Assembly: GCF_000430625.1 (NCBI RefSeq)
Contig: NZ_AUMJ01000054.1
Location: 1-39,830, forward strand
Reading direction: 5' to 3'
Source: Aneurinibacillus terranovensis DSM 18919
GTDB lineage: Bacteria > Bacillota > Bacilli > Aneurinibacillales > Aneurinibacillaceae
DNA: 39,830 bases
Under the pieces are notes generated by a model, which was not told where the DNA came from, did not search any database, and saw only the letters and a list, made by a program, of their open reading frames with translations. Shown here piece after piece: positions 1-39,830 of this stretch; position 1 is the first letter of the stretch, and each line of letters starts with the position of its first letter. The position numbers were made by a program, and so were the translations under genes.

Positions 1-86
1 AGTACGCATTAATAAATCACCAACATTATTATTTTTCTTACCTTAATATTACCATAAAATTATATTGCGTTATTTTAACCGTTTAA
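1..86. other. AT-rich sequence of unknown origin left of the truncated oppD/dppD gene
   Basis: This stretch is much richer in A and T than the gene that follows and carries no recognisable coding frame. The frame of the downstream ATPase meets a stop codon at 84-86, and family-like sequence appears only after it. An ABC ATPase should have about 80 more residues here, including the Walker A loop, so this DNA probably replaced the true 5' end of the gene by insertion or deletion. I see no terminal repeat that would identify a mobile element. Confidence 0.4.
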
Positions 87-896
87 GTTTTTTTTAAGGG
101 TAGGAATTTGCTTGCTCTGCCGGAAAAAGAGATGCGAAAAGTACGCGGTGCTGAAATTTCGATGATTTTTCAGGATGCGATGACCGCTCTTAATCCTACC
201 ATTTCAATCGGCGAACAAATTATAGAAGGGATCATCCGCCACCAGAAGGTGTCAAAGCAGGAGGCGCGAACACAGGCGATTGAAATCCTGCAGCTTGTGG
301 GAATTGCTAATCCGCAAGCCCGCCTCAAGCAGTATCTTTATCAATTCAGCGGTGGAATGAGGCAGCGCATCATGATAGCGATGGGGCTTGTGTGCAGGCC
401 GTCTATTTTAATCGCGGACGAGCCGACGACCGCCCTTGATGTAACAATTCAGGCGCAAATCCTTGATTTGTTTAAGCAGATTCAGAAACAGACCGGCATT
501 TCGATCCTGATGATTACACACGACCTTGGCGTTGTCGCCCATGTTGCCGACCGTGTCCATGTGATGTATGCCGGAAAAATTGTTGAGTCCGGTTTGGTGC
601 GTGACATTTTCTACAACCCGCAGCATCCGTATACGAAAGGCTTGCTTGCGTCGATGCCGCGCCTTTACAGCAGCCGGCACCAGCCGCTTTTGCCTATTGC
701 AGGAACTCCGCCCGATTTATTTGCTCCGCCGAAAGGATGCGCCTTTGCTGCCCGCTGTGCACACGCGCTCGAAGCGTGCCGTGATTATCAGCCGGAAGAT
801 ACAAAAATAAACGAGCAGCATCACGTTGCCTGCTGGCTTCAGGATCCGCGGGCTAAAAATATTCGATGCCCGGTGAACCAAGCGGCCGATACCTAA
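87..896 (+). pseudogene. Oligopeptide/dipeptide ABC transporter ATPase (OppD/DppD type), 5'-truncated
   Basis: Family similarity starts at about 87 (VFFKGRNLLALPEKEMR) and runs to the stop. Visible parts are the Q-loop (MIFQDAMTALNP), the ABC signature (QFSGGMRQR), Walker B (ILIADEPTTALD), the switch histidine region (MITHDLG) and the OppD/DppD-specific C-terminal extension with its cysteine cluster (GCAFAARC, later HHVAC). The N-terminal ~80 residues with the Walker A P-loop are absent and an in-frame TAA lies at 84-86, so the product should not bind ATP normally. A TTG at 108 could start a 262-residue fragment, but no good ribosome site precedes it. It lies 43 bp before a peptide-binding lipoprotein gene and was probably part of the same dpp/opp-ykf operon before the break. 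Confidence 0.8.
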
Positions 897-939
897 GCGA
901 TGTATGTACAACCATTATTTATACGAGGGGGAAATTAAG

Positions 940-2580
940 ATGAAAAAAGCAGTCTCGATTTTGTTCAGCTTTTTGCTAGTGATGATGCTCCTTATTACCG
1001 GGTGTTCATCCAATGAAGCGGCAGGCGGTAAGGAATCAGCCCAGAGTAAAAATCAGGATTCCAAATTTCTGTATTTAAACAACATGAAAGAACCGACATC
1101 CCTTGATCCGCCGATTGGTTTTGACCAGGTTTCCTACGATATTTTGAATAATGAGATGGAAGGATTAACCCGCCTCGGGAAAAATCATACGCCGGAAGCG
1201 GCTACCGCAGAGAAGTGGGATATATCCAAAGACGGGAAGACGTATACGTTCCATATTCGTCAGAATGCCAAGTGGTCGGACGGCAGCCCGGTAACGGCCG
1301 GGGATTTTGCGTATGCGTGGAAACGCCTGCTTGACCCGAAAACCGCTTCACAGGCGGCTCCGCTCGCCTACATCATTGATGGCGGGGAAGCGTATAACAC
1401 GGGAAAAGGAAGCGCCGATGGGGTTAAGGTCAAAGCAGTGAATGATCAGACTTTGCAAGTCACGCTAGCCAAGCCGCAAAGATACCTTTTGTCGCTCGTT
1501 TCCAATCCTGCATTCTTCCCGGTTCCGAAAGCCGTTGCAGAGAAAGATCCGAAATGGGCGGGAGAAGCGAAAACGCTTGTCGCAAATGGACCGTTTAAAA
1601 TTACGGAATGGGCGCACGATGACCATATCAAAATGGTGAAAAATGAAAACTACTGGGATGCGGCGAACGTGAAAATCGATGGTGTTATATGGAAGATGGT
1701 GAATGACTTAAATACCGAATACCAGCTGTACCAGACGGGCGCACTAACCGCAGCGGGGGACGCCGCCGGGCTTCCGGGCGATTTAAGTGACCAATTGTTT
1801 GCCAGTGGAAAGGTAAAGGTCGAAGATAATTCCGGTACTTACTTCTTCCGCTTCAATACAAAAATGAAGCCGTTCGATAATGCCGATATCCGCAGGGCGT
1901 TCAGCATGGCAATCGACCGCCAAGCGATGGTGGACAAAGTCGTGAAAGGAAAGCAAAAACCTGCCACTGCTTTTGTCGCCTATGGATTAAAGGATGCGGC
2001 CGGTAAAGATTTCCGTGAGGCCGGCGGAGACCTTATCAAGTATGATCCGCAGGAGGCAAAGAAATTGCTGCAGAAGGGGATGGCGGAAGAAGGAATCACA
2101 TCCCTGCCGCCGATTACGCTTACCTATAACAGCAATGACCTGCACCAGAAAATTGCCGAAGCAATGCAGGAAATGTTTAAGGAAAACCTCGGGGCCGATG
2201 TTAAGCTGGCCAGCATGGAATGGAAAGTCCTTGTCGCATCCCAGAAGAAGCTCCAACTGCAGTTTTCCCGTTCGTCTTTCCTGGCTGATTTTGCCGATCC
2301 GATTAATTTCCTTGACGGCTTCCAGACCGGCAACCCGATGAATCGGACCGGTTGGAGCAGCCCACAGTACGATACATTAATCAAAGAAGCTTATAATCAG
2401 CCGGATGAATCGAAACGGTTAACGCTTCTCCACAATGCGGAGAAAATATTGATGGATGAATCCCCCATTCTTCCGCTGTATTTCTACAACAAGGTTTACG
2501 TGCAAAGCGATAAAGTTGACGGCATTATAAGGCATCCTGTTGGCTATATAGATTTGAAATGGGCTTCTTTTCGGGAGTGA
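940..2580 (+). CDS. Peptide ABC transporter substrate-binding lipoprotein (OppA/DppE family)
   Basis: Binds oligopeptides outside the membrane and delivers them to an Opp/Dpp permease. The 546-residue product begins with a lipoprotein signal: MKK, a hydrophobic stretch, then the lipobox LITGC with the lipidated Cys22. The rest fits SBP_bac_5: an N-terminal segment with EPTSLDPP, a core with VTAGDFAYAWKRLLDP, and a C-terminal ILMDESPILPLYFYNKVYV block typical of OppA/DppE. ATG 940 is chosen because GAGGGGGA sits 8-15 bases upstream and the signal peptide starts there; a longer frame from 904 lacks both. The downstream ykfB and ykfC genes suggest that the cargo is cell-wall peptides such as L-Ala-D-Glu-containing muropeptides, as for B. 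subtilis DppE. The partner ATPase next to it is truncated and no permease is in view, so uptake would need another transporter. Confidence 0.9.
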   Translation: MKKAVSILFSFLLVMMLLITGCSSNEAAGGKESAQSKNQDSKFLYLNNMKEPTSLDPPIGFDQVSYDILNNEMEGLTRLGKNHTPEAATAEKWDISKDGKTYTFHIRQNAKWSDGSPVTAGDFAYAWKRLLDPKTASQAAPLAYIIDGGEAYNTGKGSADGVKVKAVNDQTLQVTLAKPQRYLLSLVSNPAFFPVPKAVAEKDPKWAGEAKTLVANGPFKITEWAHDDHIKMVKNENYWDAANVKIDGVIWKMVNDLNTEYQLYQTGALTAAGDAAGLPGDLSDQLFASGKVKVEDNSGTYFFRFNTKMKPFDNADIRRAFSMAIDRQAMVDKVVKGKQKPATAFVAYGLKDAAGKDFREAGGDLIKYDPQEAKKLLQKGMAEEGITSLPPITLTYNSNDLHQKIAEAMQEMFKENLGADVKLASMEWKVLVASQKKLQLQFSRSSFLADFADPINFLDGFQTGNPMNRTGWSSPQYDTLIKEAYNQPDESKRLTLLHNAEKILMDESPILPLYFYNKVYVQSDKVDGIIRHPVGYIDLKWASFRE

Positions 2581-2622
2581 CCAGTCCCCCTTTTTCTAAC
2601 GTTTTCAATCAGGAGGCATGTT

Positions 2623-3732
2623 ATGAAAATTATCGACATTGAGGTATGGCGCCAATCGATTCCGTTAAAGAAGCCGTTTAAAACTGCTTTGCGTACGGTA
2701 AATCACGCAGAATCGGTGATTGTAAAGGTTACGTGTGATAATGGTAAGGTTGGCTGGGGAGAAGCACCCGCGACCGTCGTGATTACAGGCGATAGTCTGG
2801 ATAGCATTCAGTCGGCTATTCTTTACACAATAAAACCGCAATTAATCGGACAAAACTTGCTTGCTTACGAACGTGTCTTTCATACGCTGCACGAGTCGAT
2901 GGTCCATAATTCAAGCGCGAAAGCAGCGATCGACATGGCGTTGTATGATCTGATCGCGCAGAACTGCGGCCTCCCGCTTTATCAAATGTTAGGAGGCTAC
3001 CGGAAAGAAATTGAGACCGATTATACAGTCAGTGTGAACTCGCCGGAAGAAATGAGTGAGGATGCCTTTTTGTATATGAATGAAGGATTCAACGTGCTGA
3101 AAATTAAAGTGGGCAAAGACGATATTGAAAAGGATATTGAGCGAATTAAGATGATTCGAAGCCGCATTGGAAATGAGGTGAAAATCAGACTGGATGCCAA
3201 TCAGGGGTGGCAGCCGAAGGAAGCCATCCGGACGATTCGTAAAATGGAAGACATGGGCCTGGATATTGAACTGGTAGAGCAGCCTGTTGCGTCCGATGAT
3301 TTGGAGGGGCTTAAGGCAGTGACCGATTCGGTTGACACCCCGATTATGGCTGATGAAAGTATTTTTTCACCGGCGCAGGCGTTTCGGGTACTAAAGAACC
3401 GGGCCGCCGATCTTATTAATATCAAGCTGATGAAGGCCGGTGGCATCTACAAGGCGCAAATTATTAATCATATGGCGGAAGAATGCGGCGTACAATGTAT
3501 GGTGGGCAGCATGATCGAGTCCCGCCTCGGCATCACGGCGGCCGCTCATTTTGCTGCCAGCAAGAAAAACATTACCCGTTTCGACTTTGATGCGCCGCTT
3601 ATGCTTGTGAAAGACTCTGTGGTTGGTGGGGTTGTGTACGGCGGACGTGTGATCACACTCCCTGATTTGCCGGGGTTAGGCATTGACAATATTGAAAGTG
3701 AGGTGGGTACCGCTTATGAGCAGGTTAATTAA
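2623..3732 (+). CDS. ykfB: L-Ala-D/L-Glu epimerase (enolase superfamily)
   Basis: Epimerises the Glu of L-Ala-D-Glu released from murein so that the dipeptide can be used as a nutrient. The 369-residue protein closely resembles B. subtilis YkfB along its length (e.g. KPFKTALRTV, VGWGEAP, ETDYTVSVNSPEEM). The muconate-lactonising-subgroup machinery is complete: the Lys pair K160/K162 in LKIKVGK, metal ligands D191, E219 and D244, and the opposite catalytic Lys K268 in INIKLMK. An AGGAGG site lies 7 bases before ATG 2623. It follows the peptide-binding lipoprotein by 42 bp and its 3' end overlaps ykfC, so the three genes are probably co-transcribed for muropeptide salvage. Confidence 0.94.
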   Translation: MKIIDIEVWRQSIPLKKPFKTALRTVNHAESVIVKVTCDNGKVGWGEAPATVVITGDSLDSIQSAILYTIKPQLIGQNLLAYERVFHTLHESMVHNSSAKAAIDMALYDLIAQNCGLPLYQMLGGYRKEIETDYTVSVNSPEEMSEDAFLYMNEGFNVLKIKVGKDDIEKDIERIKMIRSRIGNEVKIRLDANQGWQPKEAIRTIRKMEDMGLDIELVEQPVASDDLEGLKAVTDSVDTPIMADESIFSPAQAFRVLKNRAADLINIKLMKAGGIYKAQIINHMAEECGVQCMVGSMIESRLGITAAAHFAASKKNITRFDFDAPLMLVKDSVVGGVVYGGRVITLPDLPGLGIDNIESEVGTAYEQVN

Positions 3733-4720
3733 TCCACATATGATTGCTGTCTCTGTCGCAACGATCTGGACTTCACCCGCATCGCCGCGTGAGATAGATC
3801 TTCCTGCCCTGAGGAATCCGGTTCTTGTCCGTGAGTGGCTCAGCTCAATGAGCGTCGAAGACAGGCTGCAGCTCCACGACCGTAACGCTGTGCAGACACA
3901 GGCGCTGTATGGAACCCTTGTAGAAGTAGTGGAAGAGCAGGGGGAATGGGTGCAGATTGCAATACCGTCCCAACTATCCGGCAAGGATCGGCTCGGGTAC
4001 CCGGGCTGGATGCCGAAATGCCAGATTGTGCCGGCAAATGAAACGGATAGCGAAAAAACGGACGACAAACAAATAGGCGGGGCACAAATCGCTGTCGAAG
4101 AATCGGCTGTCAAAGAATGGGACGGCAAGGGGAATGAACAGCAAAAAAAGAAAGCGATGATGACAAGTAAAAGTACCTTCCTATATCGAACCCCGGGGGA
4201 AAAAGGAATGGAGGTTTTTTTTCTAACGGAGTTGCCTGTGCTCGGCGAGGAGGAAGAATGGGTGAGTGTGGCAACTCCTCACGGTCCGCAGTTGATTCGT
4301 ACGGAAGACGCGGTGCTGTATAGGACGGATGAAGAGTTGAGACCTGCCGGCGGACAGGACATTGTAGAGACCGGAAAACGGTTTCTCGGGCTTCCGTATC
4401 TGTGGGGAGGAATGTCATCCTTGGGATATGACTGTTCCGGATTTGCTTATTCCATGCACCGGGCCCACGGAATTATAATCCCGCGCGATGCCGGTGAGCA
4501 GGCGAAATATGGATGGCTTATAGACAAGGAAAACCTTCAACCGGGTGACTTACTGTTTTTTGCTTACGAGAAAGGAAAAGGGGCGATTCACCACGTAGGT
4601 ATCTACGCTGGTAACGGCATTATGCTGCATTCACCGAAAACAGGAAAATCGATCGAGCTTTTACCGCTGGCGGGGACGGTTTATGAGGAAGAGTACTGCC
4701 TCACACGAAGGTACTGGTAA
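3716..4720 (+). CDS. ykfC: Gamma-D-glutamyl-L-diamino acid endopeptidase (NlpC/P60 family)
   Basis: Cleaves the gamma-D-Glu-diaminopimelate bond of free cell-wall peptides, giving the L-Ala-D-Glu substrate of the epimerase encoded just upstream. The 334-residue product has two SH3-like N-terminal segments (about residues 10-110 and 150-215), with a charged linker (roughly 110-145) between them, and a C-terminal NlpC/P60 domain. That domain has the nucleophile in GYDCSGFAYS, the His in IHHVGIYAG and the third polar residue in MLHSP. No export signal is visible, consistent with cytoplasmic action on imported peptides. ATG 3716 overlaps the end of ykfB by 17 bp and is preceded by GAGGTGGG, which suggests translational coupling. 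An internal ATG at 3740 also matches the family's N-terminus but has no ribosome site. Confidence 0.9.
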   Translation: MSRLINPHMIAVSVATIWTSPASPREIDLPALRNPVLVREWLSSMSVEDRLQLHDRNAVQTQALYGTLVEVVEEQGEWVQIAIPSQLSGKDRLGYPGWMPKCQIVPANETDSEKTDDKQIGGAQIAVEESAVKEWDGKGNEQQKKKAMMTSKSTFLYRTPGEKGMEVFFLTELPVLGEEEEWVSVATPHGPQLIRTEDAVLYRTDEELRPAGGQDIVETGKRFLGLPYLWGGMSSLGYDCSGFAYSMHRAHGIIIPRDAGEQAKYGWLIDKENLQPGDLLFFAYEKGKGAIHHVGIYAGNGIMLHSPKTGKSIELLPLAGTVYEEEYCLTRRYW

Positions 4721-4773
4721 GTGAAATTTTAACATATGGGCTATTAAACTGAAACGAATATTGGTAAAATTAA

Positions 4774-4798
4774 TATAATTCATGTACATAAGGAGGAA
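4774..4798 (+). promoter_or_regulatory. Probable -10 box and ribosome site before the enoyl-CoA hydratase gene
   Basis: A perfect TATAAT lies at 4774-4779, followed by AAGGAGGAA at 4790-4798 just before ATG 4805. No good -35 hexamer is seen at 16-18 bp (the best is a weak TGAAAC), so the promoter may need an activator. The short spacing between the -10 box and the ribosome site gives a very short leader. Confidence 0.4.
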
Positions 4799-4804
4799 CA
4801 CGTT

Positions 4805-5569
4805 ATGTCCCAAGTGTTATGGCAGGCAGATAACGGGATTGGTGTGATTACGATCGATTCTCCGCCCGTTAATGCCCTCAATCAGGAAGTGCTCAGTCAG
4901 CTTTCCGATATTGTTGGCAACATTTCTGACGACATTCAAGTTGTCATCATCACGGGTGCCGGCGAAAAAGCCTTTGTAGCCGGTGCCGATATTAAAGAGT
5001 TCCCCCAGTTAAAGCAGGAAGCCGGTGAAACCCTCTGCAAAAACGGCCAGTCTGTGTTTCAAAAAATTGCTGACCTTAAGCAGCCGGTAATCGCGGCTGT
5101 GAACGGTTTCGCGCTCGGCGGCGGTCTTGAGCTTGCCCTCGCCTGTGATTTTCGCGTCGCTTCCCGCAACGCCCAGTTAGGGCTGCCGGAAGTAAAATTA
5201 GGTGTGATTCCGGGGTACGGCGGTACGCAGCGTCTCGCCCGTTTGATTGGCCCGGGAAAAGCCAAGCAGCTCATCTTTTCCGGCGAATTTGTTTCGGCCG
5301 AGGAAGCCTACCGCATCGGGTTGGTCGAACAGTTGGCGGAAGGGTCCGCGCTTGAGGAAGCAAAGAAATGGGCACAAACCATTCAAAAACGTTCCCCTCT
5401 CGCTGTGCAGGCAACGAAACAGGCCATTGATAAAGGACTGGAACTCGATTTACAAGAGGGATTGAAAATCGAAGCCAGACTGTTCGGGGAAATTTGCCTT
5501 ACAGAGGACAAAAATGAAGGAGTAGCGGCATTTTTTGAACGGCGGGAGCCTCAGTTTAAAGGAAAGTAA
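4805..5569 (+). CDS. Enoyl-CoA hydratase (crotonase family)
   Basis: Adds water across the double bond of trans-2-enoyl-CoA in beta-oxidation. The 254-residue protein has the crotonase oxyanion-hole segments (AFVAGADIKEF near residue 57, and GFALGGGLELALACD near 101). Both catalytic glutamates expected of a true hydratase are present: E109 in GGLELAL and E129 in LPEVKLGVIPG. The C-terminal EGVAAFFERREPQFKGK is typical of the family. AAGGAGGAA precedes the ATG. It stands alone between ykfC and a terminator, apart from the large acyl-CoA cluster that begins 13 kb further on. Exact chain-length specificity cannot be read from the sequence. Confidence 0.9.
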   Translation: MSQVLWQADNGIGVITIDSPPVNALNQEVLSQLSDIVGNISDDIQVVIITGAGEKAFVAGADIKEFPQLKQEAGETLCKNGQSVFQKIADLKQPVIAAVNGFALGGGLELALACDFRVASRNAQLGLPEVKLGVIPGYGGTQRLARLIGPGKAKQLIFSGEFVSAEEAYRIGLVEQLAEGSALEEAKKWAQTIQKRSPLAVQATKQAIDKGLELDLQEGLKIEARLFGEICLTEDKNEGVAAFFERREPQFKGK

Positions 5570-5654
5570 TACCGCTCGGCTTGCCTGCTGCAGTCGCAGT
5601 TGATAGCATAGATGTCCTTGTGCACCAAGAGATTAAAAAATAAACTGATTTATT

Positions 5655-5692
5655 GCACCGGTTTTTCCAAAGTTCGAAGACCGGTGCTTTTT
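5655..5692 (+). terminator. Rho-independent terminator after the enoyl-CoA hydratase gene
   Basis: Perfect 8-bp arms GCACCGGT (5655-5662) and ACCGGTGC (5680-5687) are followed by TTTTT. The loop of 17 bases is rather large. It may also serve the convergent small gene on the minus strand, since the A/T flanks are partly symmetrical. Confidence 0.75.
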
Positions 5693-5734
5693 GTGTCTTT
5701 TCAAGTATACAATGGTTTCCCTGGTTTACCATAC

Positions 5735-5971
5735 CTAATAGCAATACTCGCCCCAGCCATTCTTTACGGTTGTTTTCTCCTTCTGGATATAGATCACGCC
5801 TCGTTCTGTTTCACAAATCCAATCCGGACAGATTTCAACTTCATCTACTGGAATGCGGAGAAATGAAGGCTTCTCCAGATAGCCGAAGGATTCTCCGTAG
5901 GTGTCCCATAGTATTTGACCGCTTAGCATCATATAAATAGTAGTCTTCTCGTTATTTATCGTCGTCATCAT
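5735..5971 (-). CDS. Small hypothetical protein
   Basis: A 78-residue open frame on the minus strand that I do not recognise. It looks real because AAAGGAG lies about 8 bases before its ATG (seen in the complement of 5975-5992). Its composition is also that of a folded, aromatic-rich protein: segments include ILWDTYGESFGYLEKP and CPDWICETERGVIYIQKEK, with three cysteines, three tryptophans and a C-terminal WGEYCY. No signal peptide or membrane span is seen. It is convergent with the enoyl-CoA hydratase gene and shares no obvious unit with its neighbours. Confidence 0.55.
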   Translation of the reverse strand: MMTTINNEKTTIYMMLSGQILWDTYGESFGYLEKPSFLRIPVDEVEICPDWICETERGVIYIQKEKTTVKNGWGEYCY

Positions 5972-5992
5972 AAGTCCACTCCTTTATCATGC

Positions 5993-6240
5993 TAAAAGTT
6001 ACTTTCTGCAGGAATAGTCTATCATTTATAGTTATTGTATTTATTGAAAAAAGCGAAGTAATTAGCTTTACATAAGTGAGTCCAAGGCAATTGTATGGCG
6101 AATCTTAGGGTAACCGATTTTGTTGAAATATTCATTCTTTATTATAGCACAACGTAGAAGTAGTAGGGGGATACATTGGTTTCAAAATAGACATAAATTA
6201 GCCAGAACGTTCACGATTTAATTTTTCAGTTTACCGAGTT
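5993..6240. other. Intergenic region without a recognised gene
   Basis: About 250 bases of A/T-rich DNA between a minus-strand small gene and the plus-strand flavoenzyme gene. It must hold the promoter of the minus-strand gene, but no hexamer pair stands out. No open frame longer than a few dozen codons and no strong hairpin is seen. Confidence 0.4.
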
Positions 6241-6253
6241 TACAGAATTGCTA

Positions 6254-6262
6254 TGTTATAAT
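6254..6262 (+). promoter_or_regulatory. Extended -10 promoter element
   Basis: TGTTATAAT at 6254-6262 is a textbook extended -10 (TG-N-TATAAT) lying 62 bp before the TTG start of the flavoenzyme gene. No good -35 hexamer is seen at the usual distance, which is normal for extended -10 promoters. Confidence 0.55.
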
Positions 6263-6323
6263 GGAGAAGGATTTACTGGGGAGGAATAGCTAGCTTAGAA
6301 ATATAGTAAGCGGGGGTAATGGT

Positions 6324-7298
6324 TTGAATATTCCACAATTGCAAATTGCACACATGGTACCACGGGTTCCGATTATACAAGGTGGAATGGGGGTAGCCAT
6401 CTCGCTAAGCGGACTAGCTGCTGCCGTGGCTAACGCCGGAGGAATTGGAATTATATCTGGAACAGGCATTTCTATTGACGAAATGATAGCTCATATACGT
6501 AGAGCACGTGAAATGACAAATGGCAAAGGGTACATAGGGGTAAACGTTTTATTTGCTATGAATGATTTTGCTGAGAAAATTAAGGCGGCCATGCAGGAAA
6601 AAGTTGATTTTATTATTTCGGGCGCCGGTTTTTCCCGGGATATGTATGCCTGGGGAAGAGAATACGGTATACCAGTTATTTCCATTGTATCTTCGGCCAA
6701 GCTGGCGAAGCTCGCTGAGCGTTTAGGCGCCTCCGCTGTTGTAGTCGAGGGGTTTGAAGCGGGAGGTCATTTAGGGACAGACCGACCTTTATTTGATATT
6801 CTTCCCGAAGTTATTGAAGCGGTTACCATTCCTGTCGTTGCGGCCGGGGGAATCCTTACAGGTAAAGACGTATCTTTAGCTATTCGGATGGGAGCAGTAG
6901 GCGTACAGATGGGAACACGTTTTGTGGCAAGCGAGGAATGCGATGCACCGCTTTCCTTTAAACAAAAATACGTGGATTGCCAGGAGGGCGATACCGTACT
7001 CGTGAAGACAACAGTTGGGCTGCAAGGACGTGCCATTCGAAACAACTTTACAAAAGTAATCGAAGGAGATAAAAAACGTAAAATAGAAAAATGTCATGAC
7101 TGTTTGAAAAACTGTTCTTACCGTTTCTGTACTTTAGAGTCTCTTTTGATGTCGGTGAATGGTGACGTGGAAAACGGTCTTGTATTCGCAGGTTCCCGGG
7201 TAGCTGAAATTAAAGAAATTCTTCCTGTTCAGGTGATTATAAATACAATTATGGATGAATATTATGCCGCCGGCATTGCTGCAGAGCAGGCGTTTTAA
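6324..7298 (+). CDS. Nitronate monooxygenase / FabK-like flavin oxidoreductase (NPD family)
   Basis: An FMN-dependent TIM-barrel enzyme of the 2-nitropropane dioxygenase/FabK group, which oxidises alkyl nitronates or, in FabK, reduces enoyl-ACP. Over 324 residues it shows the N-terminal PIIQGGMGVAISLSGLAAAVANAGG, the active-site segment EGFEAGGHLG (H148) and the FMN phosphate-binding region VVAAGGILTGKDV...GAVGVQMGTRFVAS. A small cysteine cluster (KCHDCLKNCSYRFC, near residue 254) is present and could bind metal. The start is TTG 6324 with GCGGGGG at 6310-6316; the nearby ATG 6319 meets a stop after one codon. It stands alone, so FabK and nitronate monooxygenase roles cannot be told apart by context. 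Confidence 0.8.
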   Translation: MNIPQLQIAHMVPRVPIIQGGMGVAISLSGLAAAVANAGGIGIISGTGISIDEMIAHIRRAREMTNGKGYIGVNVLFAMNDFAEKIKAAMQEKVDFIISGAGFSRDMYAWGREYGIPVISIVSSAKLAKLAERLGASAVVVEGFEAGGHLGTDRPLFDILPEVIEAVTIPVVAAGGILTGKDVSLAIRMGAVGVQMGTRFVASEECDAPLSFKQKYVDCQEGDTVLVKTTVGLQGRAIRNNFTKVIEGDKKRKIEKCHDCLKNCSYRFCTLESLLMSVNGDVENGLVFAGSRVAEIKEILPVQVIINTIMDEYYAAGIAAEQAF

Positions 7299-7471
7299 AA
7301 AGCAAGAGTCCTGGCTGTATGAATACTTTCCACTATAGCAACATAAGTATTTGTACTTATGTATATCGTTTAAATAAGTAAAACTTACAGACTAACGTTC
7401 TATATGACTTGTCCGCCATCACCGGTATAATAAAAGAAAATGCGTGTCGAACCGTGAGAGGGGATGATAGG

Positions 7472-7687
7472 GTGGAACTTAATCAGAGTAAAACGATGAG
7501 CCGTCTCAATGATGACATGGATAATCAGAAGTCTGTATACAGAAAAATAAGAGAATACCTGGCAGCCAACCCTCGCGCGAACGCTATGCAGATTGCCAAT
7601 GGTACGGGTATTTCCATCTACAAAATTACGCAATGTGTCAGAGAAGGGGCGCTGATCGCCCGGGATGACAGAAACGATTTGAAATAA
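7472..7687 (+). CDS. Small helix-turn-helix protein
   Basis: A 71-residue protein, mostly one DNA-binding unit: after a polar N-terminus (to residue ~22) comes KIREYLAANPRANAMQIANGTGISIYKITQCVREGALI. This has the spacing of a helix-turn-helix (AMQIANGTGISIYKITQCV) followed by a wing-like REGALIARDD, similar in style to HTH segments of small flagellar-operon and MerR-like proteins. GTG 7472 is chosen because GAGAGGGG lies 8-16 bases before it; a longer frame from 7409 has no ribosome site. A terminator follows directly, so it is a monocistronic gene. Target unknown. Confidence 0.65.
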   Translation: MELNQSKTMSRLNDDMDNQKSVYRKIREYLAANPRANAMQIANGTGISIYKITQCVREGALIARDDRNDLK

Positions 7688-7696
7688 ATAGCGATT

Positions 7697-7733
7697 TAAA
7701 AATCCGGTCTACTAAGAGGAGCGGATTTTTTTG
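7697..7733 (+). terminator. Rho-independent terminator after the small HTH gene
   Basis: Arms AAAAATCCG and CGGATTTTT flank a loop of about 14 bases and run into a T-tract (TTTTTTT to 7732). Confidence 0.8.
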
Positions 7734-7810
7734 TAAGGAAAAGGTTCATAAAATAGAATGCTTATTCGTGAAAGATAGAAGGAATCAGGTTTTGGTAAGG
7801 GAGAGGAAGT

Positions 7811-8866
7811 ATGCGTCATATTTCAATTGATAACGTAGAATCAGGGCAGGTTCTTGGAAAAAGTATTTACACGAGTGATGGCAGAACACTGCTGAACGCG
7901 AATGTATTACTCACACCGATGATGATTACCCAACTGCGCCGAATCGGTGTAACCATGCTGTATATTCAAGACAAGCAATTTGAAGATGTTGTCATTGAAG
8001 ACATTGTGTCTGAGGAAACCAGACGGGAAGCGATCTCTTGTTTTTCAGATTCCATACAGAGTATCCAGGAAGGCAAGAGCGTAGATGTAAAAAAAGTCAC
8101 GAAGACGATTACCAACATTGTCGATGAAATCTTGCGAAATAAAAATATTTTGGTGCATTTAACGGATATACGAACAAAAGACAACGAGGTATTTATCCAT
8201 TCGCTAAACGTGTGCATGATGTCGGTCATTATTGGCGTCAATATGGGATACAGCGTGGAAAAGCTCAAAGACCTGGCCCTTGGTGCGTTATTTCACGATA
8301 TAGGAAAAGTAGTAAAGGGTACGGAACCGCTGCCAAAAGGTGCCGAAACCAAAGAGAAGGAGCACCATTCGTGGATTGGGTTTAATGTGCTGCGGAAAAA
8401 GCATGAGTTCAATCTGGCCATCGCTCATGTTGCACTCCAGCATCATGAGCATATAGATGGTACAGGGCAGCCGCGAGGGCTAAAAAAAGAAGAAATTCAT
8501 GAATATGCTAAGATTGTAGCGGTAGCCAACTATTATGATAGTCTCATTTCGCCGTTTTCTTCCGAACCAACCTATTTGCCGTATGAAGCCAGTGAATTTA
8601 TCATGGGCTTGACCAATACGCTATTTGACCACGAGGTCACCATTCAATTTTTACGTTCAATTGCGTTGTACCCGACAGGAACGTCTGTCAGATTAAGCTC
8701 CGGAAAAGTTGGCGTAGTCGTCGGCCAGCACAAAGGTCTCCCCGCACGCCCGATTGTTCGGCTCATCAAACAGCATGCGAATGCGCGATATTACGAAGAC
8801 CCGGAAGTGAACGAAGTCGATTTAGCGAAGATGACAACGGTTTTTATTAAAGAAGTTTATAATTAA
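7811..8866 (+). CDS. HD-GYP-type phosphohydrolase with variant GYP motif
   Basis: Probably a cyclic-di-GMP phosphodiesterase-like or related HD-superfamily signalling enzyme. Of 351 residues, 1-115 form an N-terminal region typical of soluble HD-GYP proteins in Firmicutes (IDNVESGQVLGKSIYTSDGRTLL). The HD-GYP domain covers about 115-300: H130, the metal-binding pair H162-D163 in LFHDIGK, H185/H186, then HHEHIDGTGQPRGL at 211-224. The last motif is normally HHE..DGxGYP; here GYP reads GQP. The C-terminal ~50 residues (PTGTSVRLSSGKVGVVVGQ) form a small beta unit seen in many such proteins. A ribosome site GGGAGAGGAAG precedes ATG 7811. It is flanked by terminators on both sides. Whether the GQP variant keeps c-di-GMP hydrolysis is unknown. 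Confidence 0.85.
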   Translation: MRHISIDNVESGQVLGKSIYTSDGRTLLNANVLLTPMMITQLRRIGVTMLYIQDKQFEDVVIEDIVSEETRREAISCFSDSIQSIQEGKSVDVKKVTKTITNIVDEILRNKNILVHLTDIRTKDNEVFIHSLNVCMMSVIIGVNMGYSVEKLKDLALGALFHDIGKVVKGTEPLPKGAETKEKEHHSWIGFNVLRKKHEFNLAIAHVALQHHEHIDGTGQPRGLKKEEIHEYAKIVAVANYYDSLISPFSSEPTYLPYEASEFIMGLTNTLFDHEVTIQFLRSIALYPTGTSVRLSSGKVGVVVGQHKGLPARPIVRLIKQHANARYYEDPEVNEVDLAKMTTVFIKEVYN

Positions 8867-8879
8867 ATGCCTATTAAGC

Positions 8880-8915
8880 AAAAACGACCTTCTTGTATCC
8901 AAGATGGTCGTTTTT
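8880..8915 (+). terminator. Rho-independent terminator after the HD-GYP gene
   Basis: Perfect 10-bp arms AAAAACGACC (8880-8889) and GGTCGTTTTT (8906-8915) around a 16-base loop, ending in a T-run. The symmetrical A/T flanks allow it to work in both directions. Confidence 0.8.
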
Positions 8916-8948
8916 ATCTTAGGCCGTTTGTTTAACTAGCTTTTCCCA

Positions 8949-9062
8949 TTACGCAAAGTAGTAGTAGCTTCCCTTTGTGAGCCTTGGCCCTCCCTCGATT
9001 TCACTAAAAGGTAGTTCGCTCCCATTCTTTATGTTGAAGGCTGATTTTGCTTGTATATTCAT
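8949..9062 (-). CDS. Possible 37-residue peptide
   Basis: A short minus-strand frame, MNIQAKSAFNIKNGSELP... ending GSYYYFA, lies in the gap downstream of the TerD-TerB fusion gene. GGGAGG is present, with 12 bases to this ATG; a nearer ATG, 4 bases after the site, opens only a two-codon frame. The composition (GGPRLTKGSYYYF) looks protein-like, but the frame is too short to judge by eye and I know no family for it. Confidence 0.3.
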   Translation of the reverse strand: MNIQAKSAFNIKNGSELPFSEIEGGPRLTKGSYYYFA

Positions 9063-9146
9063 AGCTTCATAAAACCTCCCAAAGTATCTTATGCGTGTAT
9101 GAAAGGATACTTCCTTATACCTCAACAAATCAATGGTAGGACGTTC

Positions 9147-10592
9147 TTACTCCAAAAACTCCGCCGGATTGAGATAAAGCTCACGGCAGATTTCACTGAC
9201 GGCCTGCTTTTCCTGTGGATCGAAGTTGCCGTCCGCCATTCCAATCGCACAGCAGAGGCGGACAATCAGGCGGGCGGCTTCCGGTTTGCCTTTCATTTTT
9301 CCCACAGCCCGCAGCGCTTCCGCCTTCGCCAGCATCGGGTCAGACTGGAAGTTCCCGGTGAAATGATTAAAGCGGGAGATAACTTGATTAATATCAAAAA
9401 CGCGCAGCTCTTCACTTTGTTGAATAAAGTCAATCATTTTTTGCTTCTCCGCCTGGCTGACCGTACCATCGGCGGCAGCAACCACCGCACAGCCTGCTAC
9501 AACAGAATCGAGTAAATCTTGTCCTTTATAACGGTTTAGCATTTCTTTGGCACGTTGTTTTTGCTCATTTACCCATTTCATGTAATCCGTTGTTTCCGTT
9601 GACCATTTATTACCGCAGCGTGTGCAGGAAAACTCCAATTTTTTACTTCCAATAAATCCACCCAGAAGTCCGATCGGCCCGAAAATAATTGTACCAACGG
9701 CCGCTTTCCCGAATCCGAACCCTTTCTTGCCGCTTACAATTTGCGTGGAATGGCAGCGTGGGCAGCGCATCATATCATTACTGTACGAGCCGTTATACGA
9801 ACCTTCATGATAGGCACCTGCACCACCGACATAACTTCCTCCTGCAGTAGACGGGCTGTTGAAAGGCTGGCTATATGGCTGTGAGACTGGTGAAGGCGAC
9901 TGCCATTGTGTTGTAGCGGAAGGTGAGGGAGGTTGCCAGGTAGTTGATGGTGTTGGTGTCGACGGCTGCTTCCAGGAAGTGGAGGTGGGTGCTGTCGACG
10001 GGGACGGAGACTCCGCCACTTCAAGCCCGAAGTTGCGGCACAGGGCGGCGAGTCCTCCCTGAAATCCGCTCCCAACCGCACTGAACTTCCATTCTCCTTT
10101 ATAGCGGTACAATTCGGCTGCCACGATCGCTGTCTCTACTGAAAACTGCTGCCCCAGATTATAGCGTATTAGTTCCTCACCGTTCTCCTGATTGAAAATA
10201 CGGACGTAGGAATTAGCCACCTGGCCAAAGTTTTGCCCGCGCTGGGCGGCTTCATGAATGGTTATCGTAAAGGAGATTTTTTCAATGTGGGATGGTACGT
10301 TATGTAAATCGATGGTGATTTGCTCATCATCGCCGGAACCCATCCCGTTTCGGCTGTCGCCGCTGTGAACAACCGCCCCACCGGCTCCCCTTGGATTATT
10401 ATAAAAAATGAAATCAGCGTCATTCTGCACTTTCCCCGATGCGCCGACCAAAAAAGCGGATGCGTCTAAGTCAAAAGGTGCCCCGCCCGCAAATCTGCTT
10501 GCATCCCACCCGAGTCCGACAATAATGATTTTCAGGTTCGGGTTGGTTTTCGTCAAGTCCACTTTTTGCCCTTTGCTTAATTGAACTGCCAC
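9147..10592 (-). CDS. TerD domain - zinc ribbon - TerB domain fusion protein
   Basis: A 481-residue multidomain stress protein. Residues 1-191 are a complete TerD domain ([23 protein letters not shown], the Ca2+-binding GSGDDEQ near 86-91, [20 protein letters not shown]). Residues 193-275 are a Pro/Ser/Thr-rich disordered linker. Then comes a zinc ribbon made of CPRC (277/280) and CTRC (323/326), split by a Gly-rich hydrophobic hairpin [16 protein letters not shown] (300-315). Residues 355-478 are a TerB domain with the two acidic helix-start motifs [12 protein letters not shown] and [11 protein letters not shown]. It lies divergent from the ter biosynthetic module, with 274 bp between starts. 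The hydrophobic hairpin may touch membranes and so link to TerC; that is inference. AGGAAAGGTGG precedes the start. Confidence 0.92.
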
Positions 10593-10866
10593 AATGTATC
10601 CACCTTTCCTCTATACCATGATGAGTACTTTTTTCTTCTGACATACAATACGTTTCAACATGCAAGGGAGTTTCATAAACGGCTTATTTGTTTTAAACTG
10701 CCATTCCCTCCCATTTTACCAGAGTTTCCATTGCTTGCAAAAACATTCTGTTGTCTAGCAGGAATTTGCCTGTTTTCTGCATAAATAAAGAAACATGACA
10801 ATAACAGGAAAAGGAGGGGAAGGGCATCGATTATTCCTGAAAGAGGAAGGAATAAACGCTCGTCAC

Positions 10867-11967
10867 ATGAAATATTTCAGCTATTTATCGCGCACGGAAT
10901 TACAAGAGGTGTTTTTTTCCTGTCCCGGCTTATTTAATAGAAATAGCGAAAAAGAGATTTTAACGTATGCGGTAGGTGCCCTTCTCTATATGCCTGCTAC
11001 GCGTGCGAAAAACATGTTTGATATCATCTCCCGAAAATATGAAGAAGCCCTGTCTATCGGGCTCTGTCTGGAAGACGCGATCGGTGACGGTGAGGTAATC
11101 GAGGCAGAGAGAATACTTCTTTCCCAATTTGAACAGCTTACCAGAGCTATTGTTAAAGGGAAAATCCAGCAGCAGGACATCCCGCTCTTATTTATCCGCG
11201 TTCGTTCCCCCGAGCAGATGACCAGCCTTGCCAGCCGGATGGGCCCTTCCGCCCTCAGTCTTGTAACAGGCTTTCTTTTCCCGAAGTTTTCCCGCGAGAA
11301 TGGCGCGGCTTATCTTGCGGCATTGGAAAAAATGAATGTTGCCTCGCTGTTTCCCATCTATGGGATGCCGATTCTGGAAACACCGGATGTGATGTATAAA
11401 GAAACCCGGCTTGCTGCGCTTTTACATCTAAAGCAGCTGCTGGATTCCAGCAAGGATTTCATTTTAAATGTGCGGATCGGTGCGACCGACTTCTCCGGGC
11501 TGTACGGGCTGCGACGAAGCAATGAGATGACGGTCTACGACATAGCTGTCATCCGCGATTGCATAGCGGACATTGTCAATGTATTCGCGCGTGAAGGAGG
11601 CTACACGGTTTCGGGGCCGGTATGGGAGTATTTCACCCGCGGGTCGGAGGGCCTTATACGTGAAATTATGCTGGATAAGGCAAACGGGCTGATTGGCAAA
11701 ACCGTCATTCATCCGAGCCAGTTGGCTCCTGTCCAGGCGTGTTACGTTGTCAGTCACGAAGAATACAGCGACGCCCGCAGCATTATGGATGGATACAACA
11801 GCGGCTGCGGGGTCACGAAAAGTCCGTATGAAAACAAAATGAACGAAATGAAGCCGCACATACACTGGGCAAAAAAAGTGCTGCTTCGATCAAAAGTATA
11901 CGGGGTGTTCCATGAAGGGAAAAACTATTCCAGTTTGCTTGCCGGAAAAGTATACGTATCACATTGA
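10867..11967 (+). CDS. HpcH/HpaI aldolase / citrate lyase-like enzyme of the ter biosynthetic module
   Basis: A TIM-barrel C-C lyase of the HpcH/HpaI-CitE type, found in ter stress loci. Visible are the metal-binding acidic patch CLEDAIGDGEV, the substrate Arg strand LFIRVRSPEQ, the central YGMPILETPDVMYKETRLAALLHLKQ, and IRIGATDFSGLYGLRRSNEMTVYDIAVIRDCI. The end has GKTVIHPSQ and HWAKKVLLRSKVYGVFHEG. ATG 10867 (MKYFSYL, 366 residues) fits the family's usual N-terminus. The frame is open back to ATG 10795, and the best ribosome-like sites (AAAGGAGGGG, GAGGAAGG) lie 16 or more bases before 10867, so the start is uncertain. The last 56 bp overlap the PRTase gene. The loop after SGPVWEYF looks shorter than I remember for relatives. 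Confidence 0.8.
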   Translation: MKYFSYLSRTELQEVFFSCPGLFNRNSEKEILTYAVGALLYMPATRAKNMFDIISRKYEEALSIGLCLEDAIGDGEVIEAERILLSQFEQLTRAIVKGKIQQQDIPLLFIRVRSPEQMTSLASRMGPSALSLVTGFLFPKFSRENGAAYLAALEKMNVASLFPIYGMPILETPDVMYKETRLAALLHLKQLLDSSKDFILNVRIGATDFSGLYGLRRSNEMTVYDIAVIRDCIADIVNVFAREGGYTVSGPVWEYFTRGSEGLIREIMLDKANGLIGKTVIHPSQLAPVQACYVVSHEEYSDARSIMDGYNSGCGVTKSPYENKMNEMKPHIHWAKKVLLRSKVYGVFHEGKNYSSLLAGKVYVSH

Positions 11968-13405
11968 AGGCGGGATAGATGTTTGCGTCCAAATCGAGGA
12001 CAATCCTTATAACATTCCGCTTGAGGAATTATTTGCGATGGCGGCGCGCAGAAATAAGAAGCGAAATTTCTTGTTTGTCAGCAAAATACTGGGAAAGCAC
12101 ATCCCGGTCGATCCGTATGTGCCGCTGCTTGCCGGAGCGGTACTCGCAGCGAGGTATATTGAAATCGTTTATCAAACGGGAGCTGAGCGTGCACGGAAAC
12201 TGGTACAAGCTCTGCGTAATCCCGAACAGCGGCCGCTTGCGTATGCCCGACTGCGCCAAATGCCGCTGGAATTACCGCGGGATATTGTCGTTGTTGGGTT
12301 TGCTGAAACAGCCACCGCACTTGGTTCCGCGGTGTTCGACTCTTTTGCCGGGCGGGCCCGCTACCTTCACACGACCCGTGAGAGCATAAACGAGATCGTG
12401 CCGGAATTTACATTCGAAGAAGAACATTCCCATGCCACATCCCACCGATGTTATACGTTAGACGGGAAGTTTTTCGCCGGCAGCGAACCGGTTGTGCTCG
12501 TTGATGATGAAATAACAACCGGAAAAACCGCATTAAATATTATAGCGGAACTTCAGCACCGCTATCCGCGTAAAGAGTACGTTCTTGCCTCTTTGCTGGA
12601 CTGGCGTGCAGAGGAGGATCGGCTGCGTTTTCGCGAGATGGAGAAAAAGCTTGGGATTCGGATTCGGTGCGTATCTCTCGTTTCAGGTAGGATAGCGGTC
12701 CGTCATACAGCAACCCTGGAAAGGCCGGAATGGCTCGAAAACCCTGAACGGTTGGAGAAACCGGAAAACCGGGAAATACGGTTGGAAGTAATAAATCAGG
12801 CATTGGTAGTGAAGGCCAATCGCTTCACCAAAACGGCGATAAAGGATAAGAAAAGTATCGCGACGTATCTGCTCTCTCTCGGTGAAAGTCTTCCTTTTTC
12901 CTCATCTGATACCGCAGGGAATCGTAATTCCGCCCTTTATTTGCGGACAAGCGGCCGCTTTGGCATGACAAGCTCAGAAGCACGCGAAATAGATAAGGAT
13001 ATTGAAAAAGTGGCTTTTTTCTTGCGGGGAACGAGAAAAGGAAAGCGTACCCTTTGCATGGGTACAGGGGAATTCATGTTCATCCCTATGCGTATTGCGG
13101 CCCTCATGGGGGAAGGGATCAGCTACCAGTCGACGACCCGAAGCCCGATTTATCAGTCTGCCCGGGAAGGGTATGCGATACAGAATGCTTTTTCTTATTC
13201 CAGCCCTGATGATCCTGCCATCACCAACTATTTTTACAATGTGCGGCCGGGAATGTACGATGAACTTTATCTTTTTGTTGAGCGGGAATCGGAAGCCGGT
13301 CGGATGGAGCCTTTGCTTGATCAATTGCGTTCACTTGGCATTCCCAGGTTGTCGCTTGTCATATTCAACGGGAAAGGGGGAGGAGTGCTTGAAAACAACG
13401 GTTGA
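11912..13405 (+). CDS. Phosphoribosyltransferase-TRSP domain protein (ter locus)
   Basis: Second gene of the ter biosynthetic module, thought to attach phosphoribose to a base-like acceptor. The 497-residue protein has an N-terminal PRTase with the PRPP loop VVLVDDEITTGKT (194-206) and the conserved AARRNKKRNFLFVSKILGKHIPV upstream. A Glu/Pro/Arg-rich low-complexity joint follows at 270-291. The C-terminal TRSP domain carries the literal name-giving TRSP tetrapeptide (409-412) within STTRSPIYQ. ATG 11912 overlaps the previous gene by 56 bp and has a weak GGGGTG site 8 bases before it. The next gene overlaps its end by 17 bp, which suggests translational coupling along the module. No membrane segments are seen. 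Confidence 0.85.
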   Translation: MKGKTIPVCLPEKYTYHIEGGIDVCVQIEDNPYNIPLEELFAMAARRNKKRNFLFVSKILGKHIPVDPYVPLLAGAVLAARYIEIVYQTGAERARKLVQALRNPEQRPLAYARLRQMPLELPRDIVVVGFAETATALGSAVFDSFAGRARYLHTTRESINEIVPEFTFEEEHSHATSHRCYTLDGKFFAGSEPVVLVDDEITTGKTALNIIAELQHRYPRKEYVLASLLDWRAEEDRLRFREMEKKLGIRIRCVSLVSGRIAVRHTATLERPEWLENPERLEKPENREIRLEVINQALVVKANRFTKTAIKDKKSIATYLLSLGESLPFSSSDTAGNRNSALYLRTSGRFGMTSSEAREIDKDIEKVAFFLRGTRKGKRTLCMGTGEFMFIPMRIAALMGEGISYQSTTRSPIYQSAREGYAIQNAFSYSSPDDPAITNYFYNVRPGMYDELYLFVERESEAGRMEPLLDQLRSLGIPRLSLVIFNGKGGGVLENNG

Positions 13406-14516
13406 TTATCCGGTGATGACCCGGCCCGAGCCAATTGGCAGCTATTCGCCCGAAGACGTTGTTTTTCTCTTAAAGGATATTAGCCAAAGCATGGGTGAGA
13501 GCGGGACGGAAGAGCGGGAGAAAGCGATACAGGCAGGCATTCACTATTCTGAAATGCTTCCGCAGGAATATAAGCCTAGCGATGAATATATGCGTATTTT
13601 CCACAGTTCACTGCATGATTCGGCCGAGAAGCTTGCGGTTGCAGTCGGGGTGGTCGCCGAGCGGATTATCGAGAACAAAGGGCAAAATCTTGTGCTTGTT
13701 TCCCTGGCGCGTGCGGGAACCCCCATCGGGATTTTGATTAAACGTTATTTAGAGTATGCATATAACTTGTGGCTACCGCACTACAGCATATCAATCATTC
13801 GCGGAAAAGGCATCGATGAGCATGCGATTCGGTACATCCTGCAGCAGCATCCGGGACAAAGTCTGCAGTTCATTGACGGGTGGACAGGAAAGGGAGCAAT
13901 TACGAAAGAACTTCAGGCAGCGTGTGACAGTTTCGCCGGGAAATATAGCGTCCATCTGCCGGGCGAACCGGCGGTTGTGGCCGATCCCGGTCATTGTGTC
14001 AGCCTGTATGGAACGAGGGAAGATTTTTTAATCCCCAGCGCCTGCCTTAACTCTACTGTTTCCGGGCTCGTGAGCCGCACCGTGCACAGAGATGATGTGG
14101 TGGGTGAATTCGATTATCACGGCGCAAAATTTTATACTGAATTAAAAGAAGAAGATGTTTCGTATTTATTTATTGAAACCATTGCTGGTCTTTATCCGTA
14201 TATCATAGAGAAGGTCCAGCAAAAGAAGCGAAACGATGTCTCCACTCCGCCAGCATGGAAAGGGATGAGAGAAGTAGCGGAGATTGCCCGGCGCTTTTCC
14301 ATTGACAGTATGCACCGAATCAAACCGGGCGTTGGTGAGACAACCCGGGTGCTTCTCCGGCGGGTACCATGGAAGATTCTCATTCATCCCGCGTACCGGG
14401 AAAATCTGAAGCACGTTTTATTGCTTGCGGAAGATCGGGGCGTGCCGGTTGAAGTCTACCCGGATATGTCTTATTCCTGCTGCGGGCTCATTAAGAGAAT
14501 GGGGAGAGAAGATTGA
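13389..14516 (+). CDS. Cysteine protease StiP domain / PELOTA RNA-binding domain protein (ter locus)
   Basis: A 375-residue protein with two parts. The StiP-type domain (about 15-280) has LVLVSLARAGTPIGILIKR, the signature FIDGWTGKGAI (161-171), a candidate nucleophile C219 in PSACLNSTVSGLVSRT and H244 in DYHGAKFY. The C-terminal PELOTA-like domain (about 325-370) is WKILIHPAYRENLKHVLLLAEDRGVP. The start is TTG 13389, just after GGGGGAGGAG and 17 bp inside the preceding gene; an open frame extends back to 13002, but only as a shadow of the PRTase gene. Known ter loci pair this protein with the PRTase-TRSP protein and a HAD phosphatase in a proposed nucleoside-like metabolite pathway. Substrate and protease activity are unproven. 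Confidence 0.82.
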   Translation: MKTTVDYPVMTRPEPIGSYSPEDVVFLLKDISQSMGESGTEEREKAIQAGIHYSEMLPQEYKPSDEYMRIFHSSLHDSAEKLAVAVGVVAERIIENKGQNLVLVSLARAGTPIGILIKRYLEYAYNLWLPHYSISIIRGKGIDEHAIRYILQQHPGQSLQFIDGWTGKGAITKELQAACDSFAGKYSVHLPGEPAVVADPGHCVSLYGTREDFLIPSACLNSTVSGLVSRTVHRDDVVGEFDYHGAKFYTELKEEDVSYLFIETIAGLYPYIIEKVQQKKRNDVSTPPAWKGMREVAEIARRFSIDSMHRIKPGVGETTRVLLRRVPWKILIHPAYRENLKHVLLLAEDRGVPVEVYPDMSYSCCGLIKRMGRED

Positions 14517-15382
14517 TGTTGTTTGCGAGTGATTTGGACCAAACGCTCATTTACTCAAGAAAATCGTTTCGACTGCCGGCGAAGGGGCAGATCTCGCCGA
14601 TTGAAATCCGACTGGTTGAGAGCAAGCAGGAGAAGGAAATTTCTTTTATAACAAACAAGGCTATCGAACAGTTAAAGGAGCTTTCTCAGTGCCTTACTTT
14701 TGTGCCTGTTACGACGCGGACCGTGGAGCAGTACCGTCGAATCTCGCTTTTTGAGGAAGAGATTCGCCCTGTCTACGCGATTACGAGCAACGGGGGGACC
14801 GTGCTGCAAAATAATAGGGTGGATGAGGAATGGCAGCTACTCATTAAGGGAAAACTGCAAAATGGATGCCTGTCGCTTGATGATATCGTAACGCGTTTGA
14901 GTGAACTTGAGCACCCTGAATGGCTTTTCTCGCGGCGAACAGCGGATGGTTTGTTTATTTATTGTATCGTGGAAGAACAGCGTCTTCCGAAGAGCGAACT
15001 TGATGCATTCGGGGGATGGTTAAACGAAAACGGCTGGCAGCTATTTGTTCACGGGCGTAAGCTGTACCTTATCCCCACTGTCGTTAACAAATGGGATGCC
15101 GTGGAGTATGTACGGGAACGAACCGGTATCGATGTTGTGGCGGCGGCGGGGGATTCTTTGATGGATCTCTGTATGCTGCGTTATGCGGACTTTGCGGTGA
15201 GTCCTTCACACGGTGAGATTTATGAGACAGGTGCGGCAAGTGGCGATGGAATGAATATTATCTTTACGTCCGCGTCCGGTATCCTCGCTGCCGAAGAAAT
15301 TCTCACCGCTGTCAAAGCTTTCGGTGAAAACTATGACGATGCAGCAAAACTTGCTATTTTCGACAACATCAGCAGGAAGTAA
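14516..15382 (+). CDS. HAD-family phosphatase (ter locus)
   Basis: A 288-residue HAD hydrolase of the Cof/sucrose-phosphatase-like (IIB cap) type. Motif I is FASDLDQTLI, with nucleophile D6 and acid/base D8; motif II is the VTTR segment, and motif IV is AAGDSLMDLCML. ATG 14516 overlaps the stop of the previous gene as TGATG, so it is translationally coupled, with GGGGAGAGAAG upstream. It closes the four-gene ter biosynthetic module, where it probably dephosphorylates the phosphoribosyl product made by the PRTase; that step is inferred from the shared operon. Confidence 0.85.
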   Translation: MLFASDLDQTLIYSRKSFRLPAKGQISPIEIRLVESKQEKEISFITNKAIEQLKELSQCLTFVPVTTRTVEQYRRISLFEEEIRPVYAITSNGGTVLQNNRVDEEWQLLIKGKLQNGCLSLDDIVTRLSELEHPEWLFSRRTADGLFIYCIVEEQRLPKSELDAFGGWLNENGWQLFVHGRKLYLIPTVVNKWDAVEYVRERTGIDVVAAAGDSLMDLCMLRYADFAVSPSHGEIYETGAASGDGMNIIFTSASGILAAEEILTAVKAFGENYDDAAKLAIFDNISRK

Positions 15383-15433
15383 TACTTATTACAAAGAAAT
15401 GATATAGTAGGAAGCCAGAGGAGGAAGATGTAG

Positions 15434-16042
15434 ATGTCTATTTCTCTACAAAAAGGGCAAAAAATTGATTTAACAAAAGGGAACGCCGGCCTTTCCCGAA
15501 TTGTAGTCGGACTGGGATGGGACCCGGTAAAGAAAAGCGGCGGCGGTCTGCTCGGCTCTTTGTTCGGCGGCGGTGGCGGACCCCAGATTGACTGCGACGC
15601 ATCTGTTCTTATGCTCAACGAACAGAACAGGCTGGAAAGCAAGCAGGACATCATCTACTTTGGAAATTTACAGAGCCATTGTGGCAGTGTCCGGCATACC
15701 GGGGATAACTTAACCGGTGACGGAGACGGAGATGACGAGCAAATCATCGTGGATTTAAGCCGGGTACCTGCCCGTATTCACAAGCTTGTTTTCGTGGTAA
15801 ACATTTACGATTGCCGCAACCGCAAACAGGATTTCGGCATGATTCAGAATGCATTCATTCGGATTGTGGACATGACGAAAAACAGCGAAATTTCACGATT
15901 CAATCTGACTGAGAATTATGCGGGCCGCACCACACTTATCGTCGGCGAGATTTATCGCTATAACGGGGAGTGGAAATTCGGTGCCATTGGCGAAGGGACA
16001 ATGGAAGGTTCCCTCGGAGAAATCGCTCAGCGTTATCAATAA
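15434..16042 (+). CDS. yceC: TerD-family stress protein, YceC-like
   Basis: A 202-residue TerD protein. It differs from ordinary TerD by a Gly-rich insertion (KKSGGGLLGSLFGGGGG, 34-50) before the strand IDCDASVLML and by VNIYDCRNRKQDFGMIQNAFIRIVD, features that match B. subtilis YceC. The acidic Ca2+ loop GDGDGDDEQ is present. AGAGGAGG precedes ATG 15434. It lies 51 bp behind the HAD gene and heads three TerD paralogues arranged like yceC-yceD-yceE-yceF. TerD proteins are cytoplasmic Ca2+-binding stress proteins linked to tellurite, phage and envelope stress; the exact role is unclear. Confidence 0.88.
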   Translation: MSISLQKGQKIDLTKGNAGLSRIVVGLGWDPVKKSGGGLLGSLFGGGGGPQIDCDASVLMLNEQNRLESKQDIIYFGNLQSHCGSVRHTGDNLTGDGDGDDEQIIVDLSRVPARIHKLVFVVNIYDCRNRKQDFGMIQNAFIRIVDMTKNSEISRFNLTENYAGRTTLIVGEIYRYNGEWKFGAIGEGTMEGSLGEIAQRYQ

Positions 16043-16089
16043 GATGCATGTAGTACATAAAAAATAAAAGAAAGTGGGGCTGTATTGTT

Positions 16090-16671
16090 ATGGCAATTAG
16101 CTTATCCAAAGGACAAAAGGTTGATTTAACGAAAACGAATCCGGGTCTTTCCAAAGTTATTGTCGGATTGGGCTGGGATACGAACAAGTATGATGGCGGC
16201 TTTGATTTTGATCTGGACGCTTCCGTGTTTCTTTTAAACGCTTCCGGAAAAGTCGGTTCTGAAAAGGATTTTATATTTTACAACAACACCCAGGGAGCGA
16301 ACGGCGCCGTCGTGCATACGGGGGATAACCGGACAGGAGAAGGAGACGGAGACGATGAACAGATTTCTATTAATTTAAAGGCTGTCCCGGCGAGCTATGA
16401 AAAAATCGCGTTTACGATTACCATCCATGACGCGGAAGCCCGCAAGCAGAACTTTGGACAGGTCTCCAATGCCTATGTGCGCCTTGTCAATGAGGAAACA
16501 GGCCAGGAATTGATTCGCTATGACTTAGGAGAAGATTTTTCTGTTGAGACGGCTGTTGTGGTAGGGGAACTGTACCGCCACAGCGGAGAATGGAAGTTTA
16601 GTGCCATCGGCAGCGGATATCAGGGCGGGTTGGCCGCGCTGTGCCGTGACTATGGGTTGCAGGTTGGCTAA
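16090..16671 (+). CDS. yceD: TerD-family stress protein, YceD-like
   Basis: A 193-residue single-domain TerD protein: [38 protein letters not shown], the Ca2+-binding [10 protein letters not shown] loop, and [20 protein letters not shown] at the end. [24 protein letters not shown] most resembles B. subtilis YceD. The ribosome site is AAAGTGGGG before ATG 16090. It is separated from the preceding paralogue by 47 bp and from the next by 41 bp, so the three are probably one transcript. It is clearly a paralogue of both neighbours. Confidence 0.9.
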
Positions 16672-16712
16672 TTTTTTCGGTTCTTGACCTATTTAATACG
16701 GGAGGGAAAACC

Positions 16713-17294
16713 ATGTCGATCAGTTTAAGCAAAGGCCAGCGCATTGATTTAACAAAAACAAATCCCGGTTTGAAAAAAGTAATTGTCGGCCTTGGCTGGG
16801 ATATTAAACATTATGACGGCGGCTATGATTTTGACCTGGACGCTTCAGCGTTTCTCCTGGATGAGAACGGAAAGGCCCACAGTGAACAGGATTTTATTTT
16901 TTACAATAATCTCCAGGGTGGTGGCGGTTCGGTGGTTCACACCGGTGATAACCGGACGGGTGAAGGCGAAGGGGACGATGAACAGATTATCATTGATTTC
17001 TCAAAGGTTCCGGACTATGTCCAGAAGGTTGCCATTACCGTGACCATTCACGATGCAATCGCGCGTGGGCAGAACTTCGGCCAAGTTGTCAACGCATTTG
17101 TCCGGGTGGTGAATGAAGAATCGAACCAGGAAATTATGCGCTATGACCTGGGGGAGGACTTCTCCATTGAAACAGCGGTCGTGGTGTGTGAATTGTACCG
17201 TCATAACGGGGAATGGAAATTTAACGCAGTCGGCAGCGGGTTCAAAGGCGGATTAGCGGCTTTGTGCGCCAATTATGGATTGCAGGCCGGGTAG
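16713..17294 (+). CDS. yceE: TerD-family stress protein, YceE-like
   Basis: A 193-residue TerD protein, close to its upstream neighbour in length and sequence. It has [30 protein letters not shown], which fits B. subtilis YceE better than YceD. The acidic loop [10 protein letters not shown] is intact. GGGAGGG precedes ATG 16713. A hairpin between this gene and yceF (17314-17351) may reduce or tune read-through to the membrane protein. Confidence 0.9.
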
Positions 17295-17313
17295 ATATAA
17301 ATGAAGACCGGAA

Positions 17314-17351
17314 GGAGAATGCTGGTTGATTTGCGATAGCCAGCATCCTCC
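17314..17351 (+). terminator. Intercistronic hairpin between yceE and yceF
   Basis: Arms GGAG-a-ATGCTGG (17314-17325) and CCAGCAT-c-CTCC (17340-17351) form an 11-bp stem with one mismatch. The downstream run is only CGTACTTTT, so it could be a weak terminator, an attenuator or an mRNA-stabilising stem. It precedes the yceF ribosome site by 17 bp. Confidence 0.5.
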
Positions 17352-17387
17352 CGTACTTTTAAATATATGGAGGTTGTACTTTATAAT

Positions 17388-18137
17388 ATGAGCAGTTTTT
17401 TTTCCGGGCTGGTTCAAGCCTATGGCCCGTTCTTTTCTTTGCAATCCTTATCAAACGTTTTATCTGACCCTGTAAGCTGGGGCGTCATCGGCTCCCTCAT
17501 GATCCTGGAGGGGCTTTTGTCGGCGGATAATGCTCTCGTGCTGGCGGTGATGGTAAGACATTTACCAAAAAAACAGCAGCGAAAAGCGCTTTTTTATGGA
17601 ATTCTTGGCGCATACCTCTTTCGCTTTGTTGCGATCGGGATCGGGGTTTACCTTGTGCAGATTATGTGGGTGAAGGTACTCGGCGGAGCTTATCTTCTTT
17701 GGATGTCGCTTAAACATTTCCTCGGCAAAGACGGGGACGGCGATGAAGAAGTGAAAGCAAAACCTAAATCGTTCTGGAGAACCGTCCTGACGGTTGAATT
17801 AATGGATATTGCTTTTAGTATTGACAGTGTGCTGGCCGCATTCGGTGTCAGCAATAAAGTATGGGTGCTGTTCATCGGGGGGGTTCTCGGCGTTCTCATG
17901 ATGCGCGGCGTTGCCCAAGTCTTTTTGAAGCTGATTGAAAGGGTGCCTGAGCTTGAAACGACTGCGTTTGTCTTGATTGCGCTCATCGGGGTCAGAATGA
18001 TCGCCGGTGCATTTGGTTTCGAAGTTCCGGACCTCGTGTTCTTCAGCATTCTTATCGCCGTATTTCTTGGTACCTTTGTTATCCATATGGTCAATAAAAA
18101 ATCCTCGGATAACGGGGAGAAGAATACGATCAAATAA
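17388..18137 (+). CDS. yceF: TerC-family integral membrane protein, YceF-like
   Basis: A polytopic membrane protein of the TerC family, which works with TerD/TerB proteins in ter systems and in related branches handles manganese export to secreted enzymes. The two family motifs with membrane acidic residues are clear: EGLLSADNALVLAVMVRHLP near the N-terminus and ELMDIAFSIDSVLAAFGVS in the middle. About seven hydrophobic helices can be traced, with a charged cytoplasmic loop (KDGDGDEEVKAKPKS) between two halves. ATG 17388 (249 residues) is chosen because GGAGG at 17369-17373 lies upstream; the spacing of 14 is long, and an upstream in-frame ATG at 17367 overlaps that site. It is the last gene of the ter locus on this strand. 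Confidence 0.87.
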   Translation: MSSFFSGLVQAYGPFFSLQSLSNVLSDPVSWGVIGSLMILEGLLSADNALVLAVMVRHLPKKQQRKALFYGILGAYLFRFVAIGIGVYLVQIMWVKVLGGAYLLWMSLKHFLGKDGDGDEEVKAKPKSFWRTVLTVELMDIAFSIDSVLAAFGVSNKVWVLFIGGVLGVLMMRGVAQVFLKLIERVPELETTAFVLIALIGVRMIAGAFGFEVPDLVFFSILIAVFLGTFVIHMVNKKSSDNGEKNTIK

Positions 18138-18196
18138 GAGAACAGTCTCACACATATCTCTACACATAAACAGTTCTACGCCCTTTCTGAATACAA

Positions 18197-18228
18197 AAAG
18201 CTTGCTGTCACAAAAGACGGCAAGCTTT
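18197..18228 (-). terminator. Rho-independent terminator, convergent genes yceF and comB-like
   Basis: Arms AAAGCTTGC (18197-18205) and GCAAGCTTT (18220-18228) with an inner GTC/GAC pairing. On the minus strand the stem is followed by TTTTTG, so it best serves the ComB-like gene; the plus-strand tail after yceF is poor in T. Confidence 0.7.
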
Positions 18229-18259
18229 ATCAGAAATAAATCATTGAAGTAAAACCATT

Positions 18260-19018
18260 TTATTTTTTTACATTGACTTCGTTTATTATATCTTTCATTA
18301 CTAAGTTATTTTCTACCAGGCACGGAACTACAGGCAATAATCCTGATTGAGCTACATAAGGAATTGCCTCTTTATAGCCAAGTTTGGTAAGAAGAATCCC
18401 CGTTGAAGATTTCTGTAAGTCTTGTTGGAGATAGGGAACGCGATATTTATACAATTGGTAGGCGGCTTCTGCAGAGTCAGATAAAGCCCAGGTTTGTTCG
18501 TTTTCTTTTAAGAGTTCGGAAATGAGGTAGCCGGCGCCAAGAAAATCTTCCATGGAGAATCGATTGTCGGATCCGGCACAAACAATCAAAACCGAACTAT
18601 CGTCTCTATTTTTTTGAATTTGTTTAGCCACTGTAGAACCATTCAAGAAAGAAGAGGAATAAACAGTCTTAGCCATCATAGACTTTCTTATTCCCACAGT
18701 TCCGTTGGTTGTGCACAAAATGAGTGTCTTATCCGTTAGATTTAATTCTAATAACGAAATGGGATCAGGGTTAAGAAAACCTTCTATTGTATGTCCCCCT
18801 TTTTCTCCGGCTAAAACATAAGAATCGCCTGGAAGGGAGCGCGCTACTTTGAAAGCCTCTTCCTCATCGAAGACTGGAATCACTTCTTTTGCACCGTGGT
18901 GCAAGCAAACGGCAATGGTGGAGGTAGCGAGTAAAACATCGATAATTACGACTGTGCAATGGGTTATTTTATTGGAATCAATTTCTTCTTTTTGTGTTAA
19001 GACATGGATTTTTTGCAT
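18260..19018 (-). CDS. ComB-family phosphatase (2-phosphosulfolactate phosphatase-like)
   Basis: A 252-residue member of the ComB family, Mg2+-dependent phosphatases of 2-phosphosulfolactate and other 2-hydroxyacid phosphates; B. subtilis uses such an enzyme for spore sulfolactate. Family motifs are VVIIDVLLATSTIAV, LAGEKGGHTIEGF, LCTTNGTVGI and VCAGSDNRFSMEDFLGAGYL. The first motif normally reads DVLRATTT; here the Arg is Leu (residue 30), and CAG..G reads CAGSDN, so the substrate may differ. It is the last gene of the minus-strand operon, 25 bp behind an acyl-CoA dehydrogenase and three genes from an APH-type kinase. AGGGGGA precedes the ATG. A role in removing phosphate from by-products of the kinase pathway is possible. 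Confidence 0.75.
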   Translation of the reverse strand: MQKIHVLTQKEEIDSNKITHCTVVIIDVLLATSTIAVCLHHGAKEVIPVFDEEEAFKVARSLPGDSYVLAGEKGGHTIEGFLNPDPISLLELNLTDKTLILCTTNGTVGIRKSMMAKTVYSSSFLNGSTVAKQIQKNRDDSSVLIVCAGSDNRFSMEDFLGAGYLISELLKENEQTWALSDSAEAAYQLYKYRVPYLQQDLQKSSTGILLTKLGYKEAIPYVAQSGLLPVVPCLVENNLVMKDIINEVNVKK

Positions 19019-19043
19019 AATTCCCCCTATTATTAATCATCTT

Positions 19044-20198
19044 TTACTTATTCTCCAAAAGAAAATCAGCGATGGTTTCGTGTAAGGTTTCCGTGCTTCT
19101 GAGATCAAGCCGGGAGATCCGTAACTCTTTATACCAACGTTCTAGAGGAAAATCTCTAGTAAACCCAGCTCCGCCGTGAATCTGAAACACTCGGTCAATA
19201 ATTTTTGAGGCAGTTTCGGTAGCGATAAGTTTGGCGATTTGGACAGCCGGTTTACAGTCTTTTGCGTTTCTATCCAATTTGATAGCTGCGTTCCACACTG
19301 ACAAACGGGCAGCTTGCAATTCAGCATAGGAGGCGGCTAACATTGTACGAATTGATGGGTATTCGGACAAGTGCTTTCCTCTTGTTATTCGTAGCGATGC
19401 GTAATTTATTCCAAATTGTAAAGCTTTTTTAGCAATTCCAATACAACGTGCTGCCAATAAGATCTGGGATTCTGTAAGCCATTCTTCTATCATCTGAACT
19501 CCTTCTCCCACATTTCCAATACGCCTTGTATCATCAATTTCAAAGTCATTAAATGTTAATTCATAACACGAATGAACATCCAGTAATAGTTTTTCATTTT
19601 TTTCTATGGCATCATCACGTTCCAGAAGGAACAAGGTTGGCTTAAAGTCTCCGCTTTCTGTCAAACACCGGACAAGAACAATGCCAAAATCTGCTCTTTC
19701 TACATTGGTAACATACGATTTTTTGCCCTGGATGACCCATGTGTCGCCCTTTTTTTGCGCATGGCATAGTAAGTTCTGTAATTCATCACTTTCATTAGGT
19801 TCCCACAGAGCCATATAGCAACCATTACCCGTTAAAATTGCCGGTTTCATAAATCTTTCATATTGTTCAGTTGTGCATTTGCTCAGAAAGCAGGGCAAAT
19901 CCCTACCGAAAGCACCCGCTCCCGGATTATGAAAACCTAAACGGTGCTGAGTCGCTTCTTCCTCAAGAACTACCTGTTCAAAGCGGGTTAACCCCGGACC
20001 ACCCCATTCTTTTTTGCTCCCTAATAACCAAAATCCGTTTTGTTTAGCCTTGGATTGCAGCTGAAGGACAACAGATAAAGGCAATCTTTCTATGGTACCG
20101 CCTGCTGATTTTTCTGCCGGAACTACGTGTTCTTTAATGAAAGACTTCATGGTTTTTCGTAGCATTTTTAATTCATCGGTAAGCAAAATTTCTTCCAT
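19044..20198 (-). CDS. Acyl-CoA dehydrogenase family protein, divergent active-site tail
   Basis: A 384-residue FAD-dependent acyl-CoA dehydrogenase fold: N-terminal helical domain (1-120), beta domain with MALWEPNESDE...GKKSYVTNVERAD (about 130-230), and C-terminal helices with ITRGKHLSEYPSIRTMLA and QIHGGAGFTRDFPLERWYKE. The catalytic Glu of medium-chain enzymes lies in a YEGTxE motif; the matching place here reads LDLRSTETLHE, with no EGT. It may use another base or have a non-oxidative role. It lies 84 bp behind the kinase gene in the minus-strand operon, after an intercistronic hairpin, and 25 bp before the ComB-like gene. Substrate unknown. Confidence 0.82.
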   Translation of the reverse strand: MEEILLTDELKMLRKTMKSFIKEHVVPAEKSAGGTIERLPLSVVLQLQSKAKQNGFWLLGSKKEWGGPGLTRFEQVVLEEEATQHRLGFHNPGAGAFGRDLPCFLSKCTTEQYERFMKPAILTGNGCYMALWEPNESDELQNLLCHAQKKGDTWVIQGKKSYVTNVERADFGIVLVRCLTESGDFKPTLFLLERDDAIEKNEKLLLDVHSCYELTFNDFEIDDTRRIGNVGEGVQMIEEWLTESQILLAARCIGIAKKALQFGINYASLRITRGKHLSEYPSIRTMLAASYAELQAARLSVWNAAIKLDRNAKDCKPAVQIAKLIATETASKIIDRVFQIHGGAGFTRDFPLERWYKELRISRLDLRSTETLHETIADFLLENK

Positions 20199-20244
20199 TT
20201 TTCATTCCCCCGGTTATTTCTGAATTTTAACCTTTCGGTAGCTT

Positions 20245-20272
20245 GGAAACCGCCTCCCCCTAAGGCGATTCC
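20245..20272 (-). other. Intercistronic hairpin in the dehydrogenase-kinase operon
   Basis: In the 84-bp gap, outer arms GGAA/TTCC and inner arms CGCCT/AGGCG form an interrupted stem around a 7-base loop. There is no T-run behind it on the minus strand, so it is more likely an mRNA processing or stability element than a terminator. Confidence 0.35.
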
Positions 20273-20282
20273 AATTGCGTTG

Positions 20283-21338
20283 TTATAGCAATTCTTTTTG
20301 CAAGGCTCTGTAGGATTGTTGCATGAGATTGCAGACCCCTTCCCCTAATTTGCCAAATCTCTCATCACTGGCTTCACCCTGTTTCCAACGGTAATAAATT
20401 TGCTGGAGAATCACCCCGATTTTATAAAAGGCAAATGTCAGATAAAAATCAATATGGGTCAAATCACGACCACTTTTTTTGGCATAAAGATCGATAAATT
20501 CTCGACGTTTGATGAATCCGGGATTGTTTGTTACGGAGGTAAGCCCGGTGAAAGCCTCTCCTTCTTCTGTCCAATAGGCAAGTGATGAACCCAAGTCTGT
20601 AAGGGGATCTCCGATCGTGCACATTTCCCAATCAAAGACCGCTACCGCTTTTCCAGGATCATTCTTGGATAACATCATATTGTTTAGCTTGAAATCGTTA
20701 TGGACAATTGTAGGGTATGGAGAAACGGGCATATTACGAACCAACCATTTTTCGATTTCTTCGACGACATGAATTTCATCCGTTTTGGAGTGATGATACC
20801 GTTTAATCCACCCGTGCACTTGTCTTTCTAAGTATCCCTCTGGATGGCCCAAATCGGATAAGCCTGCTGTTTTAATGTCGATTTCGTGCAGTTGCACCAA
20901 CGTTTTAACGACAGTTTCAGATATCATTTTTGCTGTTTCTTCGGTATCTTCATATTCGGGGGGAAGTTGATCATCGATCACCGTCCCCTGCTTTCTCTCC
21001 ATCACGTAAAAAGGCCTTTCCATAATCGAGAGATCATTACAAAAGAGATAGGGTTTAGGAGCTAAAGGAAACACCGGATTGATTTTCCACAAAATGCGAT
21101 ATTCCCGTTCCATATCATGGGCCTTTGGCGGGATGGGGCCGAAGGGCGGACGACGGAGAACGGCTACCCACTCTCCGATACGGATTAAAAATGTTAAATT
21201 GGAGTAACCGGCTGAAAACTGTTTCACCTCCATTGGTTCGCTCCCCAATTGTTCAATGTGGGAACGGAGAAAATGTTCAATTCTTTCCCAATTTATTTTT
21301 TGAATGGTATGAACAGCATTCACCTCGTTTTGCTCCAT
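20283..21338 (-). CDS. APH-like phosphotransferase (ACAD10/11 and LvaA-type kinase family)
   Basis: A 351-residue aminoglycoside-phosphotransferase-fold kinase of the branch that accompanies or is fused to acyl-CoA dehydrogenases. Motifs: FSAGYSNLTFLIRIGEWVAVLRRPP (nucleotide lid and Lys/Arg region, 41-65), the catalytic loop HNDFKLNNMM (H213, D215, N220) and the metal motif FDWEMCTIGDPLTDLG (D236). Known relatives (mammalian ACAD10/11 N-terminal part, Pseudomonas LvaA) phosphorylate the 4-hydroxyl of 4-hydroxyacyl-CoA, so the dehydrogenase partner can eliminate phosphate. Here the start lies only 5 bp behind the stop of an ACAD10/11-type dehydrogenase gene, with GGGAGG before the ATG. Antibiotic resistance is unlikely given motifs and context. 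Confidence 0.87.
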   Translation of the reverse strand: MEQNEVNAVHTIQKINWERIEHFLRSHIEQLGSEPMEVKQFSAGYSNLTFLIRIGEWVAVLRRPPFGPIPPKAHDMEREYRILWKINPVFPLAPKPYLFCNDLSIMERPFYVMERKQGTVIDDQLPPEYEDTEETAKMISETVVKTLVQLHEIDIKTAGLSDLGHPEGYLERQVHGWIKRYHHSKTDEIHVVEEIEKWLVRNMPVSPYPTIVHNDFKLNNMMLSKNDPGKAVAVFDWEMCTIGDPLTDLGSSLAYWTEEGEAFTGLTSVTNNPGFIKRREFIDLYAKKSGRDLTHIDFYLTFAFYKIGVILQQIYYRWKQGEASDERFGKLGEGVCNLMQQSYRALQKELL

Positions 21339-21343
21339 CCTGA

Positions 21344-22528
21344 TTACCTCCCTGTCTGAAAGGCTTTGATCACTTGTTTCGCAACTACCATTCGATGGAC
21401 TTCATCGGCTCCGTCATAGATTCGGGCGGATCGGGCTTCACGGTAAAATCCCTCCAGAGGCGTATCTCCCGTAATGCCCAATGCCCCGTGAACTTGAATA
21501 GCCCGGTCGATCACATCATGAAGAACTTTTGCCCCGAAAAACTTGATCATAGAAATCTCCTTGCGAGCCTGATCTCCTTGATCCATTTTCCATGCGGCAA
21601 GCAACGTTAACAGGCGAGAAGCCTCGATTTCGGTTGCTGAATCCGCAATAAAGTTTTGAATGGTTTGAAAATCAACTAATTTTTTTCCGCGTGTTTCTCT
21701 TCTTAAGGCGTAGTCGACCATTAATTCAAAACTTCGCTTGGCTACACCAATCCAGCGCATCGCATGGGTTATGCGCCCCGGTCCGAGGCGTAATTGAGCG
21801 AGCTTAAAGCCTTCCCCGCGTTTTCCCAGCATATTTTCGGCGGGTACACGGCAATTCGTATAACGGACCTCACAATGCCCTCCGGCAAAGTGATCCCCCA
21901 TAACCGGCACTTCTCGCACAATGGAAAAACCTGGTTGGTTAGCATCGACGATAAACATACTGAAACGTTCATGAGGTGGGGCATCAGGATCAGTAGCAGC
22001 CATAACGATCGAGAAGGAGGCACCAAGAGCTCCGGTGGTAAACCATTTGTGAGCGTTAATGACCCATTCATCTCCATCCTTTTCAGCGCGAGCTTGAAGC
22101 ATGGTTGGATCAGAACCTGATACTTCCGGCTCCGTCATGGCAAAACAGGAACGAACATCGCCATTCACTAATGGCTTAAGATATTTCTCTTTTTGTTCGG
22201 CGGTTGCGGCGTGCCAGAGAATTTCCGAGTTCCCCGCATCGGGGGCCATGGAACCGAAAATATAGGGAGCAATAGGGCTCCTTCCAATAATTTCAGAAAG
22301 TAAACCAAGGGATACAAACCCCATTCCCATTCCACCGGCTTCTTTTGGTAAATGACCAGCCCATAATCCCAATTCTTTCACTTTTTGTTGTAAAGGTTTT
22401 AGAATCTCATCCGGCAAACCGCGATGGGGAACCACGTATTTTTCATTGGGGTACACGTATTTTTCCATAAATGCTGTTGCTTTTTCTACCATTTCCTGTT
22501 GTTCCGGTGTAGGGCCAAAATCGTACAT
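21344..22528 (-). CDS. Acyl-CoA dehydrogenase, ACAD10/11 type
   Basis: A 394-residue FAD enzyme. It opens with YDFGPTPEQQEMVEKATAF and has the flavin/substrate segments CFAMTEPEVSGSDPTMLQ and GDEWVINAHKWFTTGA. At the C-terminus are QVHGALGITGDTPLEGFYREARS and RIYDGADEVHRMVVAKQVI. The motif DGADEVH in place of EGTSE marks the ACAD10/11 and FadE-like branch that works with APH kinases. First gene of the minus-strand operon: AAGGAGTG precedes the ATG, and a candidate sigma-54 promoter lies about 45 bp upstream. Family knowledge suggests it acts on 4-phosphorylated acyl-CoA to give an enoyl-CoA; ordinary dehydrogenation remains possible. Confidence 0.88.
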   Translation of the reverse strand: MYDFGPTPEQQEMVEKATAFMEKYVYPNEKYVVPHRGLPDEILKPLQQKVKELGLWAGHLPKEAGGMGMGFVSLGLLSEIIGRSPIAPYIFGSMAPDAGNSEILWHAATAEQKEKYLKPLVNGDVRSCFAMTEPEVSGSDPTMLQARAEKDGDEWVINAHKWFTTGALGASFSIVMAATDPDAPPHERFSMFIVDANQPGFSIVREVPVMGDHFAGGHCEVRYTNCRVPAENMLGKRGEGFKLAQLRLGPGRITHAMRWIGVAKRSFELMVDYALRRETRGKKLVDFQTIQNFIADSATEIEASRLLTLLAAWKMDQGDQARKEISMIKFFGAKVLHDVIDRAIQVHGALGITGDTPLEGFYREARSARIYDGADEVHRMVVAKQVIKAFQTGR

Positions 22529-22572
22529 GTCACGATCACTCCTTGAAATGAAATTTGTTTATCCATCTATCT

Positions 22573-22589
22573 ATGCACGAAGTATGCCA
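22573..22589 (-). promoter_or_regulatory. Candidate sigma-54 (-24/-12) promoter of the dehydrogenase-kinase operon
   Basis: On the minus strand the sequence reads TGGCAT-ACTTC-GTGCAT, against a consensus of TGGCAC-N5-TTGCW. The essential GG (22588/22587) and GC (22576/22575) are at the right distance. It would start transcription about 35 bases before the ATG at 22528. It is a weaker match than the plus-strand promoter at 24200. Confidence 0.6.
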
Positions 22590-22699
22590 ATTAATTGAAT
22601 AGACAAAATTTTTTGAATGGATATGTGATGTTTGCTATAATTTGTTTCGAGAGGTTTTGTTTTATTTCTTCTGATGAAATAAGATGTGGAGGAAATAGT

Positions 22700-24064
22700 A
22701 TGGAATTGGAAAATCATTTTTTGGATATTTTAGAATCCCTGCATGATGCCGTTCTTGTTATTTCCGTGGATAGTACCATTGAATTTGTGAATCAGGCTTA
22801 TTCTCGCCATTTTGGAATCCAGGCACACAAAATTATTGGCAAAAAACTATCAGAAATTGAACCCAAAGCCCGAATCCTTGAAGTTATTCAAAACGGCAAG
22901 GAGCTTATTAATGATTACAGTTATGTTCACTCCTTAAAAAAGGACGTTTGTGCAAATATTACCCGTCTTACCGAAAAAGGAGTATTGATTGGTGCAGTGG
23001 CTATCATGAGGGACATTAGTGAAGTGATACATCTACAAGAAGAATTGAATCGTTATAAAAGATATTCCCACGAGCTGGAAAAGAGATTAGATCGCAAAAA
23101 TTTTTCCCTTTTGGAGAGTCAAGCCTCAAGGATGAAAATTGCTGTCGATCTGGCCCGTAGAGTAGCGGGGACGGATGCTACGGTTCTTCTGCAAGGGGAA
23201 ACAGGTGTTGGAAAAGAAGTATTTGCAAAAGCGATTCATCAGGCTAGTTTACGGGCGGATAAACCTTTTATCCCCATTAATATGTCTTCCATTCCCGAGT
23301 CTCTGTTTGAGAGTGAGCTGTTTGGGTATGAAGAGGGATCGTTTACTGGATCAAGAAAGGGCGGCAAAAAAGGATTATTTGAACTTGCCAATGGCGGCAC
23401 TTTATTTTTAGATGAGATTGGTGAAATGCCAATGAACCTTCAAGTAAAAATCCTTCGCGTCATTCAGGAACGTGCCTTTCAAAAAGTAGGGGGAACACAG
23501 TGGCATCCGCTCGATGTGAGGATCATTTGTGCCACGCACCGGGACCTCCGTATGGAAATAAAGCAGGGAAATTTTCGGGAGGATCTCTATTACCGCCTAA
23601 ACGTCGTGCCTATTCATATTCCGCCTCTAAGAGAGAGAGAGAGTGACATTGCCTTTTTAGTCAACAATATATTGACTGAACTTAGTTCCAGGTATCGGAA
23701 ACATGTTTCTGTGACACAGGAAGTTTTGGATAGGTTTGTCCAGTATGATTGGCCTGGGAACGTCCGGGAATTGTTTAATGTTTTGGAACGGATGATCGCC
23801 GTATGTTGCAAAACGTATTTTACCCCTGAAGATATCCCGGATTATATACGACTTAAGAGGATGGAAAGAGAAGAAGAGGTATCGATACACCTTGGTAATT
23901 TTTCAGAAGGCAATGGTAACCTGAATGGTTTACTGGAAAAAATGGAGAGAGATATGATTATAGAGGTGCTCAGACATACCAAAAATCGTACAGAAGCCAT
24001 TCTGAAACTGGGGATTAGCCGCAAAGCCTTTTATTCGAAGTTGCAAAAGTATGGGCTAATGTAA
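22700..24064 (+). CDS. Sigma-54-dependent transcriptional activator (PAS-AAA+-Fis HTH)
   Basis: A 454-residue enhancer-binding protein. Residues 1-110 are a PAS domain (ESLHDAVLVISVDSTIEFVNQAY), the likely ligand sensor; 110-140 is a coiled coil. The AAA+ domain has Walker A GETGVGKE (166-173), the sigma-54 contact loop EGSFTGSRKG, Walker B GTLFLDEIGEMP (233-244) and YRLNVVPIHIPPLRER. The C-terminus is a Fis-type HTH (KNRTEAILKLGISRKAFYSKLQKYG). The contact loop is normally GAFTGA; here it reads GSFTGS (213-218). ATG 22700 follows GGAGGA; a longer frame from 22595 lacks a ribosome site. It sits between two divergent operons that both carry -24/-12 promoters, so it probably activates both. The ligand is likely the substrate acid or its CoA ester. 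Confidence 0.93.
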   Translation: MELENHFLDILESLHDAVLVISVDSTIEFVNQAYSRHFGIQAHKIIGKKLSEIEPKARILEVIQNGKELINDYSYVHSLKKDVCANITRLTEKGVLIGAVAIMRDISEVIHLQEELNRYKRYSHELEKRLDRKNFSLLESQASRMKIAVDLARRVAGTDATVLLQGETGVGKEVFAKAIHQASLRADKPFIPINMSSIPESLFESELFGYEEGSFTGSRKGGKKGLFELANGGTLFLDEIGEMPMNLQVKILRVIQERAFQKVGGTQWHPLDVRIICATHRDLRMEIKQGNFREDLYYRLNVVPIHIPPLRERESDIAFLVNNILTELSSRYRKHVSVTQEVLDRFVQYDWPGNVRELFNVLERMIAVCCKTYFTPEDIPDYIRLKRMEREEEVSIHLGNFSEGNGNLNGLLEKMERDMIIEVLRHTKNRTEAILKLGISRKAFYSKLQKYGLM

Positions 24065-24077
24065 ATGGAGAGTAAGT

Positions 24078-24121
24078 AAAGTGTTTCCAAAGTAAACATC
24101 TGTTACTAAAGGAAACACTTT
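24078..24121 (+). terminator. Possible terminator stem overlapping the first two dyads
   Basis: AAAGTGTTTCC (24078-24088) and GGAAACACTTT (24111-24121) are perfect 11-bp arms, followed by TTGTTTC. The stem sits just behind the activator gene and may end its transcript, while its arms are at the same time half-sites of UAS copies 1 and 2. The 22-base loop is large and the T-run is broken, so this reading is less certain than the UAS one. Confidence 0.4.
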
Positions 24122-24138
24122 TGTTTCTTATAGAAACA
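24082..24138 (+). promoter_or_regulatory. Three 17-bp dyads: probable activator-binding sites (UAS)
   Basis: Three copies of TGTTTC-N5-GAAACA occur in a row: TGTTTCCAAAGTAAACA (24082-24098), TGTTACTAAAGGAAACA (24101-24117) and TGTTTCTTATAGAAACA (24122-24138). Their centres are 19 and 21 bp apart, about two helical turns, so they face the same side of the DNA. They lie 60-120 bp upstream of a near-perfect sigma-54 promoter and directly behind the gene of the sigma-54 activator. The third copy is a perfect dyad, extended by one T/A pair. Confidence 0.75.
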
Positions 24139-24199
24139 ATTTTAATTTTTAACAAACAAAGAAATACAAAATAATGTTACAAATTCTTATTCTGAAAAT

Positions 24200-24214
24200 T
24201 GGCACGATTGTTGC
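24200..24214 (+). promoter_or_regulatory. Sigma-54 (-24/-12) promoter of the acyl-CoA ligase operon
   Basis: TGGCAC-GATTG-TTGC followed by TT matches the sigma-54 consensus TGGCAC-N5-TTGCW at every fixed position. Transcription would begin near 24226, giving a leader of about 43 bases to the TTG start at 24269. The three upstream dyads supply activator sites. Confidence 0.85.
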
Positions 24215-24268
24215 TTGTGGATAAAAGTGTACAAATGATTATAAAAATTTGCGGAGGTGAGCTGTATC

Positions 24269-25882
24269 TTGAAAGTCGTCTGGGATCAAGAGATTCAAAA
24301 CTATGTTACGGAGGAAGTAATCAACGGAGTTAAACTGAAGGTTTATAAGGACAGGCCAAAAACGCTTATCGAAACCTTTGAGAACAGTGCGGCTCTATAT
24401 CCGGACAAAGTTGCTCTCGTGCATGGAGATGACCGTTTAACTTATCGTGAATTGCGGGAACAAGTACACAACATGGCTTTTCAACTTCGAAATGGTTATG
24501 GCGTCCAAAAAGGCGACCGTGTCGCTTTGCTGCTGATGAATGGGGTTCCTTTTGTGGTGGGTGTATACGCTGCTCTGCAGATCGGGGCTATCGCGGTCCC
24601 TCTCAACACCAAGCTCAGGACACCGGAATTAGAATACATGCTGCAGAATTCCGGGGCTAAGATAGTAATCACCAATTTAGAATGGTGGCCCAATATTTCA
24701 CCTATTATTGGAAATATTCCAGTTCAGCATATTTTTGTTACGAGTGAAATGGCTCCGGAAGGTACGCAACCTTATCGGTTGTTAGTACAGGAACCTGCGG
24801 CGGAATGGGTTCGAGAAGAGGTGAATGAACATGATGCAGCAATCATCATGTACACCTCGGGTACAACAGGACGTCCAAAAGGGGCGGTCAACACCCATTT
24901 TAATCTCATCCATTCAGCGATGAATTACGCACTCTGCTTCGACTTAACCACTGAAGATTCGACTCTCGTTGCCGTTCCTTTGTTCCACATTACCGGATTT
25001 GCTGCACAACTAGTTCCCTTTATCTATTTGGGAGGAAAAATCGTGCTCATGCCTATGTTTAAGGCGGATCAATTCTTAAAACTGATTCAAGAGGAAGCCA
25101 TTACTCATGTGATTGCTTCACCAACTGTTTATGTAATGACCATGATGCGGCCCGATTACACCGAATATGATACGAAATCATTCCGTTGTGCTGCATTCGG
25201 TGGGGCACCTATGCCGGCGGAAACGGTAAAAAGATTGATGAAATGGATCCCAGGGTTGGAATTGCATAACGCCTACGGATTAACAGAAACCACTTCCCCG
25301 GTAACCCTTATGCCTCATCAACACCAGGTTCGCAAACTAAGTACGGTTGGCATTCCTGTTCCGGTTGGGGAAACGAAGGTGGTTGATCCGGGAACACGGG
25401 AAGAACTGCCTCCCGGACAAATTGGTGAGTTACTTGTCAAAGGTCCGATGGTTGTGCCTGAATATTGGCAAAATGAAGCAGCGACAAAACTAGCTATTGT
25501 GGACGGATGGTTTGCTACCGGAGACCTGGCCATGATTGATGAAGAAGGCTTTGTCACCATTATGGATCGAATCAAGGACATGATCAATCGCGGCGGGGAG
25601 AAAATCTATTCTGCAGAAGTCGAAGATGTTCTTTATTCTAATACAAAAATAATGGAAGCTGCCATTGTAGGTGTACCGGATAGTACATTTGGTGAAGTGG
25701 TCAAAGCTTATGTTGTTCCTCGCCCAGGGGAGACATTGTCGGAAGAAGAAGTTAAACAGTGGGTAGCCGAACGTATGGCCAAGTATAAAGTGCCTGCTTA
25801 CGTAGAATTTTTGGAAGCGCTACCAAGAAATCCGAATGGAAAAATAATAAAGACGCAACTCCGTTATGTAACGAATCAGTAA
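24269..25882 (+). CDS. Acyl-CoA synthetase / AMP-dependent acid-CoA ligase
   Basis: Activates a carboxylic acid to its CoA thioester, the entry step of the catabolic cluster. The 537-residue protein has the class I adenylate-forming motifs in order: P-loop IIMYTSGTTGRPKGA (about 190-204), NAYGLTETTSPV, GWFATGDLAMIDEEGF, DRIKDMINRGGEKIYSAEVEDVL and the catalytic Lys in PRNPNGKIIK. The start is TTG 24269, 8 bases behind GGAGGTGA; a GTG at 24257 overlaps that site and is less likely. First gene of the plus-strand operon behind a sigma-54 promoter. Medium-chain or functionalised acids are plausible substrates, but specificity cannot be read from the sequence. Confidence 0.9.
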   Translation: MKVVWDQEIQNYVTEEVINGVKLKVYKDRPKTLIETFENSAALYPDKVALVHGDDRLTYRELREQVHNMAFQLRNGYGVQKGDRVALLLMNGVPFVVGVYAALQIGAIAVPLNTKLRTPELEYMLQNSGAKIVITNLEWWPNISPIIGNIPVQHIFVTSEMAPEGTQPYRLLVQEPAAEWVREEVNEHDAAIIMYTSGTTGRPKGAVNTHFNLIHSAMNYALCFDLTTEDSTLVAVPLFHITGFAAQLVPFIYLGGKIVLMPMFKADQFLKLIQEEAITHVIASPTVYVMTMMRPDYTEYDTKSFRCAAFGGAPMPAETVKRLMKWIPGLELHNAYGLTETTSPVTLMPHQHQVRKLSTVGIPVPVGETKVVDPGTREELPPGQIGELLVKGPMVVPEYWQNEAATKLAIVDGWFATGDLAMIDEEGFVTIMDRIKDMINRGGEKIYSAEVEDVLYSNTKIMEAAIVGVPDSTFGEVVKAYVVPRPGETLSEEEVKQWVAERMAKYKVPAYVEFLEALPRNPNGKIIKTQLRYVTNQ

Positions 25883-25923
25883 TGTATGATATAACCATTT
25901 ATTTATGATAAGGAGATGATAGG

Positions 25924-26886
25924 ATGTCTACACAAGTAAAATCAATTTCCGAAGTTTTAAAAGATGCCCCTAAAAATTGGGGTCGTTGGGGTGCGGAAGA
26001 TGAGCTGGGTGCCGTAAACTTTTTGGATCAACTTCAAGTTTTGCGGGGGGTTGCTTCCGTCCAAAGCGGTAAGGTTTTTACCCTGGGGTGTCCGATCGCC
26101 CGGAAAGAAGGTGACCCGGTGTGGCCTGGTCGTTCCCAACCGGGCCACCACATGACTCAAGACCACGGGACCTACTGCTGCGGCAAGCTTCAGCCGCTTG
26201 GGGCAGGGCTGCAATATGCAGATGATGTCATTTATATGGCCGTTCAAGGAACAACCCAATTTGATGCTCTGGGACATGTCTGGTATGATGATGCCGTTTA
26301 TAACGGTTTTTCAGCCAATACAACGATTGATGGGATGGAAAAATGTTCAATCATGCCCATTGCCGAGCATGGGGTAGTTGGGCGCGGCGTTCTTCTGGAT
26401 GTAGCCCGTTACAAGGGGAAAAAGCATTTAGACAAAGGGGAACAAATTACGCTTGAGGATCTGCTTAATACAGCAAAGGCTCAAGGAGTTACAATTCAAA
26501 AGCGGGATATTATCTTGATCCGAACTGGGTGGATAAGCGTTTTCTATAATCAGGGGGCAACTATTTTTTATGAAGGCGATTTTAACGAGCCGGGCATAAC
26601 TTATACGCCTGAACTCGTACAATGGTTCTATGATATGGAAATCCCGGCCTTTGGAACCGATACGATTGCTAACGAGCAAACGGTTTCCTCCGTAACTGGC
26701 ACAGCCCTTCCTCTTCATGGTGCACTCCTTCGTAACCTAGGTGTTTCCTTTAATGAAATCGACTGGTTGGAGGATCTGGCTGATGATTGTGAAAAAGACG
26801 GACAATATACGTTCCTCTATGCTGCTGCACCGTTGAAAATTGTTCAGGGAACCGGTGCTCCTGTTAATCCTATTGTCATTAAATAA
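25924..26886 (+). CDS. Cyclase-family metal-dependent hydrolase (PF04199 type)
   Basis: A 320-residue protein of the cyclase/kynurenine-formamidase-like family, metal-dependent hydrolases of amides, esters and lactones. It opens with NWGRWGAEDELGAVNFLD and continues with GHHMTQDHGTYCC and GTTQFDALGHVWYDDAVYNG; in relatives the HxGTHxD-type motif binds metal. KRDIILIRTGWISVFYN, ELVQWFYDMEIPAFGTDTIANEQ and LPLHGALLRNLGV follow. In this copy the metal motif reads QFDALGH, as in the long-chain subgroup. GGAGATGATAGG precedes the ATG, 41 bp after the ligase gene. Lactone opening or hydrolysis of a ring product would fit the operon, but this is inference. Confidence 0.8.
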   Translation: MSTQVKSISEVLKDAPKNWGRWGAEDELGAVNFLDQLQVLRGVASVQSGKVFTLGCPIARKEGDPVWPGRSQPGHHMTQDHGTYCCGKLQPLGAGLQYADDVIYMAVQGTTQFDALGHVWYDDAVYNGFSANTTIDGMEKCSIMPIAEHGVVGRGVLLDVARYKGKKHLDKGEQITLEDLLNTAKAQGVTIQKRDIILIRTGWISVFYNQGATIFYEGDFNEPGITYTPELVQWFYDMEIPAFGTDTIANEQTVSSVTGTALPLHGALLRNLGVSFNEIDWLEDLADDCEKDGQYTFLYAAAPLKIVQGTGAPVNPIVIK

Positions 26887-26945
26887 ATTTTATCGCGGTA
26901 CGAGGCGGCTTCATGCCGCCTTTTAAGCAAATCGAGGAGGAAGAA

Positions 26946-27827
26946 ATGGAGAGAGTGGCGGTTATAGGAGCCGGAACGATGGGCACCGGTATAGCACAAA
27001 CTTGTGCAGAATCCGGTTACGAAGTGTTACTATTCGATAGGAATCGAGAGTCCCTTGAGAAGGCATTATCAACCATCAAAACCTATCTTAACCGGTCGGT
27101 AACAAAAGAAAAAATGACTGCCAGGGATCGGGATGTCATTTTTAATCGAATTCGCATTTGTACCGATTGTAATGAGCTAAAGGAAGTAGACTACCTAACG
27201 GAAGCGGTAACGGAAAGGACTTCAATTAAACAGGAAGTTTTTAAAAAACTTGAATCGGTATGCCGGGAAGATGTCATTTTTGCAACCAATTCATCCGGTT
27301 TGAGTATCACCGAACTGGCCTCAGCTCTTAAATATCCTCACAGGATTATCGGAACCCATTATTTTTATCCCGTGCCTAAGATGAAATTGGTTGAAATTGT
27401 CCGTGGCGCACAAACAAGCGATGAGACTGCATCTACTGCATTGAGGTTTACGCAAAGCCTGGGGAAAAAAGCAATTGAGGTTAAGGAGTCCCCCTTATTT
27501 GTCTTTAATCGTATCCTCATTCCAATGATCAATGAGGCCATTTTCGTTTTGCAAGAGGGACTATGCCGTAAAGAGGAGATTGACGAGGCGATGACACTTG
27601 GTGCCAATCATCCGATCGGCCCACTCGCCCTGGCAGATGTTATCGGACTTGATACCTTGCTTTATGTTTCGGAAACACTCCATACAGAAACAGGTGACCC
27701 TAAATATCGCCCCCCTCTGCTTCTGCGGCAAATGGTTCGTGCCGGTCAATTAGGCAGAAAAACGAGCAAAGGATTTTATGAGTATATTTCTGATAACTGT
27801 CGAGAAAGGAAGGAAATCATTGGATAA
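26946..27827 (+). CDS. 3-hydroxyacyl-CoA dehydrogenase (first copy)
   Basis: NAD-dependent oxidation of 3-hydroxyacyl-CoA to 3-oxoacyl-CoA. The 293-residue product begins with the Rossmann loop VAVIGAGTMGTGIAQTCAESGYEV and has FATNSSGLSITELA. The catalytic His lies in GTHYFYPVPKMKLVEIV, and the helical C-terminal domain in AMTLGANHPIGPLALADVIGLDTLL. ATG 26946 is chosen because CGAGGAGGAAG lies just before it and the Rossmann strand follows at once; an ATG at 26913 would add eleven unsupported residues. A second, diverged copy occurs four genes later (30660). Confidence 0.9.
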   Translation: MERVAVIGAGTMGTGIAQTCAESGYEVLLFDRNRESLEKALSTIKTYLNRSVTKEKMTARDRDVIFNRIRICTDCNELKEVDYLTEAVTERTSIKQEVFKKLESVCREDVIFATNSSGLSITELASALKYPHRIIGTHYFYPVPKMKLVEIVRGAQTSDETASTALRFTQSLGKKAIEVKESPLFVFNRILIPMINEAIFVLQEGLCRKEEIDEAMTLGANHPIGPLALADVIGLDTLLYVSETLHTETGDPKYRPPLLLRQMVRAGQLGRKTSKGFYEYISDNCRERKEIIG

Positions 27828-27862
27828 ACAATTCCTACAGAAGGATAAAACAGGGGGTGAGT

Positions 27863-28642
27863 ATGTTGTCGAATCATATAAATATTTGCATCGAAAATCA
27901 AATGGGGCATATCACATTAAATCGACCGGAAAAGCTTAATTCTCTTTCGCTTGACCTTGTTGAATCGTTGATAGAATCATTGAAAAGGTTTGAGAGGGAT
28001 CCAGAAGTTAAAGTCATCGTACTTTCCGGTGCAGGGAAGGCTTTTTGTGCCGGTGGGGATCTTGAGACCATGAGGTCCTTTTCCAGTGCTATTGATATGG
28101 CAAATTATATTCAAACGACTTCCAACCTTACGAAAACGATCATCGAACTTGACAAGTATGTAATTTCTGCGGTGCAAGGGTTTGCTGCCGGAGCCGGTTT
28201 TAGCATTGCGCTTGCCTCCGATTTTATTGTTGCAGATCGCGCAGCTAAATTTGCTTTAAGTTTTATGAATATCGGATTAATTCCGGATCTGGGGCTAATT
28301 AACCTTTTATCAGAACGTGTACCTCTGCCGGTAGCCAAGGAATGGATTACCTCAGGAAAAGTCATAGCCGCTGAGGAAGCGATGGCTAAAGGGATCATAA
28401 ATAAAATTGCGGAGGGTGATTTGTTAGAAGAAACAATCGAGTTCTCAAAGTTTCTTTTAAAAGGTCCCCCGCTTAGTAATAAATTTGTCAAATACCTGTT
28501 GAATCATGCCAATCATTTGAGCTGGAAAACTTCTTTCATGCAGGAAAATATGATCCAAACGCTTCTACTCCAGACAGAAGATCATAAGGAAGGTCTGCAG
28601 GCATTCTTTGAGAAAAGAGTTCCGGAGTTTAAAGGTATGTAG
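27863..28642 (+). CDS. Crotonase-family enoyl-CoA isomerase/hydratase (PaaG-like)
   Basis: A 259-residue crotonase-fold protein: LNRPEKLNSLSLDLVESL, AFCAGGDLETM, GFAAGAGFSIALASDFIVAD. Both glutamates of a true hydratase are missing (Ser and Phe at those places), while MNIGLIPDLG carries an Asp (D142). In PaaG-type isomerases an Asp at this place is the acid/base, so double-bond isomerisation is more likely than hydration. AGGGGGTGA precedes ATG 27863 by 5 bases. It lies between the first 3-hydroxyacyl-CoA dehydrogenase and an SDR gene in the same operon. Contrast with the complete hydratase at 4805. Confidence 0.83.
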   Translation: MLSNHINICIENQMGHITLNRPEKLNSLSLDLVESLIESLKRFERDPEVKVIVLSGAGKAFCAGGDLETMRSFSSAIDMANYIQTTSNLTKTIIELDKYVISAVQGFAAGAGFSIALASDFIVADRAAKFALSFMNIGLIPDLGLINLLSERVPLPVAKEWITSGKVIAAEEAMAKGIINKIAEGDLLEETIEFSKFLLKGPPLSNKFVKYLLNHANHLSWKTSFMQENMIQTLLLQTEDHKEGLQAFFEKRVPEFKGM

Positions 28643-28653
28643 GGAGCGATCAC

Positions 28654-29415
28654 ATGATGAATGTATTTGATTTAAGCAATAAGGTAGCCATTATAACCGG
28701 TGGGAATAGGGGGTTAGGCAGAGCCATGGCTTTAGCATTGGCGGAAGCCGGTGCGGATATCGCCATTATTGGGCGGAATGAAGATTTGAATCAGAAAGTT
28801 GTTCAAGAAATAGAAGATCTGGGCAGAAAAGCGATTCATTTCTCTACGGATTTGCGGAGTGTCCATGCTATTTATCAAATGGTAGAAGAGGTAGAAGAAA
28901 AGTTTAAAAAGATTGATATTCTTATCAATAATGCAGGGGTATCCCATACGGCATTTGCTTTTGAAGTAACCGAACAAGAGTGGGATGAAGTGATGGAACT
29001 TAATCTTAAGTCCTTGTTTTTTTGCTCGCAAGCCGTCGGAAGGAAAATGGCCGGTCAGGGTTACGGGAAAATTATCAACATCGCATCTGTGGCTGGAGCA
29101 GTAGGAGAAGTGGGAATCAGTGCGTATACGGCCAGTAAAGCGGCTGTCATCAATCTCACACGATCTCTTGCATTGGAGTGGGCGAGATATGGCGTTCAGG
29201 TAAATGCAATTGGACCGGCTTACATCAAAACGGATATGAATGCAGAACAGTTGGAAAATCCGAAGGTATTGGAGAAAATTGTGGGCAAAACCCCCATGAG
29301 AAGGTTGGGGCAACCTACTGAATTGTCCGGCGCGGCCATTCTCCTGGCATCGGATGCCAGCAGTTTTATCACCGGTCAAACCGTATTTGTGGATGGCGGT
29401 TGGTTGGCCCAATAA
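28654..29415 (+). CDS. Short-chain dehydrogenase/reductase (SDR, FabG-like)
   Basis: A 253-residue classical SDR. The cofactor loop is TGGNRGLGRAMA (15-26), NNAG is at 92-95, and the catalytic triad is S145, Y158 and K162 (INIASVAGAVG, SAYTASKAAV). The C-terminus SSFITGQTVFVDGGWL is usual for FabG-like enzymes. It starts 11 bp after the isomerase gene (GGGAGCG site); ATG 28654 and ATG 28657 are both usable. In this operon it may reduce or oxidise a keto/hydroxy group on the acyl chain, as LvaD does for the 4-oxo group in P. putida levulinate use. Cofactor preference is not certain. Confidence 0.88.
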   Translation: MMNVFDLSNKVAIITGGNRGLGRAMALALAEAGADIAIIGRNEDLNQKVVQEIEDLGRKAIHFSTDLRSVHAIYQMVEEVEEKFKKIDILINNAGVSHTAFAFEVTEQEWDEVMELNLKSLFFCSQAVGRKMAGQGYGKIINIASVAGAVGEVGISAYTASKAAVINLTRSLALEWARYGVQVNAIGPAYIKTDMNAEQLENPKVLEKIVGKTPMRRLGQPTELSGAAILLASDASSFITGQTVFVDGGWLAQ

Positions 29416-29454
29416 ATTTGGGATTGTAAATTTCACTAGTAAGGAGAGATTCAG

Positions 29455-30639
29455 ATGACAGGTGTGTACGTATTAGGTGGAGCAAGGACCCCTTTTGGAA
29501 GTTTCGGCGGATCTTTGAAGGATGTATCGGCTACAGAACTCGGCGTAATTGCAAGCAAGGGCGCGATAGAAAAAAGCAACATCCCTGCCGGACAGGTCGA
29601 TCATGTCTATGCTGGCAGTGTCATTCATACATCCAAAAACGCCTCTTATATCGCCAGGCATATCGCTCTGAAGGCAGGAGTCCCTGTGGAAAGCCCCGCG
29701 TTAACCGTTAATCGTTTGTGCGGTTCGGGATTGCAAGCGGTGGTTTCCGCTAGCCAATCCATCTTATTAGGGGAATCAAATCTGGCATTAGCCGTTGGCA
29801 CAGAGAATATGAGCCAGGCTCCGCATGTTTTAAGAAATGTGCGGTTTGGTACCGGCCTGAAATCGCCGGAAGTGGATGATATGCTCTGGGCGACATTGAC
29901 GGACGAATACCTTGGGTGTGGGATGGGAATGACAGCTGAAAACCTATCGGAGAAATATGAAATTAGCCGTGAAGCGCAGGATCAATTTGCATTAGAATCC
30001 CAACAGAGGGCGTCAAAAGCGCAGTGTGAGGGCAGGTTTAAGCAAGAAATCAGTCCCGTCCACCTTGCGGATAAAAAAGGGCGGCAACTCTCGGTTTCCG
30101 AAGATGAATATATTCGGGCTGATGCCACGCTGAACGGACTGTCCAGTTTGAAGCCGGCATTTAAAAAAGACGGAACCGTCACAGCTGGAAATGCCAGCGG
30201 AATTAATGATGGGGCGGCCGCTGTGGTGATAGCCGGTGAATCCTACGTGAAACAAAATCAAGATGTCGTGCCGATTGCCCGCATTATATCATGGGGCATC
30301 GCAGGCGTTGAGCCTGGCATTATGGGAATAGGTCCCGTTCCGGCGAGCCGGCTGGCTTTAAAAAGGGCTGGTTTGACAATGGATGATATGGATTTGTTTG
30401 AAATTAATGAGGCCTTTGCGGCTCAATATCTTGCTGTTGAAAAAGAGTTGGGGCTGAAGCGGGAGAAAGTGAATGTGAACGGAGGAGCGATTGCATTGGG
30501 GCATCCTGTAGGGGCAAGTGGAGCCAGAATTTTATACTCATTGGCTCTTGAATTAAAAAATCAAGGAAAGAAGTATGGATTGGCATCCTTATGCATTGGC
30601 GGAGGCCAAGGGATTGCCATGATCATTGAATCGCTATAA
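29455..30639 (+). CDS. Acetyl-CoA acyltransferase (thiolase)
   Basis: Cleaves 3-oxoacyl-CoA with CoA, the last beta-oxidation step. The 394-residue protein has the acyl-carrying Cys89 in NRLCGSGLQAVV, GENxxQ-like TENMSQAPHVLR, GIGPVPASRLALKRAG, NEAFAAQYLAVEKELG, the His in GGAIALGHPVGASGAR and the second Cys in CIGGGQGIA. Length and motifs are complete. AAGGAGAG lies 8 bases before ATG 29455. It follows the SDR gene by 39 bp and precedes the second 3-hydroxyacyl-CoA dehydrogenase by 20 bp. Its best substrate cannot be read from the sequence. Confidence 0.92.
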   Translation: MTGVYVLGGARTPFGSFGGSLKDVSATELGVIASKGAIEKSNIPAGQVDHVYAGSVIHTSKNASYIARHIALKAGVPVESPALTVNRLCGSGLQAVVSASQSILLGESNLALAVGTENMSQAPHVLRNVRFGTGLKSPEVDDMLWATLTDEYLGCGMGMTAENLSEKYEISREAQDQFALESQQRASKAQCEGRFKQEISPVHLADKKGRQLSVSEDEYIRADATLNGLSSLKPAFKKDGTVTAGNASGINDGAAAVVIAGESYVKQNQDVVPIARIISWGIAGVEPGIMGIGPVPASRLALKRAGLTMDDMDLFEINEAFAAQYLAVEKELGLKREKVNVNGGAIALGHPVGASGARILYSLALELKNQGKKYGLASLCIGGGQGIAMIIESL

Positions 30640-30659
30640 AAGAAGAAGGGGGGATGAAC

Positions 30660-31511
30660 ATGGGAATTAGAAATGTGATGGTAGTAGGCAGCGGTTTAAT
30701 GGGCTCCGGCATTTCCCAGGTGATTGCTTCAGCCGGATTTGAGGTAATCATGGTTGATCAGAAAATGGAATACGCCGAGAGAGGCCTGAGTAACATTTCC
30801 GTGAACTTGTCCAGGCGGGTATCCAAAGGGAGTTTACCCGAAAACGAAAAGGAACAGATTATTTCACGAATCACTACAGCAGATGATTTGCATGCGGGGA
30901 AACATGTTGACCTTGTCATAGAGGCAGTTCCGGAGCGACTGGAATTGAAGAAGAAAACGTTTGCCGAATTGGATCAAATGGTACAACGTGAGGCAATCCT
31001 TGCTACGAATACGTCTTCCCTGTCCATTGCTTCGATTGGCAGTTCCACGAAACGCCCGGAGAAGGTGATCGGCATGCATTTCTTCAGTCCAGTTCCGATC
31101 ATGAAGCTGGTTGAAATTATTCCTTCTATTATAACAGACAGGGATACCATTCATGCGGTTGAGGAGTTTTCCAAACAAATAGGAAAAGAAACGATTTTCG
31201 CCAGCGATTATCCGGGATTTACGGTGAATCGCCTATTAGTCCCTTTTATGAATGAAGCGATTTATCTTGTGTTCGAAGGAAATAACCCCGAGGATATTGA
31301 TCGTGGGATGAGATTAGGCGCTAACCATCCGATCGGTCCGCTGGAGTTGGCCGATCAAGTTGGTTTGGATGTTTTACTGGATGTACTGGAAAGTATGTAT
31401 GAAGGATTCAATGATTCGAAATACAGACCATGCCCTTTGCTCAAGAGGATGGTCGAATCAGGTAAATTCGGAAAAAAGAGCGGGTCCGGCTTCTATACCT
31501 ATAACCGTTAA
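30660..31511 (+). CDS. 3-hydroxyacyl-CoA dehydrogenase (second copy)
   Basis: A 283-residue paralogue of the enzyme at 26946: VMVVGSGLMGSGISQVIASAGFEV, LATNTSSLSIASI, the catalytic His in GMHFFSPVPIMKLVEII, and GMRLGANHPIGPLELADQVGLD. The two copies share the fold and motifs but differ throughout, so they are old paralogues rather than a fresh duplication. Two such enzymes in one operon suggest two different hydroxyacyl-CoA intermediates. ATG 30660 lies 6 bases after GAAGGGGGG; ATG 30654, two codons earlier, touches the site and is less likely. Confidence 0.9.
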   Translation: MGIRNVMVVGSGLMGSGISQVIASAGFEVIMVDQKMEYAERGLSNISVNLSRRVSKGSLPENEKEQIISRITTADDLHAGKHVDLVIEAVPERLELKKKTFAELDQMVQREAILATNTSSLSIASIGSSTKRPEKVIGMHFFSPVPIMKLVEIIPSIITDRDTIHAVEEFSKQIGKETIFASDYPGFTVNRLLVPFMNEAIYLVFEGNNPEDIDRGMRLGANHPIGPLELADQVGLDVLLDVLESMYEGFNDSKYRPCPLLKRMVESGKFGKKSGSGFYTYNR

Positions 31512-31587
31512 ATGCAGTTGAAACGGACTGTTCAATGGAGGTGAAAGTTCGTGTTGACGACATTTCATCCATGTCGATGGAGATAGC

Positions 31588-31722
31588 GATTCACGGGAAT
31601 CGAGATCAGCGAGAAGGCGCTTAGCTAAATACAAAATGCCCTTCCAAGTAGAATTTGCGGATATGTTGCCCCGTAATGCGAGCGGTAAGGTACTGAAAAC
31701 AATTTTACGAGGAGAAATTTAA
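31588..31722 (+). pseudogene. 3' remnant of an acyl-CoA synthetase gene
   Basis: An in-frame stretch ending at TAA 31720-31722 reads RRRLAKYKMPFQVEF...MLPRNASGKVLKTILRGEI. This is the last ~40 residues of an AMP-dependent acid-CoA ligase, with the catalytic Lys motif NASGKVLK. The frame fades upstream (about 31588) and stops before 31560, so some 90% of the gene is gone. It is not a copy of the nearby ligase at 24269, which ends PRNPNGKIIKTQLRYV. It shows that the operon once had a second ligase between the dehydrogenase and flavoenzyme genes. Confidence 0.8.
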
Positions 31723-31791
31723 ACATGAATAAACCTTATGAGATTGTTTCCAATTAATTTACTATATCTCCTTTTTGAAAGGGTGGGAAAA

Positions 31792-32766
31792 TTGTCTGGA
31801 AAGTTACCTCTACAGTTTGCGGATCAAGTCGTTTTACCTGTTATCGTCGCTCCCATGTTTCTTGTTTCTAGTCCGGAAATGGTTATCGAAAGTTGCAAAG
31901 CCGGGATTATTGGCTCGTTTCCGCTGCTCAATGCCCGTACCGTGGTCATTTTGGATGACTGGATGAAACGTATTACAGATGAACTTTCTCAGGTACGAAC
32001 AAATGAGCCTAAGCGGCGTGTTGCTCCATGGGCAGTTAATCTTATCGTTCACCGGACAAATAAACGATATAAAGAAGATTTGGAGCTTATAAAGAAATAC
32101 CAACCGCCCATTGTCATTACATCACTCGGTGATCCCAGTCCGGTTGTTGGCATTATCCATGAGTATGGAGGGCTTGTTTTTTCCGATGTCAGTAACCTTG
32201 ATCATGCCAGAAAGGCTGCTAAGAGAGGGGTAGATGGATTAATTCTCGTTTGCAATGGGGCAGGTGGCCATGCTGGAACAATTAATCCACTTGCCTTTAT
32301 AGGATCGGTTAAGAAATTCTGGGACGGAATCACGATTCTTGCCGGATGTATCTCCAATGGTCAGGATATTCTTGCCTCAGAGGTGCTTGGTGCTGATCTG
32401 GCCTACATGGGAACCCGCTTTATTGCTGCTTCCGAAAGTTTTGCCAGTAGAGAATATCAAAATATGCTGATTGAATCGACCCTTGAAGACCTTATTTATA
32501 CGGATACGTTTAGTGGAGTGAATGCCAATTACCTTGCTCCCAGTATTCGGAAAGCAGGTCTTGATCCGGATCAGCTTCAGAAAAAGGAAGGCGTGGATTT
32601 CTCCCAACTGAATCAATCTGAGGCAAAGGCATGGAAAGACATCTGGTCTGCCGGGCAGGGCGTCGGCACGATTACGGGGGTTTTGCCCGTAGCTGAAGTT
32701 GTTAAGGAGCTTCAGCGGGAATATGATCAAGCTGTATCCTCTTTATTGGAGAAGCGTTCAAAATAA
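31792..32766 (+). CDS. Nitronate monooxygenase-like flavin oxidoreductase (NPD family)
   Basis: An FMN-dependent enzyme related to nitronate monooxygenase, about 324 residues. Motifs: LPVIVAPMFLVSSPEMVIESCKAG at the N-terminus, GLILVCNGAGGHAGTINPLAF with the active His, ITILAGCISNGQDILASEVLGADLAYMGTRFIAA around the FMN phosphate, and a long C-terminal tail. The start is placed at TTG 31792 behind AAAGGGTGGG; GTG 31783 and ATG 31738 are alternatives. It is a different subgroup from the protein at 6324. It ends the plus-strand cluster, two bases from the convergent dehydrogenase fragment. In such clusters it may act on unsaturated or nitro acids; the role is open. Confidence 0.82.
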   Translation: MSGKLPLQFADQVVLPVIVAPMFLVSSPEMVIESCKAGIIGSFPLLNARTVVILDDWMKRITDELSQVRTNEPKRRVAPWAVNLIVHRTNKRYKEDLELIKKYQPPIVITSLGDPSPVVGIIHEYGGLVFSDVSNLDHARKAAKRGVDGLILVCNGAGGHAGTINPLAFIGSVKKFWDGITILAGCISNGQDILASEVLGADLAYMGTRFIAASESFASREYQNMLIESTLEDLIYTDTFSGVNANYLAPSIRKAGLDPDQLQKKEGVDFSQLNQSEAKAWKDIWSAGQGVGTITGVLPVAEVVKELQREYDQAVSSLLEKRSK

Positions 32767-32768
32767 GT

Positions 32769-33056
32769 CTATAGGGGGCAATCAGGGACCAAACATATTT
32801 TCCTAAACTGCTTGCCTTCCTCCATCCTTTTAAAAGCTTGGATTGCCTCTGAAAGTGGAAACGTTTTGTCCATTACAGGTCTTATTTTATGATGTATGAC
32901 AAAATCGAGCATTTGCTTAAATTCCTCAGTACTGCCCATGGATGTACCTAAAAAACTAAACTGCGGGAAAATGAATGGCCGTAACGGAATTTCAATTTGA
33001 TCTCCCGAGGTTGTCACCCAAAAGATAAGGCTCTTCTTCATGAAATTACAAGACAC
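32769..33056 (-). pseudogene. 3' remnant of a zinc-type alcohol dehydrogenase (MDR family)
   Basis: A 95-codon frame carrying only the C-terminal part of a medium-chain dehydrogenase/reductase: TTSGDQIEIPLRPFIFPQFS, FLGTSMGSTEEFKQMLDFV, and KIRPVMDKTFPLSEAIQAFKRMEEGKQFRKICL. The N-terminal catalytic domain and the NAD-binding GxGxxG are missing, so about 240 residues are lost. The break lies at about 33035, immediately after the DUF1445 gene, whose end overlaps the frame. It was probably joined there by a deletion. Confidence 0.75.
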
Positions 33057-33834
33057 CGAATTGCTCGTCCCTTATATCCGTAACAAACATATGGCCTGGA
33101 GCATGCGTAATCATCAAATCAGGTTTGACATGCATGGCAATTGCTTGCGGAGTAACCCCACAGGCCCAAAAAACCGGGACTTCCCCCTGCTGAATCGGAA
33201 CGGAGTCCCCAAAATCAGGGTTAGCCAAATCTTCGATACCAATGAATTCAGGATGGCCGATATGGATAGGAGCACCATGTACGGCAGGAAATCGCGAGGT
33301 GACTTGAACTGCGCGAACGACATCCTTTTCAGGAATCGGGCGCATGCTGACAACCATCGGTCCTTCAAAGCGGCCTGCTTTTACACACGGAATGTTTGTT
33401 TTATACATAGGGACATTTCGGTTTAGCTCAATATGGCGAATTCCGATATGGTTATTCATCAAGGCGTGTTCAAAAGTGAAACTACATCCCAGGAGAAACG
33501 CGACCATGTCATTGTTCCAATAGTTCAAGATATCGCTTGTTTCCTCCACCAACTCTCCCTTCTGATAAATGCGATACTTTGGAATATCTGTTCGCAAATC
33601 AGCTTCCGGAGCAACAAGCCCGGGAGTAGGAGAGCCGGGCTCGGTCACATCCAAGACCGGACAAGGTTTAGGATTTCGTTGGCAGAACAAAAGGAACTCA
33701 AAGGCTAAATCTTTATGGAGAATGGCCAAATTCGCTTGTGTGAATCCGCTGGCCATCCCGGCAGTTGGACCTGTAATTTCTTTCTTTCGAATCATGTTGC
33801 GAACTTCTGCTGGGTGAAGGGTGGAAACATTCAT
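33046..33834 (-). CDS. DUF1445 / YcsI-family putative hydro-lyase
   Basis: A 262-residue member of the DUF1445 family, to which B. subtilis YcsI belongs and for which a D-glutamate cyclase is known in animals. Typical segments: [89 protein letters not shown] and [15 protein letters not shown], with [13 protein letters not shown] at the end. ATG 33834 gives the family's length and has AAAAGGAG 11 bases before it; the frame is open to ATG 33912 inside the end of the MFS gene. It probably shares a transcript with the MFS carrier, which suggests processing of an imported acid, possibly a cyclic or oxo acid. Confidence 0.82.
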
Positions 33835-33898
33835 TTTTTTAAAAACTCCTTTTAAAAGTTTTCTCCACTTAGGAGGAAGAACGATATCTGTCAAAGAC

Positions 33899-35182
33899 TT
33901 AAACGGTTCCATCTAATTCCTCAATGGTTTTTCCTTTGGTTTCGTGTCCCAGCCACCAGAGGACAATGATTGCAGGGATAAAGAGAGCCCCCATGATCCC
34001 TATACCGACGCTAATTCCTACTTTATCGGCAAGGATGCCGATAGCAAACGGCCCCAACGTAGAGATAACCCGGGAAAAACCTGTATAGGTGATCCCCAGT
34101 CCGGTAGCCCGAATGTGGGTAGGGAAAAGCTCTGAACCATAGGCGGGGAATCCTGAGAAATAGCCCATGGAAAAGCCTAATAAAGCACCAATGAGCAAAA
34201 GGCTTCCCTCGTTGATGGTCGAAAACGCAAAGAGCGGAGCGGAAATCATCGCAATAAGATAAAAGATGGTAAAGGTCGGTCTGCGTCCAATTCTATCGGC
34301 AATCATTCCGAAAACATAATAGCCGATCGCCGAAGCCAGATTGATCACCATAAACCAGTTTGCCGTTTTAAATACCGTAAATCCTTTTGTTTTTTGTAAA
34401 TATCCTGGAATCCAGGTCATGATGGTGTAATATCCTAATAATCCAATGCTTGCCGTAATAAATAAAAGGAAAAAAGATTTTCGGTATTGAGGAGACAATA
34501 ACAATTTGAATTCACGAAGCTTGTCCTTTGCATTTCCTGTTTTGATTTTGGCCTTTTGAAAATGCTCCGTTTCTTTTAAAGATCTCCTTACAAAAAGAAC
34601 CAATAAAGCCGGGATAATGCCAATTAAAAAAACAGATCTCCATCCAAAGTCAGGAGCAATGCTTTTATAGAGAACGCTTGCAATGATCGCGCCAATAGGC
34701 CAGCCAGCTTGCATTAAGGCAATCGCTCTTCCGCGTAAATGAGCCGGCCACGTTTCGGACATCATCGCCGCTCCGGCAGCCCATTCGCCCCCACTCGCAA
34801 AACCGGTTAGAAAACGGAAAAAGGATAAGGAAAGGAGACTCCAGGAAAGAGCAGTCAGTCCGGTAAAGACCGAATAAAGGCCAACGGTCCACATCAGAAC
34901 CCATGTACGACCTTTTCGGTCCGTTAAAGGTCCCCAGAAAAATCCGCCAACAGCATAGCCTAACAGGGCAAGCGTCATGAGCAACCCGGCGGCGGAAAGA
35001 GATAAATGAAATTCTTTAGAAATGTCCACCATCGCGATAGAGTATAACATGATTTCCATAGAATCAAAGATGTAACCGGCCAACGACACCGCAAAAACTT
35101 TCCACATATAAGGGGTTATTTTTTCTTTTTGTCTTGACGTACCCAATGGAAGTTCGCTTTCTGCTAAATCGGTATTTGACAT
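33899..35182 (-). CDS. MFS transporter, metabolite/aromatic acid:H+ symporter type
   Basis: A 427-residue carrier with twelve predicted membrane helices and the MFS loop signature between helices 2 and 3 ([17 protein letters not shown]), repeated in the second half ([17 protein letters not shown]). The N-terminus has [25 protein letters not shown], as in carriers of aromatic and short carboxylic acids. ATG 35182 ([12 protein letters not shown]) is preceded by AGAAGGGAG; an earlier in-frame ATG at 35233 lacks a site. Transcribed behind a promoter and 24-bp palindromic operator, with the DUF1445 gene next. It may import the substrate of the neighbouring acyl-CoA pathway. Confidence 0.87.
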
Positions 35183-35249
35183 ATTTTTTCTCCCTTCTAA
35201 TTTAGAAAATTTTTCGAAACTTATGGGACTCATATCACCTTTGTTCCAT

Positions 35250-35273
35250 AATTCGGAACTTATATTCCGAATT
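35250..35273 (-). promoter_or_regulatory. 24-bp palindromic operator upstream of the MFS gene
   Basis: Perfect 9-bp arms AATTCGGAA (35250-35258) and TTCCGAATT (35265-35273) flank CTTATA. A further TTCC at 35244-35247 makes TTCC/GGAA/TTCC at ~10-11 bp steps. It lies just downstream of the predicted -10 box, where a bound repressor would block initiation. There is no T-run, so it is not a terminator. Confidence 0.65.
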
Positions 35274-35289
35274 AATTCTTCTATTTTTT

Positions 35290-35318
35290 ATTTTATAATT
35301 TGAATAATTAAATTACAA
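35290..35318 (-). promoter_or_regulatory. Likely sigma-A promoter of the MFS gene
   Basis: On the minus strand TTGTAA (35318-35313) and TAAAAT (35295-35290) are 17 bp apart, in an A/T-rich region just upstream of the palindromic operator. Start of transcription would be near 35283, about 100 bases before the ATG. Confidence 0.45.
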
Positions 35319-35391
35319 GAAAAAATAAATTTCCCCGAAACGACTTTATTTCGCATCGATTCCCGTTGCATAAGTTCATGAATTTCTGTAA

Positions 35392-35694
35392 AAACTAAAA
35401 AGAGCGGGATTAGTGAAAGTTCGTTCTGGAACAGGCGGAGCGTATCATATTAAAGAACTTGAAAAAATCAACTTACTAGATATCTATCGAGCGGTAAATG
35501 TGGTTGAAGGAGGTCAACTTTTTCATTTTCACGATTCGCCAAACCCGCAATGCCCTGTTGGAGCCAATATTGAATTCGTCCTAAATTTGATACTAAGACG
35601 AGCGCAAGGCGCAATGGAAAAAGTATTAGAGGATGTGACCTTAAAGGAATTGGTGACTGGACTTACACAACAGATTAATGCAACAGCGAACTAA
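35392..35694 (+). pseudogene. Rrf2-family regulator (YwnA-like), lacking the DNA-binding part
   Basis: From 35392 the frame reads KLKRAGLVKVRSGTGGAYHI, then INLLDIYRAVNVVEGGQLFHFHDSPNPQCPVG and RAQGAMEKVLEDVTLKELV. This matches the C-terminal two thirds of B. subtilis YwnA closely. The N-terminal winged helix is gone: upstream in the same frame are TAA codons at 35389 and 35371, with only a faint echo of the recognition helix (IPVA, VHEFL) between and before them. A GTG at 35413 could start 93 residues, but without DNA-binding helices. It is read as a decayed regulator; intact relatives respond to thiol or quinone stress. Confidence 0.75.
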
Positions 35695-35705
35695 TTTTTT
35701 TAATC

Positions 35706-35732
35706 ATGTTGTAAAAATGTAAGTTACAACAT
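35706..35732. promoter_or_regulatory. 27-bp dyad, probable orphan operator
   Basis: Perfect arms ATGTTGTAA (35706-35714) and TTACAACAT (35724-35732) flank a 9-base centre. It lies just behind the Rrf2 pseudogene and before AAAAGGAGC and an ATG that stops after two codons, so it looks like the operator of a lost target gene. Confidence 0.5.
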
Positions 35733-35849
35733 TACACCAAACAATTAAAAAAAGGAGCAATTCCTGTAATGAAGTAATTTGGGCTTGCTGAACGATTCGT
35801 TATCCAATAACAGTACCCAGTCTAAAGCTTGGGGAGTAGAATCTGAAAA

Positions 35850-36240
35850 ACGTGAAAAAGATGCCTTCGTTGAAATTGTCCCATTGAGCTTTTCCATCAG
35901 GGCGTAGCCATTAAGCTAATGGCGACTTTGGCACCAAATTCGACGTTGGCTTTGACTTTACCGCGACAATCGGACGCACATGGGACTGTGAGATGCTGAC
36001 GATCCGATCGTCAATGCGGTGGGAGCGGTTTGTGTACATCTCTCGTTGCTGCCGGTACAGTTCGTGGATAACCAAGAGCTGCTTGTGCTGCTGCTTGCTT
36101 AAGAGCGCCAGGTTGCTTTGTTCCTGAAGATTAGCCACCATTCCAAATCGCGCGCAACGAACCTCAGTTGTTGACCGATACCTTTAGTGTGTGGGGGGGT
36201 GTGAGGTCGCTGGTGCACAACGAGTCTCATCGGAAGAAGA
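35850..36240 (-). pseudogene. Degraded IS5/IS1182-type transposase
   Basis: Minus-strand transposase pieces appear in successive frames: LLVIHELYRQQREMYTNRSHRIDDRIVSISQSHVRPIV, then VEFGAKVAIS, then GYALMEKLN, then WDNFNEGIF. At least three frameshifts separate them. These blocks are typical of the central and C-terminal DDE region of IS5/IS1182-like transposases. No complete frame and no clear terminal inverted repeats are left. Limits of the element are approximate. Confidence 0.7.
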
Positions 36241-36341
36241 ACTTCCGCTTGCTGGATCGTCGTCGTCCAAATCGTCCTGTGATTCCCTGTTTAAAATGAG
36301 ATCATACAAATGCGGGGATGAAAATCCAAAAAAAATATTGA

Positions 36342-36836
36342 TTACAAATACATCTCTACGCTATTGACCTCTTTATTTAACACATCATTGGCCTGATTTT
36401 CAGTACACCCTTTGACTAACGCTAGCTCACTAATTAAAATTTGCCATGCATTGTGCAGCATTCTCGCTTCGCTTGTATTAAGCGTTTTTTCTTTTTTTCT
36501 GTGCAGCAAATCACGGATAACTTCAGCACCATCTTGTATATCGCCTGTTCTCATTTTATCCATGTTCATGCGATACCTTTGGTTCCACGAGAGTGAGGGG
36601 GCTGATTCGCTATCATGAAAAATAAGCAATGTGTTCTCCAATGTCGGCACATCGACAGCCAGGCGTATGCCTAGATTAGATATTTTCCCTACAGGAACCA
36701 TTAGTTGCAGATCACCAATTTGCATTTTTATCAAAAAATATTGCTGTTTCTCCCCTAGGATTTCCTTTTCCTCTATGGTTTCAATCACACCTGCACCATA
36801 CATTGGATAAACAATCTTATCTCCAATTTGAAACAA
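36342..36836 (-). CDS. cdnL: CarD/CdnL-family transcription regulator (YdeB-like)
   Basis: A 164-residue RNA polymerase-binding protein. The N-terminal Tudor-like RID (FQIGDKIVYPMYGAGVIETIEEKEILGEKQQYFLIKM) binds the polymerase beta subunit; the helical C-terminal part (RYRMNMDKMRTGDIQDGAEVIRDLLHRKKEKTLNTSEARMLHNAWQ) contacts the promoter bubble. It closely follows B. subtilis YdeB, though about ten residues longer at the end. The start is TTG 36836, seven bases behind GGAGGTGG; the frame is open further upstream but without a ribosome site. A perfect hairpin sits just before the ribosome site, and a good sigma-A promoter lies at 36904-36933. CdnL proteins tune rRNA and growth-linked transcription. 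Confidence 0.9.
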   Translation of the reverse strand: MFQIGDKIVYPMYGAGVIETIEEKEILGEKQQYFLIKMQIGDLQLMVPVGKISNLGIRLAVDVPTLENTLLIFHDSESAPSLSWNQRYRMNMDKMRTGDIQDGAEVIRDLLHRKKEKTLNTSEARMLHNAWQILISELALVKGCTENQANDVLNKEVNSVEMYL

Positions 36837-36855
36837 AAAGTCCACCTCCAATAAA

Positions 36856-36874
36856 CTATCCTTTTCAAGGATAG
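36856..36874 (-). promoter_or_regulatory. 5'-leader hairpin before cdnL
   Basis: CTATCCTT and AAGGATAG form a perfect 8-bp stem with a 3-base loop, about 6 bases upstream of the GGAGGTGG ribosome site. It could protect the mRNA end or regulate translation; there is no T-run, so it is not a usual terminator. Confidence 0.5.
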
Positions 36875-36903
36875 CACAAAAATCGTTTTTTATCAAATAA
36901 AAT

Positions 36904-36933
36904 ATAATAACATGAATAAAAATATAAAGTCAA
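36904..36933 (-). promoter_or_regulatory. Sigma-A promoter of cdnL
   Basis: On the minus strand TTGACT (36933-36928) and TATTAT (36909-36904) are separated by 18 bp. Each box differs from consensus by one base. The start point would be near 36897, giving a leader of about 60 bases that contains the hairpin at 36856-36874. Confidence 0.65.
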
Positions 36934-36939
36934 TACTTT

Positions 36940-37248
36940 TATAAGAAAAATTTCCGCTTTTTTTGAAAGTAATCATATATGGCGTTACTGGAGTCAAAAT
37001 CTGATAAAAGAATCCCAAACTTTTGATCGAAAAATGGATAAATTTCGTTGACAAACTGACAGTATGTGCCTTGCGATAAAAAAACAACCGACGGTAGGTA
37101 TAAAAAGAGGCGAATGCATAAAAAAACTGGATAAAAAAAGAAAAGTTGTTCGGGAAGTGATTACAACCATACTTATTAATGCGTGTTTACCTTTATGGTG
37201 TATACACTATTAAAGCTATCCGCACTTTCGCATAAACGTCCAAATTAC
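36940..37248. other. Intergenic region without a recognised gene
   Basis: About 300 bases with many A/T tracts between the cdnL promoter and the terminator of the Old Yellow Enzyme gene. A TTGACA at 37048-37053 stands alone, without a matching -10 box at 16-18 bp. No credible open frame or RNA structure was seen by eye. Confidence 0.4.
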
Positions 37249-37295
37249 AAATAAGTAGCCCGTATCACCTTTATAGGAGTACGGGCTACTTATTT
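37249..37295 (-). terminator. Long perfect stem-loop, terminator of the oxidoreductase gene
   Basis: 16-bp perfect arms AAATAAGTAGCCCGTA (37249-37264) and TACGGGCTACTTATTT (37280-37295) around a 15-base loop. On the minus strand the stem is followed by GTAATTTG rather than a clean T-run, but the A/T-rich outer stem provides the T's. It lies 65 bp behind the oxidoreductase stop codon. Confidence 0.6.
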
Positions 37296-37360
37296 GAATG
37301 AATGATTCGATACTTATCTTTTTGGACAACCATTTTGCGGTTGATAACCGCTCGAATATT

Positions 37361-38491
37361 TTATGCGTTCTCAACAACAGGGAACCAGCCCGGGGTATTC
37401 ATAATCGCTTGCCAGAGCGGGTCTGGAATGACTAAACGGGTTTGGTCATCCTTTGTTAACGTTGTTTCAATTTCTGTTTCCCGGCCTTGCTCCACTTTTT
37501 CTACCCAATCCGGATCCATGATGATTTCACGGCCAAGCGCAACAAGTGGAACGCCGGTTTGTAAAGCTTTAAGGGCGTCATCAGCTGTATGGATAGAACC
37601 GACACCCATGACCGGCACCCGATTGCCGACACGTTCCTGGATCAATTCTATGCGTGGACGTGTACTGTCAACCCCACGTTTTGGCTGAGACCAGAAATCC
37701 ATAAGTGATACATGGATATAATCGAGTTCTTTATCTGCGAGCGCATTAACAAATACAAGCGTATCAGCCATCGTTATTCCAGGGGTTTCCGGCTCTTCCG
37801 GAGAGAAGCGGTAGCCAACAACAAACGGCCCCTTCGCATGCTCAGCAACAACCTTTTTAACTTCGTCCACGACTCTCAAAGGAAAGGTCATTCGTTTTTC
37901 CAGGCTTCCGCCCCAGCGGTCATCACGGCGATTTGAATGAGGGGAAAAGAATTGCTGCAGAAGATACCCGTTAGCACCGTGTATTTCTACCCCATCATAC
38001 CCGGCTTCAATCGCTCGGCGTGTGGTCTCTCCAAAAGCGCGGATAATCTCTTCGATCTCTTGATCCGTCAGTGCCCGCGGCACGGCTGATCCCTCCTGTT
38101 CCGCAGCAACGGCGCTCGCACTTACTATTTCTCCTCCTGGAACCAGATCAGGCGGGCACATTCTTCCGCCGTGAAAAATTTGCAAAACGGCTTTAGCACC
38201 CTGATCTTTAATGGCAGTAGCTAAACGGCGTAAACTGGGAATCATCTCGTCACTATCTGCAGCGAATTCGCCGGAAAAGCCTTTCCCGTTTCGGGTTACA
38301 TATGTACAGGCGGTGATCACCATGCTTACACCTTTTGATCTGCGAATGTAGTATTCTACTTCGGCATCTGAAACGGTGCCGTCCGGATTCGAGGAAAAGT
38401 TCGTCATCGGCGCCATAATGATTCGATTTTTTAGTTGAATGCCACTTCGTAAAGCAAACGACTCGAATAAAGCTTGATATTTTGAATTCAT
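37361..38491 (-). CDS. Old Yellow Enzyme-family NADH:flavin oxidoreductase
   Basis: A 376-residue FMN-dependent ene-reductase-like protein. Motifs: the N-terminal LKNRIIMAPMTNFSS with the FMN-contacting Pro-Met, QIFHGGRMCPPDL, the active-site pair in GVEIHGANGYLLQQFFSPHSNRR, DDRWGGSLEKRMTFPLRVV, and VMGVGSIHTADDALKAL...LVALGREIIMDPDW binding the FMN phosphate. No C-terminal iron-sulfur or FAD domain follows, so it is the short YqjM-like form, reducing activated C=C bonds. The ribosome site is AGGAGTG, read on the minus strand just before ATG 38491. It stands alone, next to a DJ-1-like gene on the same strand, which suggests a reactive-electrophile stress role. Confidence 0.9.
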   Translation of the reverse strand: MNSKYQALFESFALRSGIQLKNRIIMAPMTNFSSNPDGTVSDAEVEYYIRRSKGVSMVITACTYVTRNGKGFSGEFAADSDEMIPSLRRLATAIKDQGAKAVLQIFHGGRMCPPDLVPGGEIVSASAVAAEQEGSAVPRALTDQEIEEIIRAFGETTRRAIEAGYDGVEIHGANGYLLQQFFSPHSNRRDDRWGGSLEKRMTFPLRVVDEVKKVVAEHAKGPFVVGYRFSPEEPETPGITMADTLVFVNALADKELDYIHVSLMDFWSQPKRGVDSTRPRIELIQERVGNRVPVMGVGSIHTADDALKALQTGVPLVALGREIIMDPDWVEKVEQGRETEIETTLTKDDQTRLVIPDPLWQAIMNTPGWFPVVENA

Positions 38492-38602
38492 CCTATTTTC
38501 ACTCCTGTTTTTTGTAATAAAGCCCTAAATGATAGTATTCAATATATACAGCTTCTACATACCCACTTTATCATAGAACAATCTTGGCTTGATTATTTCA
38601 TC

Positions 38603-39121
38603 CTAGCTTAATCTTTTGACAAGAGCTTGACCAAATTCCCTGGCTCCGATTGGACCGTCACCTGTTATGATGTCATCGTAAGCCACAACATGCTGTTCTA
38701 CATATTCAACATTATTGGCTTTTACTTCGTTAATCATCACATCGACAGGGAAGCAGGTACCTTTACGTCCAGAAAGGAGGCCGGTTTTTGCGACGACAAC
38801 CGCCCCGGCACAAATGCCTGATACGAGAATATTTTTGTCATACGCATTTTTCAGATAAGCAATCACATCCTGGTTTCCCCATAAGTGATCGATAGTACCG
38901 CTTCCACCGATGACCGCTACCACATCATGCTCTTCTGCCTTTGTATCAGAGAAAATTACCTCAGCTTCAGCTTTTCCAGCATTATCGCCTGTAATTTCGC
39001 CAGTCTTTGTACTTGCAATGGTCACTTCAAATCCGGCATTTTCTAATTCCTCTTTTGGATGAAATAACTCATCCTCATTAAATCTATCCGGCGGGATAAT
39101 TAGTAAGGCTTTTTTATTCAT
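38603..39121 (-). CDS. DJ-1/PfpI-family protein
   Basis: A 172-residue cytoplasmic protein of the DJ-1/PfpI superfamily, which includes deglycases, proteases and redox sensors. The nucleophile elbow is VSGICAGAVVVAKTGLL with Cys104; VVAVIGGSGTIDHLWG precedes it, and acidic residues near 16-18 (RFNEDELFHP) may support the Cys. The start ATG 39121 is preceded by AAGGAGGAA. It is divergent from a HxlR-type regulator gene, with 161 bp between starts holding two TGGTTTATAAT repeats, so that regulator probably controls it. Electrophile or oxidant defence is a reasonable guess. Confidence 0.85.
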   Translation of the reverse strand: MNKKALLIIPPDRFNEDELFHPKEELENAGFEVTIASTKTGEITGDNAGKAEAEVIFSDTKAEEHDVVAVIGGSGTIDHLWGNQDVIAYLKNAYDKNILVSGICAGAVVVAKTGLLSGRKGTCFPVDVMINEVKANNVEYVEQHVVAYDDIITGDGPIGAREFGQALVKRLS

Positions 39122-39176
39122 AAAAAATTCCTCCTTAATGATTAAGTGGTATTACAATCCTTATAGTATTTACTTC

Positions 39177-39224
39177 TACTTATATGGTTTATAATATATA
39201 CTTGGTTTATAATGAACAAGTAGG
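39177..39224. promoter_or_regulatory. Operator region between the DJ-1 and HxlR genes
   Basis: Two identical TGGTTTATAAT repeats lie at 39185-39195 and 39203-39213, offset by 18 bp, and are enclosed by inverted CTACTT (39177-39182) and AAGTAG (39219-39224). This arrangement is what a dimeric HxlR-type repressor could bind. The TATAAT-like ends of the repeats may also be -10 boxes. Confidence 0.5.
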
Positions 39225-39282
39225 CACTATTTTGTTACATAGTTACTAAAAATAAACCATTTGAAATAAACGGAGGTTAACC

Positions 39283-39648
39283 ATGAAACCGTTTAAAGAC
39301 CAGTACCAATGTTCAATTGAATTAACTATTGAATTAATCGGTGGAAAATGGAAAGTACTTATTCTCTGGAATCTAAATGAAGGAACAAAACGTTTTAGCG
39401 AGTTAAAACGATGCTTACCCGGAATTACACAAAAGATGTTAACGCAGCAGTTACGAGAGTTAGAGGAACATGGACTTATTAATCGAACCATTTACTCAGA
39501 AGTGCCTCCGAAAGTAGAATACGCGACAACAGAGGAAGGAAAAAAGCTGCAATCCACCTTATTCGAAATGTGTAAGTGGGGCGATATGTATGCGGAGAAA
39601 CATGGGATAAAAATGAACCGTTGTTGGACGACTTATAATTTTGATTAA
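39283..39648 (+). CDS. HxlR-family winged-helix transcription regulator
   Basis: A 121-residue regulator with the HxlR signature: QYQCSIELTIELIGGKWKVLILWNL at the N-terminus (with the conserved sensing Cys in YQCS), RFSELKRCLPGITQKMLTQQLRELEEHGLINR as the winged helix, and a wing with PPKVEYATTEEGKKL. Members of this family often sense aldehydes or quinones through the N-terminal Cys and control a divergent gene; here that is the DJ-1-like gene. ACGGAGG precedes ATG 39283. A strong terminator follows at 39699. Confidence 0.9.
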   Translation: MKPFKDQYQCSIELTIELIGGKWKVLILWNLNEGTKRFSELKRCLPGITQKMLTQQLRELEEHGLINRTIYSEVPPKVEYATTEEGKKLQSTLFEMCKWGDMYAEKHGIKMNRCWTTYNFD

Positions 39649-39698
39649 TATGTTAAATGAATAATAGTTGGTTTAATAGATAGACTATATGAAAGATA

Positions 39699-39733
39699 GG
39701 CAGGCGAATGTTTTCATTCGAACTGCCCTTTTT
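39699..39733 (+). terminator. Rho-independent terminator of the HxlR gene
   Basis: GGCAG-g-CGAATG, loop TTTT, CATTCG-aa-CTGCC (39699-39727), then C and TTTTT to 39733. This is a strong terminator, and a group II intron begins directly after its T-run. Confidence 0.85.
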
Positions 39734-39734
39734 G

Positions 39735-39830
39735 GTGCGCCCGGCATGGGCATTATCTATAGGGTTCAAGTCCCGAATGGTGAAGGCAGTAGTAACCATT
39801 AGCTTATGGCAAGGGTGTCGACCGTGAGGT
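39735..39830 (+). mobile_element. 5' end of a class C-like group II intron, cut by the window edge
   Basis: The sequence from 39735 begins GTGCGCCCGGCATGGGCATT, continues with CTATAGGGTTCAAGTCCCGAATGG, and then GAAGGCAGTAGTAACCATTAGC and GGCAAGGGTGTCGACCGTGAGG. The GUGCG start, the CUAUAGGGU...AGUCCCGAA stem and the GGCAAGGGUGUC segment match the 5' part of domain I of bacterial class C group II introns. Insertion just behind a Rho-independent terminator is the known target preference of class C. The reverse-transcriptase gene and the 3' end lie outside the window, so completeness cannot be judged. Confidence 0.85.

Follow-up and report, generated by a model that had tools for sequence, protein, structure and literature searches.

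The window analysed here, a stretch of 39,830 nucleotides from Aneurinibacillus terranovensis DSM 18919, carries an array of three short dyads between the gene of a putative sigma-54 activator (22703-24064) and acyl-CoA ligase, cyclase and beta-oxidation genes, followed by a -24/-12 promoter element (Table 1). The activator was matched by the Pfam models PF00158, PF25601, PF02954 and PF08448 and comprises PAS, sigma-54 interaction (AAA+), lid and Fis-type HTH domains. Its GAFTGA-type loop reads GSFTGS (GAFTGS in some orthologs), and its domains are those of an enhancer-binding protein. The best-scoring NCBIfam model was PrdR (NF041552), with 431 bits against a curated cut-off of 795; the protein is therefore not a member of the PrdR equivalog, and it falls within no NCBIfam equivalog cut-off. 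The ligase, whose start codon is a putative TTG placed by alignment to relatives, is followed in order by genes for a putative cyclase (PF04199), a 3-hydroxyacyl-CoA dehydrogenase, an enoyl-CoA hydratase, an SDR, a thiolase and a second 3-hydroxyacyl-CoA dehydrogenase, all of which are likely to form one operon with it, of presumed extent. A divergent operon at 18260-22528 on the minus strand encodes two acyl-CoA dehydrogenases and a kinase.

Table 1. Positions of the activator gene, the dyads, the promoter elements and the target genes in the window.
Feature	Position	Strand	Description
Activator	22703..24064	+	PAS - AAA+ (sigma-54 interaction) - Fis-type HTH activator of 453 aa, ATG start behind GGAGG; proposed reader of the dyads
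Dyad 1	24082..24098	.	TGTTTCCAAAGTAAACA; 1 mismatch; 20 bits (matrix built from other genera)
Dyad 2	24101..24117	.	TGTTACTAAAGGAAACA; 1 mismatch; 18 bits (matrix built from other genera)
Dyad 3	24122..24138	.	TGTTTCTTATAGAAACA; 0 mismatches; 25 bits (matrix built from other genera)
-24/-12 sigma-54 promoter element	24200..24214	+	TGGCACGATTGTTGC; GG and GC blocks invariant in aligned relatives
AMP-forming acyl-CoA ligase	24269..25882	+	First gene of the target operon; PF00501/PF13193; NCBIfam PRK06187 just above cut-off
Rest of the likely operon	25924..31511	+	Short gaps, one strand
Candidate second -24/-12 element	22575..22589	-	TGGCATACTTCGTGC; 1 mismatch; before the divergent acyl-CoA dehydrogenase operon; dyads absent nearby

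Each dyad is a mirror-symmetric 17-bp element, TGTTTC-N5-GAAACA. A first-pass annotation of this DNA had reported three copies of it; the positions are exact, but only dyad 3 is perfect, dyads 1 and 2 having one mismatch each. The centres lie at 24090, 24109 and 24130, confirming the spacing of 19 and 21 bp given before, and the dyads are found 62-118 bp upstream of the -24/-12 element (60-120 bp in the earlier estimate), with 61 bases between dyad 3 and the -24 element. That the array directly follows the activator gene also holds, the stop of the gene being at 24064. The promoter had likewise been placed correctly, at 24200-24214: in its context, TTGGCACGATTGTTGCT, the element matches TTGGCAY-N5-TTGCW completely and is the sole full match within the window. 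In an alignment, the columns that are invariant among three relatives concentrate in the half-sites, the -24/-12 element and the ribosome site. The genome also carries rpoN (Sigma54_DBD, 222 bits, G000:C1:225876).

The intergenic stretch is A+T rich and loose dyads occur singly elsewhere in the window at chance frequency, as they would if the array were a chance cluster of A+T-rich palindromes beside a chance -24/-12 match. However, when up to one mismatch was tolerated, 60 of 20,000 dinucleotide shuffles of the 135 bp from 24065 to 24199 yielded a single dyad and no shuffle yielded two, compared to the three observed, and the array is conserved in other genera. The probability of such a coincidence is practically negligible, conservation having already refuted it. 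In the entire 4.25-Mb genome there are 23 dyads with at most one mismatch, three of them in this array. Alternatively, dyad 3 might chiefly form the stem of a weak terminator downstream of the activator gene: this stretch is a perfect inverted repeat that folds into an A+T-rich hairpin of 8 bp (-5.7 kcal/mol), with the T-rich TTTTAATTTTT after it. A terminator scan, though, reported no terminator-like site, dyads 1 and 2 hardly fold, and it is identical letters, not just complementary ones, that recur at different places in other genomes, where changes in one arm are uncompensated. The terminator is highly improbable and was rejected on the scan and the folding results.

The first-pass annotation had proposed a genome-wide search for the motif near -24/-12 promoters. 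We built a weight matrix (about 20 bits) from the dyads of other genomes, leaving out the genus of the window, and ran it on every perfect TGGCAY-N5-TTGC site that the window's genome has in the retrieved stretches, 59 in total. Only the promoter described here was strong, with 63 bits over three sites as against 19 for the next best, and 51 of the 59 sites had nothing above 5 bits. The score of the runner-up stems from two TGTTCC...GGAACA-type dyads, which resemble sites for a different activator. TGTTCC-N5-GGAACA dyads were seen upstream of other -24/-12 sites in L132 and L107 (G000 contigs C78 and C20); these are probably the sites of a sibling activator, with one base different per half-site. 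None of the genome's other dyads with at most one mismatch lies near a good -24/-12 element in the correct arrangement. At 4632-4740 of contig C50 (L053:1632-1740) four TGTTTC/GAAACA-like dyads are located between divergent genes, one of which encodes an HTH repressor-like protein, and they are probably a phage-type operator with a similar palindrome.

Orthologs of the activator, 57-80% identical, were found in 14 of 121 genomes of relatives, and a scan of named genomes added eight, resulting in 22 genomes (Aneurinibacillus, Bacillus ectoiniformans, B. dakarensis, Cytobacillus, Alkalihalobacterium, metagenome-assembled and other ones). A full -24/-12 element with preceding dyads was scored in 20 of the 22, and at least two dyads, with up to three mismatches each, in 19; within the set of 121 relatives the same array stands at the activator ortholog in 12 genomes, and it does so in further Bacillaceae. 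Across relatives, neighbouring dyads are 18-24 bp apart (mean 20.8, about two helical turns), a degraded middle dyad leaves the outer two 40 bp apart, and the centre of the last dyad precedes the -24 element by a median of 60 bp (49-85). The exceptions are the metagenome assemblies AS04 and MAG13, with degenerate dyads or dyads with a 6-bp spacer, and G042, which encodes a 57% ortholog and has weak dyads.

To judge from these genomes, the array accompanies the activator, and the operon behind it varies. It is located between activator and ligase, with ligase-cyclase behind it, in the window, Aneurinibacillus sp. Ricciae and A. tyrosinisolvens, and in other Aneurinibacillus it separates the activator from an operon of enoyl-CoA hydratase, 3-hydroxyacyl-CoA dehydrogenase and acyl-CoA dehydrogenase. 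In Bacillaceae a similar operon and its array are found two genes (2 kb) downstream of the activator; G067 carries the array on the activator's other flank, on the opposite strand and pointing away; and in G103 it precedes SDR-HAD. G103 has a second region (L134 15205-15517), where two dyads lie between divergent -24/-12 elements 284 bp apart, and these promoters front genes homologous to the divergent acyl-CoA dehydrogenase/kinase operon and to the cyclase of the window.

The strict dyad-plus-promoter pattern was found in 9 of 399 Bacilli genomes, six times at this activator, and never in the reversed control. Among the 121 relatives it was present in 6 of the 14 genomes with an ortholog versus 1 of the 107 without (Fisher p 5e-6, a value that ignores kinship). 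The other three of the nine matches (L074, L075 and L076) have a near-identical dyad before a -24/-12 element beside unrelated, AcoR-like activators, with an aldehyde dehydrogenase or no clear target, and there the same site is apparently used by a different activator family. The dyad alone therefore does not identify its reader, and the motif is not private to this group.

We propose that the three dyads are, very probably, the upstream activating sequence (enhancer) of the adjacent activator, which would drive the ligase operon through sigma-54. Because the array is conserved with the activator in about twenty relatives, this protein is predicted, almost certainly, to bind there. Its role as the reader of the dyads, already suggested by the first-pass annotation, is supported by co-conservation, kept spacing, co-movement and specificity within the genome. 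Another regulator, such as a TetR-type fatty-acid repressor, TnrA/GlnR or a different enhancer-binding protein, might instead use the dyads as operators independently of the adjacent activator, as the AcoR-associated dyads in three Bacilli genomes and the palindrome spacing TGT-N11-ACA, common to several factor families, would allow. Cross-binding may also come from the more than 30 other activators of this type in the genome, although even the most similar HTH in this set reaches only about 48% identity. Yet the array remains with the activator despite changes in operon, strand and distance, a pattern that a regulator tied to one operon would not produce, and the gene maps reveal no other regulator gene evidently kept beside it. 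TnrA/GlnR sites require A at position 5 and T at position 13, which the dyads do not jointly have, and tandem dyads 60-110 bp upstream of a -24/-12 element form an enhancer layout, unlike a repressor operator. A regulator independent of the adjacent activator is thus unlikely.

If the adjacent activator is the reader, its C-terminal Fis-type HTH would bind each TGTTTC-N5-GAAACA dyad as a dimer, on roughly one face of the helix, and the array would bring the AAA+ domains together into a hexamer. The hexamer would loop across 60-110 bp to sigma-54 RNA polymerase held at the promoter element, and ATP hydrolysis would open the promoter, so that the acyl-CoA ligase, cyclase and beta-oxidation genes could be transcribed. 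The PAS domain may serve as the sensor of an inducer, probably the carboxylic acid or its CoA ester. In this account the sequence elements, their conservation and spacing, the association with the activator and rpoN are observed, and the rest is what we infer; dimers, hexamer and looping are general knowledge of enhancer-binding proteins (reviewed in PMC7175178). The earlier description of the locus as a complete control region went too far, as neither a bending site nor an inducer came to light, and a separate -24/-12-like element, with no dyads close to it, precedes the divergent operon.

Fifteen groups of Clostridiales activators with TGT-N10-12-ACA sites have been described (PMC6615313), and the array, with three copies of TGT-N11-ACA upstream of a -24/-12 element, belongs to this class. 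As in the upstream activating sequences of YcbP, AdhR, CrbR, PrdR and others (PMC6615313), and in the NifA and FhlA type, there is an inverted TGT...ACA with an 11-bp spacer; also shared with the Clostridiales systems are multiple sites upstream of TTGGCAT-N5-TTGCT, an adjacent activator gene, the Fis-type HTH and, mostly, one target operon. They differ in that here the half-site is extended to TGTTTC/GAAACA, the arrays are usually of three dyads about two helical turns apart, and the distance to the -24 element is about 60-110 bp rather than mostly 100-250 bp (PMC6615313). According to the accessible part of its description, GabR of Bacillus thuringiensis, the activator of gabT, has the same PAS-AAA+-HTH order with a PAS signal domain and binds to a region of repeats immediately before a -24/-12 promoter, but it protects 96 bp, which contain a 21-bp inverted repeat, its target concerns GABA/succinic semialdehyde, and no TGTTTC/GAAACA site was found in that part (PMC4279683). 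An in-silico study of sigma-54 regulons of Bacilli, in its accessible portion, reports acyl-CoA dehydrogenases, 3-hydroxyacyl-CoA dehydrogenases and acyl-CoA synthetases as enriched among predicted targets; this portion covers promoters and gene classes and does not describe an activator-binding motif for this regulator (PMC12316311). A search of the main texts of openly accessible articles returned no description of the activator group or of a TGTTTC-N5-GAAACA array. Hence the type of switch is well known, while the recognition sequence of this activator appears not to have been described before. The earlier claim of a new binding-site definition stands for this regulator and not for the site class, which is known (PMC6615313), with near-identical dyads beside AcoR-like activators; what is new is thus limited to a predicted but well-supported site definition for one regulator group. 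It provides a testable recognition sequence of about 20 bits for an uncharacterised sigma-54 activator group in Bacilli and ties this group to beta-oxidation-type operons.

A broader proposal, which we put forward tentatively and with more doubt than confidence, is that the activator gene and the dyad array form a portable control cassette placed before different CoA-ester degradation modules in Bacilli, one array serving several sigma-54 promoters. Two of these would be the divergent promoters in G103, and perhaps also the window's divergent acyl-CoA dehydrogenase promoter, 1.5 kb off, and the dyad-less first promoter of Bacillaceae. SoxR and RocR, enhancer-binding proteins of Bacilli, differ in recognition sequences and pathways, and one site of theirs can serve promoters 1.5-1.7 kb away (PMC4941409 and references therein); the element at 22575-22589 and the Bacillaceae promoter could therefore use the same array. 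In several genomes the homologous divergent operon is likewise preceded by a -24/-12 element in this position, and dyads are absent there. The enoyl-CoA hydratase gene at 4805, the homolog of the target gene in other species, has neither dyads nor a -24/-12 element upstream. For studies of enhancers, the genomes offer natural variants with a changed operon, a changed distance, shared divergent promoters or a 6-bp spacer.

The closest solved relatives of the kinase in the divergent operon include the kinase part of ACAD11, which suggests that this operon may act in 4-hydroxy acid breakdown as in levulinate-type pathways. This ACAD11-kinase-like protein makes a levulinate (lva) cluster under an LvaR-like activator a possible lead. 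The genome is a heavy user of sigma-54: the sigma-54 activator domain is matched 39 times (some 34 of these matches strong), and there are 57 perfect -24/-12 matches versus 17 for the reversed pattern. It also contains a 988-aa frame (G000:C21:14144-15010) with a match to the sigma-54 activator domain and a weak one to the DNA-binding domain of sigma-54.
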